In this document: piece after piece, positions 1 to 64,000 of the stretch | Position numbering within the stretch: position 1 is the stretch's first letter | How the letters are laid out: each line of letters begins with the position of its first letter | NCBI RefSeq assembly: GCF_020179405.1 | Contig: NZ_JAICBZ010000001.1 | Location: 124,001-188,000 of the forward strand | Direction: 5' to 3' | From: Xinfangfangia pollutisoli | Lineage (GTDB): Bacteria > Pseudomonadota > Alphaproteobacteria > Rhodobacterales > Rhodobacteraceae | Length of the DNA: 64,000 nucleotides | Position numbers and translations under genes: made by a program | Notes under the pieces: model-generated | Databases searched by the model: none | The model's input: only the letters and a program-made list of their open reading frames with translations | What the model was told of the DNA's origin: nothing

Positions 1-264
1 ACCCTCGGCCGAAATCGGCGACACTTCAAAGCCGCGCTGCCCCTCGGCCAGCACGAACCCATCCGCTGTCAGCCGCGACAAAGCCTCGCGCAATGTGCTG
101 GCGCCTGCGGCGTAATCCTCTTTCAGCTGGTCCAGCCGCAGCCGCTGGCCCGGGCGCAGGCGGCCCATGATGATATCGCTGCGCAGCCGCTGATAGATGG
201 TGGCGCCCACGGTTTCCCGGCCCATGCCTTCGGCGGTCTCCGGCTGCGGCGGAAGCGCGATCAT
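1..264 (-). CDS. GntR-family transcriptional regulator, C-terminally cut by window edge
   Basis: The first 88 residues of a GntR-type winged-helix regulator are visible; the rest lies left of the window. After a short leader comes a GntR DNA-binding domain (about residues 20-85) with the LRxDIxxGRLxPGxRL opening, the recognition helix STLREALSRL and the wing GFEVSPIS. The ATG at 264 overlaps the stop of the upstream GntR gene by 4 bp (ATGA), so the two are translationally coupled. By my own count about 36 of 66 aligned residues match the neighbour, suggesting a tandem duplication. It presumably controls the divergent TRAP/quinate genes with its partner. The effector domain is not visible, so FCD or UTRA type cannot be read here, though the resemblance to the neighbour suggests FCD. 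Confidence 0.85.
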   Translation of the reverse strand, partial: MIALPPQPETAEGMGRETVGATIYQRLRSDIIMGRLRPGQRLRLDQLKEDYAAGASTLREALSRLTADGFVLAEGQRGFEVSPISAEG

Positions 265-953
265 GCCGCCGCTCCCGAAGTCGTGCGGAACAAGCCGTTC
301 TGCGTCGTATAGTCGACGCAGGCGCCGATATGCGCGGTCAGCACGGCCCGGGCACGGTCGGCGTCGCGGTCCAGGGCCGCGGCCAGCAGGGCATCATGTT
401 CCTGCGCCGCCACCGTGCCACGGAACATCACCAAGAGAACCTGATAGCGCAGGAAACGGTCGAAGATCCGCTCATGCGTGGCCAGCAGCTCGGCCGATCC
501 GCAGGCCGAGATCAGCGCGACGTGGAATTCTCGGTCATAGCGTTTCCAGCGGGCCGTATCGCTGCGGTCCCCCGCCAGCATCCGCGCCTCCATCCGGGCC
601 AGCTTGTGATGCGTGCCCACGACCGCGGCCTCCCATTCCAGATCTCCCGCGGCGAAAGACGGGCCGACGGCATGGCATTCCAACAGGATGCGCATATCGG
701 AAATCTCGCGCAGATCGCGGGCCGAGATCGGGGCGACCTCGAAGCCCTTCTGCGGCTCGAACAGGATCAGCCCCTCGGCCACCAGACGGGCCAAAACCTC
801 GCGCAGGGTGGTCACGCTGACATCATACTCGTCGCGCAGCCGTTCCAGCCGCAGCTTGCCGCCCGGGTGCAGGCGGCCGAACAGGATATCCTCCCGCAGA
901 CGCCTGTAGGTCATCTCGCCCGGTGGGTCGCCGGGGGCCCGTGCCGCGATCAT
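261..953 (-). CDS. GntR-family (FCD-type) transcriptional regulator
   Basis: This 230-residue regulator has an N-terminal winged helix (about residues 10-80, recognition helix TTLREVLARL) followed by an all-helical effector domain of FCD type (about 85-215), the usual form for sensors of carboxylic acids. I chose the ATG at 953 because AGGAGG sits seven bases before it; an in-frame ATG at 1025 would add 24 residues with no domain character and run into the promoter region. The gene is divergent from a TRAP transporter and dehydroquinate/shikimate enzymes, so it probably responds to a quinate- or shikimate-like acid (inference). Its stop overlaps the start of a second, similar GntR gene. Confidence 0.88.
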   Translation of the reverse strand: MIAARAPGDPPGEMTYRRLREDILFGRLHPGGKLRLERLRDEYDVSVTTLREVLARLVAEGLILFEPQKGFEVAPISARDLREISDMRILLECHAVGPSFAAGDLEWEAAVVGTHHKLARMEARMLAGDRSDTARWKRYDREFHVALISACGSAELLATHERIFDRFLRYQVLLVMFRGTVAAQEHDALLAAALDRDADRARAVLTAHIGACVDYTTQNGLFRTTSGAAA

Positions 954-1001
954 CTTCCGTCCTCCTGCCCGCAGTGAAGCTGAACCCCTGCAGAAGCGCA
1001 A

Positions 1002-1015
1002 GATGCACGTGCATC
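1002..1015. promoter_or_regulatory. Perfect 14-bp palindrome, candidate GntR operator
   Basis: GATGCACGTGCATC is a perfect palindrome midway between the divergent GntR gene (start 953) and dctP (start 1148). Its place fits an operator that controls both directions. Binding by the GntR proteins is inferred only. Confidence 0.45.
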
Positions 1016-1017
1016 GG

Positions 1018-1050
1018 CATATCATATGGTGGTTTTGAAAATCTCATATG
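1018..1050. promoter_or_regulatory. CATATG-rich dyads in the divergent promoter
   Basis: CATATCATATG (1018-1028) is a palindrome around a central C, and CATATG recurs at 1045-1050, two helical turns away (22 bp). AT-rich sequence between them could hold the dctP promoter. Possible operator pair or promoter elements; no -35/-10 pair is clear enough to name. Confidence 0.3.
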
Positions 1051-1147
1051 AAAGATGAATCAATGGTTGATCGAAGAAAGATCCGATGGCAGTCTTCTCT
1101 CAGGCCGGCCGCTGGGGAGAGCGGTATCGCCGTTCAGGGAGGAATAT

Positions 1148-2140
1148 ATGACCATCAAAGTCACGCGGCGCAGCTTTGCCGCCCTTGGGACTGCCGTTCT
1201 GGCGACGCCCTTCGTGTCCCGTATTGCCCATGCACAGGACCCGGTGAAGATCCGGTTCTCTGCCGTGTTCTCGGAACAGGACATCCGGGCCGAGATGATG
1301 AAGAAATTCGCCGAAGGCATCGGCCCCGGCTTTGCCTATGAAGGGTTCTATGGCGGGGTGCTGTTCAAGCAGGGAACCGAACTGGTCGCCCTTCAGCGCG
1401 GCAATCTGGAGATGTCGAACATCGCGCCTCAGGACCTGTCCAATCAGGTGCCCGCGTGGTCGGCGCTGACCTCGGGCTATCTGTTCCGCGACTCGGCACA
1501 TCTGACCGCCTTCTTTGCCAGCGACGCCGGCACCGAGATGAAGGCCATGGCCGAGGAGCAGCTGGGGATCAAGATCCTTGGGCCAACCTTCTATGGCACC
1601 CGCCAGGTTGGCCTTTCCACCACCAAGAAAATCAGCACCCCCGAAGATATGGCCGGGATCAAGCTGCGGATGCCCGGCGGTGAGGCCTGGCAGTTCCTGG
1701 GTCAGGCGCTTGGTGCGAACCCGACGCCCATGGCCTATGCCGAGGTCTATACCGGCCTTCAGACCGGGGCGATCGACGGGCAGGACAATCCGCTGCCCAA
1801 TGTCGAGAACATGAAGTTCTATGAGGTGATGAAGCAAATCGTCCTGACCTCGCACCTTGTCGCTTTTGACCTGCTGACCCTTTCCGGTCAGGTCTGGGCC
1901 GCCTTGTCGGACGATCAGAAAGCTGCGGTCCAGAAAGCCGCGGATGAGGCGATCGCCTTCTCGACCGCCGAGCATGTGAAGCGCGAAGCGGATCTGGCCA
2001 AGACCATGGCCGAGCGGGGGCTGGACGTCTACACACCCGATGTCGAGGTGTTCCGCGCCCATGTGCAGAAGGCCTATCTCGAATCCGACCTGGCCAAGGA
2101 CTGGCCCGAGGGGCTGGTCGACCGGATTACCGCTCTCTGA
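1148..2140 (+). CDS. dctP: TRAP transporter periplasmic solute-binding subunit (DctP family)
   Basis: The 330-residue product is the periplasmic receptor of a tripartite ATP-independent transporter. The N-terminus carries a twin-arginine-like signal (RRSFAALGTAVLATPFVSRIAHA, split here as RRSF then a hydrophobic stretch ending AHA), after which the mature DctP fold runs to the end, including the family-typical LRMPGGEAWQFLGQALGANP and AEVYTGLQTGAIDGQDNP segments with the substrate-clamping arginine. I chose the ATG at 1148, preceded by GGGAGGA, over an upstream in-frame ATG at 1055 that would bury the signal peptide. dctQ follows after 63 bp and dctM overlaps dctQ. The enzymes downstream suggest a cyclic polyol acid such as quinate or shikimate as ligand; this is inference. 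Confidence 0.93.
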   Translation: MTIKVTRRSFAALGTAVLATPFVSRIAHAQDPVKIRFSAVFSEQDIRAEMMKKFAEGIGPGFAYEGFYGGVLFKQGTELVALQRGNLEMSNIAPQDLSNQVPAWSALTSGYLFRDSAHLTAFFASDAGTEMKAMAEEQLGIKILGPTFYGTRQVGLSTTKKISTPEDMAGIKLRMPGGEAWQFLGQALGANPTPMAYAEVYTGLQTGAIDGQDNPLPNVENMKFYEVMKQIVLTSHLVAFDLLTLSGQVWAALSDDQKAAVQKAADEAIAFSTAEHVKREADLAKTMAERGLDVYTPDVEVFRAHVQKAYLESDLAKDWPEGLVDRITAL

Positions 2141-2203
2141 TCCGCTGCACTCGGCGCGGCCCCTGCACCGGGGCCGCGCGCGCCCAAATTTCCGAGGTCG
2201 CCC

Positions 2204-2716
2204 ATGCCCCTTGCAAGGCTTTCCGCGTGGCTGCGCCGCCGCGCCGAGGACGTGATGGTCCTGATGCTTCTGGCCATGTTTCTGGTGTTCCTGCTGCAGA
2301 TCGTGTCGCGCTACGTGCTGAACCTGCCCATGGGCTGGACCCATGAGGTCAGCGTGGTGCTGTGGATCTGGCTGGTGCTGTTCGGCGGCGCCTTCGTCAT
2401 CCGCGACTCTGAAGAGATGCGTTTTGATCTGGTCTATTCCGTCGTGGGCGCCCGCACACGCCGAGCCTTCGCGCTGATCACGGCGGTCGTCACCGTGGCG
2501 GCCCTGGTCTGGTCGATGCCCGCAACCTGGGATTACGTCACCTTCATGAAGGTAGAGAAGTCGGCCTATCTGCGCATCCGGTTCGACTGGCTCTACTCGA
2601 TCTATGTCGTCTTCGCGGCGGCCATGATCCTCCGTCATCTTTGGGTCGGCTTTCGCGCCATCTATGGCCGCGGTCCCGAGGCCTACGACCCCACCAAGGC
2701 GAGTTCCGGCGTATGA
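2204..2716 (+). CDS. dctQ: TRAP transporter small membrane subunit (DctQ family)
   Basis: The 170-residue protein has the four-helix layout of DctQ subunits: hydrophobic segments near residues 18-38, 50-72, 90-112 and 128-150, with the family feature of a tryptophan-rich second helix (LPMGWTHEVSVVLWIWLVLFG). It bridges the DctP receptor and the DctM channel in the inner membrane. Its stop codon overlaps the dctM start (ATGA at 2713-2716), which is normal for this pair. Confidence 0.92.
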   Translation: MPLARLSAWLRRRAEDVMVLMLLAMFLVFLLQIVSRYVLNLPMGWTHEVSVVLWIWLVLFGGAFVIRDSEEMRFDLVYSVVGARTRRAFALITAVVTVAALVWSMPATWDYVTFMKVEKSAYLRIRFDWLYSIYVVFAAAMILRHLWVGFRAIYGRGPEAYDPTKASSGV

Positions 2717-4014
2717 CCCTGACGAGCCCCTTTTCGCTGACTATTCTTGCCATCACCGGGCTGGCGCTGCTGGGTCTGCCCATCGGCCTGTCGATGATCG
2801 TGGGATCGATCGGCTATCTGTGGATGTCCGGCATGGATATGGGCACCGCAGCCGAGCAGTTCCTGAACGGGATGTATTCCAACTACATCATCCTTGCGGT
2901 GCCGCTGTTCATCTTCGCGGCCGAGATCATGAATTCTGGCTCCATGACCGAACGGCTCTTGCGGTTCTGCAACGTGCTGGTCGGGCATATGCGCGGCGGT
3001 CTGGCGCAGGTGAATGTCGTGCAATCGCTGATCTTCGCGGGCATGTCCGGATCGGCCATCGCCGATGCGGCAGGATCGGGCCGCATGATGCAGAACATGA
3101 TGACGCGCGACAACCGCTATACGCCGTCCTATACGGCGGCCCTGACGGCGGTGACATCGGTGGTCGGGCCGATCCTGCCGCCTTCGATCCCGATGGTGGT
3201 ATATGCGCTCGTCTCCGACGCCTCGATCGGCTATCTGTTCCTTGCCGGCGTCGTGCCCGGCCTTCTGATGACCGCGATGCAGATGGCGCAGGTGGCCTGG
3301 GACGCACGGCGCCACAATTTCCCGGTGGAAGAGCGTGTCGCGATGCGGGAAATCCCCCGCGTCACCTGGGCGGCTTTCCCGACGCTGTTGATGCCCGTCA
3401 TCCTTTTGGGCTGCATCTACAGCGGCGTGACCACGCCCACCGAGGCCGCCGCCCTGGCCGCCGCCTATGCGGTGCTGGTCTCTACCGTGATCTACCGCAG
3501 CCTGACCTGGCGCGAGGGCTACAATGCCGTCCTGATCTCGGCCAAGACCTCGGCTTCGATCGGGATGATGATCGGCGGGGCGCTGGTCTTCAATTACGTC
3601 GTCACCGTCGAGAACATCCCCGAAACCCTGCGTGTCCTGCTGCAGGGATGGGAGCTGTCGACGCTGCAATTCCTGCTGCTGGTGAACGCGATCCTGCTGA
3701 TCCTTGGCTGCGTGCTGGAAGGAACGGCGGTTCTTCTGATCATCGTTCCGGTTTTCATCCCGGCCGCGCAAGCACTTGGCATCGATCTGGTGCATTTCGG
3801 CGTGGTCGTGGTCGTGAACATCATGCTGGGGCTGGTCACGCCGCCCTATGGGCTTTTGCTGTTCATCATGACGAATATCTCCGGCTCTCCGATGAGGGAC
3901 ATCATCCGCGACTGCCTGCCCTTCCTGGGCTGGATGGTCCTCTGCCTTGGACTGATCACCTTCTTCCCTGACCTCGTGCTTTGGCTGCCCCGCATGGCGG
4001 GCTATGCCGGCTGA
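2713..4014 (+). CDS. dctM: TRAP transporter large permease subunit (DctM family)
   Basis: The 433-residue product has about 12 hydrophobic segments and the DctM landmarks: LLGLPIGLSMI near the N-terminus, FAGMSGSAIADAAGSG (the conserved MSGSAxADA motif, about residues 103-118), GPILPPSIPMVVYA, a TTPTEAAALAA helix and GLVTPPYGLLLFI near the C-terminus. It forms the sodium-driven channel of the transporter. The start at 2713 is fixed by the 4-bp overlap with dctQ; a longer frame from 2641 reads through dctQ and lacks membrane character. Three bases after its stop the aroQ region begins, so the whole set is one operon. Confidence 0.94.
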   Translation: MTLTSPFSLTILAITGLALLGLPIGLSMIVGSIGYLWMSGMDMGTAAEQFLNGMYSNYIILAVPLFIFAAEIMNSGSMTERLLRFCNVLVGHMRGGLAQVNVVQSLIFAGMSGSAIADAAGSGRMMQNMMTRDNRYTPSYTAALTAVTSVVGPILPPSIPMVVYALVSDASIGYLFLAGVVPGLLMTAMQMAQVAWDARRHNFPVEERVAMREIPRVTWAAFPTLLMPVILLGCIYSGVTTPTEAAALAAAYAVLVSTVIYRSLTWREGYNAVLISAKTSASIGMMIGGALVFNYVVTVENIPETLRVLLQGWELSTLQFLLLVNAILLILGCVLEGTAVLLIIVPVFIPAAQALGIDLVHFGVVVVVNIMLGLVTPPYGLLLFIMTNISGSPMRDIIRDCLPFLGWMVLCLGLITFFPDLVLWLPRMAGYAG

Positions 4015-4029
4015 CCTTTGGTGACCGAA

Positions 4030-4458
4030 ATGACCATCTACATCCTGAACGGCCCCAACCTGAACCGCCTTGGCAAGCGCGAACCCGAAATCTACGGCCA
4101 TACGACCCTGGCCGAGGTCGAGGCCTGGTCGCGTGCGGCGGCAGGCGATCACTCGGTGGAATTCCGCCAGACCAATGCCGAATTCCAGCTGATCGACTGG
4201 GTGCATGAGGCGATCGACGCCAAGGCCGCCGGTCTGATCATCAATCCGGCCGGGCTGACCTTCACCTCGGTGCCGGTGATGGACGCGCTGAAGATGTACC
4301 CCGCGCCGAAGATCGAGCTTCACATCTCGAATATCCATGCGCGCGAGGCGGTCTATCACCGGTCTCTGATGTCGCCCGTCGTGACGGCAGTGGTCGCCGG
4401 GCTGGGCCCGCGCGGCTACCCGGTCGCCGTTCGGGCCCTTCTGGACCTGATCGGCTAA
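4030..4458 (+). CDS. aroQ: Type II 3-dehydroquinate dehydratase with an altered active-site His position
   Basis: The 142-residue product matches small type II dehydroquinases, which interconvert 3-dehydroquinate and 3-dehydroshikimate. Seen: LNGPNLNRLGKREPEIYG (catalytic Arg and Tyr loop, about 5-22), the NPAGLTFTSV loop (about 73-82) and HISNIHARE (about 99-107, catalytic His). In most family members the second motif reads THTSV; here Phe replaces that His. The enzyme probably still works, since the essential Tyr and HISN His are kept, but its tuning may differ. ATG 4030 is taken as start; GTG 4021 is possible, and neither has a strong ribosome site. Its place after a TRAP transporter and before a quinate/shikimate dehydrogenase argues for catabolism rather than biosynthesis. 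Confidence 0.88.
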   Translation: MTIYILNGPNLNRLGKREPEIYGHTTLAEVEAWSRAAAGDHSVEFRQTNAEFQLIDWVHEAIDAKAAGLIINPAGLTFTSVPVMDALKMYPAPKIELHISNIHAREAVYHRSLMSPVVTAVVAGLGPRGYPVAVRALLDLIG

Positions 4459-4462
4459 GATC

Positions 4463-5314
4463 ATGCCGGGGCAAATCCGCGTCGGCCTGATCGGCGCAGG
4501 CATCCAACAGTCCAAATCGCCGCTTCTGCATATGCAGGAGGCGCGGGCGCAGGGCCTTTCGCTGAGCTATGAGCTGATCGACCTGACCGCGCGCGGCCTG
4601 GGGCCCGAGGCCTTGCCCGAGCTTCTCGCCGCGGCCGAGGCACAGGGGTTTGCCGGCGTGAACATCACCCATCCCTGCAAACAGCGGGTGATCCCGCTGC
4701 TGAATGAGCTGTCCGAAGATGCAGCCCAGCTGGGCGCGGTGAATACGGTGCTGTTCCGCGACGGGTGCCGGATCGGGCACAATACCGATTGGTCGGGCTT
4801 TGCCGAAAGCTTCCGCCGCGGCCTGCCTGATGTGGCCTTCCGCAATGTGCTTCTGGTGGGAACAGGCGGCGCGGGCGCCGCCGTGGCCCATGCCTGCCTT
4901 CGGCTTGGCGTCGAGCGGCTGTGGCTTCACGACGCCGACCTCGCCCGGGCAGAGGCGCTGGCCGCCGATCTGAACGCGCGGACAGGCGCCACCCCCGCCG
5001 TTGCAACGCCCTATCTGGCCAGCGCGATGGCGCAGGTTGACGGGCTGATCAACGCGACACCCATGGGGATGGAAGCTCATCCCGGCCTGCCCGTGGACCC
5101 CGGACTGCTGACCGCCCGGCACTGGGTGGCCGAGATCGTCTATTTCCCGCTGGAAACCGCCCTGCTGACAGCGGCGCGCGCGCGCGGCTGCCGGGTGCTG
5201 CACGGCGGCGGCATGGCAGTGTTCCAGGCCGCCGCGGCCTTTCGCCTGTTCACCGGGCAAGAGCCGGATCCGGAAAGGATGATGGCGCATTTCGCGCAGA
5301 TGACCGGGGGCTGA
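4463..5314 (+). CDS. Quinate/shikimate dehydrogenase (AroE superfamily), probably NAD-dependent
   Basis: The 283-residue product belongs to the shikimate dehydrogenase family. Substrate-site residues are present: QSKSP (serines, about 16-20), NITHPCK with the catalytic Lys (about 71-77) and NTDWSGF with the catalytic Asp (about 109-115). The Rossmann motif GTGGAGAAVAH (about 132-142) is followed by a second strand ending WLHDAD; an acidic residue there, in place of the basic patch of NADP-dependent AroE, is the pattern of NAD-dependent quinate/shikimate dehydrogenases such as the Corynebacterium enzyme. It starts 4 bp after aroQ. With aroQ it would feed 3-dehydroshikimate; no 3-dehydroshikimate dehydratase is in the window. 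Confidence 0.85.
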   Translation: MPGQIRVGLIGAGIQQSKSPLLHMQEARAQGLSLSYELIDLTARGLGPEALPELLAAAEAQGFAGVNITHPCKQRVIPLLNELSEDAAQLGAVNTVLFRDGCRIGHNTDWSGFAESFRRGLPDVAFRNVLLVGTGGAGAAVAHACLRLGVERLWLHDADLARAEALAADLNARTGATPAVATPYLASAMAQVDGLINATPMGMEAHPGLPVDPGLLTARHWVAEIVYFPLETALLTAARARGCRVLHGGGMAVFQAAAAFRLFTGQEPDPERMMAHFAQMTGG

Positions 5315-5397
5315 CAGGTCTCCGGCCCCGTCCCTCCGCCGAACGCGTGACCATCTTGAACCGCGCCGGATTTGCCTCGGCCTCTGCCGGCGCGATG

Positions 5398-5416
5398 GTC
5401 CCGCGCGGCGCGGGAC
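5398..5416. terminator. GC-rich dyad after the quinate operon
   Basis: GTCCCGCGC and GCGCGGGAC form a near-perfect 9-bp inverted repeat around one base, 84 bp past the aroE-family stop. No T run follows, so a termination role is only possible. Confidence 0.3.
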
Positions 5417-5464
5417 GGCGGGACGGGTTGATCCATCGGCCGCAAGGATCCGTCAGGCCGGCGT

Positions 5465-5482
5465 GACATTGGGGGCAATGTC
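5465..5482. terminator. Hairpin between convergent genes
   Basis: GACATTG, loop GGGG, CAATGTC: a 7-bp perfect stem in the gap between the quinate operon (+) and scpB (-). It could stop transcription from either side, although no clear U tract is present. Confidence 0.35.
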
Positions 5483-5503
5483 TCAAGGGTCTGCGTCCAT
5501 GCG

Positions 5504-6139
5504 CTAATCGCCCACAATCGGCAGATCCAGCGCGGGGTCTGTCGCGGGCCTCAGCAAACCCGCATCTTCCAGCGCCTCGAAGTCGGGCAAGTCGCGCAGC
5601 GTTTCCAGCCCGAACTGCACCAGAAACCCCGGCGTGGTGACATAGGTGTAGGGCGCGCCCGGCTCGGGGCTGCGCGGGCCGCGGGCGATCAGGGCCTGAC
5701 GGTGCAGGCGCGCGATCAGATCGCGGCTGACCTCGCGGCCCGTCAGGCGCGCGATCGCGCCACGGGTCACCGGCTGCATATAGGCGATGATGGTCAGCAC
5801 AAGGGCTTCGTTCCGGGTCAGATCGCGCATGGCATCGCCGTCCTTCCGCGCGGTGCGGATCGCGGCGGCATGCTCTGGCCTGGTCCGGAACTGCCAACCG
5901 CCCGCAAGGCGCGCGATCTCGTAGGGACGACTCGCAAGTTCGGCAGAAATATCCTCGATCAGCAGATCAAGCGCACAATCCCGGCCGACCACACGGGCCA
6001 GGACGTCGCGCCCGACCGGATCGGAGGACGCAAACAGCACTGCCTCGACCCGCGCCATCCATTCGCGCCAGCGCAGGGCCGGCGGCAGATCGGCCAGTTC
6101 GGTGTCCAGCGGTTCGGATGATTTCTGTGCCATCGTCAA
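5504..6139 (-). CDS. scpB: ScpB-like kleisin-associated protein, replicon-borne paralogue
   Basis: The 211-residue protein resembles ScpB of the SMC-ScpA-ScpB condensin: two winged-helix domains, the first around residues 28-105 (VEAVLFASSDPVGRDVLARVV and GGWQFRTRPEHA), the second around 110-185 (LTRNEALVLTIIAYMQPVTRGAIARLTGREVSRDLIARL, then YTYVTTPGFLVQFGLETLRDLP). Length and motifs agree with the family. No scpA or smc lies nearby; instead it follows a DUF1403 gene with a 4-bp overlap and sits beside a tyrosine recombinase and parAB, which suggests a role in maintenance or unlinking of this replicon rather than of the main chromosome. That role is inference. Confidence 0.85.
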   Translation of the reverse strand: MTMAQKSSEPLDTELADLPPALRWREWMARVEAVLFASSDPVGRDVLARVVGRDCALDLLIEDISAELASRPYEIARLAGGWQFRTRPEHAAAIRTARKDGDAMRDLTRNEALVLTIIAYMQPVTRGAIARLTGREVSRDLIARLHRQALIARGPRSPEPGAPYTYVTTPGFLVQFGLETLRDLPDFEALEDAGLLRPATDPALDLPIVGD

Positions 6140-7053
6140 AGCCCGTAAAGCCGGAAGGTCGGCCGTCCGGTCAACTCGCGCACCAGGCCCAGTGAGGTCA
6201 GCCGCTCAAACAGCCGCCGCGCCGCACGGTCGCTGGTCGCGGCCCCCGCCTGGGCCGCCAGCGCATCCTCGGTCAAAACTGCGGCAAGGGTGGCGGCCGC
6301 GTCCTTTCCCGGCCGTCGCAGATGTGCCGCGCGCAAGGCATTGGCCCGGCGGGTCAGATCGGCGTGAAGATCTACCGCTGCGACGGCCCCCCTGCCCCAG
6401 GCCCGCGCGCAGGCCGCAAGCCATGCCTCGCCCTCCAGCCGGAATTCTGCCCGCGGCAGATGGGCCGCAAGCAGCGGGACCGGTCGCTCCCAGCCAAGCG
6501 CCCGGGCCAACAGCGCATCCGCCAACCAAAGCGCCAAACCGCGACCGGCCGGACCAAGGGCAAGACCCTCGCGCCCGGCTTCAGCAGCAAAGCGCAGCGG
6601 CGGCGTACGGCCAGCAAGGCGCGCGCCGAGGTCGTGCAGGATCTTGGCGCTTGGCCCGGGCGGCAAATCGAAGAAGCCGGGCAGACGTGCGGGCCAATCT
6701 GCCGAACGCAGCGCCCGCGCCTCTCCCAGCGCACGCCAGCCGATCAGCATCCGCCCCGCGGGGCCGGGATCGTCGCCGGGTCTGCGCAGGGCGAAGGCAT
6801 CGCGGAGTTCGGCTTCGCCTTCACGGCGCCCTTCCTGCCGGGAAACGGCCGCTGCGGCCGAAAGCGCCAGCCGCTTGCGCCAAAGGATGCCGACCGGGTC
6901 GTCGGACCGCGCAATCGGATCCAGCACAGCAAGGGCTGCCCCGGCAGAAAACATCGCGGTTTCAACATCATCACGACCGACGCCCTGCCGAACCCAGCGC
7001 GGCATAGCCGAAGGAGTTAAGGAAGGCAAAGAGGATTTCGGGGCAGAGACCAT
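6136..7053 (-). CDS. DUF1403 family protein
   Basis: The 305-residue protein fits DUF1403, an uncharacterised alphaproteobacterial family. Recognisable parts are the VETAMFSAGAALAVLD opening helix, WRKRLALSAAAAVSRQEGRREGEAELRDA and RRPGDDPGPAGR, then an Ala/Leu/Arg-rich helical body; the last 60 residues (LTEDALAAQAG..SDRAARRLFERLTSLGLVRELTGRPTFRLYGL) look like a small winged helix. It has no membrane segment or catalytic motif that I can name. It is coupled to scpB by ATGA (6136-6139) and divergent from a tyrosine recombinase 115 bp away. The combination suggests a DNA-acting partner of ScpB or of the recombinase. Confidence 0.8.
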   Translation of the reverse strand: MVSAPKSSLPSLTPSAMPRWVRQGVGRDDVETAMFSAGAALAVLDPIARSDDPVGILWRKRLALSAAAAVSRQEGRREGEAELRDAFALRRPGDDPGPAGRMLIGWRALGEARALRSADWPARLPGFFDLPPGPSAKILHDLGARLAGRTPPLRFAAEAGREGLALGPAGRGLALWLADALLARALGWERPVPLLAAHLPRAEFRLEGEAWLAACARAWGRGAVAAVDLHADLTRRANALRAAHLRRPGKDAAATLAAVLTEDALAAQAGAATSDRAARRLFERLTSLGLVRELTGRPTFRLYGL

Positions 7054-7129
7054 GCCGGAACCTTAGCAGCTATCGGCGCTTTGAACCACAATTATACATC
7101 AGATCCGCCGCGCCTGTCATTTCTCGGCA

Positions 7130-7158
7130 ATGTCCAATAAGTTTGCATTATCAGACAT
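7130..7158. promoter_or_regulatory. dif-like recombination site 1 (candidate)
   Basis: Left arm ATGTCCAATAA (7130-7140) and right arm TTATCAGACAT (7148-7158) are inverted copies matching at 9 of 11 positions and enclose a 7-bp spacer, GTTTGCA. Arms ending ATAA and starting TTAT around a short asymmetric core are the layout of Xer dif sites (which usually have 6 bp). It lies between the divergent DUF1403 and recombinase genes, 9 bp before the recombinase ATG, so it could also be that gene's operator. Confidence 0.6.
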
Positions 7159-7167
7159 ACAGGAAGT

Positions 7168-8277
7168 ATGCTCAAAGGCATGACCGAAACGCACCGGAAA
7201 TCGCCTTCAGGGCAGCCAGAGGACGTGGATCCCCATGAACGGGACGAGAGCGGGGCATCCGAAGATGCGGCCCTCGCCCTGCCTTCCCACGTTGCCAGCT
7301 CCGGAGCGCTTGACCGGCTGGTGGAAACCGCGCGGGGCTATGCCAGGGCTGCGGCCTCCGAGAATACGCTGAAGGCCTATGGAAAGGACTGGGCCCATTT
7401 CGCCCGCTGGTGCCGGATGCGCGGGACCGATCCCCTGCCCGCGTCTCCGCAACTGATCGGCCTCTACATCGCCGATCTGGCGGCGCCGGGAGGAAAGACC
7501 CCTGCCCTTTCGGTGTCGTCCATCGAACGCCGCCTCTCGGGCCTTGCCTGGGGCTACACGCAGCGCGGGGAACGCCTTGACCGCAAGGACCGCCACATCG
7601 GTAGCGTCCTGGCCGGGATCCGTCGCAAGCACGCCCGTCCGCCCGCACAGAAAGAGGCGATCCTGCCCGAAGACCTGCGCGACATGCTGGCCACCCTGCC
7701 CCACGACCTGCGCGGCCTTCGCGACCGGGCGATCCTGCTGATCGGCTTTGCCGGTGGCCTAAGGCGGTCCGAGATTGTCTCTCTTGACCACGGCAAGGAC
7801 GACACGCCCGATAGCGGCGGCTGGATCGAGATACTGGAGGATGGCATTCTGGTTACCCTGCGCGGGAAGACCGGCTGGCGCGAGGTCGAGATCGCCCGCG
7901 GGTCATCGGAACAGACCTGCCCGGTGCATGCCCTGACGCAGTGGCTGCATTATGCAAGGATCGACTTCGGCCCTCTCTTCGTCGCGGTATCCCGCAACGG
8001 GCTGAAGGCCACCGCGGAGCGGTTGTCGGACAAGCATGTCGCCCGGCTGATCAAGACCTGCGCCCGCGAGGCCGGGCTACGCCCTGATCTGCCGGAGGCC
8101 GAGCGCGTGCGGCTGTTCTCTGGCCATTCTCTGCGTGCAGGCCTTGCCAGCAGCGCGGAAGTTGATGAGCGCTATGTTCAAAAGCAGCTCGGTCATGCCA
8201 GCGCAGAGATGACCCGCCGATATCAGCGGCGCCGCGACAGGTTCCGGGTGAACCTGACCAAAGCCGCAGGCCTGTAA
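7168..8277 (+). CDS. Tyrosine site-specific recombinase 1
   Basis: The 369-residue protein has a charged leader (1-45), a SAM-like core-binding domain (about 50-155, with SENTLKAYGKDWAHFARWC) and a complete tyrosine-recombinase catalytic domain: Arg in GGLRRSEI (about 195), Lys in RGKTGW, HSLRAGLA with His and Arg (about 318-325), LGHAS and the nucleophile Tyr in TRRYQRRRDRF (about 353). The start could be the ATG at 7168 or at 7180; both have purine-rich leaders that are too close to be decisive. A dif-like site directly precedes it and it is divergent from DUF1403-scpB. The likely task is resolving multimers of this replicon, although a past integration function cannot be excluded. Confidence 0.9.
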   Translation: MLKGMTETHRKSPSGQPEDVDPHERDESGASEDAALALPSHVASSGALDRLVETARGYARAAASENTLKAYGKDWAHFARWCRMRGTDPLPASPQLIGLYIADLAAPGGKTPALSVSSIERRLSGLAWGYTQRGERLDRKDRHIGSVLAGIRRKHARPPAQKEAILPEDLRDMLATLPHDLRGLRDRAILLIGFAGGLRRSEIVSLDHGKDDTPDSGGWIEILEDGILVTLRGKTGWREVEIARGSSEQTCPVHALTQWLHYARIDFGPLFVAVSRNGLKATAERLSDKHVARLIKTCAREAGLRPDLPEAERVRLFSGHSLRAGLASSAEVDERYVQKQLGHASAEMTRRYQRRRDRFRVNLTKAAGL

Positions 8278-8406
8278 GCCCCCTGCCCGTCCGACACGCC
8301 TTTGCTGAATGCCAAGCTGCAACCTGACCGCTCAGGTTTCAGCTAACCGCTTCAATTGAAATCGGGAAACAAACGCACACTGGCAAGTTCCACCGGCGGC
8401 ACCATT

Positions 8407-8435
8407 AGTCACGATAATTTTGCCTTATCAGGACT
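8407..8435. promoter_or_regulatory. dif-like recombination site 2 (candidate)
   Basis: Left arm AGTCACGATAA (8407-8417) and right arm TTATCAGGACT (8425-8435) match as an inverted repeat at 9 of 11 positions around the 7-bp spacer TTTTGCC. It has the same geometry as the site at 7130-7158 and shares TTTGC in the spacer and TTATCAG at the start of the right arm. It lies in the 266-bp gap between the two recombinase genes, 108 bp before the second. The only other thing I see in that gap is the 10-bp palindrome TTCAATTGAA at 8351-8360. Confidence 0.6.
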
Positions 8436-8543
8436 GTTGCCTTTCGCCCGCCCGGGGGCCATCCTGCGCCGATCCTACCCCCGTTTCGCCGCCGTTGCGC
8501 GGCCCCGACCCGCATCGCACGCCCCCAGCAGAGCCGCCCCGAC

Positions 8544-9584
8544 ATGAGCCTGCCGATCCTGCCCGCCTTCGCCCAGCTGTCCGAGGCCGACGAGGCCGCG
8601 CTGACCGATCTGTACCGCCGCGGCACGCCCCCCAACACGCTGCGCGCCTGGGAGCGCGACCTGGCCTATATCGCCGCCTGGAAGATGGCCGCCTTCGGCC
8701 GCCCGCTGGCCTGGCCCGAAGAAGACCGCGTCGCCCTGCGCTTCGTGCTGGACCATGCCCAGGACCTGACCGATCGGCCCGGCCCGGCGCAGGACTGCGC
8801 CCGGGGCCTGATCGCCCTTGGCCTGCGGCTGAGCCTGGCCTGCCCGGCCCCGGCCACGCTGGACCGCCGCATCGCCAGCTGGCAGGCCTTCCACCGGATG
8901 CGCGGCCTTGCCTCTCCCTTCGCGGCACCGCTGGTGCAACAGGCCCGCCAGAAGGCCCGCCGGGCCAATGCCGCACCGCGCCGGCCCAGATCGCCGCGCC
9001 CGATCACCCGCCCGGTGCTGGAGGCGCTGCTGGCCAGCTGCGATGACAGCCACCGCGGCCTGCGCGACCGCGCGCTGTTGATGCTGGCCTTCGCCAGTGG
9101 CGGCCGCCGCCGGTCCGAGGTGACGGCGCTGTCGGTCGACGACATCGGCCGCGGCGATTTCGCGGCCCGCGGGCTGCTGTGGGTCCGCCTGCTGGAGACC
9201 AAGACCACCCGCAAGGATCAGGCCCCGCGCCTGCCGCTGAAGGGCCGCGCCGCCCAGGCGCTGATGCAATGGCTTGACGTCACGGGCCTGCGCGAAGGGC
9301 CGCTGTTCCGGCCGGTGTCAAAGGCCGACCGGGTGCTGGACCGCCGGCTTGCCCCCGATGCGCTGCGCCCGATCCTGCGCCACCGTCTGGCGCTGGCCGG
9401 CCTGCCGGAAGATTACGCCACCCCGCATGGGCTGCGCGCGGGCTTTCTGACCCAGGCGGCGCTGGATGGCGCGCCCCTGGCCGCCGCGATGAAATTAAGC
9501 CTGCACCGATCAGCGGTGCAGGCCCAGAAATATTACGCCGATGTCGAGTTCAGCGAGAATCCCGCCGCCGATCTGCTGGGCTGA
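8544..9584 (+). CDS. Tyrosine site-specific recombinase 2
   Basis: The 346-residue product is a second phage-integrase-type recombinase, distinct from its neighbour. The N-terminal core-binding half (about 15-150) contains PPNTLRAWERDLAYIAAWK; the catalytic half has Arg in GGRRRSEV (about 190), Lys in ETKTTRKD, HGLRAGF (about 293-299), a His in LSLHRSA and the Tyr in AQKYYADVEF (about 330). All active-site positions are kept. It ends 21 bp before the convergent parB stop, with a parS-like palindrome between. Its location beside parAB and a dif-like site fits dimer resolution of the replicon. Confidence 0.9.
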   Translation: MSLPILPAFAQLSEADEAALTDLYRRGTPPNTLRAWERDLAYIAAWKMAAFGRPLAWPEEDRVALRFVLDHAQDLTDRPGPAQDCARGLIALGLRLSLACPAPATLDRRIASWQAFHRMRGLASPFAAPLVQQARQKARRANAAPRRPRSPRPITRPVLEALLASCDDSHRGLRDRALLMLAFASGGRRRSEVTALSVDDIGRGDFAARGLLWVRLLETKTTRKDQAPRLPLKGRAAQALMQWLDVTGLREGPLFRPVSKADRVLDRRLAPDALRPILRHRLALAGLPEDYATPHGLRAGFLTQAALDGAPLAAAMKLSLHRSAVQAQKYYADVEFSENPAADLLG

Positions 9585-9587
9585 CGG

Positions 9588-9605
9588 TCTTCCCCGCGGG
9601 GAAGA
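9588..9605. promoter_or_regulatory. parS-like palindrome 1
   Basis: TCTTCCCCGCGGGGAAGA is an 18-bp perfect palindrome whose inner 16 bases (CTTCCCCGCGGGGAAG) recur exactly at three more places up to 12168. It lies between the converging recombinase 2 and parB genes, ending one base before the parB stop codon. Best read as a ParB binding site; as a hairpin it might also end transcription. Confidence 0.7.
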
Positions 9606-10718
9606 TCAATCGTCCAGCTGATCCAGCATCAGCCGCACCGCCTGTTCCAGCCGCCGCCGGTCGATGGTGGTGAAATCGCGGTCGATCTGGATTTCCAGCT
9701 TGCCCACCGCCGCCACGCACTTCGCCCGGCCCGTGCGACGGTCGAACTGAAAGCTGGTCTTGGCGCGGCCCGGACGCGGCGCCGCGGACTGCGATGGCGC
9801 GGCGGCGGCGACCGGCGCCTCCTCGTCGTCGCCCTGCCCCAGCATCCGCCGCAACAGCGCCAGTTCGTCCTGGACCGAGCGGTTGTCATGCCGCTTCAGC
9901 TCGGCCCGCAGCGCTGGCGCGAAACCTTCGTCTTCCTCCAGCCGCTTGGCCAGCGCCAGGCCCAGGCGGCGGGGGATTTCCTCGATATAGGCCAGGTCGC
10001 GGCCCAGGCGCTGCACCAGCGGCAGGAAGGCGCGGATATAGCTGCGCTTCTGGTAGCCGGCCGAGCGGAACAGGATCGCCACCGCCTTGTCGGGATCATT
10101 GTTGCCCACGATCGGATCGGCGGCGTAATCGGCGGCCAGCTGCGCCATTTCGGCAAAGGAAATGTCCTTGCGGACCAGGTTCTCGTCGACCATCCGGCGA
10201 TACAGCGCATCCAGCCCCTCGCCCGGCGGGCTGACGGCGGCCGGGATGGCGCCGTAGCGTTCGGCATCGCCGGTCTCTTCCAGCAGCGCCCGATAGGCCG
10301 ACAGCCGGCGATAACCCTGCACCAGTTCGAACCGGCCATCGGCCCGCGCTTCCACCCGGATCGGGTTCGACAGGCCCAGATCGCGGATCGAATCGGTCAG
10401 CTCTTTCAGCTCGAAATCCGGGCCCTTCTTGCGGTCGCGCACCAGCTTTTTCATGTCGATCAGGTCCAGCGCCACCGGCTCCAGCACCAGACCCAGCCGC
10501 TTCAGGCGCATGTGTTCATGCGCCAGCGCGTCATTTTCGGCACGGATCGCCGCCTCGATCCCGGCGCGTTCGCGCACCGTATCGACGGTTTCCGCGATGG
10601 CCGAGGCCATGGGCCCGCGGCGGGCGGGCGGATCTGTGGGCTTCCCCGCGGGGAAGGTCTGCTCGGGCGCGGCATCCTCGGGCAGGTCGATGTCGAACAT
10701 CCGGCGCTTCTTGCTCAT
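9606..10718 (-). CDS. parB: ParB-family plasmid partition protein
   Basis: The 370-residue protein has the ParB layout: an N-terminal tail with basic residues, a ParB/Srx-like domain (about 95-190, containing LGLSNPIRVEARADGRFELVQGYRRLSAYRAL, in which GYRR is the conserved box that binds nucleotide, and VDENLVRKDISFAEMA), an HTH-containing middle (about 195-290) and a C-terminal dimerisation segment. ATG 10718 is chosen for AAAGGGG eight bases before it and its fit with MSKKRRMFDIDLPEDA; an upstream ATG at 10790 would run into parA. It begins 13 bp after parA. Residues TFPAGK near the N-terminus are encoded by one of the parS-like palindromes. Confidence 0.92.
   Translation of the reverse strand: MSKKRRMFDIDLPEDAAPEQTFPAGKPTDPPARRGPMASAIAETVDTVRERAGIEAAIRAENDALAHEHMRLKRLGLVLEPVALDLIDMKKLVRDRKKGPDFELKELTDSIRDLGLSNPIRVEARADGRFELVQGYRRLSAYRALLEETGDAERYGAIPAAVSPPGEGLDALYRRMVDENLVRKDISFAEMAQLAADYAADPIVGNNDPDKAVAILFRSAGYQKRSYIRAFLPLVQRLGRDLAYIEEIPRRLGLALAKRLEEDEGFAPALRAELKRHDNRSVQDELALLRRMLGQGDDEEAPVAAAAPSQSAAPRPGRAKTSFQFDRRTGRAKCVAAVGKLEIQIDRDFTTIDRRRLEQAVRLMLDQLDD
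10641..10656. promoter_or_regulatory. parS-like palindrome 2, inside parB
   Basis: CTTCCCCGCGGGGAAG, an exact perfect palindrome within the parB coding sequence; on the parB strand it encodes part of TFPAGK. Being identical to the copies outside genes, it is probably maintained as a binding site. Confidence 0.65.
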
Positions 10719-10731
10719 GGCGCGGCCCCTT

Positions 10732-12027
10732 TCAGATCTTGTCCCAGGCCGCGACGGTGCTGGCCTTGAATTCCTCATAGGCGCGATCAAAGCTGGCCCG
10801 CGCCCGCCGCCAGGTTTCCCGCGTCATCTCCCGATAGTCGATCTCATAGACCGAGGCGAGGAAGCGGCCCGATTGTTCGACCGCGCGGGTCATCTCGATC
10901 GGGTGTTCGGCCACATGATCGCCAAAGACCTTGCGGAAGGCTTCGAACATCGCGCGATGCAGGTCATTGCCCGGCTCGTAGCGGGTCATCAGGAAGCGGA
11001 TATCGGTAAAGGCCTTGGGCAGGGCGATCTTCCCCGCGGGGAAGGTTGACCCGAAGCCCGACAGGTCGGCCAGCGCCTCGGCCAGCTGGCCGATGAAGGA
11101 GGTGGTCGAATCGTATTCCCAATAGCCGGGGCCTGAGGGGATATAGAGCATGTCTGCCGCGAAGACCGCGTTCATCGACTGGTAGCCGATGGCGGGCGGG
11201 CAATCGAACAGGATCAGGTCGTAATCGTCATCGGCCAGCCCGTCGAGATAGCGCGACACGGCGGCGAAGAAGGACCATTCCGGGTTCAGGTGCCGGTACT
11301 GGGCGCTGGCGAATTCGACGAAGGCCGCGTTGGCGCAGGAGGGGATGATGTCGATCGTCGACCAGGCGGTGGGCTTGATGAAGTCGGCATGGCGCAGCTC
11401 GCCCAGGCCCAGGTCGCGGATCGAGGCCGGGATCTGCCGGCGGGGCAGGGCGGTGCCCGAGGCGGCGCCGGTCGCGGTGCCGGCGTTCATCCGGTCGGTC
11501 TCGCGGATCAGGTCGCGGGCCATGATGCCCCAGACCGTATAATCCTCGGCCACATCGGTCAGGCCCATGGAATGCGACAGCGTGGCCTGGGGGTCGAAGT
11601 CGACGACAAGGATGCGGTAGCCGTCCAGCGCGGCCGCATGCGCGAGGTGCAGCGCCACGGTCGACTTGCCGGCGCCGCCCTTGAAGTTGGCGACGGCGGC
11701 GCGGAAGGCGCGCTTGCCGGCGGGGCGGGGGGGCATCAGCGACTTGCGGTTGATCTTCATCTTGCGCCGCAGCTCGTTGATCTCGTCCAGCGTGAACCAG
11801 CGCTGGCGGCCATCGGGTTCGACCTCGCCGCCCGGAAGGTCGGGCTCGGAGGCCAGCCGGCCGCGGAAGGTGGACTGGTTGATCCGGAAGATCAGCTCGG
11901 ACACTTCCCAGGACGAGAAGCGGCGGAGCGTCTTGCGGTTCTCGGGGCTGAAGGTCTGCTGGCGGATCCAGTTCTGCATCTTCAGCGACTGGGCCTGCAT
12001 ACGGGCCAGGTCTTCATGCGTGTACAT
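10732..12027 (-). CDS. parA: ParA-family partition ATPase (type Ia)
   Basis: The 431-residue product is a Walker-type partition ATPase. An N-terminal extension of about 105 residues includes a MerR-like helix-turn-helix (TLRRFSSWEVSELIFRINQSTFRGRL), the hallmark of type Ia ParA proteins that also repress their own operon. The ATPase part shows the deviant Walker A FKGGAGKST (about 115-123), Walker A' VVDFDPQATLS (about 141-151) and Walker B DLILFDCPP (about 255-263). It moves ParB-parS complexes over the nucleoid. The start at 12027 has GAGG ahead of it, and an inverted repeat (12048-12071) lies just upstream. A parS-like palindrome inside the gene encodes TFPAGK. Confidence 0.94.
   Translation of the reverse strand: MYTHEDLARMQAQSLKMQNWIRQQTFSPENRKTLRRFSSWEVSELIFRINQSTFRGRLASEPDLPGGEVEPDGRQRWFTLDEINELRRKMKINRKSLMPPRPAGKRAFRAAVANFKGGAGKSTVALHLAHAAALDGYRILVVDFDPQATLSHSMGLTDVAEDYTVWGIMARDLIRETDRMNAGTATGAASGTALPRRQIPASIRDLGLGELRHADFIKPTAWSTIDIIPSCANAAFVEFASAQYRHLNPEWSFFAAVSRYLDGLADDDYDLILFDCPPAIGYQSMNAVFAADMLYIPSGPGYWEYDSTTSFIGQLAEALADLSGFGSTFPAGKIALPKAFTDIRFLMTRYEPGNDLHRAMFEAFRKVFGDHVAEHPIEMTRAVEQSGRFLASVYEIDYREMTRETWRRARASFDRAYEEFKASTVAAWDKI
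11029..11044. promoter_or_regulatory. parS-like palindrome 3, inside parA
   Basis: CTTCCCCGCGGGGAAG, exact copy, within parA and encoding part of GSTFPAGK in its C-terminal third. It is 388 bp from copy 2 and 1124 bp from copy 4. Confidence 0.65.
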
Positions 12028-12047
12028 CTTTGCCTCGGTCGCAACGT

Positions 12048-12071
12048 TAATTCTTGTCGATTTGAGAATTA
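12048..12071. promoter_or_regulatory. Inverted repeat upstream of parA, candidate ParA operator
   Basis: TAATTCT and AGAATTA are perfect inverted 7-mers separated by 10 bp, starting 21 bp before the parA ATG on the minus strand, in the most AT-rich stretch of the region. A type Ia ParA with an N-terminal HTH usually represses its own promoter, which makes this a plausible operator. Confidence 0.45.
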
Positions 12072-12152
12072 CGCCGGATTTGCCAGAAATGCAAAAGCGA
12101 AGTTAGACTATGTGCAGGCCAGGAGCGTCCTGCGCCGCGGAAGGGCCAAGAC

Positions 12153-12168
12153 CTTCCCCGCGGGGAAG
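12153..12168. promoter_or_regulatory. parS-like palindrome 4, in the origin gap
   Basis: CTTCCCCGCGGGGAAG, the fourth exact copy, between parA and the replicase gene and 88 bp left of the iteron-like repeats. Confidence 0.7.
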
Positions 12169-12255
12169 ATTTCCGGGCCGGGCCCGCCGAATCGGGCCGA
12201 ATCGGGGGCCTGCGGCGGCAGGCGGGGCGGACGCGGGATTTGCGGGGGGCACGCC

Positions 12256-12303
12256 GCATATTGGGGGACATGCCCGGGCGCCCCGCAGCATATTGGGGGA
12301 CAT
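12256..12303 (+). repeat. Two iteron-like 16-bp direct repeats
   Basis: GCATATTGGGGGACAT occurs exactly at 12256-12271 and again at 12288-12303, start-to-start distance 32 bp, about three helical turns. The core TATTGGGGGAC occurs a third time inverted at 12332-12342. Such phased repeats beside an initiator gene are typical initiator binding sites. Confidence 0.6.
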
Positions 12304-12305
12304 TT

Positions 12306-12324
12306 CTGTCCGATTACGGGACAG
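12306..12324. repeat. Small inverted repeat in origin gap
   Basis: CTGTCC (12306-12311) and GGACAG (12319-12324) flank 7 bp, directly after the second iteron-like repeat. Role unknown; may add to initiator binding. Confidence 0.4.
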
Positions 12325-12351
12325 ACAAGCCGTCCCCCAATACCATTGAAC

Positions 12352-12371
12352 CCATTTCAGATTCGAAATGG
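12352..12371. promoter_or_regulatory. Inverted repeat ahead of replicase, candidate operator
   Basis: CCATTTC (12352-12358), spacer AGATTC, GAAATGG (12365-12371). It lies roughly 170 bp before the replicase start and could control its transcription. Confidence 0.4.
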
Positions 12372-12540
12372 TTGGGGCAGGGGTCGGCAGATCTGCAGGT
12401 CGATCTTGACAGAATCGAAACGGCGGACGTTAATGGCGGACAAGCAAACAAGAACGTTGAGTTCGGCTCCGCAGCGCCCCCTGCGAATGGTCGGACCAGA
12501 GGCAGGCCGGTCCCCCCGGCAGAGGCGACAGGAGAACCCC

Positions 12541-13236
12541 ATGCAGCTTCCCCGGCCCGTCGGCCGCGAGGCGGCGTCCCGGAAGTATGATATCCTTTCG
12601 GCGCTGATGGCCTTTGCCCTGGCCCAGGACAAGCATGTGCAGCGGCTGGTCCTGCGGATCATGGCGCTGATCACCAGCCGCTACAACTGGCAGCGCGACG
12701 AGCTGTCGGTCGGCCAGGCCGAGATCGCCCGGCTGTGGTCGGTCGACGAACGCACGGTCAAGCGCGAGATGGCGCGGCTGCGGGCGCAGGGCTGGCTGGT
12801 GCAGAAACGCCAGGGCGCCCGCGGACGGGTCAGCGTCTATGGGCTGGATCTGGAGCGGATGCTGGAAGACACCCGCCCCGCCTGGCCGCGGATCGGGCCG
12901 GATTTCGTGGCGCGGCTGGGCGGGCAGGCCGAGACCGAGCCCGCCGCCTCGGCCGCCTCGAATGTGGTGCCTCTGCGCGCGGTGGCAGCCCCGCAGCCGG
13001 TGGCCGATGGCTCGACCTGGGCCGAGGCGCAGGCCCGGCTTCTGGCGCAGGATGCGGCCAGCTATGGCGCCTGGTTCCATCCGCTGACCGAGGCGGGGCT
13101 GGAGGACGGCCGGATCACCCTGGCCGCGCCGACGCGGTTTCACGCCTCATATGTGATGACGCATCTGCAGCCGCGGCTGCTGGCGGCGCTGCGGGCGGCC
13201 GATCCGTCGATCGCGGCGGTGCAGGTGATCGCGTAG
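12541..13236 (+). CDS. DnaA-like plasmid replication initiator
   Basis: The 231-residue protein has an N-terminal winged-helix region (about 40-105, with VGQAEIARLWSVDERTVKREMARLRAQGWLVQKRQGARGRVSVYGLDLERML), a low-complexity linker, and a C-terminal 75 residues resembling domain I of DnaA (STWAEAQARLLAQDAASYGAWFHPLTEAGLEDGRITLAAP then THLQPRL). This arrangement is known from the DnaA-like replicases of Rhodobacterales plasmids, which lack the AAA+ domain. ATG 12541 has AGGAGA seven bases upstream; an in-frame ATG at 12433 would add 36 polar residues. It is divergent from parA, with the putative origin between. Confidence 0.85.
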   Translation: MQLPRPVGREAASRKYDILSALMAFALAQDKHVQRLVLRIMALITSRYNWQRDELSVGQAEIARLWSVDERTVKREMARLRAQGWLVQKRQGARGRVSVYGLDLERMLEDTRPAWPRIGPDFVARLGGQAETEPAASAASNVVPLRAVAAPQPVADGSTWAEAQARLLAQDAASYGAWFHPLTEAGLEDGRITLAAPTRFHASYVMTHLQPRLLAALRAADPSIAAVQVIA

Positions 13237-13261
13237 CGGCAGCGGTAGGGCAGGGGGCCCT

Positions 13262-13645
13262 TTAGGCCTTATCCGCGCCCTCAGGCGCCGGTTCGGTCCG
13301 CGGCGGGGCAGGGGGCACATCGCCGCGCCCCTCGGTCCGGTCGCGGTGCAGGGCGGCGCGGCCCAGAACCATCAGCGTGACGGGCGTGGTGGCCATGACG
13401 CAGATGCCGATCACCAGCTCGTGCAGGAAGACCCGGTCTTCGGCCCAGGACCAGGACAGGGCCGAGGCCAGAAGGATGGCCGCCGTGCCCCAGCTGGTGC
13501 CCAGAGTGGGGGCATGGATGCGGTCGTAGAAGCTTTTCAGATGCAGAAGCCCGAAGGCGCCCAGCAGGGTCAGCGTGCTGCCCAGCACCAGAAACCCCGC
13601 GACCGGCAGGATCAGCCAGGGCGGCAGACCTTCAAGCCCGCTCAT
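13262..13645 (-). CDS. phaG: Na+/H+ (K+/H+) antiporter subunit G
   Basis: The 127-residue product is the smallest-role subunit of the multisubunit Pha/Mrp cation/proton antiporter. It has three hydrophobic segments (about 12-32, 46-64, 72-94) and the family motifs [32 protein letters not shown] (read in parts: [15 protein letters not shown]). The last 25 residues are a hydrophilic Pro/Glu tail. It is the final gene of the operon and overlaps phaF by 4 bp. Confidence 0.93.
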
Positions 13646-13920
13646 TCGATCACCTCGCCGCGCAGCAGGAACTTGCCCAGGGTGACGGTGCTGACAAAGC
13701 CCGCGACAGCGATGATCAGGGCGGCCTCGAACAGGAAGGGCGTGCCCAGCCGCATGCCGGTGACGATGAACAGCAGCATGATGACGATATACAGCGCATC
13801 CAGCCCCAGAACCCGGTCCTGCGCCCTGGGGCCGATCAGGATGCGCGCAGCGGCCAGGCAGGCGGCCAGGGCAAGGGTGATCTGGGCATAGGTCAGCGCG
13901 ACCCAGAGCAGCGTGGTCAT
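13642..13920 (-). CDS. phaF: Na+/H+ (K+/H+) antiporter subunit F
   Basis: The 92-residue protein has three hydrophobic segments and the family signatures [18 protein letters not shown] and [24 protein letters not shown]. The ATG at 13920 is set by the 4-bp overlap with the phaE stop; longer readings in this frame have no antiporter character. Small inner-membrane subunit needed for assembly and activity of the complex. Confidence 0.93.
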
Positions 13921-14405
13921 GCGAACACCTCCAACAGCAGGGCTTCGTAGCGGTCGCGGATCAGCGCCCGCCAGCCATCCTCGTCGATCATGTCGAAGAC
14001 ATGCAGCAGCAGCACGCCGCTTTCCTGATCGTATTCCAGCCAGGCCGTGCCGGGGGTGGCGGTGACGATCACCGCCAGAAGCGCCAGCCCGACCGGGTTC
14101 TGCAGCCGGAGCGGAATGTCGACAAAGGCCGAGCGGCGGGCGCCGTGGCGGCCATTGGTCAGCATCAGCCGGGCCACCGCCCAGTTCGAGCGCAGGATGT
14201 CCAGCGTGACGATGCCGAACAGCCGGATCAGCGCCGGCCAGGACCGGATGCGCGGCGCCGGCGGCTCGATCCGGGCCAGGGCCAGGCCCGCGATGACCGC
14301 GATGGCCGAGCCCAGGACCAGATGGCCCAGCGAGAAGCGGGTCAGCATCAGCCACATCAGCACCAGGGCGGCCGACAGCAGGGGATGGGGCAGAAGGCGC
14401 ATCAT
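13917..14405 (-). CDS. phaE: Na+/H+ (K+/H+) antiporter subunit E
   Basis: The 162-residue product matches the MnhE/PhaE family: two N-terminal hydrophobic helices ([25 protein letters not shown]), a region with [14 protein letters not shown], and a C-terminal cytoplasmic part containing [10 protein letters not shown] and the [10 protein letters not shown] segment. The ATGA overlap at 14402-14405 with phaD fixes the start. Confidence 0.93.
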
Positions 14406-16075
14406 TTGGCCTCCTTTGCAGCGGCGGCGGCCGCGGCCGCTTCGGCGGCATCTTCGGCCTCATCGGCGGCGCGGGGGGCGCCCAGCACGCCTTCGGCATA
14501 GATCGCGGGCCGCAGCAGGGCCGAGGCGGTCTTTTCCATGTAGCGCAGGGTCACATCGGCCTTGAAGGTCAGGAACAGGATCATGCCGATCAAGGCGATC
14601 ACCGGGGCGATTTCCAGCGCCAGGACCTGGGGCGGTTCGCCCTCGCTGGCCCAGAAGGTCTGGATGCCGACGCGCACCAGGCCCAGAAGCGTGGCAAAGC
14701 CCGACAGGATCAGCAGGGTGATGAAGGTCCAGGACAGGACCGGCGTGGCCGCCCCGTCGCGCAGCAGCCCCTGCAGCATCCCGAGCTTGCCCAGGAAGCC
14801 CGACAGGGGCGGCAGGCCCGCCAGCACCAGCACACAGGCGCCGAAGGCCAGGCCCAGTACGGTCAGCGTGCCCGGGATGGCCAGGCCCACTTCGGGCTGG
14901 CGGTCCTCCTCGCGGTCGTCCAGCCCATAGGCATCGGCGGTCAGCGCCAGAAGGGCGGCAATGCCGCCTTCCTCGCGGCTCATCGGTTCGATCAGCAGGA
15001 ACAGCGCGCTGATGGCCAGGGTCGAGGACAGAAGGTAGAACAGCGCCGCGGCCAGGATCTGCACGCTGCCGCCCAGCAGCACGAAGCCCGCGGCGGCCAG
15101 GACCGTGCCGGACGAGACCAGCACCATATGCGCGGCCATCCGCCCCAGCCCCTGCGAGGCCAGGACCCCCAGGAAGCCGAAGGTCACGGTGGCCATGCCG
15201 CCCAGGATCAGCACCTCGCCGCCGAAGCCGGCCGAGACGCCGGCGCTGGCGCCGAACAGCAGGAAGACCAGGCGCAGGATCGCATAGACGCCGACCTTGG
15301 TCATGATGGCGAACATGGCGGTGACCGGGGCGGCGCCGGCCATATAGGCGGTGGGCAGCCAGAAGGACAGCGGCCAGATCCCGGCCTTGATCAGGAAGGC
15401 CAGGCCCATGAAGGCGGCGCCGGCCTGCAGCAGCGGGCGCTGCGCCTCGGGCAGGGTGGGGACGATGTTCGACAGATGCGCCATGCTGAGCGTGCCGGTG
15501 GCGCCGTAGATCAGGCTGACGCCGATCAGGAACAGCAGCGAACCGGCCAGGTTGATGGCGATGTAATGCATGCCGCCCAAGACGCGCAGCTGCCCGCCGC
15601 CATGCAGCAACAGCCCGTAGGACGCCGCCAGCAGCAATTCGAAGAACACGAAGAGGTTGAACAGGTCGCCGGTCAGGAAGGCGCCGTTCAGCCCCATCAG
15701 CAGGAACTGGAACATGCTGTAGAAATGCTGGCCCTGGCGCGACCAGGCGGCGGCGGCATAGACCAGGGCGGGCAGGGCCAGAAGCCCGGTCAGCACCAGC
15801 ATCATCGCCGACAGCCGGTCGATCACCAGCACGATGCCCCAGGGCGCCGCCCAGTCGCCCAGCAGATAGAAGCCGATGTCATTGTCGCCGACCAGCTCGC
15901 TGCCCTCGGCGCGGACCAGAAGCTCGATCGCGACCAGCAGGGTGGCCAGGACCGAGGCCAGGCTGATCACCAGTTTGGCGCTGCGCTGGCGTTCGTCATA
16001 GACCAGCATCAGCGCCCCGGCGAAGAACGGGATCAGGATCGGAGCGATGATCAGGTGATCGGGTCCGGGCATCAT
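14402..16075 (-). CDS. phaD: Na+/H+ (K+/H+) antiporter subunit D
   Basis: The 557-residue protein is a large membrane subunit related to the proton-pumping NuoN/NuoM subunits of complex I, with about 14 hydrophobic segments. Diagnostic stretches are [25 protein letters not shown] and [39 protein letters not shown], which carries the conserved Lys residues of the proton path. The C-terminus ends in an Ala/Glu-rich tail ([19 protein letters not shown]). It overlaps phaC by 4 bp at its start. Together with PhaA it probably carries ion exchange. Confidence 0.94.
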
Positions 16076-16419
16076 TGCTCGGTCTCCCTTCCGTCGACAT
16101 GGTCATTGCCGGTCAGCCCGCGTGCGGCGATCAGCACCACCAGAAACAGCGCCGTGGTGGCAAAGCTGATGACGATTGCGGTCAGGACCAGCGCCTGGGG
16201 CACCGGATCGGCATAGGCGGCGGGGTTGACGAAACCGCCGCGCGGCATGATGGCCGGCGCCCCCACGGTCAGCCGGCCCATCGAGAAGATGAACAGGTTG
16301 ACCGCATAGGACAGAAGGCAAAGGCCGATGATGACCTGGAAGGTCCGCGGCCGCAGCAACAGCCAGATCCCCGATCCGGCGAAGATGCCGATCACCAGCG
16401 ACAGCACAAGTTCCATCAC
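16072..16419 (-). CDS. phaC: Na+/H+ (K+/H+) antiporter subunit C
   Basis: The 115-residue product is a NuoK-like subunit with three hydrophobic helices; motifs LLRPRTFQVIIGLCLLSYAVNLFIFSMG and DPVPQALVLTAIVISFATTALFLVVL are typical of MnhC/PhaC. It overlaps both phaAB and phaD by 4 bp. Confidence 0.94.
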   Translation of the reverse strand: MMELVLSLVIGIFAGSGIWLLLRPRTFQVIIGLCLLSYAVNLFIFSMGRLTVGAPAIMPRGGFVNPAAYADPVPQALVLTAIVISFATTALFLVVLIAARGLTGNDHVDGRETEQ

Positions 16420-19304
16420 AGGCCCTCCGTTTCACTGCGCGCCGCGGCGTCGCGTTCGCGCAGGCGGGCGATCCGCAGCGCCTGGTGCGCGATGGCGACC
16501 AGCATCAGCACCGTCGCGCCCATGACCAGGGCGAAGACCCCGGCATCGAACAGAAGCGCCGTCGCCGCCGGAACCTTGCCGATCAGCGGCAGGTCGACAT
16601 ATTGCGCATGCGCGGTCAGGAACGGATAGCCGAACAGGAAGGCGCCGACGCCGGTCAGCCCCGCCACCAACAGGCCCGCCCCCATCCATTTGATCGGCAG
16701 CACGGTCAGCCGCGCCTCGATCCAGCGCACGTCATGGGCCAGATATTGCAGCAGGAAGGCGATCGAAACGGTCACCCCGGCCGAAAAGCCGCCGCCCGGC
16801 AGATCATGGCCGCGGAAGAACAGATAGGCCGCCAGCACGATCAGCACCGGGAACATCCAGCGCATGATCACCGAAGGCACCAGCAGCACCTCGGTGATGC
16901 TGCGCTGTTCGGGACCGGTCTGGTCGGCCGGCTGGTCGATGCTTTCCGGCGCCGGACGGAAGCGGCGCAAGAGCGCATAGACGCTGATGCCCACGATCGC
17001 CAGCACGGTGATTTCGCCGAATGTGTCGAAGGCGCGGAAATCGACCAGGATCACATTGACCACATTGGTGCCGCCGCCCTCGCTATAGGCGTTGCGCAGG
17101 AACCAGTTGCCGACATTCGAGATATGCGGCCAGGTCATCATCACATAGGCGATGGCCGACAGGCCGGCCCCGGCGACGACGGCGATGACGAAATCACGGC
17201 CGCGGCGCAGGCGGGCGGGCAGAAGCCGGTCCTCGGCGATCTCTTCGCGCCGCTTGGGCAGCCAGCGCAGGCCCAGAAGCAGAAGCACGGTGGTGACGAT
17301 CTCGACCAGAAGCTGGGTCACCGCCAGATCGGGCGCGGAAAGCCAGGCGAAGGTCAGGCAGGTGACCGCGCCGGCCCCGCCCAGCAGCACGACGGCGGCG
17401 AAGCGGTGGTACTTGGCCATCCAGGCCGCGCCGATGGCGCAGGCGCCGCCGACCAGCCACATCACCGCGAAAGACGGGTTCAGCGGGGTGGCCAGCGGTT
17501 GCGGCGCCTGGCGCAACCCGCCCCAAAGCGTGGCCACACCCGCCGCCACCGCCAGAAGCACGATGATGCGCAGCTGCGGCTGCAGCCGGTCGGCCCCGAT
17601 CAGGCGATGCGCCTGGCGGGGGAATTTCCAGGTCAACAGCAGCAGCAGCCGTTCGAACACCCGCTGCGCCCGCAGCCGGTGCAACAGCGGCGGGCCTTCG
17701 GGCCCGGCGGCGATCCGGTCGCGGAACAGCATGTACAGCACCACCCCGCCGACCAGGGCGATCAGGCTCATCCCCAGGGGCAGGGTGAAGCCGTGCCAGA
17801 TCGCGATATCGGTATAGGGCAGATCGGCGCCCAGAACCGAGCGGGCGGCGACATGCAGGGTCGGGCCCAGGGTCTGGTCGGGGAAGATGCCGACGATCAG
17901 GCAGACCAGCACCAAAAGCTCGACTGGGTGGCGCATCCAGCCCGGCGGCTCGTGCGGGGTCTTGGGCAGGTCGGTCGCGGGCGGGCCGAAGAACACGCTG
18001 GCGATGAAGCGCAGCGAATAGGCCACGGCGAAGACCCCGGCCAGCGTGGCCAGATAGGCCAGCGAATCGTCCAGCCAGGATCCGTTGTGCCAGTCGGCCG
18101 CCTCGGCGAAGAACATCTCCTTGGACAGGAAGCCGTTCAGCAGCGGCACCCCCGCCATGGCGGCCGAGGCGACGATGGCCAGGCTGCCGGTGACCGGCAT
18201 GGCGCGGATGAGCCCGCTGAGCCGGCGCATGTCGCGGGTGCCGGTTTCGTGGTCGATGATGCCGGCGGCCATGAACAGGCTGGCCTTGAACACCGCATGA
18301 TTGGCGATGTGGAAGATCGCGGCCAGGATGGCGGCCTGGCTGCCGATCCCGGCCAGGGCGGTGATCAGGCCCAGATGGCTGATGGTGGAATAGGCGAGCA
18401 AGCCCTTCAGGTCATGGCGGAACAGCGCGATCAGCGAGCCGAGGACCAGCGTCACCATGCCGGTGCCGGTGACGGCATAGAACCACAGATCGGTCTGCCC
18501 CATGACCGGCGAAAAGCGCACCAGCAGGAAGACCCCGGCCTTCACCATGGTCGCCGAATGCAGGAAGGCCGAGACCGGCGTGGGCGCGGCCATGGCGCCG
18601 GGCAGCCAGAAATGGAACGGCATCTGCGCCGATTTGGTGAAGGCGCCCAGCAGGAACAGCGTCAACAGCAGCGGATACAAAGGATCGGCGCGCACCTTGT
18701 CTCCGGCCAGCAGAACCCGGTCCAGATCGTAGCTGCCGACGATCTGGCCCAGAAGCAGCATGGCCACGAACAGGCACAGCCCGCCCAGGCCGGTGACGAT
18801 CAGCGCCATGCGCGCCCCGTCGCGGGCGGCCTGGCCCTGATACCAATAGCCGATCAGCAGGAAGGACAGGATCGAGGTCAGTTCCCAGAACACCACCAAC
18901 ATCAATATGTTGCCCGACATCAGCATGCTGACCATGGCGCCGGTGAAGGCCATCAGGAAGGCGTAGAAGCGCGGCACCGGATCGGATTTCGACAGGTAGT
19001 AGCGGGCGTAGATCAGCACCAGAATGGCGATGCCATAGACCAGCGCCACGAACATCCAGACGAAACCGTCCATCCGGAAGGTCAGCGTCAGCCCCAGCGA
19101 GGGCACCCAATACAGCGAGGCGCGCAGCACCTGGCCATCGGCGATCGGCCCGTGCAGCGTGGCCAGGATCGGCAGGCCCACGGCCAGAAGAATTCCCGAG
19201 ACCCAGGCCGCCGCACGATGTGCCGTCGTGGAAACCGTACTCGCGGCGATGGCCGCGGCGAAGGGAAGGCCGACCAGGATAAGCAGCAGGTTTTCTTCGA
19301 TCAT
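16416..19304 (-). CDS. phaAB: Na+/H+ (K+/H+) antiporter, fused subunits A and B
   Basis: The 962-residue protein joins the NuoL-like subunit A (about residues 1-790) to subunit B (about 800-962). The A part shows FHFWLPGAMAAPTPVSAFLHSATMVKAGVFLLVRF, with the conserved His and Lys of the proton path; the B part shows RGHDLPGGGFSAGV and the LFGYPFLTAH segment. Fusion of A and B is usual in group-2 Pha systems of alphaproteobacteria. ATG 19304 is chosen because the hydrophobic N-terminus (MIEENLLLILVGLPFAA) begins there; a start at 19502 would add 66 hydrophilic residues. The operon exports Na+ or K+ in exchange for protons and may serve pH and salt tolerance. Confidence 0.94.
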   Translation of the reverse strand: MIEENLLLILVGLPFAAAIAASTVSTTAHRAAAWVSGILLAVGLPILATLHGPIADGQVLRASLYWVPSLGLTLTFRMDGFVWMFVALVYGIAILVLIYARYYLSKSDPVPRFYAFLMAFTGAMVSMLMSGNILMLVVFWELTSILSFLLIGYWYQGQAARDGARMALIVTGLGGLCLFVAMLLLGQIVGSYDLDRVLLAGDKVRADPLYPLLLTLFLLGAFTKSAQMPFHFWLPGAMAAPTPVSAFLHSATMVKAGVFLLVRFSPVMGQTDLWFYAVTGTGMVTLVLGSLIALFRHDLKGLLAYSTISHLGLITALAGIGSQAAILAAIFHIANHAVFKASLFMAAGIIDHETGTRDMRRLSGLIRAMPVTGSLAIVASAAMAGVPLLNGFLSKEMFFAEAADWHNGSWLDDSLAYLATLAGVFAVAYSLRFIASVFFGPPATDLPKTPHEPPGWMRHPVELLVLVCLIVGIFPDQTLGPTLHVAARSVLGADLPYTDIAIWHGFTLPLGMSLIALVGGVVLYMLFRDRIAAGPEGPPLLHRLRAQRVFERLLLLLTWKFPRQAHRLIGADRLQPQLRIIVLLAVAAGVATLWGGLRQAPQPLATPLNPSFAVMWLVGGACAIGAAWMAKYHRFAAVVLLGGAGAVTCLTFAWLSAPDLAVTQLLVEIVTTVLLLLGLRWLPKRREEIAEDRLLPARLRRGRDFVIAVVAGAGLSAIAYVMMTWPHISNVGNWFLRNAYSEGGGTNVVNVILVDFRAFDTFGEITVLAIVGISVYALLRRFRPAPESIDQPADQTGPEQRSITEVLLVPSVIMRWMFPVLIVLAAYLFFRGHDLPGGGFSAGVTVSIAFLLQYLAHDVRWIEARLTVLPIKWMGAGLLVAGLTGVGAFLFGYPFLTAHAQYVDLPLIGKVPAATALLFDAGVFALVMGATVLMLVAIAHQALRIARLRERDAAARSETEGL

Positions 19305-19491
19305 GCGCCTGGGGCAATCCTTTACACGGTCAATCGGTGGGACGGCTTCCCTTATGACACAAGTCACCAACGCGATCGCCTGCGGCGGATCGTGCCCATA
19401 CCCCGGATCACTGGAAGGACGTCGCTTCCGATTAAGTCGCTCGGGATTTGGTTTCAAGTCGGGCTCAGCCAGTTTTGTTCCGCAGCGGCGG

Positions 19492-19505
19492 AAGTTGCGC
19501 AACTT
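19492..19505. promoter_or_regulatory. Perfect 14-bp palindrome upstream of phaAB
   Basis: AAGTTGCGCAACTT lies in the 285-bp gap between phaAB and the next upstream gene, 188 bp before the phaAB start. It could be an operator for the antiporter operon. The same gap holds the GC-rich CCCCCGGGGG block near 19519-19528; I see no other element there. Confidence 0.35.
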
Positions 19506-19589
19506 TCTTGGCCCCGGCCCCCGGGGGAGGGGCGATATAGCGCTGAAAACGGCTTTCAGATTGGCGCCGAGGATCAGTCGGGCGTGGGA

Positions 19590-20993
19590 TCAGCCGGCGG
19601 CGGGCATGTCGAAGATGCGACCCCGGTTCAGGATCATCTGCGGATCCAGCGCGGTTTTCAGCAGCCGCATGGTCGCGATCTGCGCGGGGCTGCGCGACAG
19701 GTGAAGGAAGGGCTTCTTGTCGACGCCGATGCCATGTTCGGCCGAGATCGAGCCGCCATAGTCTGACACCAGCTGAAGAAGCCTGGCCATGGCCGGCTCT
19801 TTCTGCGGGGTCTGGAAGACATAGTGCAGATTGCCATCGCCCAGATGGCCGAAGACATGGAAGGCGGTCTCGGGGTCGATGGCGCGCAAGGCCGCCTGGC
19901 TTTCGTGCAGGAAATCGGCGATGCGGGCCGTCGGCACGCTGATATCGCCACTGGCGACATGCTGCAGCGATCGTACATATTCGGGGCAGCCGTCGCGCAG
20001 ATCCCAAAGGGCCTGAAACTCGCGCGGGGATTGCGACACCACCGCGTCCAGCGCGAGCCCCTCTTCCATCGCGGCGACCAGGCTTGCCATGAAGATCTCT
20101 TCGGCTTCGGCCGCGCCGGCCGGGGCCTGGATCTCGGCCAGCACATAGGCGGGGGCGGCTGTGGCAAGGGGCGGCGTCAGGCCCAGATGTTTGGTGACGC
20201 CATGATAGGCGCCCGGCAACATGATCTCGAAGGCCGAGAGCGTGCTGCCCACCGCGGCGCGCAGCCGCGTCAGCAGAACCAGTGCCGCTTCGATCGTCGG
20301 CAGGGCGACAAAGGCATTCGCCTCGATCACCGGGCGCGGGTGCAGGCGCAGCCGGGCGCGGGTGACGATGCCCAATGTGCCCTCGCTGCCGATGAACAGC
20401 TGGTTCAGGTCATAACCGCAATTGTCCTTCTCGACATCCTTCAGCGCCGACAGGATCGTGCCATCGGCCAGGACCGCCTCAAGCCCGGCCACCTGGGCCC
20501 GGAACATGCCATAGCGCAAGACGCGGATGCCGCCGGCATTGGTGGCGATATTGCCGCCGATCGTGGCGGTGCCGCGCGCGCCGATATCGACGCCAAAGAT
20601 CTGGTCGGCGGCCAGCGCCGCCTCTTGCACGCGTTGCAGGGGCGCCCCGGCTTCGGCCAGGACCGTGGTGGCGCCGGGTTGCACGGGTTCGACCGCGGTC
20701 ATCCGTTCCAGCGACAGGACGGCCTCGCCCGCCCAGATCCGATGGGCGCCGGACAGGCCGGTGCGGCCGCCCTGCACCACCAAGGGTTGGCCAAAGGCGT
20801 TGCAAGCCGCGACACCCGCCGCCACCTCGGCCGTCGATCCCGGGCGCAGCACGAAGGGCGGGCGGGCCGAGGGGCGGTTGCGCCGGTCTTCCTGATAGCG
20901 CGGATCCACGGCATCGCCGATCATCAGCGCCCGCTGCGGCAGCACCTGGGCCAGGCGGGCCAGCAAAGCTTCGGTTCTGTCTTCGGTCATCAT
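19590..20993 (-). CDS. FAD-binding D-2-hydroxyacid dehydrogenase (GlcD/D-lactate dehydrogenase type)
   Basis: The 467-residue flavoprotein has an N-terminal PCMH-type FAD domain (about 40-220; QGGRTGLSGAH, DIGARGTATIGGNIATNAGG, GSEGTLGIVTRARLRLHP) and a C-terminal FAD-oxidase domain with FGHLGDGNLHY (metal-binding His residues) and SAEHGIGVDKK. It would oxidise a D-2-hydroxyacid to a 2-oxoacid, passing electrons to quinone or cytochrome; the exact substrate (lactate, 2-hydroxyglutarate or a sugar-acid product) cannot be read. It is the last gene of the 12-gene operon and starts 15 bp after the acyl-CoA synthetase. The double ATG (20993/20990) leaves 1 residue of doubt. Confidence 0.88.
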   Translation of the reverse strand: MMTEDRTEALLARLAQVLPQRALMIGDAVDPRYQEDRRNRPSARPPFVLRPGSTAEVAAGVAACNAFGQPLVVQGGRTGLSGAHRIWAGEAVLSLERMTAVEPVQPGATTVLAEAGAPLQRVQEAALAADQIFGVDIGARGTATIGGNIATNAGGIRVLRYGMFRAQVAGLEAVLADGTILSALKDVEKDNCGYDLNQLFIGSEGTLGIVTRARLRLHPRPVIEANAFVALPTIEAALVLLTRLRAAVGSTLSAFEIMLPGAYHGVTKHLGLTPPLATAAPAYVLAEIQAPAGAAEAEEIFMASLVAAMEEGLALDAVVSQSPREFQALWDLRDGCPEYVRSLQHVASGDISVPTARIADFLHESQAALRAIDPETAFHVFGHLGDGNLHYVFQTPQKEPAMARLLQLVSDYGGSISAEHGIGVDKKPFLHLSRSPAQIATMRLLKTALDPQMILNRGRIFDMPAAG

Positions 20994-21008
20994 GCCCCCC
21001 GCGCGGCC

Positions 21009-22658
21009 CTAGGCTTCGGCGATTTCCGTTGCACGCGCGCGCAACACGAATTTCTGGATCTTCCCGGTCGAGGTCTTCGGCAGGTCGGCAAAGACCACCC
21101 GCGCGGGCAGCTTGTATTTGGCGATCTGGTGGCGGCAATGCGCGATCAGATCGGCCTCGGTGACCGTCTGGCCCGCCCGCAGCTCGACGAAGGCGCAGGG
21201 ACGTTCTCCCCATTTCGCATCCGGCATCGCCACGACGCCGCACAGCGCGACGGCGGGATGGCGATAGATCGCGTCCTCGACCTCGATCGACGAGATATTC
21301 TCGCCGCCCGAGATGATGATGTCCTTTGAGCGGTCCTTCAGCTGGATATAGCCGTCGGGATGCAGAACCCCCAGATCGCCCGAGTGGAACCAGCCCCCCG
21401 CGAAGGCCTCGGCCGTGGCGGCAGGGTTCTTCAGATAGCCCTTCATCACCACATTGCCGCGGAACATCACCTCGCCCCGCGTTTCCCCATCGGCGGGAAC
21501 GGGCTGCATCGTTTCGGGGTCCAGCACGGCCAGATCCGAGAGCGACAGATAGCGCACGCCTTGCCGCGCCTTATGGGCCGCCTGATCGGCGGCGGGCAGC
21601 GCGTCCCAGTCGGCATTCCATTCATTCACCACGGTCGGCCCGTAGGTTTCGGTCAGCCCGTACAGGTGGTTGACCCGGAACCCGGCATTCGCCATCGCCT
21701 GCAGCACCGCTTCGGGCGGGGGGGCGGCGGCAGTGTTGAAGATCACCCGATGCGGCAGCGCGCGCCGTTCGGCATCGGGGGCGTTGATCAGCGTCGACAT
21801 GACGATGGGCGCCCCGCACAGATGGGTCACCGCATGGTCGGCAAGGGCGGCGTAGATTGCGCCCGCCCGCACCCAGCGCAGACAGACATGGGTGCCCGCC
21901 TGAACGGCGATGGCCCAGCTGAAGCTCCACCCGTTGCAATGGAACATCGGCAGCGTCCAGAGATAGACCGGATGTTTGCCCATCTCGCCATGCAAGACAT
22001 TGTTCAGCGCCATCAGCGCCGCGCCGCGATGGTGATAGACCACGCCCTTGGGGTTGCCGGTCGTACCCGAGGTATAGTTCAGCGCGATCGCATCCCATTC
22101 ATCGGCGGGCAGGGACCAGGCGCCGTCAGGGTCGCCGCTGGCCAGGAAGGCATCATAGTCGAGCGTGCCGATGCGGGCGCCCCTGGGCGGACCGCCCGCA
22201 ACCGGATATTCGCTGTCATCATAGTCGATCACCAGCGGCCGCACCCGGGCCAGGGCCAGCGCCTCGGCCATGACCGCCGCATATTCGCGGTCGACGATCA
22301 ACACGCGGGTTTCGGCATGGTCCAGCTGAAAGGCGATGGTTGCCGCATCCGAGCGGGTGTTCAGCGCGTGCAGCACCGCCCCCCCGGCCATGGGCACCGC
22401 GTAATGGACCTGCACCATCGGCGGCACATTGGGCAGCATCACCGTGACCGTATCGCCCTTGCCGACGCCCTGCGCGATCAGCGCCGAGGCGAGGCGGCGG
22501 CAATCCTGCCACAGCCGGGCATAGGAATGACGCTGCCTTCCATGCACGATCGCCGGATGGGCCGGGTAGGTGTGGGCGGCCCGCTCAAGATAGGAAATCG
22601 GCGTCAGCGGCTGGTGATTGGCGGCGCATCGGCCAAGGCCGTCTTCGTATTTGCTCAT
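21009..22658 (-). CDS. AMP-forming acyl-CoA synthetase
   Basis: The 549-residue enzyme belongs to the ANL superfamily and would activate a carboxylic acid to its CoA thioester at the expense of ATP. Seen: the P-loop-like YTSGTTGNPKGV (about 183-194), GLTETYGP (about 318), GWFHSGDLG, the hinge DRSKDIIISGGENISS (about 425) and the C-terminal catalytic Lys in PKTSTGKIQKF (about 533). It looks like the medium-chain or aryl class, but substrate is not predictable. ATG 22658 follows a GGGGGGAAG stretch; upstream in-frame sequence is low-complexity. A 100-bp gap separates it from the rhodanese gene, the widest in the operon. Confidence 0.9.
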   Translation of the reverse strand: MSKYEDGLGRCAANHQPLTPISYLERAAHTYPAHPAIVHGRQRHSYARLWQDCRRLASALIAQGVGKGDTVTVMLPNVPPMVQVHYAVPMAGGAVLHALNTRSDAATIAFQLDHAETRVLIVDREYAAVMAEALALARVRPLVIDYDDSEYPVAGGPPRGARIGTLDYDAFLASGDPDGAWSLPADEWDAIALNYTSGTTGNPKGVVYHHRGAALMALNNVLHGEMGKHPVYLWTLPMFHCNGWSFSWAIAVQAGTHVCLRWVRAGAIYAALADHAVTHLCGAPIVMSTLINAPDAERRALPHRVIFNTAAAPPPEAVLQAMANAGFRVNHLYGLTETYGPTVVNEWNADWDALPAADQAAHKARQGVRYLSLSDLAVLDPETMQPVPADGETRGEVMFRGNVVMKGYLKNPAATAEAFAGGWFHSGDLGVLHPDGYIQLKDRSKDIIISGGENISSIEVEDAIYRHPAVALCGVVAMPDAKWGERPCAFVELRAGQTVTEADLIAHCRHQIAKYKLPARVVFADLPKTSTGKIQKFVLRARATEIAEA

Positions 22659-22758
22659 TCTTCCCCCCTCGGGCCTGTCCCCCAAAGCCCGCCGGGCCCA
22701 GCCGCGCCGGGCCCCAGTCGTTTCGCTCCCCAGCCGTTTCGCGCCGCCGTTCCGAGCC

Positions 22759-23151
22759 CTAGCCGCGCCGGGGCATTTCGGCCACCGGCCGGCCCGCCGT
22801 CTTCCAGCCGCCGAAACCGCCCCGCAGGCTGCGCGCCTGCAGACCCATTTCCTGCGCGACCCGGGCCGCCAGCAGCGACCGCCAGCCGCTGGCGCAGTAG
22901 AAGACATAGGTCTTGCCTTCGGCGAAACGCGGCTTGTGATAGGGGCTGTCGGGGTCGATCCAGAATTCCAGCATTCCGCGCGGCGCATGGAAGGCGCCCG
23001 GGATCATCCCCTCGCGTTCCAATTCGCGCGGGTCGCGGATATCGACCATGACGATCTCGGGGTCCTGAAGGCGCGCCGCCATCTCGTCGCCCTCGACCGA
23101 GGTCACGACGGCCTCGGCCTCGGCCAGCATGTCCTTATATCCCTTGGCCAT
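22759..23151 (-). CDS. Single-domain rhodanese-like protein
   Basis: The 130-residue protein is one rhodanese domain with DIRDPRELEREGMIPGAFHAPRG and the active-site loop CASGWRS (Cys near residue 94), consistent with sulfur transfer. Cytoplasmic, no signal peptide. It lies 2 bp after the AhpD-like gene within the operon that also codes a BisC-like molybdoenzyme, where sulfur delivery to a cofactor or redox protection is possible (inference). Confidence 0.9.
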   Translation of the reverse strand: MAKGYKDMLAEAEAVVTSVEGDEMAARLQDPEIVMVDIRDPRELEREGMIPGAFHAPRGMLEFWIDPDSPYHKPRFAEGKTYVFYCASGWRSLLAARVAQEMGLQARSLRGGFGGWKTAGRPVAEMPRRG

Positions 23152-23153
23152 GC

Positions 23154-23723
23154 CTAGCGCCCGAGATTGTAGAATTCGTCATTGGGGCGCATGCTGGTGA
23201 CATTGGCCAGCCGGTTCGACATGCCGAAGAAGGCCGAGATGGCGGCAATGTCCCAGATGTCTTCCTCGGTGAAGCCATGGGATTTCAGCAGCGCGATGTC
23301 GTCGTCGCCGACTTCGTAGGCCCGGACCGAGACTTTCACCCCGAAGTCGATCATCGCCTTCTGGCGCGGGGTGATGTCGGCCTTGCGGTAGTTGATCGCC
23401 ACCTGATCGGCGATCAGCGGATCCTTGGCGCGGATGCGCAGGATCGCGCCATGGGCCACGACGCAATACTGGCACTGGTTCAGGTTCGAGGTGGCGACCA
23501 CGATCATCTCGCGCTCGGCCTTGGTCAGATTGCCCGGCTTGTCCATCAGCGCGTCGTGATAGGCAAAGAAGGCGCGGAATTCATCGGGGCGATGCGCCAG
23601 CGTCAGGAACACATTCGGCACGAAGCCCGATTTTTCCTGCACGGCCAGAATGCGGTCGCGCAGGTCTTCGGGCATGTCGGCGATCTCGGGGATCGGGAAG
23701 CGGCTGATGGCGGCTGCGGTCAT
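23154..23723 (-). CDS. AhpD-like peroxidase-related protein
   Basis: The 189-residue protein belongs to the carboxymuconolactone decarboxylase/AhpD superfamily, peroxidase-related branch. It carries the redox motif CQYCVVAHG (CxxC followed by His, about residues 85-93) and the usual all-helical body with FFAYHDALM and LTKAEREMIVVATSNLNQC ahead of it. Likely a disulfide-type reductant of peroxides or of a partner protein. It overlaps the molybdoenzyme gene by 4 bp. Confidence 0.87.
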   Translation of the reverse strand: MTAAAISRFPIPEIADMPEDLRDRILAVQEKSGFVPNVFLTLAHRPDEFRAFFAYHDALMDKPGNLTKAEREMIVVATSNLNQCQYCVVAHGAILRIRAKDPLIADQVAINYRKADITPRQKAMIDFGVKVSVRAYEVGDDDIALLKSHGFTEEDIWDIAAISAFFGMSNRLANVTSMRPNDEFYNLGR

Positions 23724-26041
23724 GAGAAATGTCCTTCACGGTTGGGCAGGAGTTCTGCCAGTTGGGCGTCATAGATCTGGATGGCATCGCCGGCATCGCC
23801 GGCATGGGGCTCGACCCGCACCAGGCAGGTCTGGGCCGAGCAGCCCTGCCCGAAGGCCGAGGTGCCGATATCAAGGGTCAGCACATTGGGGTTGCCGGCA
23901 AGCTCGGGCCCGCCTGTGTCCGAGGGGGTGAACCAGGCGCCGGTCGGCAGGATGACGACGCCCGGGGCCACGCTGTCGGTCACCCGCGCCGTGGCAAGGC
24001 AGGCCCCCCGCGCATTCCAGAGCCGCACGGTCTGCCCGTCGGCGATCTTGCGGGCGCGGGCTTCGGCGGGATGCAGCAGAACCTGTTCGCGCCCCGCCCG
24101 CCGTCCGGCGAGGCTGGCTTTGCCGGTCTCCAGCTGGCTGTGCAACCGGCCGTTGGGCTGATGCGAGATCAGGTGCAACTCGCCGGGCCCGGCCGCGCCA
24201 AGCCATTCCGCCGGCGCGATCCAGGCCGGATGCGCCCGGCAATCGGCATGGCCCAGCCGGGCCAGCGTTTCACTTCCCAGCACGATCAAGCCGCTTTCGG
24301 TATCAAGCGGATGGGCCTGCGGATCGGCGCGGTACTCGGCCAGATAGACATGGTCGCGCTGCACGGGACATTTCGCATAGCCCTGCGCCCAGAACGTGTC
24401 GAAATCGGGCATCGCGAAACCGTGGCGCTGTTGCGCATAATCGCGGCTTTCGTCGTAAAGGTGGCGGACCCAGCCCATCTCGTCGCGGCCCTCGTTGAAG
24501 GCCGGCGCCACGCCCAGCTTTTCGCAAAGCGCGTTGAAGATGTCGAAATCCGACCGGGATTGGCCCAGGGGCGCGATGGCCTGACCCATGGCCAGGATCG
24601 CATCCGAGCGCTTGTTGCCCGCAAGATCGTTGCGCTCGATCGAGGTCGAGGCGGGCAGCAGGATATCGGCGCGCCGTGCCGTGGCGGTGAACATCGGATC
24701 CTGCACGATGATCGTTTCGGGCCGGGTCCAGGCCTCGGCCAGGCGGTTCAGGTCCTGATGGTGGTGGAACGGGTTGCCGCCGGCCCAATAGATCAGCCGG
24801 ATATCGGGATAGTGGCGGTCCTGGCCTTCGTAGCTGTAGGGGGCGCCGGGGTTCAGCAGCATGTCGCTGATCCGTGCGACCGGGATGAAGCTGTTGATCG
24901 GCTTCGACAATTGCGACATGGCCGGCGACTTGCCGATGGTGAAGGGCGCGCCGACCCCGCCCAGCGAGCCATAGCCGTAGCCGACCCCGCCGCCCGGCAG
25001 GCCGATCTGTCCGATCACCGCCGCCAGCCCAAGGGCGGCCCAGAACGGCTGTTCGCCATGATGGGCGCGCTGCAAGGCCCAGCTGACCGTCAGCATGCTG
25101 CGGGTTTCGGGCAAGCGGCCGGCCAGCGCCCGGATCGCCTCGGCCGGAAGGCCGGTGATCGCCGCCGCCCAATCGGCATCCTTCGGCTGGCCGTCGCTGT
25201 CGCCGCGCAGATAGGCCAGAAACAGCGGCGATCCGCTGGTGCAGCGGGCCAGGAAGTCGGCATTCTGCCGCCCGGCGCGCAGGATCTCTCCGGCCAGGCC
25301 CAGCATCAGCGCCGTGTCGGTGTTCGGGCGGATCGGCCACCATTCGGCGCCCACCCAGTCCGGCAGATCATCCTTCAGCGGCGAGACCAGGATCACCCGG
25401 ACCCCGCGGTCGACGATGCGGCGCAGATAGGTTTCCAGGTAATGCGCGCCGATGCCGCCGGCCTCGCTTTGGGCGGTGCGGGGCGACATCGCGCCGAAGA
25501 CCACCAGCGTCTCGCTGTGATCGGCGATGCTGTCCAGCGTGTTGGACTGGCCGCCGCAGGCGCTTTCATCGCCCAGCGTATGGCGCAGGATCACCGGCCC
25601 GGCGGCAATGGAATAGGTGTCGACATGCCCGGTGAAACCGCCGACCAGATTGAGCATCCGCTTCAGAAGGGTCGAGGCGTGGTGGAACCTGCCGCAGCTT
25701 GTCCAGCCATAGCTGCCGGCAAAGATCGCCGAATTGCCATGCTCGGCCGAGACGCGGCGGATTTCGGCGCTGACCAGATCGGTCACCTCGTCCCAGCTGA
25801 CCGGCACGAACCGCTCGCGGCCACGGCCGCGCCGGTCGCTGTGCTGGCGATGGGCCAGCCAGCCCTCGCGCACCATCGGCTGCAGCACGCGGCGATCGGG
25901 CTTGGCCCATTCCGGCACCGAATGGATCAGCTCGGACGGGGCCGGATCCTGGGCAAAGGGTTCGACCCCGACGATCCGGCCATCCTGGACCAGCAGGGTA
26001 TAGGCGCCCCAATGGCTGCAATGTGGAACCCGCTTGATCAT
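23720..26041 (-). CDS. Molybdopterin oxidoreductase, biotin-sulfoxide/DMSO-reductase type
   Basis: The 773-residue protein resembles BisC-type enzymes of the DMSO reductase family. The opening PHCSHWGAY.LVQDGRIVGVEPFAQDP lacks the CxxC iron-sulfur motif, as in BisC and TMAO reductases; SYGWTSCGRFHHA and GGFTGHVDTYSIAAGPV (Ser as probable Mo ligand near residue 149) follow, then GGNPFHHHQDLNRL, ADILLPASTSIERND and the C-terminal molydopterin-dinucleotide domain (LHLISHQPNGRLHSQLE, TGAWFTP). There is no twin-arginine signal, so it is probably cytoplasmic. It could reduce an S- or N-oxide or hydroxylate a substrate; the position inside a catabolic operon favours a role in substrate conversion. 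Confidence 0.85.
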   Translation of the reverse strand: MIKRVPHCSHWGAYTLLVQDGRIVGVEPFAQDPAPSELIHSVPEWAKPDRRVLQPMVREGWLAHRQHSDRRGRGRERFVPVSWDEVTDLVSAEIRRVSAEHGNSAIFAGSYGWTSCGRFHHASTLLKRMLNLVGGFTGHVDTYSIAAGPVILRHTLGDESACGGQSNTLDSIADHSETLVVFGAMSPRTAQSEAGGIGAHYLETYLRRIVDRGVRVILVSPLKDDLPDWVGAEWWPIRPNTDTALMLGLAGEILRAGRQNADFLARCTSGSPLFLAYLRGDSDGQPKDADWAAAITGLPAEAIRALAGRLPETRSMLTVSWALQRAHHGEQPFWAALGLAAVIGQIGLPGGGVGYGYGSLGGVGAPFTIGKSPAMSQLSKPINSFIPVARISDMLLNPGAPYSYEGQDRHYPDIRLIYWAGGNPFHHHQDLNRLAEAWTRPETIIVQDPMFTATARRADILLPASTSIERNDLAGNKRSDAILAMGQAIAPLGQSRSDFDIFNALCEKLGVAPAFNEGRDEMGWVRHLYDESRDYAQQRHGFAMPDFDTFWAQGYAKCPVQRDHVYLAEYRADPQAHPLDTESGLIVLGSETLARLGHADCRAHPAWIAPAEWLGAAGPGELHLISHQPNGRLHSQLETGKASLAGRRAGREQVLLHPAEARARKIADGQTVRLWNARGACLATARVTDSVAPGVVILPTGAWFTPSDTGGPELAGNPNVLTLDIGTSAFGQGCSAQTCLVRVEPHAGDAGDAIQIYDAQLAELLPNREGHFS

Positions 26042-26052
26042 CGGTCGCCTCT

Positions 26053-27603
26053 TCAGATTACGGCTTCGATCAGGAACGGCCCCTTGCGGCGGCAGGCGGC
26101 CTGCAAGAGGTCATGGAAGGCTTCGGCGGTCTCGGCGCGGGCGGCCTCGACCCCCATGCCGCGGGCCAGGCTGACCCAGTCCAGCGCCGGATTGTCGAGA
26201 TCCAGCATCCGGCGCGCATTCTCGCCCGGCTGGCCCGCGCCCACATTCTTCAACTCGCCATGCAGGATCTGGTAGCGCCGGTTGGCAAAGACGATGGTCA
26301 CCACGTCCAGGTTTTCGCGCGCCTGTGTCCACAGGCCCTGCAGGGTATACATGCCGCTGCCATCGGCCTGCAGGCCAATCACCTTGCGGTCGGGGCAGGC
26401 GACGGCCGCGCCGGTGGCCAGCGGAATGCCGATGCCGATGGCGCCGCCGGTCAATTGCAGAAAATCATGCGGCGCGGCGCCATAGGTCGCGCGGAAGAAA
26501 TCCCGGCCCGAGGTCACGGATTCGTCGCAGATGATCGCCTCGTCCGGCATCAGCCGCGCCAGGGACAGTGCGATGACATCGGGCGTCAGCGCGCCGCCGG
26601 GCAGATCGGGCAGCTGACGCGCGGCCAGCCGGGGGGGCAGGGCGGGGCTGGCGCCCACCGCCTGGGCCAGCGCCTCGACGGCGGCGGGCAGGTCGGCATC
26701 GGCGCCGGCCATCTGGATCACGCTGCAGCCTTCGGGCAGCATGCTGCCCGGCTTGCCCGGATAGGCGAAGAAACCGACCGGAGCCTTGGCGCCGATCAGG
26801 ATCAGCTGGGCGGTTTGGGCAAAGCTGTCCAGCGCCTGGTCGATGACATAGGGCACCCGGTCCAGCGCGACCCGGCCCGCGCCGCGCTGCATCCGGCCAT
26901 TGGCCTGCTGCGCCATCACCCGGGCCCCGGTCTTCTGGGCGATGCGGTCCAGCACCTCCAGCGTGCCGGCGCGCAGGGCGGTGCCGGTCACCAGGATCGT
27001 CGTCGGCAAGCCATTGGCCAGCGCGCGTGCCGCCGCATCGACCCGCCCGGCATCGACCGGATCGGGCTGCGGGCGGGCAATGGCTGTGGGCGTGCCGCCG
27101 ATTGCGGCCGACCATGCGGCATCGGCGGGCAGGATCAGCGTCGCGATCCCGCCGGCGCCGGTCAGCGCGGCGCGGATCGCGGCTTCGGTGCGGGCGCGCA
27201 GATCTCCGGCATCGGTGATCCGGCCCACCCAATGCGACATCGGCCGGGCCAGCCCCTCGATATCCGAGGTCAGCGGCGCGTCATGCTGCAGATGGTAGGT
27301 GGCGTGATCGCCGACCACATTCACCATCGGGCTGCGCGCCCGGCGCGCGTTGTGCAGATTGGCCAGACCATTGGCCAGGCCCGGCCCGGTATGCAAGAGC
27401 GTGACGGCCGGCTTTCCGGCCATGCGCGCATAGCCATCGGCCGCGCCGGTCACCACGCCTTCGGACAGGCCCAGAACGCAGCGCATCCGGGGCTGACGGT
27501 CCAGCGCCGCCACGAAATGCATCTCGGAGGTGCCGGGATTGGCAAAGCAGGTGTCAATCCCGTTGGCCAACAGGGTTTCGCACAGGATATCCGCACCGTT
27601 CAT
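26053..27603 (-). CDS. Thiamine-diphosphate-dependent enzyme, acetolactate-synthase/benzoylformate-decarboxylase type
   Basis: The 516-residue protein has the three-domain ThDP fold: N-terminal Pyr domain with FANPGTSEMHFVAAL and the catalytic Glu in LSEGVVTGAADGYAR (about 46-60), a central domain, and the C-terminal PP domain with GGAIGIGIPLATGAAVACP and the cofactor loop LQADGSGMYTLQGLWTQARENLDV. It probably decarboxylates or condenses a 2-oxoacid; the substrate is not evident. It is shorter than true acetolactate synthases, and no small regulatory subunit is nearby, so isoleucine biosynthesis is unlikely. ATG 27603 overlaps the kinase stop by 4 bp. Confidence 0.87.
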   Translation of the reverse strand: MNGADILCETLLANGIDTCFANPGTSEMHFVAALDRQPRMRCVLGLSEGVVTGAADGYARMAGKPAVTLLHTGPGLANGLANLHNARRARSPMVNVVGDHATYHLQHDAPLTSDIEGLARPMSHWVGRITDAGDLRARTEAAIRAALTGAGGIATLILPADAAWSAAIGGTPTAIARPQPDPVDAGRVDAAARALANGLPTTILVTGTALRAGTLEVLDRIAQKTGARVMAQQANGRMQRGAGRVALDRVPYVIDQALDSFAQTAQLILIGAKAPVGFFAYPGKPGSMLPEGCSVIQMAGADADLPAAVEALAQAVGASPALPPRLAARQLPDLPGGALTPDVIALSLARLMPDEAIICDESVTSGRDFFRATYGAAPHDFLQLTGGAIGIGIPLATGAAVACPDRKVIGLQADGSGMYTLQGLWTQARENLDVVTIVFANRRYQILHGELKNVGAGQPGENARRMLDLDNPALDWVSLARGMGVEAARAETAEAFHDLLQAACRRKGPFLIEAVI

Positions 27604-29114
27604 GCCGTGTCTCGCTTTGTCAGGGTTTGGGCTGTGGCCCGCAGATCGGACAGGGCCGCCCAGAAGGGCATCACCGCGTCCAGAAGATCGGTGAACAGGC
27701 GGCGCTTTTGCCCAGCGTAATCCGCCACCGCGCCGGTTTGCGGCAGCAGGGTTTCGTCCGGCGGGGTCAGCCAATGCGCGGCCAGGTCGTCCGGGCTGAC
27801 CTGCAGCAGGCTGCGCGCGCCGATCACCGCCAGCCCGCGCAGACCGGCATGGCCGCCGGTGCTGCGCTGCACCATGCGATTGGACGCGGTCGCCAGGAAT
27901 TGCGCGAAAGAACGGTCGGCGGCCAGCCCGCCGCCCAAAGCCAGCGCGCCCGGCGCGCCGCCCAGCAGGGCATGGCTGTGACAGGCGACAAAGGCCAGCG
28001 CCTCGCGCCCGGCCCAGGCGATCTCGGCGGGGGAGGAGGCTGCGGTCAGGCCGAGGAACGCGCCTTGTGCATGCGGGTCGGTCCAGGGGGCGCGTTCGCC
28101 GCCCGGTTCCAGGAACGGATGCAGGATCAGCGCAGAATAGGCGGGCGGGGCGGGGTTTGGCAGATCCTGGAAGGTTCGGGCCAGATGGTGCAGCAGCGTC
28201 GCGCCGTTGAAGCCCGGATGGAAGCAGAGATACCCTTCTCCCAGGGCGAAGCGCTGCACCATCGTCCCGGCCGGGGTGGCCTGCATCGCGGCGGGATCGG
28301 GGTGCAGGCAGGCATGGATCGCGCTGGTCCCGAAGATCGAGCCGCGCGACACGCCGGGCCGGCTGCCAAGACCCATGCCGATAAAACTGGCCTGCACATC
28401 GCCCGGCCCCAGCAGAACCGGCAGGCCCGCAGGCAGGCCCAGATCGCGCGCGGCCCGGGCGGCAAGCGGCGCGCCGCATTGGCCGACCGGGCTGAAGGGG
28501 GGCAGCAGGTCCAACCCCCGCTGCAGGCCAAGGGCGGCCTGCACCTCGGGCCGCATCTCGCCGCTTTGCCAGCTGCCCCAGACCGGCAGGGCGGCGGTCG
28601 GCTCGGCCGCGACCTGCCCGGTCAGGCAAAGCAGCAGCCATTCCTTCAGCCGCAGCGCCTGCGCGATCGACGCAAGCCGCGCCGGATCGTGGCGTTGCAG
28701 CCACAGCAGTTGCAGGCTGGCCGAGGCGGCCGTCGGGCGCGACCCGGTGATGGCCTGCACCGCATCCATCTGCGGCGCCAGCGCCGGCATCATGTCGCGG
28801 GCGCGCCCGTCAAGCCAGGTCATCGCCCGCCCCAGCGGCTGGCCTGCGGCATCCACCGGCCAAAGCCCATCGCCCTGGCCCGTCAGCACCAGGCCGCGGA
28901 CCTGCGCGGCCCCGCCAATCTGCGCGACACAGTCGCGCAGCACGGCGAAAGCCTCGTCCCGCGTCACCTCCATATCCTGCTCGACCCGGATGCCGTCGCG
29001 CCGCAACGCGCCATTGGCGCGCTCGGCCGTGGCGATCATCCGGCCATCGGCGGCGAAGGCCGCCGCCTTCACCGCCGTCGTGCCGGAATCAAGGGCAAGC
29101 AGGATCGGGTCCAT
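27600..29114 (-). CDS. FGGY-family carbohydrate kinase
   Basis: The 504-residue product has both ribonuclease-H-like halves of FGGY kinases: LALDSGTTAVKAAAF at the N-terminus, GQGDGLWPVDAAGQPLGRAMTWLDGRA (sugar-binding part, about 78-104), the catalytic Asp in LLGPGDVQASF (about 259) and GGGLAADRSFAQFLA in the C-terminal ATP half. It phosphorylates a ketose or polyol, and its sequence style is that of erythritol/L-xylulose kinases. The neighbouring class II aldolase would split the phosphorylated sugar. ATG 29114 lies 2 bp after the aldolase stop. Confidence 0.87.
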   Translation of the reverse strand: MDPILLALDSGTTAVKAAAFAADGRMIATAERANGALRRDGIRVEQDMEVTRDEAFAVLRDCVAQIGGAAQVRGLVLTGQGDGLWPVDAAGQPLGRAMTWLDGRARDMMPALAPQMDAVQAITGSRPTAASASLQLLWLQRHDPARLASIAQALRLKEWLLLCLTGQVAAEPTAALPVWGSWQSGEMRPEVQAALGLQRGLDLLPPFSPVGQCGAPLAARAARDLGLPAGLPVLLGPGDVQASFIGMGLGSRPGVSRGSIFGTSAIHACLHPDPAAMQATPAGTMVQRFALGEGYLCFHPGFNGATLLHHLARTFQDLPNPAPPAYSALILHPFLEPGGERAPWTDPHAQGAFLGLTAASSPAEIAWAGREALAFVACHSHALLGGAPGALALGGGLAADRSFAQFLATASNRMVQRSTGGHAGLRGLAVIGARSLLQVSPDDLAAHWLTPPDETLLPQTGAVADYAGQKRRLFTDLLDAVMPFWAALSDLRATAQTLTKRDTA

Positions 29115-29116
29115 GG

Positions 29117-29794
29117 TCAAGACGCCTGACGCAACCCTTGCTGAACCTCGGGGGTCTGCTGGCCATAGGTTTTGAACTTCTCCATCACATCGGCGATTTG
29201 CGCGTCGCTGAGGATCGGCGGCTCGCCCAGGGGCAGGCATTGCAGATAGAGCGTCGCAAGTTCTTCCACCGTCACCGCCAGGGCCAGGGCCCGCGCGATC
29301 GACACATGCGCGGCGATCACGCCGTGATGCGCCATCAGACAGGCGCGGCGGCCTTGCAGCGCGCGCACCACGGCATCGGCCAATTCCTGAGACCCGAAGA
29401 TCTCATAAGGCGCGCAGGGGATGGTGCCGCCGCCCGCCGCCGCGATGGCATAGTGGATCGCCGGAATGTCACGCCCCAGGATCGAGACGGCGGTCGCGTT
29501 GGTGGAATGGGTGTGAACCACCGCATTGAGATCGGGCCGGGCCATCAGGATGTCGCGATGAAAGCGCCATTCCGACGAGGGCAGCACATCGCCGGCAAAG
29601 GTCGCATCCCAATTCATCGCCACCACATGTTCGGGCGTCAGCTTGTCATAGGGGATGCCGGTGGGCGAGATCAGGAACCCGTCGCCATAGCGCAGGCTGA
29701 TATTGCCCGCGGTGCCCTTGTTGATGCCCAGCCGGTTCATGCTGCGGCAGGCCTCGATCAGTTCGCTGCGCAGCGCGCGTTCGTCATCGGTCAT
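29117..29794 (-). CDS. Class II aldolase (fuculose-phosphate aldolase/AraD family)
   Basis: The 225-residue enzyme has the Zn-dependent fold of L-fuculose-1-phosphate aldolase: NKGTAGNISLRYGDGFLISPTG (phosphate and substrate site), SSEWRFH with the catalytic Glu (about 72-78), VVHTHS (Zn-binding HxH, about 94-99) and AHHGVI (third Zn His, about 155). It would cleave a ketose phosphate into a C3 unit and an aldehyde. Located between a kinase and a 2-hydroxyacid dehydrogenase, so it probably handles the kinase product. Confidence 0.88.
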   Translation of the reverse strand: MTDDERALRSELIEACRSMNRLGINKGTAGNISLRYGDGFLISPTGIPYDKLTPEHVVAMNWDATFAGDVLPSSEWRFHRDILMARPDLNAVVHTHSTNATAVSILGRDIPAIHYAIAAAGGGTIPCAPYEIFGSQELADAVVRALQGRRACLMAHHGVIAAHVSIARALALAVTVEELATLYLQCLPLGEPPILSDAQIADVMEKFKTYGQQTPEVQQGLRQAS

Positions 29795-29803
29795 CGGATC
29801 ACC

Positions 29804-30853
29804 TCATTTGCAGGGATAGAGCGGCGGCTGGCCGTCAAGGATCAAGGCGATATCCTCGGCGATCATCCGGGCGCATTTCACCGCGGCATAACGCGAGGCA
29901 CCCGCGATATGCGGCGACAATGTCACATTGTGCAGCTTCAGCAACGGCCAGTCCTTCGGCGGGGGTTCCGGCTCGAACGTGTCCAGCGCGGCTCCCCTGA
30001 GATGGCCGCTGACCAGCGCATCGTAAAGTGCGGCGTAATCCAGGACCTGGCCGCGGGTCGTGTTCACGATATATCCGCCGGGCTTCATCATTTCGATGCG
30101 GGCGCGGCTGATCATGCCCTTGGTCTCGGGCGTCACGCGCGGATGCAGGGTCACCACATCGCAGCGCCGCATCAGATCGTCCAGATCGGCCTTTTCAAAT
30201 CCGGCGGCCTTCTCGGCCTCGGTCAGCTCTTTGAACGGGTCATAGATGACGATCTTGCAGCCAAAGGGCTGAAGCAGCCGCGCGACCCGGGTGCCGATAT
30301 CGCCATAGCCCACGATCCCGATGGTCAGTTCGCACAGTTCGGGGCCGACATGATCGCTGTGATAATAGCTGCGCCCCCAGGTTCCGTTGGCCACGTCATT
30401 ATGGCCGCGGATCAGGTTGCGCGTCTCGGCCAGCAGCGAGGCCACGGTGAATTCCGCCACTGCCGAGGCATTCCGCCCGGGCGTGTTGATCACCGTGATG
30501 CCGCGGGCGCGCGCGGCCGCCATGTCGACATTCACCGGCCCGCCGCGCGAGACGGCGATCACCTTCAGGTCGGGCGCCTGATCCATGCTGTCGCCGATGA
30601 TCGGCGCAAGATGGGTCACCAGGATATCGAGACCCTGGATGAAGCCGTAATATTCCTCGGGGCGGCCCACGAATTCGCCGACCGGCAAGGTCTTGTCATA
30701 TTTGGTCGATTGCCGCTGCAGGGGCCAGCCGATCTCCATCTCGCGGAACGAGACGGGGCGCGCGCCCAGGCGGGTCTTCAGGGCGTCGATGAAGAATGCG
30801 GGTTTCATGAACCCGTCGCCGATGACGCCGATGGTCAGTTCTGTCTGGGTCAT
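29804..30853 (-). CDS. NAD-dependent D-2-hydroxyacid dehydrogenase
   Basis: The 349-residue product has the D-isomer 2-hydroxyacid dehydrogenase layout with the Rossmann motif GIVGYGDIGTRVA (about 176-188) and the catalytic triad: Arg in NTTRGQVLD, Glu in ALDTFEPEP and His in LSPHIAGAS. Members near FGGY kinases and class II aldolases often act on sugar acids. Overlaps the CaiB-type gene by 4 bp and is 9 bp from the aldolase, so it is made in concert with them. Confidence 0.88.
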   Translation of the reverse strand: MTQTELTIGVIGDGFMKPAFFIDALKTRLGARPVSFREMEIGWPLQRQSTKYDKTLPVGEFVGRPEEYYGFIQGLDILVTHLAPIIGDSMDQAPDLKVIAVSRGGPVNVDMAAARARGITVINTPGRNASAVAEFTVASLLAETRNLIRGHNDVANGTWGRSYYHSDHVGPELCELTIGIVGYGDIGTRVARLLQPFGCKIVIYDPFKELTEAEKAAGFEKADLDDLMRRCDVVTLHPRVTPETKGMISRARIEMMKPGGYIVNTTRGQVLDYAALYDALVSGHLRGAALDTFEPEPPPKDWPLLKLHNVTLSPHIAGASRYAAVKCARMIAEDIALILDGQPPLYPCK

Positions 30854-32043
30854 GTCGCATCCTTTGCGTGCGCGCCGAGGCCCGGAAGGACGGCGCTGTA
30901 GGCTTCGGCGTCGAGGTCGTGTTCTTGCAGGACTTCGACGCTGTGTTCGGCAAATTGCGGCGGCGCGCGGCGATAGCTGGCCGGGGTGCGCGACAGCTTG
31001 ATCGGGCTGCCCGTGCCGCGATAGGCGCCGATATCCACCACCATCTCGCGATGCAGCGTATGCGGATCGGCCATCACAGCGTCAATGCTGCGCACCGCGC
31101 CACAGGGGACGCCGGCCTTGATCAGCTGATCCGACAATGTGGCACAGTCGAAGCCTGCCAGGGCGGCTTCCAGTTCGACCTTCAGCGCGTCGCGGTGGAT
31201 GTTGCGCTCGCCATTGGTGGCAAAGCGCGGGTCATCCGGCAGGTCGGGACGGCCGATCTGGCGGCAGAGGGTGACGAATTGCCGGTTGTTGCCCACGGCC
31301 AGGAAGATCGGGGTCGTGGCGGTGGCAAAGCTGTCATAGGGGCAGATGTTCGGATGGGCATTGCCCGAGGTGCCCGCAACCTTGCCCGACAGATAGTAAT
31401 TCGGCAGATGCGGATGCAGCAACGAGACGCCGCAATCGTAAAGGCTGGTTTCGACGAACTGGCCCTTGCCGCTTTGGGCACGCTCGTTCAGCGCCATCAG
31501 GATGCCGATCGTGGCATTCAGCCCGGTCACCATATCGACCACGGGCAGGCCGACGCGCAGCGGCTGTCCTCCGGCCTCGCCATTCACGCTCATGATGCCG
31601 CACAGCGCCTGAATGGCGGCATCATAGCCGGGCAGGCCGCCCATCGGGCCATCGGCGCCGAAGCCCGAGATGCGGGAATGGATCAGCCGGGGGAATCGGG
31701 CGGCCAGCTCGTCATGGCCCAGGCCCCAGCGTTCCAATGTGCCGGTCTTGAAATTCTCGATGAAGACATCCGCCCCCGCCAGCAGTTCCAGCAGCAGGGC
31801 GCGTCCGGCCTCTTGCGCCAGATCGACGGCGATGCCGCGCTTGTTGCGGTTCAGACCCAGGAAGTAGCTGGCGGCGCCTTCAAGGAAGGGCGGGCCCCAG
31901 CCCCGGGTTTCATCGCCGCCGGGCGGTTCCACCTTGATCACATCGGCGCCGTGGTCGGCCAGGATCTGCCCGGCATAGGGGCCGCCCAGCACGCGGCTGG
32001 CGTCGATCACCTTGAGATTGGCCAAAGAGCCGGGATGCAGCAT
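30850..32043 (-). CDS. CaiB/BaiF-family (class III) CoA-transferase
   Basis: The 397-residue enzyme is a class III CoA-transferase. Seen: DASRVLGGPYAGQILADHGADVIKVEPPGGDETRGWGPP (given in part: LGGPYAG, DVIKVEPP), LNRNKRGIAVDL, ENFKTGTLERWGL and the catalytic Asp in GYDAAIQALCG (about 169). It moves CoA between carboxylic acids without ATP. The 2-subunit CoA-transferase-like genes lie 16 bp upstream; together with the acyl-CoA synthetase the operon has three separate ways to handle CoA thioesters. Confidence 0.9.
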   Translation of the reverse strand: MLHPGSLANLKVIDASRVLGGPYAGQILADHGADVIKVEPPGGDETRGWGPPFLEGAASYFLGLNRNKRGIAVDLAQEAGRALLLELLAGADVFIENFKTGTLERWGLGHDELAARFPRLIHSRISGFGADGPMGGLPGYDAAIQALCGIMSVNGEAGGQPLRVGLPVVDMVTGLNATIGILMALNERAQSGKGQFVETSLYDCGVSLLHPHLPNYYLSGKVAGTSGNAHPNICPYDSFATATTPIFLAVGNNRQFVTLCRQIGRPDLPDDPRFATNGERNIHRDALKVELEAALAGFDCATLSDQLIKAGVPCGAVRSIDAVMADPHTLHREMVVDIGAYRGTGSPIKLSRTPASYRRAPPQFAEHSVEVLQEHDLDAEAYSAVLPGLGAHAKDAT

Positions 32044-32058
32044 TGGAATGTCCTTCGA

Positions 32059-32817
32059 TCAGGCAAGAGAATGCGCCGCCAATTCGCGGCGCCAGTCCGC
32101 GGCAAAGGCGGGGTAGGTTTCTTCCAGCTCGTCCAGCACGCGCCCGCGCAGCAGCGCCAGCGTGGCGGCATCGGGCGCAGGCGTCACGGGCGGGTCTTCG
32201 TCATGGGCAAAGGCAAAGCCGGTCGCGGCGCGAAGCTCGTCCAGACTGTGACGGGGATGCAGGCTTTCCAGCACGAAGCCGGGACGGTCGCGTTCGAAGC
32301 GGAACAGCGCCTTGCTGGTCAGCAGCGCCACCGGACCGCCCGGACGATAGACCCCCGGCGGGCTGATCCCGGGGGCCGAGATGAAATCGACCTTCTCGAC
32401 CATCACCCGGGGCGTATGCTCTTCGCGGAACAGGATCACGCGGGGCACGGTGAAGTACAGATAGGCGGACCCGAAGGATCCCGGCCAGCGCACGCTGGTC
32501 TGCGGATAGTCGCCCACGCCCACCAGATTGACATTGGCCTGACCGTCGATCTGGCCGCCTCCCAGAAAGAAGGCATCCAGCCGCCCCTGACCGGCGCTGT
32601 CGAACAGCTCGGCCGAGCCATTGGTGAAGAAGTTATGCGCAACCGAGCCAAGGATCGACAGCCGCACCTGCGCCTGGCCCTCATCCAGCGCGCGGCGCAG
32701 CATCGCGCCGGCGGCGGGCATGGGCGAAGAGGCGCCAACCGCGACATGGCGCACGCCGTCGAGCAGCCGGGCAATGGTGCAGATCAGGATCTCACGCGGA
32801 AGCGGGGCCAAAGTCAT
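32059..32817 (-). CDS. Family I CoA-transferase-like protein, beta subunit, usual catalytic Glu not seen
   Basis: The 252-residue product resembles GctB/IpdB-type beta subunits: VAVGASSPMPAAGAMLRRAL, FFLGGGQIDGQANVNLVGVG and the long VDFISAPG segment. In transferases such as glutaconate CoA-transferase a catalytic Glu stands in an ExG motif after the second strand; here the matching stretch reads LSILGSVAHNF without Glu. A non-transferase activity such as CoA-ester hydrolysis or ring opening, as in IpdAB, is therefore possible. ATG 32817 overlaps the alpha subunit stop by 4 bp. Confidence 0.8.
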   Translation of the reverse strand: MTLAPLPREILICTIARLLDGVRHVAVGASSPMPAAGAMLRRALDEGQAQVRLSILGSVAHNFFTNGSAELFDSAGQGRLDAFFLGGGQIDGQANVNLVGVGDYPQTSVRWPGSFGSAYLYFTVPRVILFREEHTPRVMVEKVDFISAPGISPPGVYRPGGPVALLTSKALFRFERDRPGFVLESLHPRHSLDELRAATGFAFAHDEDPPVTPAPDAATLALLRGRVLDELEETYPAFAADWRRELAAHSLA

Positions 32818-33620
32818 GCCTGCACCTTTGCCTGCCCGGCCATGTAATCGGCGAAACCCTCGGCGCTGCGGGCGGCGCTGGCATAGCGCATCAGTTCGGC
32901 CGTATCGGTGGGATATTCGCCCCAAAGCCCATAGGGCCAGGCCCCGCGCGGCGCCTGGGCGACCTCGGTCACGTAAAGCGCGGGCAGAGTGCCGGCCGCG
33001 GTCGTCTCGTCGGCCAGCAGGTTCTGCTCGACGATCCGCTCGACCGTCACCAGCGTCTGGGACGATGCATAGGCCATCGCCGCCAGCTCGCGCCGCCGTC
33101 CGATCCAGACATTGCCGGAACGGTCGGCCATCGGCGCATGAAAGATCGCGATATCGGGGTGGATGGCGGGGATCAGCACCACCGGATCGCCCTCGGTGGC
33201 AAAGGGGTTGTCGATCACCCGCCAATCCTGGCGATGGCGCAGCACATCGGTTCCGATCAGGCCGCGCATCGGCATGAAGGGGCTGCCCTTCTGGGCGGCC
33301 ATCAGCCCGGCATGGATGGCCGGGCAGGTGGCATCGCGCAGGCGAATGCTGCCCGACTTGACCGCTGCGTTGAAACGGGGCGCACCGCCCGCTTCGCCCA
33401 GGCTGACGGCGCTGGTTTCGACCAGGCCCACAAGTCCGGCCCCGATCAGCTGATCAACCTGCAAGCCGCCGGTCGGGACGCAGACCAGATGCAAATCGCC
33501 CGCGCCATTCTGGATCAGCGGCGCGGTCATCGCCATCGAGACGCCGGCATAATCGACCGGCAGCGCAAGGCACATGCCCGGCCGGACCCGGCTTGCCATT
33601 GACCGAAGATCGCCCTGCAT
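32814..33620 (-). CDS. Family I CoA-transferase-like protein, alpha subunit
   Basis: The 268-residue alpha subunit has the GctA/IpdA-like features HLVCVPTGGLQVDQLIGAGLVGLVETSAVSLGEAG (given in part: GLQVDQLIGAG) and HPDIAIFHAPMADRSGNVWIG, a conserved pattern of this family. ATG 33620 is preceded by GGAAGGAT; the longer frame upstream covers the divergent promoter. It is the first gene of the 12-gene minus-strand operon. Exact CoA ester unknown. Confidence 0.8.
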   Translation of the reverse strand: MQGDLRSMASRVRPGMCLALPVDYAGVSMAMTAPLIQNGAGDLHLVCVPTGGLQVDQLIGAGLVGLVETSAVSLGEAGGAPRFNAAVKSGSIRLRDATCPAIHAGLMAAQKGSPFMPMRGLIGTDVLRHRQDWRVIDNPFATEGDPVVLIPAIHPDIAIFHAPMADRSGNVWIGRRRELAAMAYASSQTLVTVERIVEQNLLADETTAAGTLPALYVTEVAQAPRGAWPYGLWGEYPTDTAELMRYASAARSAEGFADYMAGQAKVQA

Positions 33621-33670
33621 TCCGATCCTTCCCCCCTCGCGCCCGGCCCCGAAGGGCCCGGCGTCAGCGC

Positions 33671-33687
33671 GTTCTATATCGTGGAAC
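33671..33687. promoter_or_regulatory. Candidate IclR operator 1
   Basis: GTTCTATATCGTGGAAC has GTTC/GAAC ends and equals the perfect palindrome at 33830-33846 at 13 of 17 positions. It sits 51 bp before the first gene of the minus-strand operon. Confidence 0.55.
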
Positions 33688-33786
33688 GGCTTTCTGAAAT
33701 TATGATAGGCAGAGCCCGCGCGACGTGTCAATGTCTGTGCTGCGAGGATTATTTCGACCCGGCGGCAGAGGGGCCTGCGGATTTTC

Positions 33787-33819
33787 TTGACAAGTGAAAA
33801 TGTCGCCGGAAAATAAGAT
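33787..33819 (+). promoter_or_regulatory. Possible promoter of the ABC importer operon
   Basis: TTGACA at 33787-33792 is a consensus -35 box. An AT-rich run follows (AAAATAAGAT, 33810-33819) which could hold the -10, though the best TATAAT-like hexamer (TAAGAT) is 21 bp away, wider than usual. Operator 2 starts 11 bp beyond it. Confidence 0.4.
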
Positions 33820-33829
33820 ACAGAATGGC

Positions 33830-33846
33830 GTTCCATACTATGGAAC
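33830..33846. promoter_or_regulatory. Candidate IclR operator 2, perfect 17-bp palindrome
   Basis: GTTCCATACTATGGAAC reads the same on both strands apart from its central C. It lies 15 bp before the ABC ATPase start, just past the likely promoter. GTTC-GAAC palindromes are typical targets of IclR proteins; an iclR-type gene is in this operon. Confidence 0.6.
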
Positions 33847-33861
33847 ACGAGGGAGGAAGCA

Positions 33862-35004
33862 ATGGCAGAGACCTTGGCTTGGCGCGAACCCCGTCGGGGC
33901 GTCGCGGCTGCAGCCCCGATTGAGGCCAGCCGCGACGTGATCGGTTCAAGCATCTCGATGCGGAACGTGGTGAAGACCTATGGGGCCTTCTGCGCGGCGG
34001 ACCGCATCAGCCTGGATGTCGAGCCGGGCGAGTTCATCACCTTGCTGGGGCCCTCGGGAAGCGGCAAGACCACGCTTCTGAACCTTCTGGCCGGATTCCA
34101 GACCATCGACGGTGGCGAAATCCTGATTGATGGCAAGTCCATCGCCCATGTGCCCACCCATCGGCGCGGCTTCGGCATGGTCTTCCAGAGCTATGCCCTG
34201 TTCCCCAACATGACGGTGTCGCAGAACGTCGCCTTCCCGCTGCGCATGGCGGGCGTCGACCGTGCCACCAGCGACCGGCGCGTGGCCGAAACGCTGGAAA
34301 TGATGCGGCTGTCAGAGCATGCGCGCAAGACGCCGTCCGAGATGTCGGGCGGTCAGCAGCAGCGCGTGGCGATTGCCCGGGCGATCGTGATGCGGCCCAA
34401 GGTCGTCTTGATGGACGAGCCGCTTTCGGCGCTGGACCGGCGGCTGCGCGAATCGATTCAGATCGAGATCCGCGCCCTGCACCAGACCATCGGCAGCACG
34501 ATCATCTTCGTCACCCATGACCAAAGCGAGGCGCTGACGATGAGCGACCGCATCGCGGTGATGGACAAGGGTCACATCATCCAGGTCGCGCGTCCGCTGG
34601 AAATCTACCGTCATCCGCAAAGCCGCTTCGTTGCGTCTTTCGTCGGCGAAAGCAATCTGCTGGAGGCCGAGATCCTGGAGAATCGCGGCGGCATGATGCG
34701 CTTGCGCAGCCGCGCGGGCCTGCTGTTTCAGGCGCAAAGCCGCGATCCCGGTGCCCGGGGCACGGCCACGGTTCTGGTGCGCCCCGAACGCATCGCGCTT
34801 TGCGACACGGCAACCGCCGAAAGCGTGCCCGCCACCGTGACCTCGGCCCTGTTCATGGGCGAAACCCTGCGGATCGAGGCCGAGCTGGCCGGGGGCGAGA
34901 CCCTGCTGATCCGCTGCCAGGACACGGCCGCGCGCAGCCTGCCGCAGGTCGGCAGCCAGATTCATGTCAGCTGGGGCGCTGAGGATTGCTGGGTGCTGGC
35001 ATGA
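33862..35004 (+). CDS. ABC transporter ATP-binding protein, spermidine/putrescine type
   Basis: The 380-residue ATPase has Walker A GPSGSGKTT (about 65-73), the Q-loop VFQSYALFPNMTV, signature SGGQQQRVAIARA (about 156-168), Walker B VVLMDEPLSALD and the H-loop VTHDQSEA, followed by a TOBE-type domain (about 280-375). The domain order is that of PotA-like ATPases. GAGGGAGGA lies just before ATG 33862. The N-terminal 30 residues form a nonconserved leader. Its stop overlaps the fused permease gene by 4 bp; it powers uptake through that permease. Confidence 0.92.
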   Translation: MAETLAWREPRRGVAAAAPIEASRDVIGSSISMRNVVKTYGAFCAADRISLDVEPGEFITLLGPSGSGKTTLLNLLAGFQTIDGGEILIDGKSIAHVPTHRRGFGMVFQSYALFPNMTVSQNVAFPLRMAGVDRATSDRRVAETLEMMRLSEHARKTPSEMSGGQQQRVAIARAIVMRPKVVLMDEPLSALDRRLRESIQIEIRALHQTIGSTIIFVTHDQSEALTMSDRIAVMDKGHIIQVARPLEIYRHPQSRFVASFVGESNLLEAEILENRGGMMRLRSRAGLLFQAQSRDPGARGTATVLVRPERIALCDTATAESVPATVTSALFMGETLRIEAELAGGETLLIRCQDTAARSLPQVGSQIHVSWGAEDCWVLA

Positions 35005-36785
35005 CGGACCTGCCTGTCTCCGAGACCGCCCCGGCGCGCCGCAGACCGCTGCTGCGCAACCCCGCCCTGCTGCTGGTGCCCGCGACGCTGTTCCTGGCGG
35101 TGATCTATGTCATGCCGCTGATTGATCTGGGCCGCGTCAGCCTGTCGGGCGATCCCTGGTGGGCCTATTTCGACCGTGTCTTCTCGGTGCCGCTGTACTG
35201 GGATTCGCTGGTGCGGACGATGCAGATCGCGCTGACGGTGGCCTGTCTTTGCGTGGTCTTCGGCTATCCGACCGCGCTGTTGATCCAGCGCAGCCGGGGC
35301 ACGACGCAGGTGCTGATCGCGACCGCGGTCATCCTGCCCTATTTCATCGCCATTCTGATCCGCACCTATGCCTGGATGGTGTTGCTTGGCCGCAATGGGC
35401 CGATCAACAAATTCGCCATCTGGCTGGGGATCTATGACCAGCCGCTGGCCTTGCTGTTCAATCGCGGCACGGTGCTTCTGGGCATGACGGCGGTGCTGAT
35501 GCCGCTGATGGTGCTGAGCATCTATTCCAGCCTGTCGCGGCTTGATCCCGGCCTGACCCGTGCGGCCTTGGCCAGTGGGGCGGGGCCGTTGGCCGTGTTC
35601 TGGCGGGTGCTTCTGCCGCTGACCCTGCCCGGAATCGGCGCAGGCTTTCTGTTGGTCTTCGTCAGCGCGCTTGGCTTCTTCATCACGCCCACGCTTCTGG
35701 GCGGCCCGGCGGATCAGATGTTCGCCATGCACATCACCCAGCAGGCCGATTCCATCACCGGCGAGGGCTTCCTTCAGGCGCTGGCGGTCGTGCTTTTGCT
35801 GATCACGCTGATCGTCGTGGGCGTGGCGGGGCGCCTGATGGGGTTCGAGTTCATCTGGGGCGGCGGCAAATTGGCGGAACCGGCCGAGACCGCCACCGAG
35901 TCGCGGCCCGGCAAGACCCGGCCGCGGCGCCGCAGCCTGGGCATGGTCTTCGCCGATACGGTCGGCTGGCCGCTGCTGCGGATCCTGGGCCGGATGCCGG
36001 CTTCGGTGGGCATATGGACGGTGCGGGGCATCGGCTTTGTGATCATCAGCGCGCTGATCCTGCCGATCCTTGTCGTCATCGTCATCTCGTTCAGCGAGGC
36101 CAGCTACCTGACCTTCCCGCCGCCGGGCTGGTCGCTGAAGTGGTATGAGAAGTTCTTCTCGGATTCCAACTGGATGACGGCCTTCTGGAATTCGATGGGG
36201 ATCGCGGCGCTGTCGGCGGTGATTGCGGTCACCCTGGGCGCATCCGCGGCCATGGGCATCGTGCGCAGCGAGATCCGCTACAAATCGGCGCTGATGCTGT
36301 TGCTGGTCAGCCCGATGATCGTGCCGCCCGTGGTGATGGGCCTGTCGCTGTACAGCCTGTTTTTGCAGCTGGGGCTGGTCGGCACCTATTTCGGACTGGC
36401 GGCCGCCCATGCGATTGGCGGTATCCCGATCGTGGTGGTGATTGTCGCGGCCTCGCTGCAGGCGGTGGATCGCCGGCTGGAGCAGGGCGCCGCCGTGCAT
36501 GGCGCATCGCCGCTGACCGTCTTTCGCACCGTCACGCTGCCCGCCATCGCGCCGGGTCTGGCGGCAGCGGTGTTCTTCGCCTTCCTGCATTCGTTCGATG
36601 AGCTGGTGCTGTCGCTGTTCCTGTCCAGCCCGCGGATGAAGACGCTGCCGCTGATGCTGTGGGCGGACATCAACTACCAGCTGAACCCGGTTCTGGCGGT
36701 GGTCTCGACGCTGGAAGTGCTGCTGGTGGTCGGCGGGGTGATCCTGGCGCGTCCGGTTCTGTCCCGGTCGCGTGGAGGCCATTGA
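35001..36785 (+). CDS. ABC transporter permease, PotB and PotC halves fused
   Basis: The 594-residue membrane protein joins two permease halves that are separate genes in most polyamine-type importers. The first (about 20-290) ends with the coupling motif ASGAGPLAVFWRVLLPLTLPGIGAGFLL; a hydrophilic linker with Arg/Pro runs to about 325; the second (about 340-590) has QGAAVHGASPLTVFRTVTLPAIAPGLAAAVFF, the second EAA loop. The ATGA at 35001-35004 couples it to the ATPase; an in-frame ATG at 34986 lies within the latter. Single-chain fusion guarantees equal amounts of both halves. No frame break is seen, so the fusion is real in this sequence. Confidence 0.9.
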   Translation: MTDLPVSETAPARRRPLLRNPALLLVPATLFLAVIYVMPLIDLGRVSLSGDPWWAYFDRVFSVPLYWDSLVRTMQIALTVACLCVVFGYPTALLIQRSRGTTQVLIATAVILPYFIAILIRTYAWMVLLGRNGPINKFAIWLGIYDQPLALLFNRGTVLLGMTAVLMPLMVLSIYSSLSRLDPGLTRAALASGAGPLAVFWRVLLPLTLPGIGAGFLLVFVSALGFFITPTLLGGPADQMFAMHITQQADSITGEGFLQALAVVLLLITLIVVGVAGRLMGFEFIWGGGKLAEPAETATESRPGKTRPRRRSLGMVFADTVGWPLLRILGRMPASVGIWTVRGIGFVIISALILPILVVIVISFSEASYLTFPPPGWSLKWYEKFFSDSNWMTAFWNSMGIAALSAVIAVTLGASAAMGIVRSEIRYKSALMLLLVSPMIVPPVVMGLSLYSLFLQLGLVGTYFGLAAAHAIGGIPIVVVIVAASLQAVDRRLEQGAAVHGASPLTVFRTVTLPAIAPGLAAAVFFAFLHSFDELVLSLFLSSPRMKTLPLMLWADINYQLNPVLAVVSTLEVLLVVGGVILARPVLSRSRGGH

Positions 36786-36820
36786 CGACAAGATCAAGCC
36801 CAACAACGGAGGAGGATGTT

Positions 36821-37903
36821 ATGCTTGAACGGAAAAACCTGAGGGGATTGGTTTCGGCCCTGGCCGTGACCACCCTGCTGGCGGGGCCGGTGGCCGCGCA
36901 AAGCACCGAAGTCATCATGCAAGATCCCGGCGGCGGCTATGGCGAGGCGCTGCGCAAGGTCATGTACGATCCCTTCACCGCGGAAACCGGCATCACCGTG
37001 GTCACCGTGCAAGAGGCGCGCTCGGGCCCGCGCATCAAGGCCCAGGTCGAAGCCGGCAAAACCGAATGGGACCTGACCTTCATCTTTGACCAGGAAACCA
37101 AGCTTCTGGGCGATTGCTGCCTGGCCGACATCGACTACAGCATGATGTCCGACGAGGCGCAGAAGACCCTTGCCGCCATGCCCGACAATCTGAAGCGTCA
37201 GAAGGGGGTGGCGCTGCAGGTGATCGGCGTGGGGCTGGTCTATAACAAGGACGTCTATAGCGGCGATGCGAAGCCGGCCAGCTGGGCCGATTTCTGGGAT
37301 GTCGAGAAATTCCCGGGCCAGCGTTGCCTGCCCGCCTGGCCCCGCTTCGTGATGGAAGCGGCGCTGATGGCCGATGGCGTGCCGAAGGACCAGCTTTACC
37401 CGCTGGACATGGAGCGCGCGCTGAAGAAGATCGCCGAGATCAAGCCGCATGTGTCGAAATGGTGGACCACCTCGGCCCAGCCGCCGCAGCTGCTGCTGGA
37501 TGGCGAGGCGGATATGTGCATGGCCTATACCGGCTCGACCTCGAAGCTGGCGCTTGAAGGCGCGCCGATCGAAGTCGAATGGAACCAGGGCTTCGTCTAT
37601 TACGACTTCTTCTCGATCCCCAAGGGGGCGCCGAATTACGAGAATGCGATGAAGCTGCTGTCCTGGCGGCTGGAGCCGCAGCGCGCCGCCGAGCTGACCT
37701 CGAACTTCCCGGTGGCGCTGCCTTCGCCGGTGGTGTTCGAGGCGGCCGATCCCGCGATCAGCGTCTATTGGGCCAACAACCCGGCAAACGTGTCGCGCGC
37801 CATCGAATGGAGCCCGGATTACTGGGGGGCGATGACGGCGGACGGCGCCATGACCAATGAGGAATATGGTCAGGAACAGCTGAACGCGCTTCTGGCGCAA
37901 TAA
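36821..37903 (+). CDS. ABC transporter periplasmic substrate-binding protein, PotD/PotF-like
   Basis: The 360-residue receptor begins with a Sec signal (MLERKNLRGLVSALAVTT, cleavage after GPVAAQ region) and continues as a type II binding protein with EVIMQDPGGGYGEALRKVMYDPF, WDLTFIFDQETKLLGDCCLADID, PASWADFWDVEKFPGQRCLP and SKWWTTSAQPPQLLLDGEADMCMAYTG. Polyamine receptors share this layout. The acidic polyamine residues cannot be confirmed by eye. Start chosen for GGAGGAGG eight bases upstream. It probably delivers an amine or amino-carboxylate that feeds the divergent catabolic operon. Confidence 0.9.
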   Translation: MLERKNLRGLVSALAVTTLLAGPVAAQSTEVIMQDPGGGYGEALRKVMYDPFTAETGITVVTVQEARSGPRIKAQVEAGKTEWDLTFIFDQETKLLGDCCLADIDYSMMSDEAQKTLAAMPDNLKRQKGVALQVIGVGLVYNKDVYSGDAKPASWADFWDVEKFPGQRCLPAWPRFVMEAALMADGVPKDQLYPLDMERALKKIAEIKPHVSKWWTTSAQPPQLLLDGEADMCMAYTGSTSKLALEGAPIEVEWNQGFVYYDFFSIPKGAPNYENAMKLLSWRLEPQRAAELTSNFPVALPSPVVFEAADPAISVYWANNPANVSRAIEWSPDYWGAMTADGAMTNEEYGQEQLNALLAQ

Positions 37904-37910
37904 TCTTGCG

Positions 37911-37941
37911 CGGTGGCCGCTTGCTGCGGTGGCGGCCACCG
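37911..37941 (+). terminator. Hairpin after the ABC importer genes
   Basis: CGGTGGCCGC (37911-37920) and GCGGCCACCG (37932-37941) form a perfect 10-bp stem with an 11-base loop, 7 bp after the receptor stop. There is no T run, so it may only dampen read-through into iclR. Confidence 0.5.
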
Positions 37942-38010
37942 CAACCTACCGTATACTGGCAAAGATCGCGCGCCTGTGGCGATCTGTGCCGAAAGGAATG
38001 ACGTGCCGTG

Positions 38011-38766
38011 ATGGACAAGGCTTTCATAAAGGGGCTGCGATTGCTGGAATGCCTTGCCGTCAGTCCCAAGCCGCGCGGCGTCAGCGATCTTGCCACGCAG
38101 CTGGCGATGACGAAAAGCAATATCCACCGCCTGCTGCAAACCCTTCAGGCGCAAGGCTATGTAAGGCAGGTGCCGCCGAACAGCACCTATGAGCTGACGA
38201 CCAAGATCTGGGAATTGGGCAGCCATGTGATCCGGCGCATGGATCTGATCTCGGTCGCCCGTCCGACGATGCAGCGGCTGGCCGACCAGACCGGCGAGAC
38301 GATCCATCTGTCGATCCTGGACGATATCGACGTCGTCTATGTCGAAAAGATCGAAAGCGCGCATCACATCCGCGCCAATACCAGTGTGGGCTCGCGCGCG
38401 CCGGCCTTCACCGTGGCCACCGGCAAGGCGATGCTGGCCCATATGCCCGACGACTATCTGGAACGGTTCCGGCCCCATCTGCGCCGCTACACCGATACCA
38501 CCCGTGTCACGATCGAGGATCTGCGCGCGGATATCCAGCTGGCCCGAGAGCAGGGCTATGCGATGGTGCTGCAGGGCGAATGGCGCGAGGGCATTGCCGC
38601 CTGTGCCTGCGCCATCCTGGGCCGCACGGGGGATCTGGTCGGCGCGATCGGCATGTCCGGCCCCGATTCCCGCATCAAGCGCAAACAGCTGAAACTGATC
38701 GCCCCGCAAGTGATGGAGGCGGCCCAGACCATTTCGGCCGCGCTTGGCTATCTGCCGGGCAACTGA
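38011..38766 (+). CDS. IclR-family transcriptional regulator
   Basis: The 251-residue product has the IclR two-domain layout: winged helix (about 5-75, with GVSDLATQLAMTKSNIHRLLQTLQAQGYV) and effector domain (about 80-250, with VGSRAPAFTVATGKAMLAHMPDDY and GIAACACAILGRTGDLVGAIGMSGP). It probably controls the divergent operons through the GTTC-GAAC palindromes at 33671 and 33830. ATG 38011 is taken; a GTG one codon earlier is equally possible, both behind GAAAGGA. Confidence 0.9.
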   Translation: MDKAFIKGLRLLECLAVSPKPRGVSDLATQLAMTKSNIHRLLQTLQAQGYVRQVPPNSTYELTTKIWELGSHVIRRMDLISVARPTMQRLADQTGETIHLSILDDIDVVYVEKIESAHHIRANTSVGSRAPAFTVATGKAMLAHMPDDYLERFRPHLRRYTDTTRVTIEDLRADIQLAREQGYAMVLQGEWREGIAACACAILGRTGDLVGAIGMSGPDSRIKRKQLKLIAPQVMEAAQTISAALGYLPGN

Positions 38767-38817
38767 CCCCGCGCGGCCTTCGCCGCATTCCGTTTCCGCA
38801 TCCGCCAAGGACATCCG

Positions 38818-40260
38818 ATGACTGCGACTTACCCCGATACCCAGCTTTTCATCGACGGCACCTGGTGTGCGGGCAGCGGCGGGCGTGTCATTCCCGTGAT
38901 CGACCCCGCCACCTCGGAACAGATCGGCACCGTCGCCCGGGCCGAGATCGCCGATCTGGATGCCGCCCTTGACGCCGCCGCGCGCGGCTTTTCGATCTGG
39001 GCGGCCACGGGTGTGTTCGAGCGCTGCCGGATCATGCGCCGCGCCGGCGACCTGCTGCGCGCGCGGGCGGCAGAGATTGCCGTCACCCTGACCCGCGAAC
39101 AGGGCAAGCCGGTCGCGGAATCCCGCGGCGAGGTGCTGGCCGCCGCCGATATCATCGACTGGTTCGCCGAAGAGGGTCGCCGCGCCTATGGCCAGATCAT
39201 CCCGGCCCGGGTGCCGGGCGTCACGCAGATGACGGTCAAGCTGCCGGTCGGCCCGGTTGCGGCCTTCACGCCCTGGAACTTCCCGATCAATCAGGCGGTG
39301 CGCAAGGTTTCGGCCGCCCTGGCGGCGGGCTGTTCGATCATCGTCAAGGCGCCTGAGGAAACCCCCGCCGCCCCGGCCGCGCTGATCCGCGCCTTTGCCG
39401 ATGCCGGCGTGCCGGCCGGCGTGATCAATCTGGTCTACGGGGTGCCTGCGGAAATCTCGGAATACCTGATCCCGCATCCGGTGATCCGCAAGATCTCGTT
39501 CACCGGCTCGACGCCGGTCGGCAAGCATCTGGCCGCGCTGGCCGGCCAGCACATGAAGCGGGTGACGATGGAGCTGGGCGGCCATGCGCCGGTGATCGTC
39601 TGTGACGACGCCGATCTGGACAAGGCGGTGCGGCTGATCGCGGGCAGCAAGCTGCGCAATGCCGGGCAGGTCTGTGTCGCGCCCACGCGCTTTCTGGTGC
39701 AAGAGGCGGTGTTCGATCCCTTCCTGTCCGGTTTTACTGCGGCCGTGCAAGCCGCACGCCAGGGCAACGGGCTGGAGGAGGGTGTCCAGATCGGGCCGCT
39801 GGCGAATGACCGCCGCGTGGCCGCGCTGGAGACATTGGTGGCCGATGCGGTCGCGCAGGGCGCAAAGCTGGTGACCGGGGGCAAGCGGATCGGCAATGTC
39901 GGCAATTTCTTCCCGCCCACAGTGCTGGCCGATGTGCCGCTGTCGGCCAGGATCATGCATGAGGAACCCTTCGGGCCCGTGGCCATCGTGAACCGCTTCG
40001 CGTCGCTGGACGATGCGATCGCCGAGGCGAACCGCCTGCCTTACGGCCTGGCCTCTTATGCCTTCACCCGCTCGGCCCGCTCGATCCAGCGGCTGGGGCT
40101 GGAGATCGACGCCGGCATGACCACGATCAACCATCTGGGTCTGGCCCTGCCCGAGGTGCCGTTCGGCGGCGTGCGCGATTCGGGCTATGGCACGGAAGGC
40201 GGGTCCGAGGCGATCGAGGCCTATCTGACGACGAAATTCGTCACGCAGATGGCCGAATGA
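38818..40260 (+). CDS. NAD(P)-dependent succinate-semialdehyde dehydrogenase-type ALDH
   Basis: The 480-residue aldehyde dehydrogenase has TPWNFPINQ (about 155), the general base Glu in [11 protein letters not shown] (about 254) and the nucleophile Cys in [12 protein letters not shown] (about 287), with [10 protein letters not shown] near 380. Sequence style is that of succinate-semialdehyde/2-oxoglutarate-semialdehyde dehydrogenases. It lies 51 bp after iclR in the same direction. A very similar ALDH occurs at 50320-51756, so one may be a paralogous copy. Together with a polyamine-type importer, an aminobutyrate or polyamine route is one candidate. Confidence 0.9.
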
Positions 40261-40288
40261 CCGGGAAAGCCGCGGCGCAGGGGGCTGC

Positions 40289-41152
40289 CTAGGCGCTGGC
40301 GGGGCAGGGCAGGGTCAGCACGTCGACCTGGGCCTGCTGCAGCACCTGCTGGGTGACGCTGCCCAACATCATCCGCGCCAGCGCGCTTCTGCCCTGGCTG
40401 ACCATGACCACCAGATCGGCCCCGATCTCGGCCGCGGCCTTCAGGATCTCGGCCGCCTCGCCCGCTTCGCGCCGCCGCGTCAGGGGCTGCAGCAGCGGGC
40501 CGCGCAAGCCCGCGGCGAAGCGCGCCAGATCGGCCAGCGACGTGGCGGAATGGGCGGCGATTTCGCGGCTTTGGTCGGGCGGCGGCAAAGTGTCGGCCAT
40601 GGCCAGGCGCAGGAAGGGCAGATCGAAGACGGTCAGCAGGGAATGCCGCGCCTGGGGGAACAGCCCCAGATCCAGAAAGCCCTGCAGCGCCGCGGCCGAG
40701 GTTTCGGAAAGATCGGTGGTCAGCAGGATGTGGCGATAGGGGCCGGCCGGCGGGGCATTGACCGTCAGCACCGGGCAGGCGGCCTTGCGGATCACCCGCT
40801 CGGCCGTGGTGCCGATGAAGGCATCGCGCAGGGCCTGGCGGCGATGCGGGCCCAGAACCAGCAGCAGGGGCCGGGTTTCGGCCGCGCGCAACAGCCCCTC
40901 GAACGGATCGGCGAAGATCACCTCGGTCTCGGAGCGCAGGCCGTCATGCTGCTGCAGCGTCTGCGCCATCCGGTGCAGCAGGGCGCGGGCATCGGCGGCC
41001 TCGTGATCGACCAGCCGTTTGGGGCGGTCGTCATCGACGACATGAACCAGATCCAGCCGGGCCTGATGCGCCTGGGCCACCAGAACGGCGCGGCGCAGGG
41101 CCCGGTCGGAGCGTTCCGAGAAATCGGTGGCGCAAAGAAGGCGGGGGGGCAT
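40289..41152 (-). CDS. Tandem-domain universal stress protein
   Basis: The 287-residue protein contains two UspA domains (about 1-140 and 148-287). Each ends with the ATP-binding type signature: GPHRRQALRDAFIGTTAERVI in the first and SQGRSALARMMLGSVTQQVL in the second, followed by PVLTV or DVLTL strands. UspA proteins help survive starvation, low oxygen or oxidants. Start at 41152 follows AAGGA; an upstream ATG (41188) adds 12 unlikely residues. Its stop is 28 bp from the ALDH stop (convergent). Confidence 0.88.
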   Translation of the reverse strand: MPPRLLCATDFSERSDRALRRAVLVAQAHQARLDLVHVVDDDRPKRLVDHEAADARALLHRMAQTLQQHDGLRSETEVIFADPFEGLLRAAETRPLLLVLGPHRRQALRDAFIGTTAERVIRKAACPVLTVNAPPAGPYRHILLTTDLSETSAAALQGFLDLGLFPQARHSLLTVFDLPFLRLAMADTLPPPDQSREIAAHSATSLADLARFAAGLRGPLLQPLTRRREAGEAAEILKAAAEIGADLVVMVSQGRSALARMMLGSVTQQVLQQAQVDVLTLPCPASA

Positions 41153-41261
41153 GGTCTGTCCTTCGCTTCGGTCGGGCGGGAAGACCATGGCCGACCAGGC
41201 CCTGGCGGGAAACGGGCCGCCGGGCCGTTCAAATCATCGCTCAGCCGCAGGATAGGACAGC

Positions 41262-41280
41262 GCATGGCATTAGGCCATGC
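41262..41280. promoter_or_regulatory. Inverted repeat in the gap between stress protein and ROK gene
   Basis: GCATGGC, spacer ATTAG, GCCATGC: a perfect 7-bp dyad in the 252-bp divergent gap (41153-41404), 110 bp upstream of the stress protein start. A second short palindrome, GTCAGTCTGAC, is at 41378-41388 next to the ROK start. Both could be regulatory. Confidence 0.35.
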
Positions 41281-41404
41281 CGCTTGACCGCCGGCCCGCC
41301 CGCAGGCCAAACCGCCTGCGCTGGTTCGGGCTGCACAAGGCGGAAGCGACGCGCGGGCGCTTGCTTTACTCTGCCCGGTCAGTCTGACACTCTGCGCCCC
41401 TACC

Positions 41405-42583
41405 ATGTTCGAGGACGCTTTGGACCAGAGACTGCCTGCCGCAGCCCGACCTGCGCTGACCGGCAGCGCGCGCGCCGTGTTCCGGCGTCTGGTCGAAGAA
41501 GGCCCCTCGACCCGGCCGCAGATCGGCCAGTCGCTGGGCCTGTCGCGACCGACCATGTCGGCGGCGATTGCCGAACTGGAAAAGCCCGGCCTGGTCGAGA
41601 TGATCGGTGCCGTGCAGGGGCCCCTGGGGCGCAGTGCGGCGCAATACCGGGTGGGGCAGGGCGCGGGCCATGTGATGGCGGTCGATGCGGGATCGACCCA
41701 TGTCAGCCTGCGGGTCTCGACGCTGGACCGGCGGCTTCTGGATGCGCGGGTCTACCGCCTGCCGGTCAGCCAGATCTCGATCAACGATCAGGTCAGCCGC
41801 GCCGTGGCCCAGCAGGTGGCGGCGGCGCTGGCGGCGACGCAGCCCGACTGGGGGCCGCTGCGCGCGCTTGGCATTGCGGTGCCGACGCGGGTTGTGGGGC
41901 CGGGCGGCGATGTGGTGGCCAGCCGCCAGGAAGTGGTGTTCAGCGCCTTCACCCCGCCGCCGGGCGTGGATGTGGTGTTGGAGAACAACGTGAACTGCGC
42001 CGCGGTGGCCGAGCGCCATTACGGCGCGGCGCGGGGCGAGGCGAATTTCGCCTATGTCCAGGTCGGGGTGAAGATCGGCATGGGGCTGATGCTGGGCGAT
42101 CAGCTGATCCGCGGCCGCAACGGCGCCGCGGGCGAGATCGGCCATCTGAGCTTTCCCTTTGCCCCCGGCCTGCAGCCCCGGCCCGGCGAGGCCGAGCAAT
42201 ATCTGGGCACCGAGGCCTTTCTGGCCCGGGTGCGCGCCGACTGGCCGGCCGATGCGGGCACGGCGCCAGCCGACACGGCCGAATTGCTGGCGCTGGCCGG
42301 CGCGGGCCATGCGCTTGCGCTGCAGCATGTGGCGCGCCATGCCGACGACATCGGCGCGACGGTGGCCAGCTGTGTCAGCGTGGTCGATCCCGGTCTTGTC
42401 GTTCTGGGCGGGGGGCTTGGCGCCTCGCCCCTGTTGCTGCCCGGCGTGCGCGAGACGGTGAACCGCCTGTCCTATGCCGCCGAGATCCGGTCCACCCTGC
42501 TGGGCGCCGATGCGACCGTGCTGGGGATCGAGCGGCTGGCCATCGAAACAGCATTGCCGCGGGTGATCGGGCAAGAGGCCTGA
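41405..42583 (+). CDS. ROK-family transcriptional regulator (NagC/XylR type)
   Basis: The 392-residue protein has an N-terminal winged helix (about 20-75; RAVFRRLVEEGPSTRPQIGQSLGLSRPTMSAAI) and a ROK sugar-binding domain (VMAVDAGSTHVSLRVS; NAAVAERHYGAARG; GRNGAAGEIGHLSF; LVVLGGGLGASP). The Cys-rich zinc motif of many ROK proteins (CGxxGCxE) is not visible. It likely represses the sugar importer operon that starts 132 bp downstream and would be relieved by a sugar or sugar phosphate. No good ribosome site precedes ATG 41405; a TTG at 41420 behind GAGGA is a possible alternative. Confidence 0.87.
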   Translation: MFEDALDQRLPAAARPALTGSARAVFRRLVEEGPSTRPQIGQSLGLSRPTMSAAIAELEKPGLVEMIGAVQGPLGRSAAQYRVGQGAGHVMAVDAGSTHVSLRVSTLDRRLLDARVYRLPVSQISINDQVSRAVAQQVAAALAATQPDWGPLRALGIAVPTRVVGPGGDVVASRQEVVFSAFTPPPGVDVVLENNVNCAAVAERHYGAARGEANFAYVQVGVKIGMGLMLGDQLIRGRNGAAGEIGHLSFPFAPGLQPRPGEAEQYLGTEAFLARVRADWPADAGTAPADTAELLALAGAGHALALQHVARHADDIGATVASCVSVVDPGLVVLGGGLGASPLLLPGVRETVNRLSYAAEIRSTLLGADATVLGIERLAIETALPRVIGQEA

Positions 42584-42621
42584 CCTTCCGCAGATTTTGC
42601 CGTCCTGCCTGCAGGAAAGGC

Positions 42622-42662
42622 TTGACGTCTGCCTGTTCGTTTTTATTAGTTAAGCAGCCTAA
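42622..42662 (+). promoter_or_regulatory. Promoter with overlapping ROK-type operator
   Basis: TTGACG (42622-42627) and ATTAGT (42645-42650) are spaced 17 bp like a sigma-70 promoter. The -10 lies inside TTAGTTAAGCAGCCTAA (42646-42662), whose TTAG/CTAA ends and AT-rich style recall NagC/Mlc operators. Repressor bound there would block RNA polymerase. The sugar-receptor gene begins 53 bp later. Confidence 0.55.
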
Positions 42663-42715
42663 CACATAAGGGCGGCGGGCCGTCCCCGACGGCGCGGGTT
42701 CCAACAGGAGGAAAA

Positions 42716-43990
42716 ATGAAGACGCACAGCACTCTTCGTTCCGGGGCGGCCGGGATTGCCGCGCTGGTCGCAATGTCGATGGCGGGCATCGCCGCCGCGC
42801 AGGATGTGACGCTGGAATACTGGGTCTATTCCGACTTCGCCCAGGGCGAGGCGCTGGCCCTGCAGCAGGACTTCATCAAGGAATTCACCGCCGCGCATCC
42901 GGGCGTGACGGTGAACATCGTCGGCAAGGGCGATGACGACCTGACCGCGGGCCAGGTGGCGGGTGCGGCCAGCGGCAACCTGCCGGACGTGTTCATGAAT
43001 GCCCAATCGGTCGGCGCCCAGCTGGTCGAGGTGGGGGCGCTGGACAATCTGTACAGCAAATGGATGGCCATGCCCGAAGCGTTTCGGGCCCAGTTCGACG
43101 AATCGGCCCTGGCCGCCTGCATGCCGCGCCCCGAAGAGCTGTACTGCCTGCCCTATACCGGCTTCGGCTCGCTTCTCTATCGCAACCTGACCGTGCTGGA
43201 GAAGGCCGGGATCGACGCCTCGGTGCCGCCGGCCAGCTGGGCCGACTGGTATGCGCAGATGCAGGCCGTCAAGGCGGCGGGTCTTTATGCGATCCCGGAT
43301 GAGACGCTGGTCTTCAACTCGATCGCCGAGATCTACGCGACCTCGGGCAGCACCGAGACCTGGGGTTTCGACTGGGAAAACCGCAAGACCCGGATCGACC
43401 CGGCGATCATGACCAAGGTGCTGCAGAAATTCGTCGACATGAAGGATCTGAACACCGGCACCAGCCGCAACGATCAGGCGACGAAGGATCTGTTCATCTC
43501 GGATCAGCTGGCCTTCCACACGGTCGGCCCCTGGGTCAACCCGACCTATGCCGAGGCGGCCAAGGCCAGCGGGCTGAAATACGATTTCGTGCTGATCCCG
43601 GGCGACGAGCCGGGCAAGACCGGCGGCATCCGCAGCTATGAGATGATCGGCGTGGCGCCGGGCCCGAATGCGGAAATCGCCTTCGAATTCGCGGCCTTCA
43701 TCACCGAGAAGGCGCAGATGGCCCGCTGGGCCAAGCTTCTGTCGCGCTACAACGCCAATGCCGCGGCCATGGCCGACCCCGATGTCTCGGCGCTGCCCCT
43801 GATCAAGGTCTCGGTCGATGCGGCGCATGGCGCGATGGATGTGGCGGCGCCCTATTTCATCGATTCGGTGCCCAGCTGCTACAACGCGACGGTGATCGAC
43901 TTCGCCTCGGCCACGGCCGATGGGGAATACACGCCCGAAGAGGGCGCCAAGGCGATGATCGAAGAGCTGAACGCCTGCCTGGCCCAATAG
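42716..43990 (+). CDS. ABC transporter sugar-binding protein (family 1)
   Basis: The 424-residue periplasmic receptor has a Sec signal (about 1-27, ending GIAAAQ) and a mature region with LEYWVYSDFAQGEALALQQDF, NIVGKGDDDLTAGQVAGAASGNLPDVFMN and ELYCLPYTGFGSLLYRN, the arrangement of MalE/UgpB-type sugar receptors. AGGAGG precedes the start. It is the first gene after the putative ROK-controlled promoter and is followed by two permeases and an ATPase. Ligand unknown; the kinase and SIS protein downstream suggest an amino sugar or glycosylated amine. Confidence 0.92.
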   Translation: MKTHSTLRSGAAGIAALVAMSMAGIAAAQDVTLEYWVYSDFAQGEALALQQDFIKEFTAAHPGVTVNIVGKGDDDLTAGQVAGAASGNLPDVFMNAQSVGAQLVEVGALDNLYSKWMAMPEAFRAQFDESALAACMPRPEELYCLPYTGFGSLLYRNLTVLEKAGIDASVPPASWADWYAQMQAVKAAGLYAIPDETLVFNSIAEIYATSGSTETWGFDWENRKTRIDPAIMTKVLQKFVDMKDLNTGTSRNDQATKDLFISDQLAFHTVGPWVNPTYAEAAKASGLKYDFVLIPGDEPGKTGGIRSYEMIGVAPGPNAEIAFEFAAFITEKAQMARWAKLLSRYNANAAAMADPDVSALPLIKVSVDAAHGAMDVAAPYFIDSVPSCYNATVIDFASATADGEYTPEEGAKAMIEELNACLAQ

Positions 43991-44055
43991 GCCCTGCGCG
44001 ATCCAAATCCCTGCGGTCGGCCAAGGTGCCGGCCGCATCCCCTGACGGAGCCCGC

Positions 44056-44943
44056 ATGTCCCTGCGCCGCCATCTGCCGCATTACCTCATGATCGCGCCG
44101 TTCATGATCCTGTTCGCGGTCTTCTTCCTGTATCCGATCCTGAGCGGCTTCTATTACAGCTTCCACGACTGGAACGGCGCCAAGCCGCCGGAATTCGTGG
44201 GCCTGCAGAATTACGAGAAGATCCTGGCCTCGCGCGATTTCAGCCGGGCCATGGGCAACCTGCTGATCTATATCGCGATCACCGTGCCCCTGGGCATTCT
44301 GGTGGCGCTTGGCCTGGCTTTGCTGGTCGACAGTTTCACCGGCCGTTGGGCGAATTTCTTCCGCAACGCCTATTTCATGCCGGTCGTGCTGCCCGCCTTT
44401 CTGGCGGCGACGATCTGGCGCTGGATCTATGCGCCCAATCTGGGGCTGTTGAATGTGATCCTGGGCTGGTTCGGCGCGGGTTCGGTGAACTTTCTGAACG
44501 ACACCGGCACGATGATGTATGCGCTGATCGCCGTCGATGTCTGGGTCTCGGCCGGGTTCAACATGGTGATCCTGCTGGCCGGGCTGAAGAACATCCCGAC
44601 CGAGCTGTACGAGGCCGCGCGGCTCGATGGCGCCAACAAGTGGCAGCAGATCGTGCATGTGACCGTGCCGATGCTGGCGCCGGTCCTGTTCTTCGTCTTC
44701 ACCTACGGGCTGATCTCGGCGATGCAGGTCTTCGACAAGCCCTGGCTGCTGACCGGATCGTCCTTCACCAGCTATGGCGGGCGGCGCAATGCGCTGCTGT
44801 TTCCGGTGATGGACATGATGGGCCGCGCCTTCGGCGGGGTGAAGTTCGGCGAGGCCGCCGCCTATGGCTTCCTGCTGACCCTGGCGATCATCGCCATCAC
44901 CGCCGCCATGTTCCTGTTGCGCAGCTGGAGAGAGCGGAGATGA
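44056..44943 (+). CDS. ABC sugar transporter permease 1 (MalF/UgpA type)
   Basis: The 295-residue membrane protein has six hydrophobic segments (first: LMIAPFMILFAVFFLYPILSGF) and the EAA loop YEAARLDGANKWQQIVHVTVPMLAPVL (about 195-221), which docks to the ATPase. ATG 44056 is preceded by GGAG; a start at 44026 adds 10 unlikely residues. It overlaps permease 2 by 4 bp. Confidence 0.92.
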   Translation: MSLRRHLPHYLMIAPFMILFAVFFLYPILSGFYYSFHDWNGAKPPEFVGLQNYEKILASRDFSRAMGNLLIYIAITVPLGILVALGLALLVDSFTGRWANFFRNAYFMPVVLPAFLAATIWRWIYAPNLGLLNVILGWFGAGSVNFLNDTGTMMYALIAVDVWVSAGFNMVILLAGLKNIPTELYEAARLDGANKWQQIVHVTVPMLAPVLFFVFTYGLISAMQVFDKPWLLTGSSFTSYGGRRNALLFPVMDMMGRAFGGVKFGEAAAYGFLLTLAIIAITAAMFLLRSWRERR

Positions 44944-45785
44944 ATGCCGTTACCGCAGGCGTCACCCCCTGGACGGTGGCGAAATGGATGCTGGCCTTGG
45001 CGATTGCCGTCGTGGCGCTGTTCCCGATCTGGTGGATGATCAACGTGGTCTTCGCCCTGCCGGGCGAGCCGGTGTCGCTGAACCCGCGGCTCTGGCCCAC
45101 CTCGCTTTCGGCGGGGTTCGACAAGATCCACATGATCTTTGCCGAGACCGGCTATCTGCGCGCCTATGCGATCTCGCTGCTTTACGCGGTGCTGACCATC
45201 GCGGGCGTGCTGCTGTTCGGATCGCTGGCGGCCTTCGAATTCTCGCTGTTCGACTTTCCGGGCCGCAAGGCGCTGTTTGCCGTGGTCATGCTGTCTTTGA
45301 TGGTGCCGACGGCGGTGACGGTGATTCCGACCTATCTGCTGACGGCGCGGATCGGCTGGCTGAATTCGATGCAGGGGCTGGTCGTGCCCGGCCTGGCCTC
45401 GGCCTTCGGGCTGTTCATGCTGGTGCAGTTCATGCGCGCCATCCCGAAGGACATGATCGAGGCCGCGCGGCTGGATGGTGCCAGCCATTTCCAGATCTAC
45501 TGGCATGTCGCGCTGCCCTTGTGCCGCAATGCCATGGTCACGCTGGCGATCCTGACCTTCATGCAGACCTGGGGCAATTACATGTGGCCGCTGATCGTGG
45601 CCACCAAGCCCGAAATGTACACCGTCGGTCAGGTCGTGGGCCTGTTCAACTCGCCCCTGTCGCACCACACGGTCGACACGGTCATGACCGCCAATCTTCT
45701 GGCCGCGATCCCGCCCTTGCTGTTCTTCCTGATCTTCCAGCGCAAGATCGTTGAAGGCATCGCCATGTCGGGAAGCAAGGGCTGA
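44940..45785 (+). CDS. ABC sugar transporter permease 2 (MalG/UgpE type)
   Basis: The 281-residue protein pairs with permease 1. It has six hydrophobic segments and the EAA loop IEAARLDGASHFQIYWHVALPLCRNAMV (about 176-203). The ATGA at 44940-44943 gives the start; a longer reading in this frame is only the shadow of permease 1. Confidence 0.92.
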   Translation: MNAVTAGVTPWTVAKWMLALAIAVVALFPIWWMINVVFALPGEPVSLNPRLWPTSLSAGFDKIHMIFAETGYLRAYAISLLYAVLTIAGVLLFGSLAAFEFSLFDFPGRKALFAVVMLSLMVPTAVTVIPTYLLTARIGWLNSMQGLVVPGLASAFGLFMLVQFMRAIPKDMIEAARLDGASHFQIYWHVALPLCRNAMVTLAILTFMQTWGNYMWPLIVATKPEMYTVGQVVGLFNSPLSHHTVDTVMTANLLAAIPPLLFFLIFQRKIVEGIAMSGSKG

Positions 45786-45796
45786 TCGGAGCAAAC

Positions 45797-46902
<1,106 letters not shown>

Positions 46903-46906
<4 letters not shown>

Positions 46907-47850
46907 TGCAGGCACAGCGGGACGAAACGGCGCTGATCGTCGGGATCGACATCGGCGGCACGAAAACGCATCTGCGCGCGCTGCCGCTGGGCGGCGAAGG
47001 CGCGCCGCGCGATCTGGTGATCGCCAGCCGCGACTGGCGGGTGCGCGACTGGCAGCGCGACGCGGCGCGGCTGTTGGAGATCATGCAGGACCTGACCGGC
47101 GGCGCGCGGGTCGCGGCCCTGGGCGTGGGCGCGCATGGCTGCGACGATGCGGCGGAATGCGCGGCGTTCCAGCAGGCCTTCGCCGCGCAGACCGCGCTTC
47201 CGCTGCGGGTGGTCAACGATGCCGAGTTGATGCCCTTGGCGCTGGGGCTGCAGGGCCAGATCGGCGTGGTGGCGGGAACCGGGTCCATCGCCGTTTGCCG
47301 GCCCGACGGCGGCGGCATGCTGGTTGCCGGCGGCTGGGGCTGGATCGTCGGCGACGAGGGCAGCGCCCCCAGCCTGGTGCGCGAGGCGGTGCGCGCCGTG
47401 GCGCGGCATTTCGATGCCGGCGGCGGGCGGGACGAGCCGCTGGTCGAGGCGATCTTTGCCGCGTTGCAGGTGCCTTCGGTGCCGCGGCTGGGCAGCGTGC
47501 TGTCGGAGATGCGCTCGGCCGCCGAAGTCGGGCGGCATGCGCCGGCGGTCTTTGCCGCGGCCGAAGCCGGATCGGTGCTGGCGCGCGACGTGATCCGCGA
47601 GGGCGGCCGGGCGCTGGCCGATCTGGCGGTGCTGGTGCAGCGGCGCGGCGCGGGTGCGGGCCATGCGGTGGCCGGCGGCAGCGTGATCGCCGCCCAGCCG
47701 CTTCTGTGGCAGGCCTTTGCCCAGGGCCTGACCGAGGCCAGCGCCGGCGCGCTTCAGCCGCATCTTTTCATCGGAAAGCCGGTCGAGGGCGCCTGTCGCC
47801 TGGCCGCCGGGCTTGCCGTCACCCCCGGGGCCGCGGCTGCGCTGCCCTGA
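46903..47850 (+). CDS. BadF/BadG-family sugar kinase (N-acetylglucosamine-kinase-like)
   Basis: The 315-residue product shows the ASKHA phosphotransferase pattern: VGIDIGGTKTHLRAL (phosphate 1, about 13-27), VNDAELMPLALG (about 104-115), VVAGTGSIAV (phosphate 2) and GGWGWIVGDEGSAPSLVREAVRA, the hallmark GGWGxxxGDEGS of BadF-type N-acetylhexosamine kinases. The enzyme likely phosphorylates the sugar brought in by the ABC importer. It overlaps the ATPase gene by 4 bp and is followed by a SIS protein. Confidence 0.88.
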
Positions 47851-47869
47851 TCTCAGGAAGGACCTAGAC

Positions 47870-48865
47870 GTGAGCTATCGTTCCACCATCGCCCGCCAGC
47901 CCGAGGCGCTGGCCGATACCCATGCCGCCGTGAAGGCGGAACTGGCCGGGATGGATCTGTCGATCCTGGACAAGCCGGTGATCGGCGTCACCGGCATCGG
48001 CGCCAGCTTTGCCGCCGCCACCGTGGTTGCGGCCGAGATGCAGGCGCAGGGCAAGCGCGCCTTCGCCATCCGCTCGGTCGACATGGACCGCGGGCTGGAT
48101 CTGTGCGACGCGCTGGTCGGCCTGTCGCATCGCGGCCGCAGCGTCGAAACCGTGGCGGCGCTGGAAAAGCTGCCGCAGGCGGCGCGGCTGGCCATCACCA
48201 ATGATCCCGAAAGCCCGCTGGCCAAGGCCGCCAACCTGCATCTGCGGCTGGCCAATGGCTCGGACGCGACGCCGTCCAGCACCGGCTACACCGCCACGCT
48301 TCTGGCCGCCGGCATGGCGTTTGAAACGCTGATGGGGGCGGCCGATTCCTTCGCGGCGATCCCGGCCTTGGCCACCGAGGTTCTGGCCACGGCCGGCGCC
48401 AAGATGAAACGTCTGGCTGCGCTGATGCCTGCGCGCCGGGCGGTGGATTGCGTCGGCGCCGGCGCGGCGCTTGGCACGGCCGATGGCGCCTCGCTGCTGA
48501 TCCGCGAAGCCTCGCGCATTCCGGCGGCGGCCTATGACACGCGGCATTACCTGCACGGGCCGATGGAAAGCATGGATGCGGGCACGGCGGTGGTGCTGTT
48601 CGGCGCCGGGCGCGAGGTGGAACTGGCCCAGCATCTGCAGAAGATCGGCTGCCCGGCGCTTTTGGTGACCACGGCCGAGGGCGTGGCCGAGGGCGATCTG
48701 CTGACCGTGATCAAGGTGCCGGCGGTGGAAAACCGCATCGCGCAGGGCATCATCGACATTTTCGCGGCCCAGCTGCTGGCAGCGGAACTGTCGGATGCGG
48801 CGGGGCTGACCGATACGAAGTTCCGCTATCGCATGTCGGATACCAAGGTGCCGGTCGCCGGCTGA
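47870..48865 (+). CDS. SIS-domain phosphosugar isomerase/deaminase-like protein
   Basis: The 331-residue protein has two sugar-isomerase domains (about 35-170 and 190-325), with GVTGIGASFAAATVVAAEM, LVGLSHRGRSVETVAAL (phosphosugar Ser loop, about 80-96), AVDCVGAGAALGTADGASLLIREAS and DTRHYLHGPMESM, the last being the typical active-site loop of GlmS/AgaS/FrlB-like enzymes. No glutaminase domain is present, so it is a deaminase or deglycase rather than a synthase. I picked GTG 47870 behind AGGAAGGA; an ATG at 47813 would overlap the kinase by 38 bp. Confidence 0.87.
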   Translation: MSYRSTIARQPEALADTHAAVKAELAGMDLSILDKPVIGVTGIGASFAAATVVAAEMQAQGKRAFAIRSVDMDRGLDLCDALVGLSHRGRSVETVAALEKLPQAARLAITNDPESPLAKAANLHLRLANGSDATPSSTGYTATLLAAGMAFETLMGAADSFAAIPALATEVLATAGAKMKRLAALMPARRAVDCVGAGAALGTADGASLLIREASRIPAAAYDTRHYLHGPMESMDAGTAVVLFGAGREVELAQHLQKIGCPALLVTTAEGVAEGDLLTVIKVPAVENRIAQGIIDIFAAQLLAAELSDAAGLTDTKFRYRMSDTKVPVAG

Positions 48866-48870
48866 CCCAA

Positions 48871-48903
48871 AAGGCCTCGGGCCCTGACCGGGTCCGAGGC
48901 CTT
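48871..48903. terminator. Strong bidirectional terminator
   Basis: Two 14-base arms, AAGGCCTCGGGCCC (48871-48884) and GGGTCCGAGGCCTT (48890-48903), pair over the full length with one G-U pair, around the loop TGACC. Arms end in AA/TT runs, so the hairpin has A/U tails in both directions. It sits between the convergent SIS gene (ends 48865) and dehydrogenase gene (ends 48920). Confidence 0.85.
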
Positions 48904-48919
48904 GCTGTTTCGCGCGGGC

Positions 48920-50302
48920 CTAGCCGCGGTCGCTGAACGGGCCTTCCAGGCCGGTCTCCCGCAGAAGCGCGGCCAGCCGGTTCGCGGCCAGCATCAGCGC
49001 CTCGCCCGCGGGTTCGGGGCCCTGGTCGGCCAAGGCGTCCAGGCCCGCCACCAGCGCCCGGGCCTGGGTCTGCAGCGCGGCGAAGCGCGTTGCATCGGCC
49101 TGCAGCGCCGCCAATTGCCGCGCCGTGACCCCGCCCATGCCCGAGGGCCGGGTCGAGCCCGCATCGCGATAGCCCTCGGGCAGATCGCCCTTCAGGTTGC
49201 GGATCTCGTGCCGGTCGATCGCATCGAGGATCTGGTCCACCGCCTGGATCGCGCCGGCAACCCGGGTCGGGTGGTCGGTATCGGCGGCAGCATGGGGCAG
49301 CAGCGTCAGCTTCTCGGCATGGTCGGGCAGCAGCGCCAGATAGGGCTGCATCGGCCCCGACAGCGCGCCGGTTTCGGCATCGCGGAACAGATCGGCGTCG
49401 ATCACCGCATGGCCGACCGTGCCCGCGGCCAGGGCGCGGCCCAGTGCCGGCACATCGACCAACTCGCCGCGGTCGAAATTGATCAGCACAGCGCCCCGGG
49501 CCAGCGCGCCCAGAACCTCGGCCCCGATCAGCCCGGCATTGGCCGGGCCCGCCGGGCCCATCGGCCCCAGCCCCAGATGCACCGACAGCGCATCGGCGCC
49601 GCGCGCCGCCTCGGCCGGGGTGGCGGCATAGGTGAAGCCTTCGCTTTCGATCCAGACCCGGTGGCGGGGCCTTGCATGGATGCGCACCTCCATGCCGAAG
49701 GCGCGGGCCAGTTTGGCGACCTCGCGCCCGATATTGCCATAGCCGATCACGGCGAAGACCCGGCCTTCCAGCTTGGCGGTCGGGAAGCGCACCAGATCGC
49801 GGCCGGTGTCGAAATCGCCGGCCGAGACCAGCGCATTCAGCCGGTCGAAGGGCAGATCGGGGCGCAGGCGAAGAAGCGCCTTCATCACCATCTGCGCCGT
49901 GGCGCGCGCATTGATGCCGGGCGTGTTCATCAGGGGGGCCGTGCCCCCCTTGCCATCGCCGCCGCCCCAGCTGGCCGAGCCCATATTGCCGGTGCCCGCG
50001 CCGATGCGGACGCCGCCCTTGGCGAAACGGGTGCCGGCGGGCAGGAAGGTTGCCGCCGCGATCACCGCGTCATAAGTGCCGTCGCCCGCCTCGGCCAGCA
50101 ACTCGGCCTCGGTCGACAGCATCGGCAGGTAGTAGAATTGCGGCCCCTGGCCCGAAGGCGCGGGCAGATCGCGGGCCGAGCCTTCGTGAAAGGCCCCGCC
50201 GCGCTTTTCGATATGGGCGCGGACGGCCGAGGCATCGGGCCGCCCGTCTGGCCCGGGGGCCAGACCGACCAGGTCGCAGATCAGGATTTTCGCATCGGTC
50301 AT
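48920..50302 (-). CDS. D-2-hydroxyacid dehydrogenase family protein, long variant
   Basis: The 460-residue protein has a D-2-hydroxyacid dehydrogenase core (about 20-370) with Rossmann motif VIGYGNIGREVAKLA (about 189-203), the Arg in NFDRGELVDVPAL and a His in LLPHAAADT. The usual catalytic Glu (in xxFExEP) is not evident, since that stretch reads DADLFRDAET. A C-terminal extension of about 70 residues, helical and Ala/Leu-rich, is unusual. It may be a paralogue with altered activity. It is the last gene of the 11-gene operon. Confidence 0.75.
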   Translation of the reverse strand: MTDAKILICDLVGLAPGPDGRPDASAVRAHIEKRGGAFHEGSARDLPAPSGQGPQFYYLPMLSTEAELLAEAGDGTYDAVIAAATFLPAGTRFAKGGVRIGAGTGNMGSASWGGGDGKGGTAPLMNTPGINARATAQMVMKALLRLRPDLPFDRLNALVSAGDFDTGRDLVRFPTAKLEGRVFAVIGYGNIGREVAKLARAFGMEVRIHARPRHRVWIESEGFTYAATPAEAARGADALSVHLGLGPMGPAGPANAGLIGAEVLGALARGAVLINFDRGELVDVPALGRALAAGTVGHAVIDADLFRDAETGALSGPMQPYLALLPDHAEKLTLLPHAAADTDHPTRVAGAIQAVDQILDAIDRHEIRNLKGDLPEGYRDAGSTRPSGMGGVTARQLAALQADATRFAALQTQARALVAGLDALADQGPEPAGEALMLAANRLAALLRETGLEGPFSDRG

Positions 50303-50319
50303 GTCGGGCCCTTTCGACG

Positions 50320-51756
50320 TCAGGAGAACAGTTCCGACACAAACTTGACCCGCTGGAAGGCTTCAAGTCCCTCGATGCCGCTTTCCGACCCCCAGCCGGA
50401 TTCATTCACCCCCCCGAACGGGGTTTCGGGGGTCGAGATCATCGTGTGGTTGACCCCGACCAGGCCGGCATTCAGCGCGGCCTCGGCATCGCGGGCGGTG
50501 GCGCCGTCGCGGGTGAAGACGAAAGAGGCCAGGCCGTAGGGCAGGGCATTGGCCCGCGCGATCGCCTCGTCGAAACTGGCGAAGGACTGGATCGAGGCCA
50601 CCGGGCCGAAGGGTTCTTCGGACATGATCCGGGCGGCGTCGGGCACATGGTTCAAGACGGTGGGCGCGTAGAAATTGCCCGGCCGGTTCAGCCGGTGGCC
50701 GCCGGTCATCAGCGTTGCACCCTTGTCGACCGCATCCTCGACCAGCGCATGCACCGCATCGCAGCGCCGCGCGGCGATCATCGGGCCCATCTGGGTTGCA
50801 GGCTCGATGCCTTCGCCCACGCTCAGCGCGGCGGCCTTGGCGGCCAGGCCGTGGGCGAAACGCTCGGCCACCGTTTCATGCACGAAGAAACGGGTGGGTG
50901 AGGTGCAGACCTGGCCCGCGTTGCGGAACTTGGCCGCGGCCAGCGTGGCCACCGCATGATCGACATCGGCATCGCCGAAGACCAGCACCGGCGCATGGCC
51001 GCCCAGTTCCATCGTCGTGCGCTTCAGCGTATCGGCCGACAGCCGCAGCAGATGCTTGCCCACCGCGGTCGAGCCGGTCAGCGTGACCTTCTTCGGAATG
51101 GGCGAGGCCAGAAGATGGCGCGAGATCATGTCGGGCACGCCGAAGACCAGGTTCAGAACTCCGCGCGGCAGGCCGGCCTCCTGGAAGCAGCGCGCGAAGG
51201 CGACGGCGGTGCCGGGGGTTTCCTCGGCGGCCTTCAGGATGATCGAACAGCCGGCCGCCAGCGCGCCCGAGATCTTGCGGATCACGTTCGAGGCGGGGAA
51301 GTTCCAGGCGGCGAAGGCCGCGACCGGGCCCACGGGTTCCTTGTAGACCATCTGGCGCTGGCCCGGCATGCGGCCCGGCACGATCCGGCCATAGGCGCGC
51401 TTGCCCTCTTCGGCATACCAGCGGGTGGCTTCGGCCGAGAAGGCGATCTCGCCACGGGATTCGGCCAGCGGCTTGCCGTTTTCCAGCGTCAGCACCCGGG
51501 CGATGGTTTCCAGCCGCGCGTCGATCAGCGCGGCGGCCTTCATCATCACCTTGTAGCGGCCAAGCGCGGTTTCTGCCTTCCAGATCGCGAAGCCGCGTTC
51601 GGCGGCGGCCAGCGCCTCGTCCAGATCGGCGGCGCTGGCATGGGGCACCCGGGTCAGCTCGGCGCCGGTGGCGGGGTTCAGCAACGGATGATCCTGGCCT
51701 TCGCTGCCGGCGCGGAACACGCCGTCGATCAGCAGCTCGATCTTTTCCTCGTACAT
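50320..51756 (-). CDS. NAD-dependent succinate-semialdehyde dehydrogenase-type ALDH
   Basis: The 478-residue ALDH carries AAWNFPASN (about 148), [18 protein letters not shown] with the base Glu (about 248) and NAGQVCTSPTRFFV with the nucleophile Cys (about 282). Similarity in layout and motifs to the ALDH at 38818 is high. In hydroxyproline breakdown a 2-oxoglutarate-semialdehyde dehydrogenase is the last step, and this enzyme would be suited; succinate semialdehyde is the alternative. Confidence 0.9.
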   Translation of the reverse strand: MYEEKIELLIDGVFRAGSEGQDHPLLNPATGAELTRVPHASAADLDEALAAAERGFAIWKAETALGRYKVMMKAAALIDARLETIARVLTLENGKPLAESRGEIAFSAEATRWYAEEGKRAYGRIVPGRMPGQRQMVYKEPVGPVAAFAAWNFPASNVIRKISGALAAGCSIILKAAEETPGTAVAFARCFQEAGLPRGVLNLVFGVPDMISRHLLASPIPKKVTLTGSTAVGKHLLRLSADTLKRTTMELGGHAPVLVFGDADVDHAVATLAAAKFRNAGQVCTSPTRFFVHETVAERFAHGLAAKAAALSVGEGIEPATQMGPMIAARRCDAVHALVEDAVDKGATLMTGGHRLNRPGNFYAPTVLNHVPDAARIMSEEPFGPVASIQSFASFDEAIARANALPYGLASFVFTRDGATARDAEAALNAGLVGVNHTMISTPETPFGGVNESGWGSESGIEGLEAFQRVKFVSELFS

Positions 51757-51799
51757 CGTCTTCTCCTTTCCGGCCGCCGGGGCCGGCCAAATGGACCGC

Positions 51800-53059
51800 T
51801 CAGAACCTGTCGGAACGGAAATGCGTCATGTCGATCGGGCAGGGGCGGCCGGTGGCCAGATCGGCGACCAGCCGGCCGGTGACCGAGCCGCCCATCAGCC
51901 CCTGATGGCCATGGCCGAAGGCCAGGATCACATTGTCATGCCGCGGCGCGCATTCGATCACCGGGATGCTGTCGGGCGTGCCGGGGCGGTTGCCCATCCA
52001 GGGTGTCATCCCGCGCAGATCGGCGCCGGGGAACATGTGCCTGGCCTGCGACAGCAGGATCTCGGCGCGGCGCCAGTTCGGCGGGGCCGAGGGGCGGGCG
52101 AATTCCACCGTGCCCGACAGGCGCAACCCGCCCTCCATCGGGGCTGCCACGAATTTGCGCTCGGCCGCGTTCACGTTCACCCGCAGCCCGGTTTTCGCAT
52201 GCGGCAGCATGATGTGATAGCCGCGTTCGCTGATCAGCGGCACGCGGACGCCCGCCTGCCGGGCGAAGGGGCCGGAAAAGGCGCCGGCGGCCACGACGAC
52301 CTTGTCGGCCAGGGCGACCCCGGCCTCGGTCGCGACGCCGGTGACGCGGCCCTGGTCCAGCACCAAGGCCTTGGCCCTTTGCCGGGTGAACAGCACGCCC
52401 TTGCGCGCCGCCAGCCGCGCGATGGCTTCGACCAGCCGCCCGGGGTTCGGGCATTGGCCCTGTTCGGGCAGGAAGACCCCGGCGCAGTAATCGGGATTGA
52501 TCGCGGGTTCCAGGTCGCGCATCTGCGCGGCGTTCAGGATTTCGACCTTCACCCCACGCTCGCGCCGCAGGGCGATGGACAGCGCGCTGCCTTCGGGGCC
52601 TTTGGGGTTCTCATAGGCGAACAACTGGCCGCGGTGCAGGATCAGATCGGCGCAGCCCGCCTCGCGCAGCAAAGGCTCGTAGCACTCCAGCGTCAGCCGG
52701 TTCAGCGCGATCATCCCGTCTGCGATCCGCCGCACCCGCGACAGCCGGGAATTCCACAGAAAGCGCAAGAGCCAGGGCAGGGCATGCGGCAGATCCAGAA
52801 GCCGCAGGCCAATCGGGCCTTCGGGGTCCAGAAGCATGCCCGGCACCTGCCGCGCGATGCCCGGCATGGCGTTGGGGATGCAGGAGCCGGGGGAAAGCCC
52901 CCCGGCATTGCCATAGGAACATTGCTCCGGGCTGCCGGGCAGGACCGGGTCGATCACCTCGACCCGATAGCCTTCATCCGCCAGCGCATTGGCGGCGCAG
53001 ACACCGATGATGCCTGCGCCGATGACGGCCACTTTCTGCCCGCGCGATCCCGGGGTCAT
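51800..53059 (-). CDS. FAD-dependent D-amino-acid dehydrogenase (DadA-like)
   Basis: The 419-residue flavoprotein starts with KVAVIGAGIIGVCAANALADEGYRVEVID (Rossmann GxGxxG and acidic end, about 8-36) and has the DadA-type elements SYGNAGGLSPGS (about 45-56), LSGTVEFA near 320 and the C-terminal GHGHQGLMGGSVTGRLVADLATG. It oxidises a D-amino acid or cyclic imino acid such as cis-4-hydroxy-D-proline, consistent with an epimerase in the operon. ATG 53059 is chosen because the dinucleotide fold begins there. It starts 7 bp after the aldolase gene. Confidence 0.9.
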   Translation of the reverse strand: MTPGSRGQKVAVIGAGIIGVCAANALADEGYRVEVIDPVLPGSPEQCSYGNAGGLSPGSCIPNAMPGIARQVPGMLLDPEGPIGLRLLDLPHALPWLLRFLWNSRLSRVRRIADGMIALNRLTLECYEPLLREAGCADLILHRGQLFAYENPKGPEGSALSIALRRERGVKVEILNAAQMRDLEPAINPDYCAGVFLPEQGQCPNPGRLVEAIARLAARKGVLFTRQRAKALVLDQGRVTGVATEAGVALADKVVVAAGAFSGPFARQAGVRVPLISERGYHIMLPHAKTGLRVNVNAAERKFVAAPMEGGLRLSGTVEFARPSAPPNWRRAEILLSQARHMFPGADLRGMTPWMGNRPGTPDSIPVIECAPRHDNVILAFGHGHQGLMGGSVTGRLVADLATGRPCPIDMTHFRSDRF

Positions 53060-53066
53060 GATCGGC

Positions 53067-53849
53067 TCAGGGCGCGTCGGCCGAGGGCGTGCCGGCGCGG
53101 AAGGCGGGCATCGCCTTGGCGTAAGCCATCTGCAGCATGCGGAAATCCGACAGATAGGCGATGAACTTGTAGCCCAGCTTGCGCATCTTCTGACCATATT
53201 CGACCGAGCCGACATGAATGCCCGGCACGACGCCGGCCTTGATGCAGCGTTCGGCGATCAGGGCGATGGCGTCGTTCACATCGTCCCATTTCGGATCGAA
53301 GCCCGGGGTGTGGCCCATGGACACGGCCAGATCGGACGGGCCGACGAAGATCGCATCCAGCCCCGGCACCGCCAGGATTTCATCCAGATTCGCGATGCCA
53401 TCCTTATGCTCGATCATCGGCATGGTGATGACGGTCTTGTTGGCATTGGCGAAATAGTCCGCCCCGCCATACAGCCCCGCCCGGATCGGCCCGACCGAGC
53501 GGCCGCCTTCGGGATAATAGCGGCAGGCCTGCACGAAGGCCTGGCATTCGGCGGCGGTGTTGACCATCGGCGCGATCACGCCATAGGCGCCGGCATCCAG
53601 CACCCGGCCGATGATCGAGGGGTCATTCCACGGCACGCGCACGAAGGGCGTGCGGTCGGTGGTGGAAATCGCCTGCAGCATGGTCAGGACATCGGCGTAA
53701 TCGGCGCAGCCATGCTGCATGTCGATCGTCACCGCGTCGAAATCCTGCTGGGCCATCAGCTCGGCCGAGAGGCTGGAGGGGATCGCCAGCCAGCCGGTGA
53801 CGGCGCAGTCGCCCTTGGCCCAGAGATTGCGGACTTTGCTTTCGCGCAT
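53067..53849 (-). CDS. HpcH/HpaI-family aldolase
   Basis: The 260-residue protein is a class II pyruvate aldolase: FDAVTIDMQHG (about 37-47), VRVPWNDPSIIGRVLDAGAYGVIAPMVNT, the metal-binding Glu in ITMPMIEHKDG (about 146) and the Asp in DAIFVGPSDLAVSMG (about 166-180). Such enzymes split 4-hydroxy-2-oxoacids into pyruvate and an aldehyde. In this operon a 4-hydroxy-2-oxoglutarate-like cleavage of a hydroxyproline product is an option; that is inference. Confidence 0.9.
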   Translation of the reverse strand: MRESKVRNLWAKGDCAVTGWLAIPSSLSAELMAQQDFDAVTIDMQHGCADYADVLTMLQAISTTDRTPFVRVPWNDPSIIGRVLDAGAYGVIAPMVNTAAECQAFVQACRYYPEGGRSVGPIRAGLYGGADYFANANKTVITMPMIEHKDGIANLDEILAVPGLDAIFVGPSDLAVSMGHTPGFDPKWDDVNDAIALIAERCIKAGVVPGIHVGSVEYGQKMRKLGYKFIAYLSDFRMLQMAYAKAMPAFRAGTPSADAP

Positions 53850-53867
53850 GGTCTATCCTTTCGTGAT

Positions 53868-55559
53868 TCAGGCGTTCAGGATCAGATCGGCGGCCTTTTC
53901 GGCCATGGCGATCGTGGTGATGTTGGTGTTGGCGGCGATGACCGAGGGCATGGCCGAGGCATCGACGACGCGCAGTCCCTGCACGCCGCGCACCCGGCAG
54001 TGCGGATCCAGCACCGCCATCGGATCGTCCTCGCCGCCCATCTTGCAGCTGGCCGAGACATGCCAGCCCGACCAGACCGCCTTCTTCGCCCAATCGACGA
54101 TCAGGTCGCGATGCTGCATCATCTGATGCATCCGCTCGGTCGTGCCGAATTTGCGCCGCAGCAGGGTTTCGCGGAAGAAGGGCGCATAGTCGAACAGCAT
54201 CGCGGCCGTGCCGGTCTTGACGTAGTTCGACAGCTTTTTCACCGACAGCGACCGTGCCTCTTCGGTATAGCCGGCCAGGAACCAGGTGTTCACATGGTTG
54301 CGCACCCGCGGGTCTTCCATCACCCGGTAGATCCGCTCGAACCCGTCGACCAGCCGCATCAGATCGCGCTCGTCGCCGCCCAGGTTCAGGTTCACCACCG
54401 GCTCGTCGCGCCAATCGGGCGATTTCAGCGTGACGGTGCCCTGCGAATAGCTTTTGTTCACGCAGACATTCAGCGCGCCCATGGTCTTGCCCAGGGGGTG
54501 CCAGCCCGCGCGGTTGACCGGCATGATCAGCATGTCCGAGCCGGTGCAGCCTTCGTAGCCCGAGGAATAGCGCACGCCCAGAAAGATGTGGCGGCGCTGG
54601 TTCGGGCGCAGGCGGGCGGACCTTTTGAAATGCGCGCCCACGGCCAGATGCGGGTGGTCCATCAGGTTGCGCCCGACGCCGGGCAGATCAGCCACAACAG
54701 GAATGCCCAGGGCCCGCAACTCGGCCGCGGGGCCGATGCCGGCCCGCAGAAGGATCGGCGGGGTGTGCAGGGCGCCTGCGCAGAGGATCACCTCATGGGC
54801 CCGGAAAATCTCGGCGGGGCGCCCGTCGCGATGGGCGCGCACGCCGGTGATCCGGGTGCCGTCGCGTTCCAGCGCCTCGACCTGGGTCAGTGGGAAGAGG
54901 TGCAGGTTCTTGCGCGCCCGCACCGCGCGCGTCAGATAGCCAACCGCGGTGGACACGCGGCGGTCGTTTTCATTGGTCAGGGGCAGCGGGAAACAGCCAT
55001 CCGAGAACGAGGCGTTATAGTCGGGCTGATAGGGAAACTCGCCCTCCATCACCGCCATCACCGATGAGGTGAAGCCCGCCCAGTCCTTCGGAAACACCCG
55101 GCGGATCGGCATCGGCCCGGTCGTGCCATGCAGATCGCCGTCGAAATCCTGATCGCGTTCCAGCTTGCGGAAATAGGGCAGCATGCCCTGCCAGCCCCAG
55201 CCGGTCGCGCCCTTGGCTTCCCATTCGTCATAATCGCCGGGCAGGCCGCGCACCGCGAATTGCCCGTTGATCGACGAGCCGCCGCCCATGACGCGGGCCT
55301 GTTCCAACCGGGTGGGCGGGACGGTTTCAGAGTTTGACCGCGGGTTGCGGGCAAAGACGCGCAGCTTCGACCAGTGATATTTCGGATCGAAATACGAAAG
55401 GCCCGGATAGCTGTCGGCGATGATCTCGGGCACGGCATCGGGCGGGGTATCGGGCCCGGCCTCCAGCAGCGCCACCTGTTTGCCGGGGTTTTCCGACAGC
55501 CGCGCCGCCAGCGTCGCGCCGGCCGAGCCGCCCCCCACGATGACGAAATCGTAGATCAT
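53868..55559 (-). CDS. GMC-family FAD oxidoreductase (choline-dehydrogenase-like)
   Basis: The 563-residue flavoprotein has the GMC pattern: YDFVIVGGGSAGATLAARLSE (about 3-23), ARVMGGGSSINGQFAVRGLPGDYDEW (about 83-107), AHEVILCAGALHTPPILLRAGIG (about 260-282) and a C-terminal catalytic segment with SASCKMGGEDDPMAVLD (about 495-511) and VVDASAMPSVIAANTN. It oxidises a primary alcohol to an aldehyde, which the ALDH upstream in the operon could take further. ATG 55559 follows AAGGA; a start at 55589 adds 10 residues without support. Confidence 0.92.
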   Translation of the reverse strand: MIYDFVIVGGGSAGATLAARLSENPGKQVALLEAGPDTPPDAVPEIIADSYPGLSYFDPKYHWSKLRVFARNPRSNSETVPPTRLEQARVMGGGSSINGQFAVRGLPGDYDEWEAKGATGWGWQGMLPYFRKLERDQDFDGDLHGTTGPMPIRRVFPKDWAGFTSSVMAVMEGEFPYQPDYNASFSDGCFPLPLTNENDRRVSTAVGYLTRAVRARKNLHLFPLTQVEALERDGTRITGVRAHRDGRPAEIFRAHEVILCAGALHTPPILLRAGIGPAAELRALGIPVVADLPGVGRNLMDHPHLAVGAHFKRSARLRPNQRRHIFLGVRYSSGYEGCTGSDMLIMPVNRAGWHPLGKTMGALNVCVNKSYSQGTVTLKSPDWRDEPVVNLNLGGDERDLMRLVDGFERIYRVMEDPRVRNHVNTWFLAGYTEEARSLSVKKLSNYVKTGTAAMLFDYAPFFRETLLRRKFGTTERMHQMMQHRDLIVDWAKKAVWSGWHVSASCKMGGEDDPMAVLDPHCRVRGVQGLRVVDASAMPSVIAANTNITTIAMAEKAADLILNA

Positions 55560-55570
55560 ATCCGATGTCC

Positions 55571-57049
55571 TTAAAGCGTATTGATCCACACGGCCTTTTG
55601 CCGCGTGAATTCCTCGATCCCGGCGCGGCCCATGTCCTTGCCGAAGCCCGAGCCCTTCCAGCCGCCGGCCGTATAGGTGAATTCGGGGTCGCGGCCGTGC
55701 TGGTTGACCCAGACCATCCCCGCCTCGACCGCATCGGCGACTTTCATCGCCAGCTTCAGATCCTGGGTGTGGATCGAGGCCGACAGGCCATAGATCGGGT
55801 GCTGCGCCTCGGCGATGGCTTCCTCGATCTCGTCATAGGGCGTGACCGACATCACCGGGCCGAAGAATTCCTGGATGAAGCCGGTGGTGTCGCGGCCCAC
55901 ATCGGCCAGAAGGGTGGGGGCGTAGAAATTGCCCTGGTTCGGGCCGTCCAGCCGGCTGGCTCCGGTCAGCACGGTTGCGCCGTCGGCGACGCTTTGCTGG
56001 ACCAGCGCGTCGATCCGGTCGAATTGCTTGGCCGAGATCACGGGCGCGAAGGTGGTGGTCTCGTCCCAGGTCGGGCCGGGCTTGATCGCCCTGGTCTTGG
56101 CCAGGACGCGGTCGATCAACTCGTCCGCCACGCTGCGCTGCACGATCAGCCGCGAGGCCAGCGTGCAGACCTGGCCTGCATTCACCATGAAGGCATTGGC
56201 AACGCGGGTGGCGATGGCATCCATCTCGCCGGGGTTCTGGGTCACGATCTGCGGGCTTTTGCCACCCAGTTCCAGCACGACGGGCTTGATGCCCGAATGC
56301 GCCGCCAGCGCCATGATCGCGGCCCCGGTCTGGGTCGATCCGGTGAAGGAGATGATGCCGATCTCGGGATGCGCCACAATGGCGGCGCCGGTCGTATGGC
56401 CCCAGCCATTCACCACGTTCAGAAGGCCGGCGGGCAGGCCCGCCTCGGCGGCGCATTCGGCCAGGGCCAGCAGGCTGTGCGGCGTCAGTTCCGAGGTTTT
56501 CATTACCACCGCATTGCCGGCGGCCAGGGCGGGGGCGAATTTCCACGCCGCGGTGATCATCGGGAAATTCCACGGCACGATGGCGCCGGCGATCCCATAG
56601 GGCTGGCGGCGGGTATAGCTGAGCGTGCCGGCCTTGGTTGCCGTCACGATGCCTTCCAGCTTGTCGCAATATTCGGCGAAATAGCGCACCACGCCGGCGG
56701 TGCGCACCGCATCACCCGTCACCGTGCCGGAAATCAGCCGGCTTGACCCCATCGCCTCGACGCGGCCCAGATATTCGGCCTTCTCCTCGATCTTCGCGGC
56801 GAAGGCGAACAGGATCTTCGCCCGGTCGCGCGGGGCCATGCCCGCCCAGCCGCTGCGCGCCAGCGCGTCTTTCGCCGCCGCGACCGCCCTGTCCACCGCG
56901 GCGGCGCCGCCATCGGTGATCGTGCCCATCGGGCGGCCATCCGAGGGGCGCAGCACCACGATCTCTTCGCCGGGCAGATCGACGAAACGGCCGCCGATGT
57001 GATGGCCGGAGGAGACGGAAACGGTATCGGGATTGAACGTCAGCACCAT
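55571..57049 (-). CDS. Aldehyde dehydrogenase (betaine/aminoaldehyde type)
   Basis: The 492-residue ALDH shows VPWNFPMITAAW (about 158), the Glu in LELGGKSPQIV (about 258) and the Cys in NAGQVCTLASRL (about 292), with EFFGPVMSV near 393. It differs clearly from the semialdehyde dehydrogenases of this window. Its neighbour is a GMC alcohol oxidase, so together they may turn an alcohol into an acid. 122 bp separate it from the ABC ATPase gene. Confidence 0.91.
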   Translation of the reverse strand: MVLTFNPDTVSVSSGHHIGGRFVDLPGEEIVVLRPSDGRPMGTITDGGAAAVDRAVAAAKDALARSGWAGMAPRDRAKILFAFAAKIEEKAEYLGRVEAMGSSRLISGTVTGDAVRTAGVVRYFAEYCDKLEGIVTATKAGTLSYTRRQPYGIAGAIVPWNFPMITAAWKFAPALAAGNAVVMKTSELTPHSLLALAECAAEAGLPAGLLNVVNGWGHTTGAAIVAHPEIGIISFTGSTQTGAAIMALAAHSGIKPVVLELGGKSPQIVTQNPGEMDAIATRVANAFMVNAGQVCTLASRLIVQRSVADELIDRVLAKTRAIKPGPTWDETTTFAPVISAKQFDRIDALVQQSVADGATVLTGASRLDGPNQGNFYAPTLLADVGRDTTGFIQEFFGPVMSVTPYDEIEEAIAEAQHPIYGLSASIHTQDLKLAMKVADAVEAGMVWVNQHGRDPEFTYTAGGWKGSGFGKDMGRAGIEEFTRQKAVWINTL

Positions 57050-57095
57050 GGTCTTTCCTTTGCGGGCAGTCCTGCAGGGGCGTGCAGGGGTCCGT

Positions 57096-57118
57096 CGCCG
57101 GCCCAGAGCAGGCCGGCG
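57096..57118 (-). terminator. Hairpin within the operon
   Basis: CGCCGGCC (57096-57103), loop CAGAGCA, GGCCGGCG (57111-57118): a perfect 8-bp stem in the 122-bp gap after the ABC transporter genes. It may trim or stabilise the mRNA, giving separate levels for transporter and enzymes; no T run. Confidence 0.4.
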
Positions 57119-57171
57119 GCAGGGGGCATCGGGGGCGGCAGGCCGGGGCTTGCGCGCGCGGGCGGCGGGCG

Positions 57172-58005
57172 TCAGCTTCCTTCCAGGAAGGGGCGCAGAA
57201 GATCGGCGGTTTCATGGAACCGGCCGACGAAGCTTTTCAGCCGCGGATGGGTGGGGCGCAGCAGCACGTCGCGCGGCGGCCCGTCCTCGACGATCTGGCC
57301 CTCGTCCAGGAAGATCACCCGGTCGGCGATTTCGAAGGCGAAGCCCAGCTCATGCGTGACGATCAGCATGGTCATGCCGCTGCGCGCCAGATCGAGCATC
57401 GCCTTCATCACCTCGCCCACCAGTTCCGGGTCCAGGGCCGAGGTCGGCTCGTCGAACAGCATGACCTGCGGATGCATGGCCATGGCGCGGGCGATGGCGA
57501 CGCGCTGCTGCTGGCCGCCCGACAGCTGGCGGGGATATTTGCCGACATGGTCGGCCAGCCCCATCTGCGCCAGCAGATCCAGCGCCTCGCGCCGCGTCGC
57601 GTCGCGATTGGCCTTCTTCACCGTCACCGGCCCTTCCATGACGTTTTCAAGCGCCGTCATGTGCGGGAACAGGTTGAACTGCTGGAAGACCATGCCGGTC
57701 TGCGCCCGGATCCGGTTCACCGTGGCCAGCGGCACGCCGTTGCCGTCGCGCGCCGCGGGGTTGGCGCTGTAGATCGCCTCGCCGCCGATGGTGATCTTGC
57801 CATGGCTGGGCAGGTTCAGCAGGTTGACGCAGCGCAGAAGCGAGGTCTTGCCCGAGCCGGAGGCGCCGATCAGCACCACGACCTCGCCTTTCCTGACCGT
57901 CAGGTCGACGCCTTTCAGCACCTCGCGCGTGCCGAATTTCAGCCGCAGCGCCTCGACCTTCAGCAGCGGGCCCGCAGCGGGGCCGGGATTGGGATGGACG
58001 CTCAT
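57172..58005 (-). CDS. Amino-acid ABC transporter ATP-binding protein (GlnQ/HisP type)
   Basis: The 277-residue ATPase has Walker A GASGSGKTS (about 42-50), signature LSGGQQQRVAIARA (about 161-174), Walker B VMLFDEPTSALD and VTHELGFA (H-loop). The compact form without regulatory domain is typical of polar amino-acid importers. It overlaps the permease gene by 4 bp. Presumed substrates are hydroxyproline-type amino acids or betaines, by context. Confidence 0.93.
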   Translation of the reverse strand: MSVHPNPGPAAGPLLKVEALRLKFGTREVLKGVDLTVRKGEVVVLIGASGSGKTSLLRCVNLLNLPSHGKITIGGEAIYSANPAARDGNGVPLATVNRIRAQTGMVFQQFNLFPHMTALENVMEGPVTVKKANRDATRREALDLLAQMGLADHVGKYPRQLSGGQQQRVAIARAMAMHPQVMLFDEPTSALDPELVGEVMKAMLDLARSGMTMLIVTHELGFAFEIADRVIFLDEGQIVEDGPPRDVLLRPTHPRLKSFVGRFHETADLLRPFLEGS

Positions 58006-58658
58006 TTCACGCGCTCCGATACTTTCTCAAGCCGGCGCGACAGAAGGGTCAGCGGCACCAGAAGGACAAGGAACATCGCGCCGACCATGGTGTAGACCTC
58101 CATCGGACGATAGGTGAAGGAACTGACATAGCTGGCCTGATACAGCAGGTCGGGGACCGTGATCATCGACATCAGCGTGGTGTTCTTGATCTGGATGATC
58201 GACTGGCCGGCCAAAGGCGGGATCATCCGGCGGAAGGCCTGGGGCAGGATCACCCGGCGCATGCGCTGGCCATAGGTCATGCCAAGCGCGGTCGAGGCAT
58301 CGGTCTGGCCCCTGTCGATCGACTGCACGCCCGCGCGCAGGATCTCGGCATAGAAGGCGCCGGCATAGAGCGACAGGCCCGCGAAACCGGCCCAGAACTT
58401 GGTGATGCTCAGCCCGGCGAAGATCGGGAAGGCGTAGTAGATCCACAAAAGGATCACCAGCAGCGGGATGTTGCGGAAGATTTCCACATAGACCCGGCCG
58501 ATGATCGTCAGGGTCCGCGAGCCGGTCAGCTGGATCAGGCCCACGACCAGCCCGATCACCAGCCCCGCCGAGATCGAGATGGCCGAGTAGAACAGCGTGA
58601 CCTGCAGGCCGGCCCAGAACAGGGGCCAGTTCTGGGTGATGACATCGAAGTGAAACAA
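58002..58658 (-). CDS. Amino-acid ABC transporter permease (HisM/GlnP type)
   Basis: The 218-residue permease has five or so hydrophobic helices and the coupling motif DASTALGMTYGQRMRRVILPQAFRRMIPPLAGQ. I favour the TTG at 58658, which has CGGAG upstream and gives the normal length (FHFDVITQNWPLFWAGLQVTLFYS at the N-terminus). The ATG at 58724 adds 22 residues without membrane character and has no ribosome site; it remains possible. Only one permease gene is present, so it probably forms a homodimer. Confidence 0.85.
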   Translation of the reverse strand: MFHFDVITQNWPLFWAGLQVTLFYSAISISAGLVIGLVVGLIQLTGSRTLTIIGRVYVEIFRNIPLLVILLWIYYAFPIFAGLSITKFWAGFAGLSLYAGAFYAEILRAGVQSIDRGQTDASTALGMTYGQRMRRVILPQAFRRMIPPLAGQSIIQIKNTTLMSMITVPDLLYQASYVSSFTYRPMEVYTMVGAMFLVLLVPLTLLSRRLEKVSERVK

Positions 58659-58728
58659 GCGCGCGACTCCGGCACAGGAGGTTGCGGGAAGGCACCCGGC
58701 CAGCGCAGGCGCCGACCGGGCCATGGGA

Positions 58729-59565
58729 TCAGAAGCTGAAGTTCGACGGCAGGATCGACAGGTCGATGCCGCGGTCTTCGAAGGCCTTGGCGAGCTTGCC
58801 CTGCGCCAGACCCAGCGAGCGCTGTTGCAGCACCCAGTTGGTCAGGAAGTTGATATAGCCCGCATTGCCCGGCTTGCGCGCGACGGCCAGGGTGGCCGGG
58901 TTGCGCAGCATGGGTTCGGGCACGGTCACTTCGCCGCCGACCTGTGCTGCGATCTGCAGCGTGTCGAAGACCGACTGGATCATCGCATCGGCGCGGCCGG
59001 CCTGCAGTTCAAGGATCGCAAGGTTGCGGTCTTCCACCACGGTCAGCGTCGCCTTCGGCAGCAGCGCCTCGGCCACGATCTGCATGGTCGAGCCCTTCTG
59101 CACCACGACGGTCTTTTCCGGCGTGTTCAGTTCGGCCCAGGTGGCGACGGGCTTGCCCTTCGGCGCCAGAACCGCCCAGGCATCGGTGAACAGCGGTTCC
59201 CACAGATAGTCGACCACCAGGCCGCGCTTGGGGTTGGGGTTCACGCCGATGGCGATGTCGATCTTGTTCGATTGGAAATCGGCCGCCAAGTTGCCCCAGG
59301 TGGTTTCGACCGGGGTGACCTTGACGCCCAGCTCATCGGCGATCTCGGTCAGGAATTCGACATAGAAGCCGGTCCATTCGCCGCTGACCGGATCCTTGAT
59401 ATAGCCCGGTTCCTCGCCGATCATGACCGGGATCTTCAATTCGCCGCTGGCCTTGATTTCGTCCAGCACGGCCGAGGGATTGTCCTGTGCCACAGCGGTC
59501 TGCGCGGCAACAGTCATCCCGGCCCCCAGGGCAAGCGCCCGGAGGATGTTTCCGAAGAAAGACAT
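58729..59565 (-). CDS. Amino-acid ABC transporter substrate-binding protein (family 3)
   Basis: The 278-residue receptor has a Sec signal (about 1-26, ending TAVAQ) and a family-3 fold: GELKIPVMIGEEPGYIKDPVSGEWTGFYVEFLTEIADELGV (given in part: GFYVEF), VTPVETTWGNLAADFQSNKIDIAIG and GSTMQIVAEALLPKATLTVVEDR. Residues for amino-acid binding (Thr, Arg, Asp) cannot be assigned by eye. It lies 44 bp from the epimerase gene, first of the three importer genes. Confidence 0.92.
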   Translation of the reverse strand: MSFFGNILRALALGAGMTVAAQTAVAQDNPSAVLDEIKASGELKIPVMIGEEPGYIKDPVSGEWTGFYVEFLTEIADELGVKVTPVETTWGNLAADFQSNKIDIAIGVNPNPKRGLVVDYLWEPLFTDAWAVLAPKGKPVATWAELNTPEKTVVVQKGSTMQIVAEALLPKATLTVVEDRNLAILELQAGRADAMIQSVFDTLQIAAQVGGEVTVPEPMLRNPATLAVARKPGNAGYINFLTNWVLQQRSLGLAQGKLAKAFEDRGIDLSILPSNFSF

Positions 59566-59609
59566 GTTCAGATCTCCCTGATCTTTGGTTTTGATTGCAG
59601 GCCGGGTGG

Positions 59610-60602
59610 CTACCGGCCGAGGAACCCCCCTTCGAGAGGATCGCCCTTTTCGACATAGATCGTGCCCTGGGCCGAAAGATGGGCCTGGCCGCGGACGACG
59701 ATCTCATAGCCTGTGCGGCCTTCGACTTCGGCCGTACCGGCCAGGGTCGCGGTGAAGGGCACGCCCAGGATATTCTCGGCGCGATAGGTTTCGGCTTCGT
59801 TCAGATCGCCGCGGATCAGAAGCTGGGCCATGCGCGCGCAGGTGCCGGTGCCGCAGGGCGACCGGTCGTATTTGTTGGGGGCCAGGACCAGCATCTGGCG
59901 GGAATGCGCCGGGCCCCTGTCGCTGTGAAACATCACGCTGGGCGCGGGCAGGCCGCGCAGGACGGGCAGGCCCTCGGTCGCTTTGGCGATCGCCTGCTTG
60001 ATCCGCCAGCCAAGTGCCAGGCAGGCGCTGACATTGTCGGGCTCCAGCGCCAGACCCAGGGGATCGGCGGGCACCATCGCGTACCACATGCCGCTATACA
60101 GAATATCGGTGGTGATCTTGCCCAGGCCCGGCACGTCCACCTCAAGCGCGGGCAGGCCCATATAGGCCGGCACGTTCTTCAGCGACACCGAGCCCAACTC
60201 GCCCTGATCGGTCCAGTCCAGCCGCACCTCGACCACGCCGGCCGGGGTTTCCAGGGTGAAGCGGTCGCCGGTGGCGGGGGAAATCGCGCCGGTGAAGGCA
60301 AGCGTGCGGGCAAGGCCGATCGTGCCATGGCCGCACATGCCCAGATAGACATAGGACGAGATGAAGATCGCCCCGAAATCGGCCACTTGCGAGGGCACGG
60401 GGATCAGCCCGACCATCGCGGCATGGCCGCGGGGTTCATGCAGCAGCGTGCCGCGCAGATGATCGAAGCGGCGTTCGAAATCCTGGCGCTGCTCCAGCAC
60501 GGTCTGGCCGTTCAGCGGCGGCACGCCCCCCAGGATCGCCCGGGTCGGATGTCCGGCCGTATGGGTATCCAGATAGGGATATGCCGCCTGCAGAATCGTC
60601 AC
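59610..60602 (-). CDS. Proline-racemase-family 4-hydroxyproline 2-epimerase (two-Cys type)
   Basis: The 330-residue enzyme belongs to the proline racemase superfamily. Both catalytic cysteines are present: MCGHGTIG (about 89-96) and SPCGTGTCARMA (about 251-262). The pair marks racemases and epimerases; trans-3-hydroxyproline dehydratases have Thr at the second place. A likely reaction is trans-4-hydroxy-L-proline to cis-4-hydroxy-D-proline, whose product would go to the DadA-like enzyme in this operon. It overlaps the GntR gene by 4 bp. Confidence 0.88.
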   Translation of the reverse strand: MTILQAAYPYLDTHTAGHPTRAILGGVPPLNGQTVLEQRQDFERRFDHLRGTLLHEPRGHAAMVGLIPVPSQVADFGAIFISSYVYLGMCGHGTIGLARTLAFTGAISPATGDRFTLETPAGVVEVRLDWTDQGELGSVSLKNVPAYMGLPALEVDVPGLGKITTDILYSGMWYAMVPADPLGLALEPDNVSACLALGWRIKQAIAKATEGLPVLRGLPAPSVMFHSDRGPAHSRQMLVLAPNKYDRSPCGTGTCARMAQLLIRGDLNEAETYRAENILGVPFTATLAGTAEVEGRTGYEIVVRGQAHLSAQGTIYVEKGDPLEGGFLGR

Positions 60603-61285
60603 TTGCGCCCCTCGCCGAACTCGTCGCGGATCGCGTCGCGGGTTTCGCGCCAGATCCGCTCGATCAGGTCATGTTCCATCCGATAGGCGCCGGGCACATC
60701 GCCCTCGATGATCGCCTGGAACACCCGGGCGGTATCGTCCAGCGACAGGTCCACCACGCCCGGGTTGCGGCGATACAGGTGATAGCGATAGCGCAGCGCC
60801 TGCTTTTCCAGCCCCTTCAGCAGCCGGTGCAGCGTGGCATTGTCGGCGATCTGGTAGATCAGCTCCGAGCCGCGCACGTCATGCGAGAAGAACAGCCGCG
60901 CATCGCCGGCTTCGCGCGCGGCGCGCATCGCATCCAGCACCTGGGCCAGTTGGGCCTTCAGCGCGGTGTTGGTCGAGCGCGCGGCCTGTTCGGCGGCAAT
61001 CGCCTCAAGCGCCACGCGGCAGCTGTAGATTTCATCGAAATCGCGCAACGACATCGGCGTGACCCAGATGCCGCGCCGCGCTTCGCGCAGGACCAGCCCG
61101 TCGCGTTCCAGGGACCGCAGCGCATCGCGCACCGGCGAGCGGCTGACACCGTAGCGTTCGGCCACTTCCTCTTCGGTCAGGCGTTCGTTCGGGGCGAGTT
61201 CCAGGAAGACAATCGCCTCTTCCAGGATCGAGACAAGATTGTCTGCGATGCCGGCCGAAAGCTTATAGGCATGTCCTGTGTTCAT
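60599..61285 (-). CDS. GntR-family (FCD) transcriptional regulator
   Basis: The 228-residue regulator has a winged helix (about 20-85, recognition part YGVSRSPVRDALRSLERDGLVLREARRGIWVTPM) and a helical FCD domain (about 90-220) with metal-binding His residues suggested by FFSHDVRGSELIYQIA and the RYHLY stretch. It leads the operon and probably regulates it, being sited 10 bp after the palindrome at 61295-61310. Confidence 0.9.
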   Translation of the reverse strand: MNTGHAYKLSAGIADNLVSILEEAIVFLELAPNERLTEEEVAERYGVSRSPVRDALRSLERDGLVLREARRGIWVTPMSLRDFDEIYSCRVALEAIAAEQAARSTNTALKAQLAQVLDAMRAAREAGDARLFFSHDVRGSELIYQIADNATLHRLLKGLEKQALRYRYHLYRRNPGVVDLSLDDTARVFQAIIEGDVPGAYRMEHDLIERIWRETRDAIRDEFGEGRK

Positions 61286-61294
61286 GAATTCACC

Positions 61295-61310
61295 ATACTG
61301 TATCCAGTAT
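61295..61310. promoter_or_regulatory. Candidate GntR operator upstream of the hydroxyproline-type operon
   Basis: ATACTG, spacer TATC, CAGTAT: a perfect 6+6 dyad ending 9 bp before the GntR start codon, in an AT-rich pocket (TATACAAT follows at 61309-61316). FCD-GntR proteins often bind TGTATACA-like sites of this sort. Negative autoregulation is probable by position. Confidence 0.55.
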
Positions 61311-61513
61311 ACAATGCAAGCGATTCCTTCTTTTGCGGGCCCATCGCCGCGTCGGCGCGGTGGGCCTTGGGTGAAAGGGCAAGGTGTGGGAATGGCTTAG
61401 CACGATCAACGCAGGCGGCACGCAATGCGGCACAGGCCGACGCTCTGGGCGCGGCCCTGTCACCCGGCTGCAACGGCCGGGCGGGGTTCGGGGCAGGGGG
61501 GTGGGGCGGCCGG

Positions 61514-63763
61514 CTACAGCGCGTCGCGCAACCACGCCAGCAGCCGGCGCTGCACCCAGGGGTTGCTTTTGAACGTCGCGTGATCGTCATTGGGCGAGAT
61601 CAGCAGATCGTAGGACTTGCCCGCCCGCGCCAAAGCCAGGCCCAGTTGCAGGCTAAGCGCGGGCAGCACGTTTTCATCCATGTCGCCATGCCCGATCAGC
61701 AGCCGGCCCTGCAGGCGCCCGGCCAGACGGGCGTTGCAGGTATCGTCATAGCTGGTGCTGCCATCGGCATGGCGGATCAGCGGACCCTGCCATTTCTCGG
61801 GCCAGCAGCGGTTGTAGCCGGTCAGGTCATGGCTGCCGGCGGTCGCAACAGCGGCGCGATAGACCCGGGGATGCGCCAGGATGGCGCGCGCCGCCGCGTG
61901 GCCGCCGGCGGAATGGCCGATGATGCCGATCCGGTCCGGGTCCAGCCAGGGCCGAGTCGCGGCAAGCTGCGGGTAGGCGGCGACATGATCGGACAGGAAG
62001 CCGGGATCGCCCAGATTGCCATGGCACAGATCGTGGAACGCCTTCGACCGCCAGGGCGTGCCGCGCCCGTCCATCATCAGCACCGCAAATCCCAGCGCTG
62101 TCGCGGCATGGGCCATGGCAAGCTTCGACAATTCGTCCTGCGGCAGGGCCGAGCGCGGGGTCTGGATGCATTGCGGGCCGGGATAGACCATGTCGAGCAG
62201 CGGATAGCGCTGGCCGGGCTCCAGCGTCAGCGGGCGCCAGAGCATGCCGAAGAGCCGGGTCTCGCCATCGGCGGCCAGAAGCGTGACCCGCTCGGGCGTC
62301 ACCAGATCCAGATCGGTATGGCCCTGTTCCAGATCGGCGATCACAGCGCCATCGGACAGGCGCAACAGCCGGCTGCGGCCCAGATCGCCCGCGCCCGCGC
62401 TGGTCACCACGATATGCGCCAGATCCGGCGACAGCGGGGCGGGCACCGGACCGGCGCCGGTCTCGATCAGTTCGGACCAGCCCAGATCGCGCAAATGGGG
62501 CGCATGATCGCCCGGATCGGGCGTCAGCACCCGCATCGCCCCACCATCCAGCCCGGCCAGGCAGATCCGCCGCGCATAGGGATCGGCGCTGGTCTCGCCG
62601 CTGCCGGACAGATAGATCACCTGGCGCCTTGCCGGATCGACCGCCAGGATCTCGACCACGGGCGCATCGCCCGAGGTGATCTGGCGGGTGATCGCGCCGC
62701 TGCGCAGATCGCACAGATACAGATGCGCATAGCCGTCGCGCTGCGAGAACCAGATCAGCTCGTCCGTCGCATCCAGCAGGCGGATGTTCGGCATGCCGCC
62801 ATAGGCCATGTGGATGTCGACGAAGGTTTCGGCGGTTTCGGTGATGACCCGCCGGGCGGCGCCGGTGGCGGCCTGGGTTTCGACCAGGGTGATCGCGCGC
62901 TCGTAGCGGTCATGCTCCAGCCAGAACACCCTTTGACTGTCGCCGCTCCACCAGGCTTCGCGCTTCTCCAGGCCCGAGGTCTCGGTCACATCGGCCGGGC
63001 CGCAGGGGATGATGCGGCCGGTGTCGATCTCGATCACCGCCTGATGGGCGACGGGCAGGGCCGTGTCGCCGGCAAAGGCATTGCGCATCTCGTGCAGGAT
63101 CGGGCCGGGGCCGCCGCCCTCGGTGACATTCTGCACCAGCGCGACCCGGCGCACCGCGCGTTCGTCCAGCTGATAGGTGAAGATCCGGCGCGAATCCGGC
63201 GACCAAAGCGCGATGGGCGGCAGGGCGATGCCGCGGCGACGCAGATGCAGGGTCTCCAGGCTTTGATCGGGCGATTTCGCCCATTCGAAATGCGGTGCGG
63301 CGCTGTGGGTCAGCCGCCGCTCGGGCCCGCCTGCGGCCGGGCGCAGCCACAGATCGCCATCGCGGCGGAACAGGATCCATTGCCCATCGGGCGACAGGCT
63401 TTCGTCATCGGCATGCGGGCGCGGCGCCAGGGCCGTCAGCCGGCCGGCGCCGAAATGCCAGCGCGACCGGCCTGCGGCCAGGGTCACGCCGGTTGCATCC
63501 TGCGCCAGGATCAGCAGCCGGGCGAAGACCGCGTCATCCCCCAGCGCGGCGCGCAGGGCCGGATGGTCGAAGGCGGGCGCGCGGCTGCCGTCGACCGAGA
63601 CCAGAACATAGTCGGGCAGGCCCGCGGTCTGGCGGCGATACCAGAACCGCCCCGCATCCAGCCAATAGGGCGCGACGGCCAGATTGCAGCAGGCGGCGCG
63701 CAGCGCGTCGGGCAGCCGCGCCTCGGCCGCGGGGGGCAGTCGCAGATTGGCGCGGTCAGTCAT
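61514..63763 (-). CDS. S9-family (dipeptidyl-peptidase IV-like) serine peptidase
   Basis: The 749-residue protein has an N-terminal beta-propeller (about 30-480, with LSPDGQWILFRRDGDLWLRP and WSPDSRRIFTYQLDERAV) and an alpha/beta-hydrolase domain (about 500-749). The catalytic triad is visible: Ser in GIIGHSAGGHAAA (about 625), Asp in HGDMDENV (about 698) and His in NDDHATFKS (about 732). No signal peptide is apparent, so the enzyme probably cleaves imported oligopeptides in the cytoplasm. ATG 63763 overlaps the upstream dipeptide ABC ATPase gene, indicating a peptide uptake and breakdown operon. Confidence 0.92.
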   Translation of the reverse strand: MTDRANLRLPPAAEARLPDALRAACCNLAVAPYWLDAGRFWYRRQTAGLPDYVLVSVDGSRAPAFDHPALRAALGDDAVFARLLILAQDATGVTLAAGRSRWHFGAGRLTALAPRPHADDESLSPDGQWILFRRDGDLWLRPAAGGPERRLTHSAAPHFEWAKSPDQSLETLHLRRRGIALPPIALWSPDSRRIFTYQLDERAVRRVALVQNVTEGGGPGPILHEMRNAFAGDTALPVAHQAVIEIDTGRIIPCGPADVTETSGLEKREAWWSGDSQRVFWLEHDRYERAITLVETQAATGAARRVITETAETFVDIHMAYGGMPNIRLLDATDELIWFSQRDGYAHLYLCDLRSGAITRQITSGDAPVVEILAVDPARRQVIYLSGSGETSADPYARRICLAGLDGGAMRVLTPDPGDHAPHLRDLGWSELIETGAGPVPAPLSPDLAHIVVTSAGAGDLGRSRLLRLSDGAVIADLEQGHTDLDLVTPERVTLLAADGETRLFGMLWRPLTLEPGQRYPLLDMVYPGPQCIQTPRSALPQDELSKLAMAHAATALGFAVLMMDGRGTPWRSKAFHDLCHGNLGDPGFLSDHVAAYPQLAATRPWLDPDRIGIIGHSAGGHAAARAILAHPRVYRAAVATAGSHDLTGYNRCWPEKWQGPLIRHADGSTSYDDTCNARLAGRLQGRLLIGHGDMDENVLPALSLQLGLALARAGKSYDLLISPNDDHATFKSNPWVQRRLLAWLRDAL

Positions 63764-64000
63764 GGCGCAGGGCCTCGATCGGGAAGTGGCAGGTATAGCT
63801 GACATCGCCTTGCGTCACCCGCGGCGGCGGCGTCTGGCGGCACAGGTCGCGGGCGAAGGGGCAGCGGCTGTGGAACTCGCAGCCCTGCGGGCGCTGGGTC
63901 AGGCTGGGCACCTCGCCCTCAAGATGCAGCCGCGCGCGCCGCGCCTCGGGGTCGATGATCGGATTGGCCGACAGCAGCGCCGCCGTATAGGGGTGGCGCG
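63756..64000 (-). CDS. Oligopeptide/dipeptide ABC transporter ATP-binding protein, C-terminal part
   Basis: Only the last 80 or so residues are inside the window; the gene continues past 64000. They read as the C-terminal oligopeptide-type extension: RHPYTAALLSANPIIDPEARR, then the Cys-rich segment GCEFHSRCPFARDLC, found in DppD/DppF ATPases. The stop overlaps the peptidase start by 8 bp, which links peptide import and hydrolysis. Confidence 0.9.
   Translation of the reverse strand, partial: RHPYTAALLSANPIIDPEARRARLHLEGEVPSLTQRPQGCEFHSRCPFARDLCRQTPPPRVTQGDVSYTCHFPIEALRHD

Follow-up and report, generated by a model that had tools for sequence, protein, structure and literature searches.

The window, the 64-kb stretch of DNA analysed here, probably carries two independent plasmid resolution modules side by side, each with a single tyrosine recombinase, and the sites of the first of these families have probably recombined between plasmids. 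Site 1 stands ahead of recombinase 1 (family 1) and site 2 ahead of recombinase 2 (family 2), see Table 1.

Table 1. Features of the recombinase region, in coordinates of the window.
Feature	Position	Strand	Sequence	Evidence
Site 1, family-1 recombination site (putative)	7130..7158	+	ATGTCCAATAA-GTTTGCA-TTATCAGACAT	sequence, matrix, conservation in relatives
Site 2, family-2 recombination site (putative)	8407..8435	+	AGTCACGATAA-TTTTGCC-TTATCAGGACT	sequence, matrix, conservation in relatives
Recombinase 1 (P0001, 369 aa), tyrosine recombinase, family 1	7168..8277	+		PF00589 (Phage_integrase) 3e-15
Recombinase 2 (P0002, 346 aa), tyrosine recombinase, family 2	8544..9584	+		PF00589 (Phage_integrase) 7.9e-14
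DUF1403 protein, divergent from recombinase 1	6136..7053	-		PF07183 2.4e-58
ScpB-like protein (condensin subunit family)	5504..6139	-		PF04079 1.4e-33
Inverted repeat behind recombinase 1, 13-nt arms, 4-nt loop	8315..8344	.		terminator-like (predicted)
ParB/RepB-like partition protein	9606..10709	-		TIGR03454 29.7 bits, ParB_N 23.7 bits, both below cut-off
ParA/RepA-like partition ATPase	10732..12027	-		AAA_31 2.2e-25; TIGR03453 1e-60, below cut-off
DnaA-like replication initiator candidate	12505..13236	+		DnaA_N 4.7e-08; stretch scanned, start codon not fixed

Two sites and two recombinase families in the window

Re-read from the sequence, both sites are as the preliminary description gave them, with 11-bp arms paired at 9 of 11 positions, a 7-bp centre and a right arm that begins TTATCAG. 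They are directly oriented and their starts are 1277 bp apart. The motif ATAA-N7-TTAT occurs twice in the 64-kb window, compared with a mean of 0.01 in 100 shuffled versions, none of which reached two. Across the 4.4-Mb genome it is found at four places, against three for the reversed pattern, i.e. at background level. Since two of these four stand ahead of recombinase genes, it is this placement of the motif, ahead of the two recombinase genes, that is non-random.

No recombinase gene was seen beside the other two genomic matches (C90 and C177) in the stretches read. The match in C90 (L004, around 7945-7962), a third ATAA-N7-TTATCAG that is dif-like and has a 7-bp centre, was set aside as a coincidence; it stands ahead of a katG-like gene, with a LysR-like regulator on its other side and no recombinase, and is perhaps part of an operator. 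The match in C177 falls inside a galE-like coding sequence and was discarded as a recombination site. The katG-like, galE-like and LysR-like names were given by eye from the translations.

Each site precedes an intact tyrosine recombinase gene, as first noted. Both reading frames are open, both proteins match the Phage_integrase family of Pfam, and both contain the R-K-H-R-H-Y motif, which we take to be the catalytic residues of tyrosine recombinases (R199, K234, H320, R323, H343 and Y352 in P0001; R189, K220, H295, R298, H321 and Y330 in P0002, picked by motif string only). In the alignment to P0001, R-K-H-R-H is kept in 66/66 rows and the tyrosine in 65/66, with some rows being duplicates. 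The idea that the neighbouring recombinases form one system did not hold up. P0001 and P0002 are 34% identical over 170 residues, and members of the two families are apart from each other in most loci compared. By sequence they look like two families, each with its own site sequence, and not like a working pair of one system.

The site matrices separate the two sites in the same way. The family-1 matrix gives 55.2 bits for site 1 and less than 14 bits for site 2, and the family-2 matrix 41.7 bits for site 2 and 16.5 bits for site 1; the window's own site helped to build the matrix in each case. The spacers, GTTTGCA and TTTTGCC, differ at 2 of 7 positions, and the outer arms differ too. Because the spacers differ and each site matches its own family, the two modules should act independently.

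This also bears on the switch that had been proposed earlier, in which an exchange between site 1 and site 2 would release recombinase 1 on a 1.28-kb circle. The direct orientation, together with the ATAA/TTATCAG and TTTGC common to both sites, would allow such an exchange, but the differences in spacer, outer arms and matrix score speak against it. The six other side-by-side loci (L037, L048, L051, L065, L149, L157) showed no ATAA-type palindrome with a 7-bp centre between their genes, the window being the only one of the seven with both sites, and the excised form was not seen in any locus compared. We consider the switch extremely unlikely.

In two of the side-by-side loci (L048:2768-4918 and L051:2789-4930), the recombinase-2 match directly behind recombinase 1 begins only at residue 41 or 37, and a search for site 2 found none; displacement of family-2 modules by family-1 modules may be the reason. 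An element similar to the terminator-like repeat of Table 1 is also present behind recombinase 1 in L037 and L065.

The ScpB and DUF1403 genes lie on one side of the modules, and ParB-, ParA- and DnaA-like genes follow downstream of recombinase 2, the last of which presumably encodes a DnaA-like replicase. From this gene content, the region is probably the replication-partition (maintenance) region of an extrachromosomal replicon.

Conservation of the sites in relatives

Family-1 loci were taken from 295 genomes of the host's taxonomic family (70 loci, L079-L148), with a few more from the loci of the family-2 scan. In the family-1 arrangement the site lies between a divergent ScpB-DUF1403 pair and the recombinase, often near replication genes. 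DUF1403 is present in 54 and ScpB in 51 of 74 loci, some of which are incomplete. A TATGTCCAATAAGTTTGCATTATCGGACATA-like site scoring at least 36 bits was found in 53 of 73 upstream regions (best shuffle -10.2), a count that is partly circular, as the matrix was built from sites in the same 73 regions, among which are the window (L079) and a locus that occurs two times (as L037 and as L109). No site at this threshold was found in the other 20 upstream regions searched, of which three (L107, L118, L129) carry a site 0.7 to 1.4 kb upstream.

The pattern scan is independent of this circularity. Allowing at most two mismatches, the family-1 pattern occurs at 72 places in 53 of the 295 genomes, and the reversed control at none. 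Among the gene matches listed, 51 of the 72 places lie within 400 bp upstream of a family-1 gene in the same orientation, 50 of the 53 genomes also have a family-1 gene, and eight genomes have such a gene and no pattern match. The pattern thus tracks the recombinase genes, which is the question that the preliminary description had raised. The reversed sequence of 129 loci contains no family-1 match.

Exactly one family-1 site is present on 70 of the 71 site-bearing contigs, which are not always whole replicons. Were the site the attachment site of an integrative element, with the recombinase as its integrase, a pair of sites would be expected to bound the element, and a single site provides no such flanking pair. 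The genes are indeed annotated as integrases, and toxin-antitoxin and transposition genes are found nearby in several records, but the neighbourhood of gene and site includes several kinds of replication and partition genes. We regard an integrative element as quite unlikely.

Contig G135:C12 has two sites and was examined as a caught cointegrate; this was rejected, since the two copies belong to a 7.2-kb repeat of 100% identity, such as the overlapping ends of a circular contig would give. Identical family-1 sites are found on plasmids of one strain (L089 and L110, i.e. pDSHI01 and pDSHI03) and on several contigs of one genome (G229, G171, G151, G138). Identical sites in one cell are expected to fuse plasmids, so some control must keep them apart.

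In a tblastn search of 72,556 plasmid records at E 1e-20, matches were found in 908 records for family 1 and in 668 for family 2. The relatives examined individually are all on plasmid records and were chosen as such. Ti, Ri and other rhizobial plasmids also carry the family-1 arrangement. A palindrome with a 7-bp centre lies upstream in seven of eight family-1 relatives from Hyphomicrobiales plasmids (L157-L163), and none was found upstream in the eighth (L169). It begins 48 bp ahead of the recombinase gene in the Ti plasmid pTiFPH-AT4 and 51 bp ahead in the Ri plasmid pRiNCPPB1855, and in six of the seven palindrome-bearing loci ScpB with DUF1403 is annotated adjoining. The search of these and of the distant family-2 relatives allowed centres of 5 to 9 bp, and every match listed has 7 bp; its filter demanded paired inner bases ending TAA, TAG or TAT and is biased to the ATAA-type motif. 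A ScpB-DUF1403-recombinase module with 70.6% DNA identity to a Ti plasmid is also present in CP070277.1, a plasmid labelled Dysgonomonadaceae bacterium, which is either a transfer or a mislabelled record.

The family-2 set consists of 59 loci from one scan of genome contigs with P0002. A site was found within 350 bp upstream in 16 of 57 regions and, when whole loci were searched, upstream on the gene's strand in 43 of 59, with 28 of the 43 not used for the matrix. The conservation of the arms upstream of orthologous genes, on which the preliminary description had staked its reading, is thus seen in both families. In these 28 loci that the matrix had not used, the site lies about 620-1150 bp from the gene (gaps 621 to 1154 bp), and three of these far-placed sites score only 19-20 bits. 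No site was found in 16 of the 59 loci, four or five of which hold little or no upstream sequence; the reversed sequence of 129 loci gave one family-2 match. Arm pairing reaches one base further inward in some family-2 sites. The family-2 pattern scan found matches in 3 of 295 genomes, which is no measure of rarity, as the pattern was too strict to recover even site 2 of the window itself.

Two Rhodobacterales records, L149 and L156, showed no family-2 site. Outside Rhodobacterales the family-2 matches are about 35-43% identical, among the matches listed. Ten distant relatives were searched for a palindrome with a 7-bp centre, which was present upstream in four (L153, L155, L166, L167) and not found in six (L152, L154, L164, L165, L168, L170), with a 9-bp centre instead in L154.

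In Tabrizicola piscis the gap between site and gene is annotated with a VapC/PIN toxin and a Phd/YefM antitoxin gene and, judging by gap size, a similar pair may fill most other long family-2 gaps. This bears on the possibility that the palindromes are operators only, through which the recombinase or its neighbours control their own promoter, with no recombination there. The distance from the first base of the ATAA to the gene start, as aligned to P0001, is 30-31 nt in many family-1 loci, which would suit an operator, but in 28 of 43 family-2 loci the site is at least 620 bp from the gene, with a toxin-antitoxin pair between in the records checked, and natural crossovers map into the family-1 site (see below). 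A role as operators only is quite unlikely.

Toxin-antitoxin pairs are repeatedly found ahead of the recombinase (L151:5200-6001, L149:5250-5983, L160, L164, L165, L169). In L151 and L160, where site and annotated pair were both located, the pair separates the site from the recombinase gene, and this is seen in both families. Among the distant family-2 recombinases the divergent neighbour is of another kind: in rhizobia it is a DUF1612/HTH_13 protein (L166:1554-2702 by domain scan; L153, L155 and L165 by annotation) and in Rhodanobacter a KfrA_N protein (L167:1935-2873). Annotated anti-phage genes (CBASS, SAVED, Qat) adjoin family-2 recombinases in L155:5125-9056, L167:4192-5142 and L153:807-2642.

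Natural crossovers at the family-1 site

Crossovers were searched for in family 1 only. Identities of DUF1403 and ScpB, on the same side of the site, correlate with a Spearman coefficient of 0.90, and each of them with the recombinase across the site with 0.67 (1891 pairs, a few loci occurring twice). Among 58 loci with the site and both flanks, oriented by gene strand, nine pairs have at least 95% identity on one flank; in all nine the other flank is at most 88% identical, and no pair is alike on both sides. The nine are not independent, six being among four loci (L112-L115) with a common right side.

With the split moved 900 nt rightwards as a control (57 loci), one pair was mosaic and six were alike on both sides. 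A split 1000 nt to the left (38 loci) gave none of either and is uninformative, as no pair reached 95%. At looser limits of 90/82%, the numbers of mosaic and alike pairs are 11 and 0 at the site, 3 and 1 at the left control, and 5 and 6 at the right control, and seven of the eight control mosaics involve a single locus, L132. BLAST end points often fall near the site; they possibly come from low similarity and were left uncounted.

The junctions of individual loci can be placed closely. To the left, L113 is identical to L104 for 1478 nt, as far as the compared sequence reaches, and differs from it from +13 of the spacer centre; rightwards it is identical to L115 for 4130 nt and differs from -15. 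Contig G161:C10 matches G229:C3 leftwards for 12,031 nt and G138:C19 rightwards for 11,822 nt, with one mismatch each, and the switch of partner is inside the site. The right block of this set contains the recombinase and three genes sized and ordered like repC-repB-repA, which were named by analogy. L112 departs from its right-hand sisters at the first spacer base, and L116 and L124 at a left-arm base.

A similar border is found in Dinoroseobacter shibae, where pDSHI01 and pDSHI03 have an identical stretch of 6,978 nt on the ScpB-DUF1403 side, divergence starts 15 nt right of the spacer centre, and the syntenic parts beyond are 88-91% alike. The available parts of the papers on these plasmids describe a plasmid duplication with recruitment of a new RepABC module (PMC5513947, PMC4886583), with neither a site nor a recombinase named in those parts; in the present comparison the family-1 site marks one border of the exchange.

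Could ordinary homologous recombination have ended by chance at this short conserved stretch between diverged flanks? The diverged flanks near the site are 69-86% alike (in 500-nt steps), enough for some exchange. However, its breakpoints would be expected to spread over kilobases, and all nine close pairs among the 58 loci switch at the site, while the right control split behaves differently. This explanation is unlikely. The footprints argue instead that family-1 sites have recombined between different plasmids in nature, and the crossovers were presumably made by the adjacent recombinase.

Known systems and a proposed mechanism

In dif the central region is 6 bp long and the two arms, which serve two recombinases, are unlike; the inner arms are ATAA/TTAT. 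The sites described here have a 7-bp centre and arms that are nearly alike in the family consensus. The likeness to Xer/dif with a longer centre, pointed out in the preliminary description, is thus borne out, each site being tied, by prediction, to its own recombinase. Neither protein reaches the cut-offs of the XerC model (53.3 bits for P0001 and 38.3 for P0002 vs 335) or the XerD model (48 and 32.3 vs 330); P0002 weakly matches the XerD structure 1a0p (6.3e-06).

A candidate chromosomal dif of the host is located at G000:C101:104708-104727 (L178), GCATAA-TCAGTA-TTATGTAA. Host XerC/XerD might themselves act on the plasmid sites, leaving the plasmid recombinases to do something else. The inner ATAA/TTAT is common to dif, and the XerC model finds matches in the genome on C119 and C3, with 310 and 258 bits, short of its cut-off, but the candidate dif has a 6-bp centre, and the sites track the plasmid recombinase families. 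An action of the host enzymes appears very unlikely.

The accessible part of a study of chromosomal XerC/XerD-dif systems, including the D. shibae dif, describes two different recombinases and a 28-bp site (PMC7901474). Inverted arms are common to those sites and ours, and there the arms are bound by tyrosine recombinases. XerS/difSL and XerH/difH, in the accessible part of PMC5357621, have one recombinase of about 355 aa, a site adjoining the gene and two inverted arms; they serve chromosomes, and the centre is 11 bp in difSL and 6-10 bp in difH. The site adjoins the recombinase gene in both families here, as in XerS and XerH. With the XerS model P0001 scores 25.9 bits vs a cut-off of 267, and P0002 has no match among those listed.

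In Cre/loxP of the phage-plasmid P1, a single recombinase encoded on the plasmid acts on a near-palindromic site, presumably to resolve dimers; the arms of loxP are 13 bp long and its centre 8 bp. The weak structural-sequence matches of P0001 include Cre (E about 1e-4). The features of a system of this kind are found here, i.e. a plasmid-borne location near replication and partition genes, usually one site per contig and complete active-site motifs.

In Sinorhizobium meliloti pSmeLPU88b, a XerD/Cre-like gene and toxin-antitoxin genes lie behind repABC, and the authors link the recombinase to dimers; the accessible part of their paper names no recombination site (PMC10194956). A family-2 relative on another S. 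meliloti plasmid has a similar neighbourhood. The same part of the paper states that in the P. zhejiangensis J6 plasmid (pZO2) and others such genes are not near repABC (PMC10194956). In P. zhejiangensis pPZ02 (L149, 4041-8984) both recombinase families and a VapC gene are within 4 kb of repA, apparently in conflict with that remark on a plasmid of the same strain, as far as the accessible part of the paper goes (PMC10194956). No paper on DUF1403, or on repABC with ScpB, was found in the open-access literature searched. Single tyrosine recombinases with an adjacent site are already known (XerS, XerH, Cre); what appears to be new here is the 7-bp centre, the ScpB-DUF1403 partner, the two families and the natural swaps of replication blocks at the site.

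In our proposal a module is made up of a single tyrosine recombinase and, upstream of the recombinase gene, a single near-palindromic site whose centre is 7 bp long. The two arms of a site are almost identical, so both are probably bound by one kind of recombinase, as in Cre/loxP or XerH/difH. Two sites would pair and exchange strands across the 7-bp centre, and the main job is probably the splitting of plasmid dimers into monomers. Between different plasmids the same exchange would yield a cointegrate, whose later separation elsewhere would leave a swapped replication block; in the family-1 footprints, the block with the recombinase and replication genes has been joined to another plasmid body. 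ScpB and DUF1403, across site 1, are, from gene order, candidate helpers or regulators. The accessible part of an earlier survey of plasmid tyrosine recombinases gives no further support for a resolution role (PMC3414803).

More tentatively, it is possible that ScpB, DUF1403, the single tyrosine recombinase and the intervening site form one widespread, undescribed resolution-segregation system of alphaproteobacterial plasmids (Roseobacter, Ti, Ri and rhizobial). ScpB-DUF1403 might then replace FtsK or accessory proteins in timing the recombination, and the site might be a hinge for changing the replication module and so the compatibility group.

Large alphaproteobacterial plasmids carry symbiosis, tumour, photosynthesis and conjugation genes. 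In D. shibae a new replication module was recruited by a mechanism that the accessible part of the paper leaves unnamed (PMC5513947). The present analysis yields a set of recombinase-site pairs, usually one per contig, and it bears on how these plasmids resolve dimers and how sister plasmids gain different replication modules. A defined 27-bp site, its recombinase and natural recombinant junctions inside the site make both questions directly testable.
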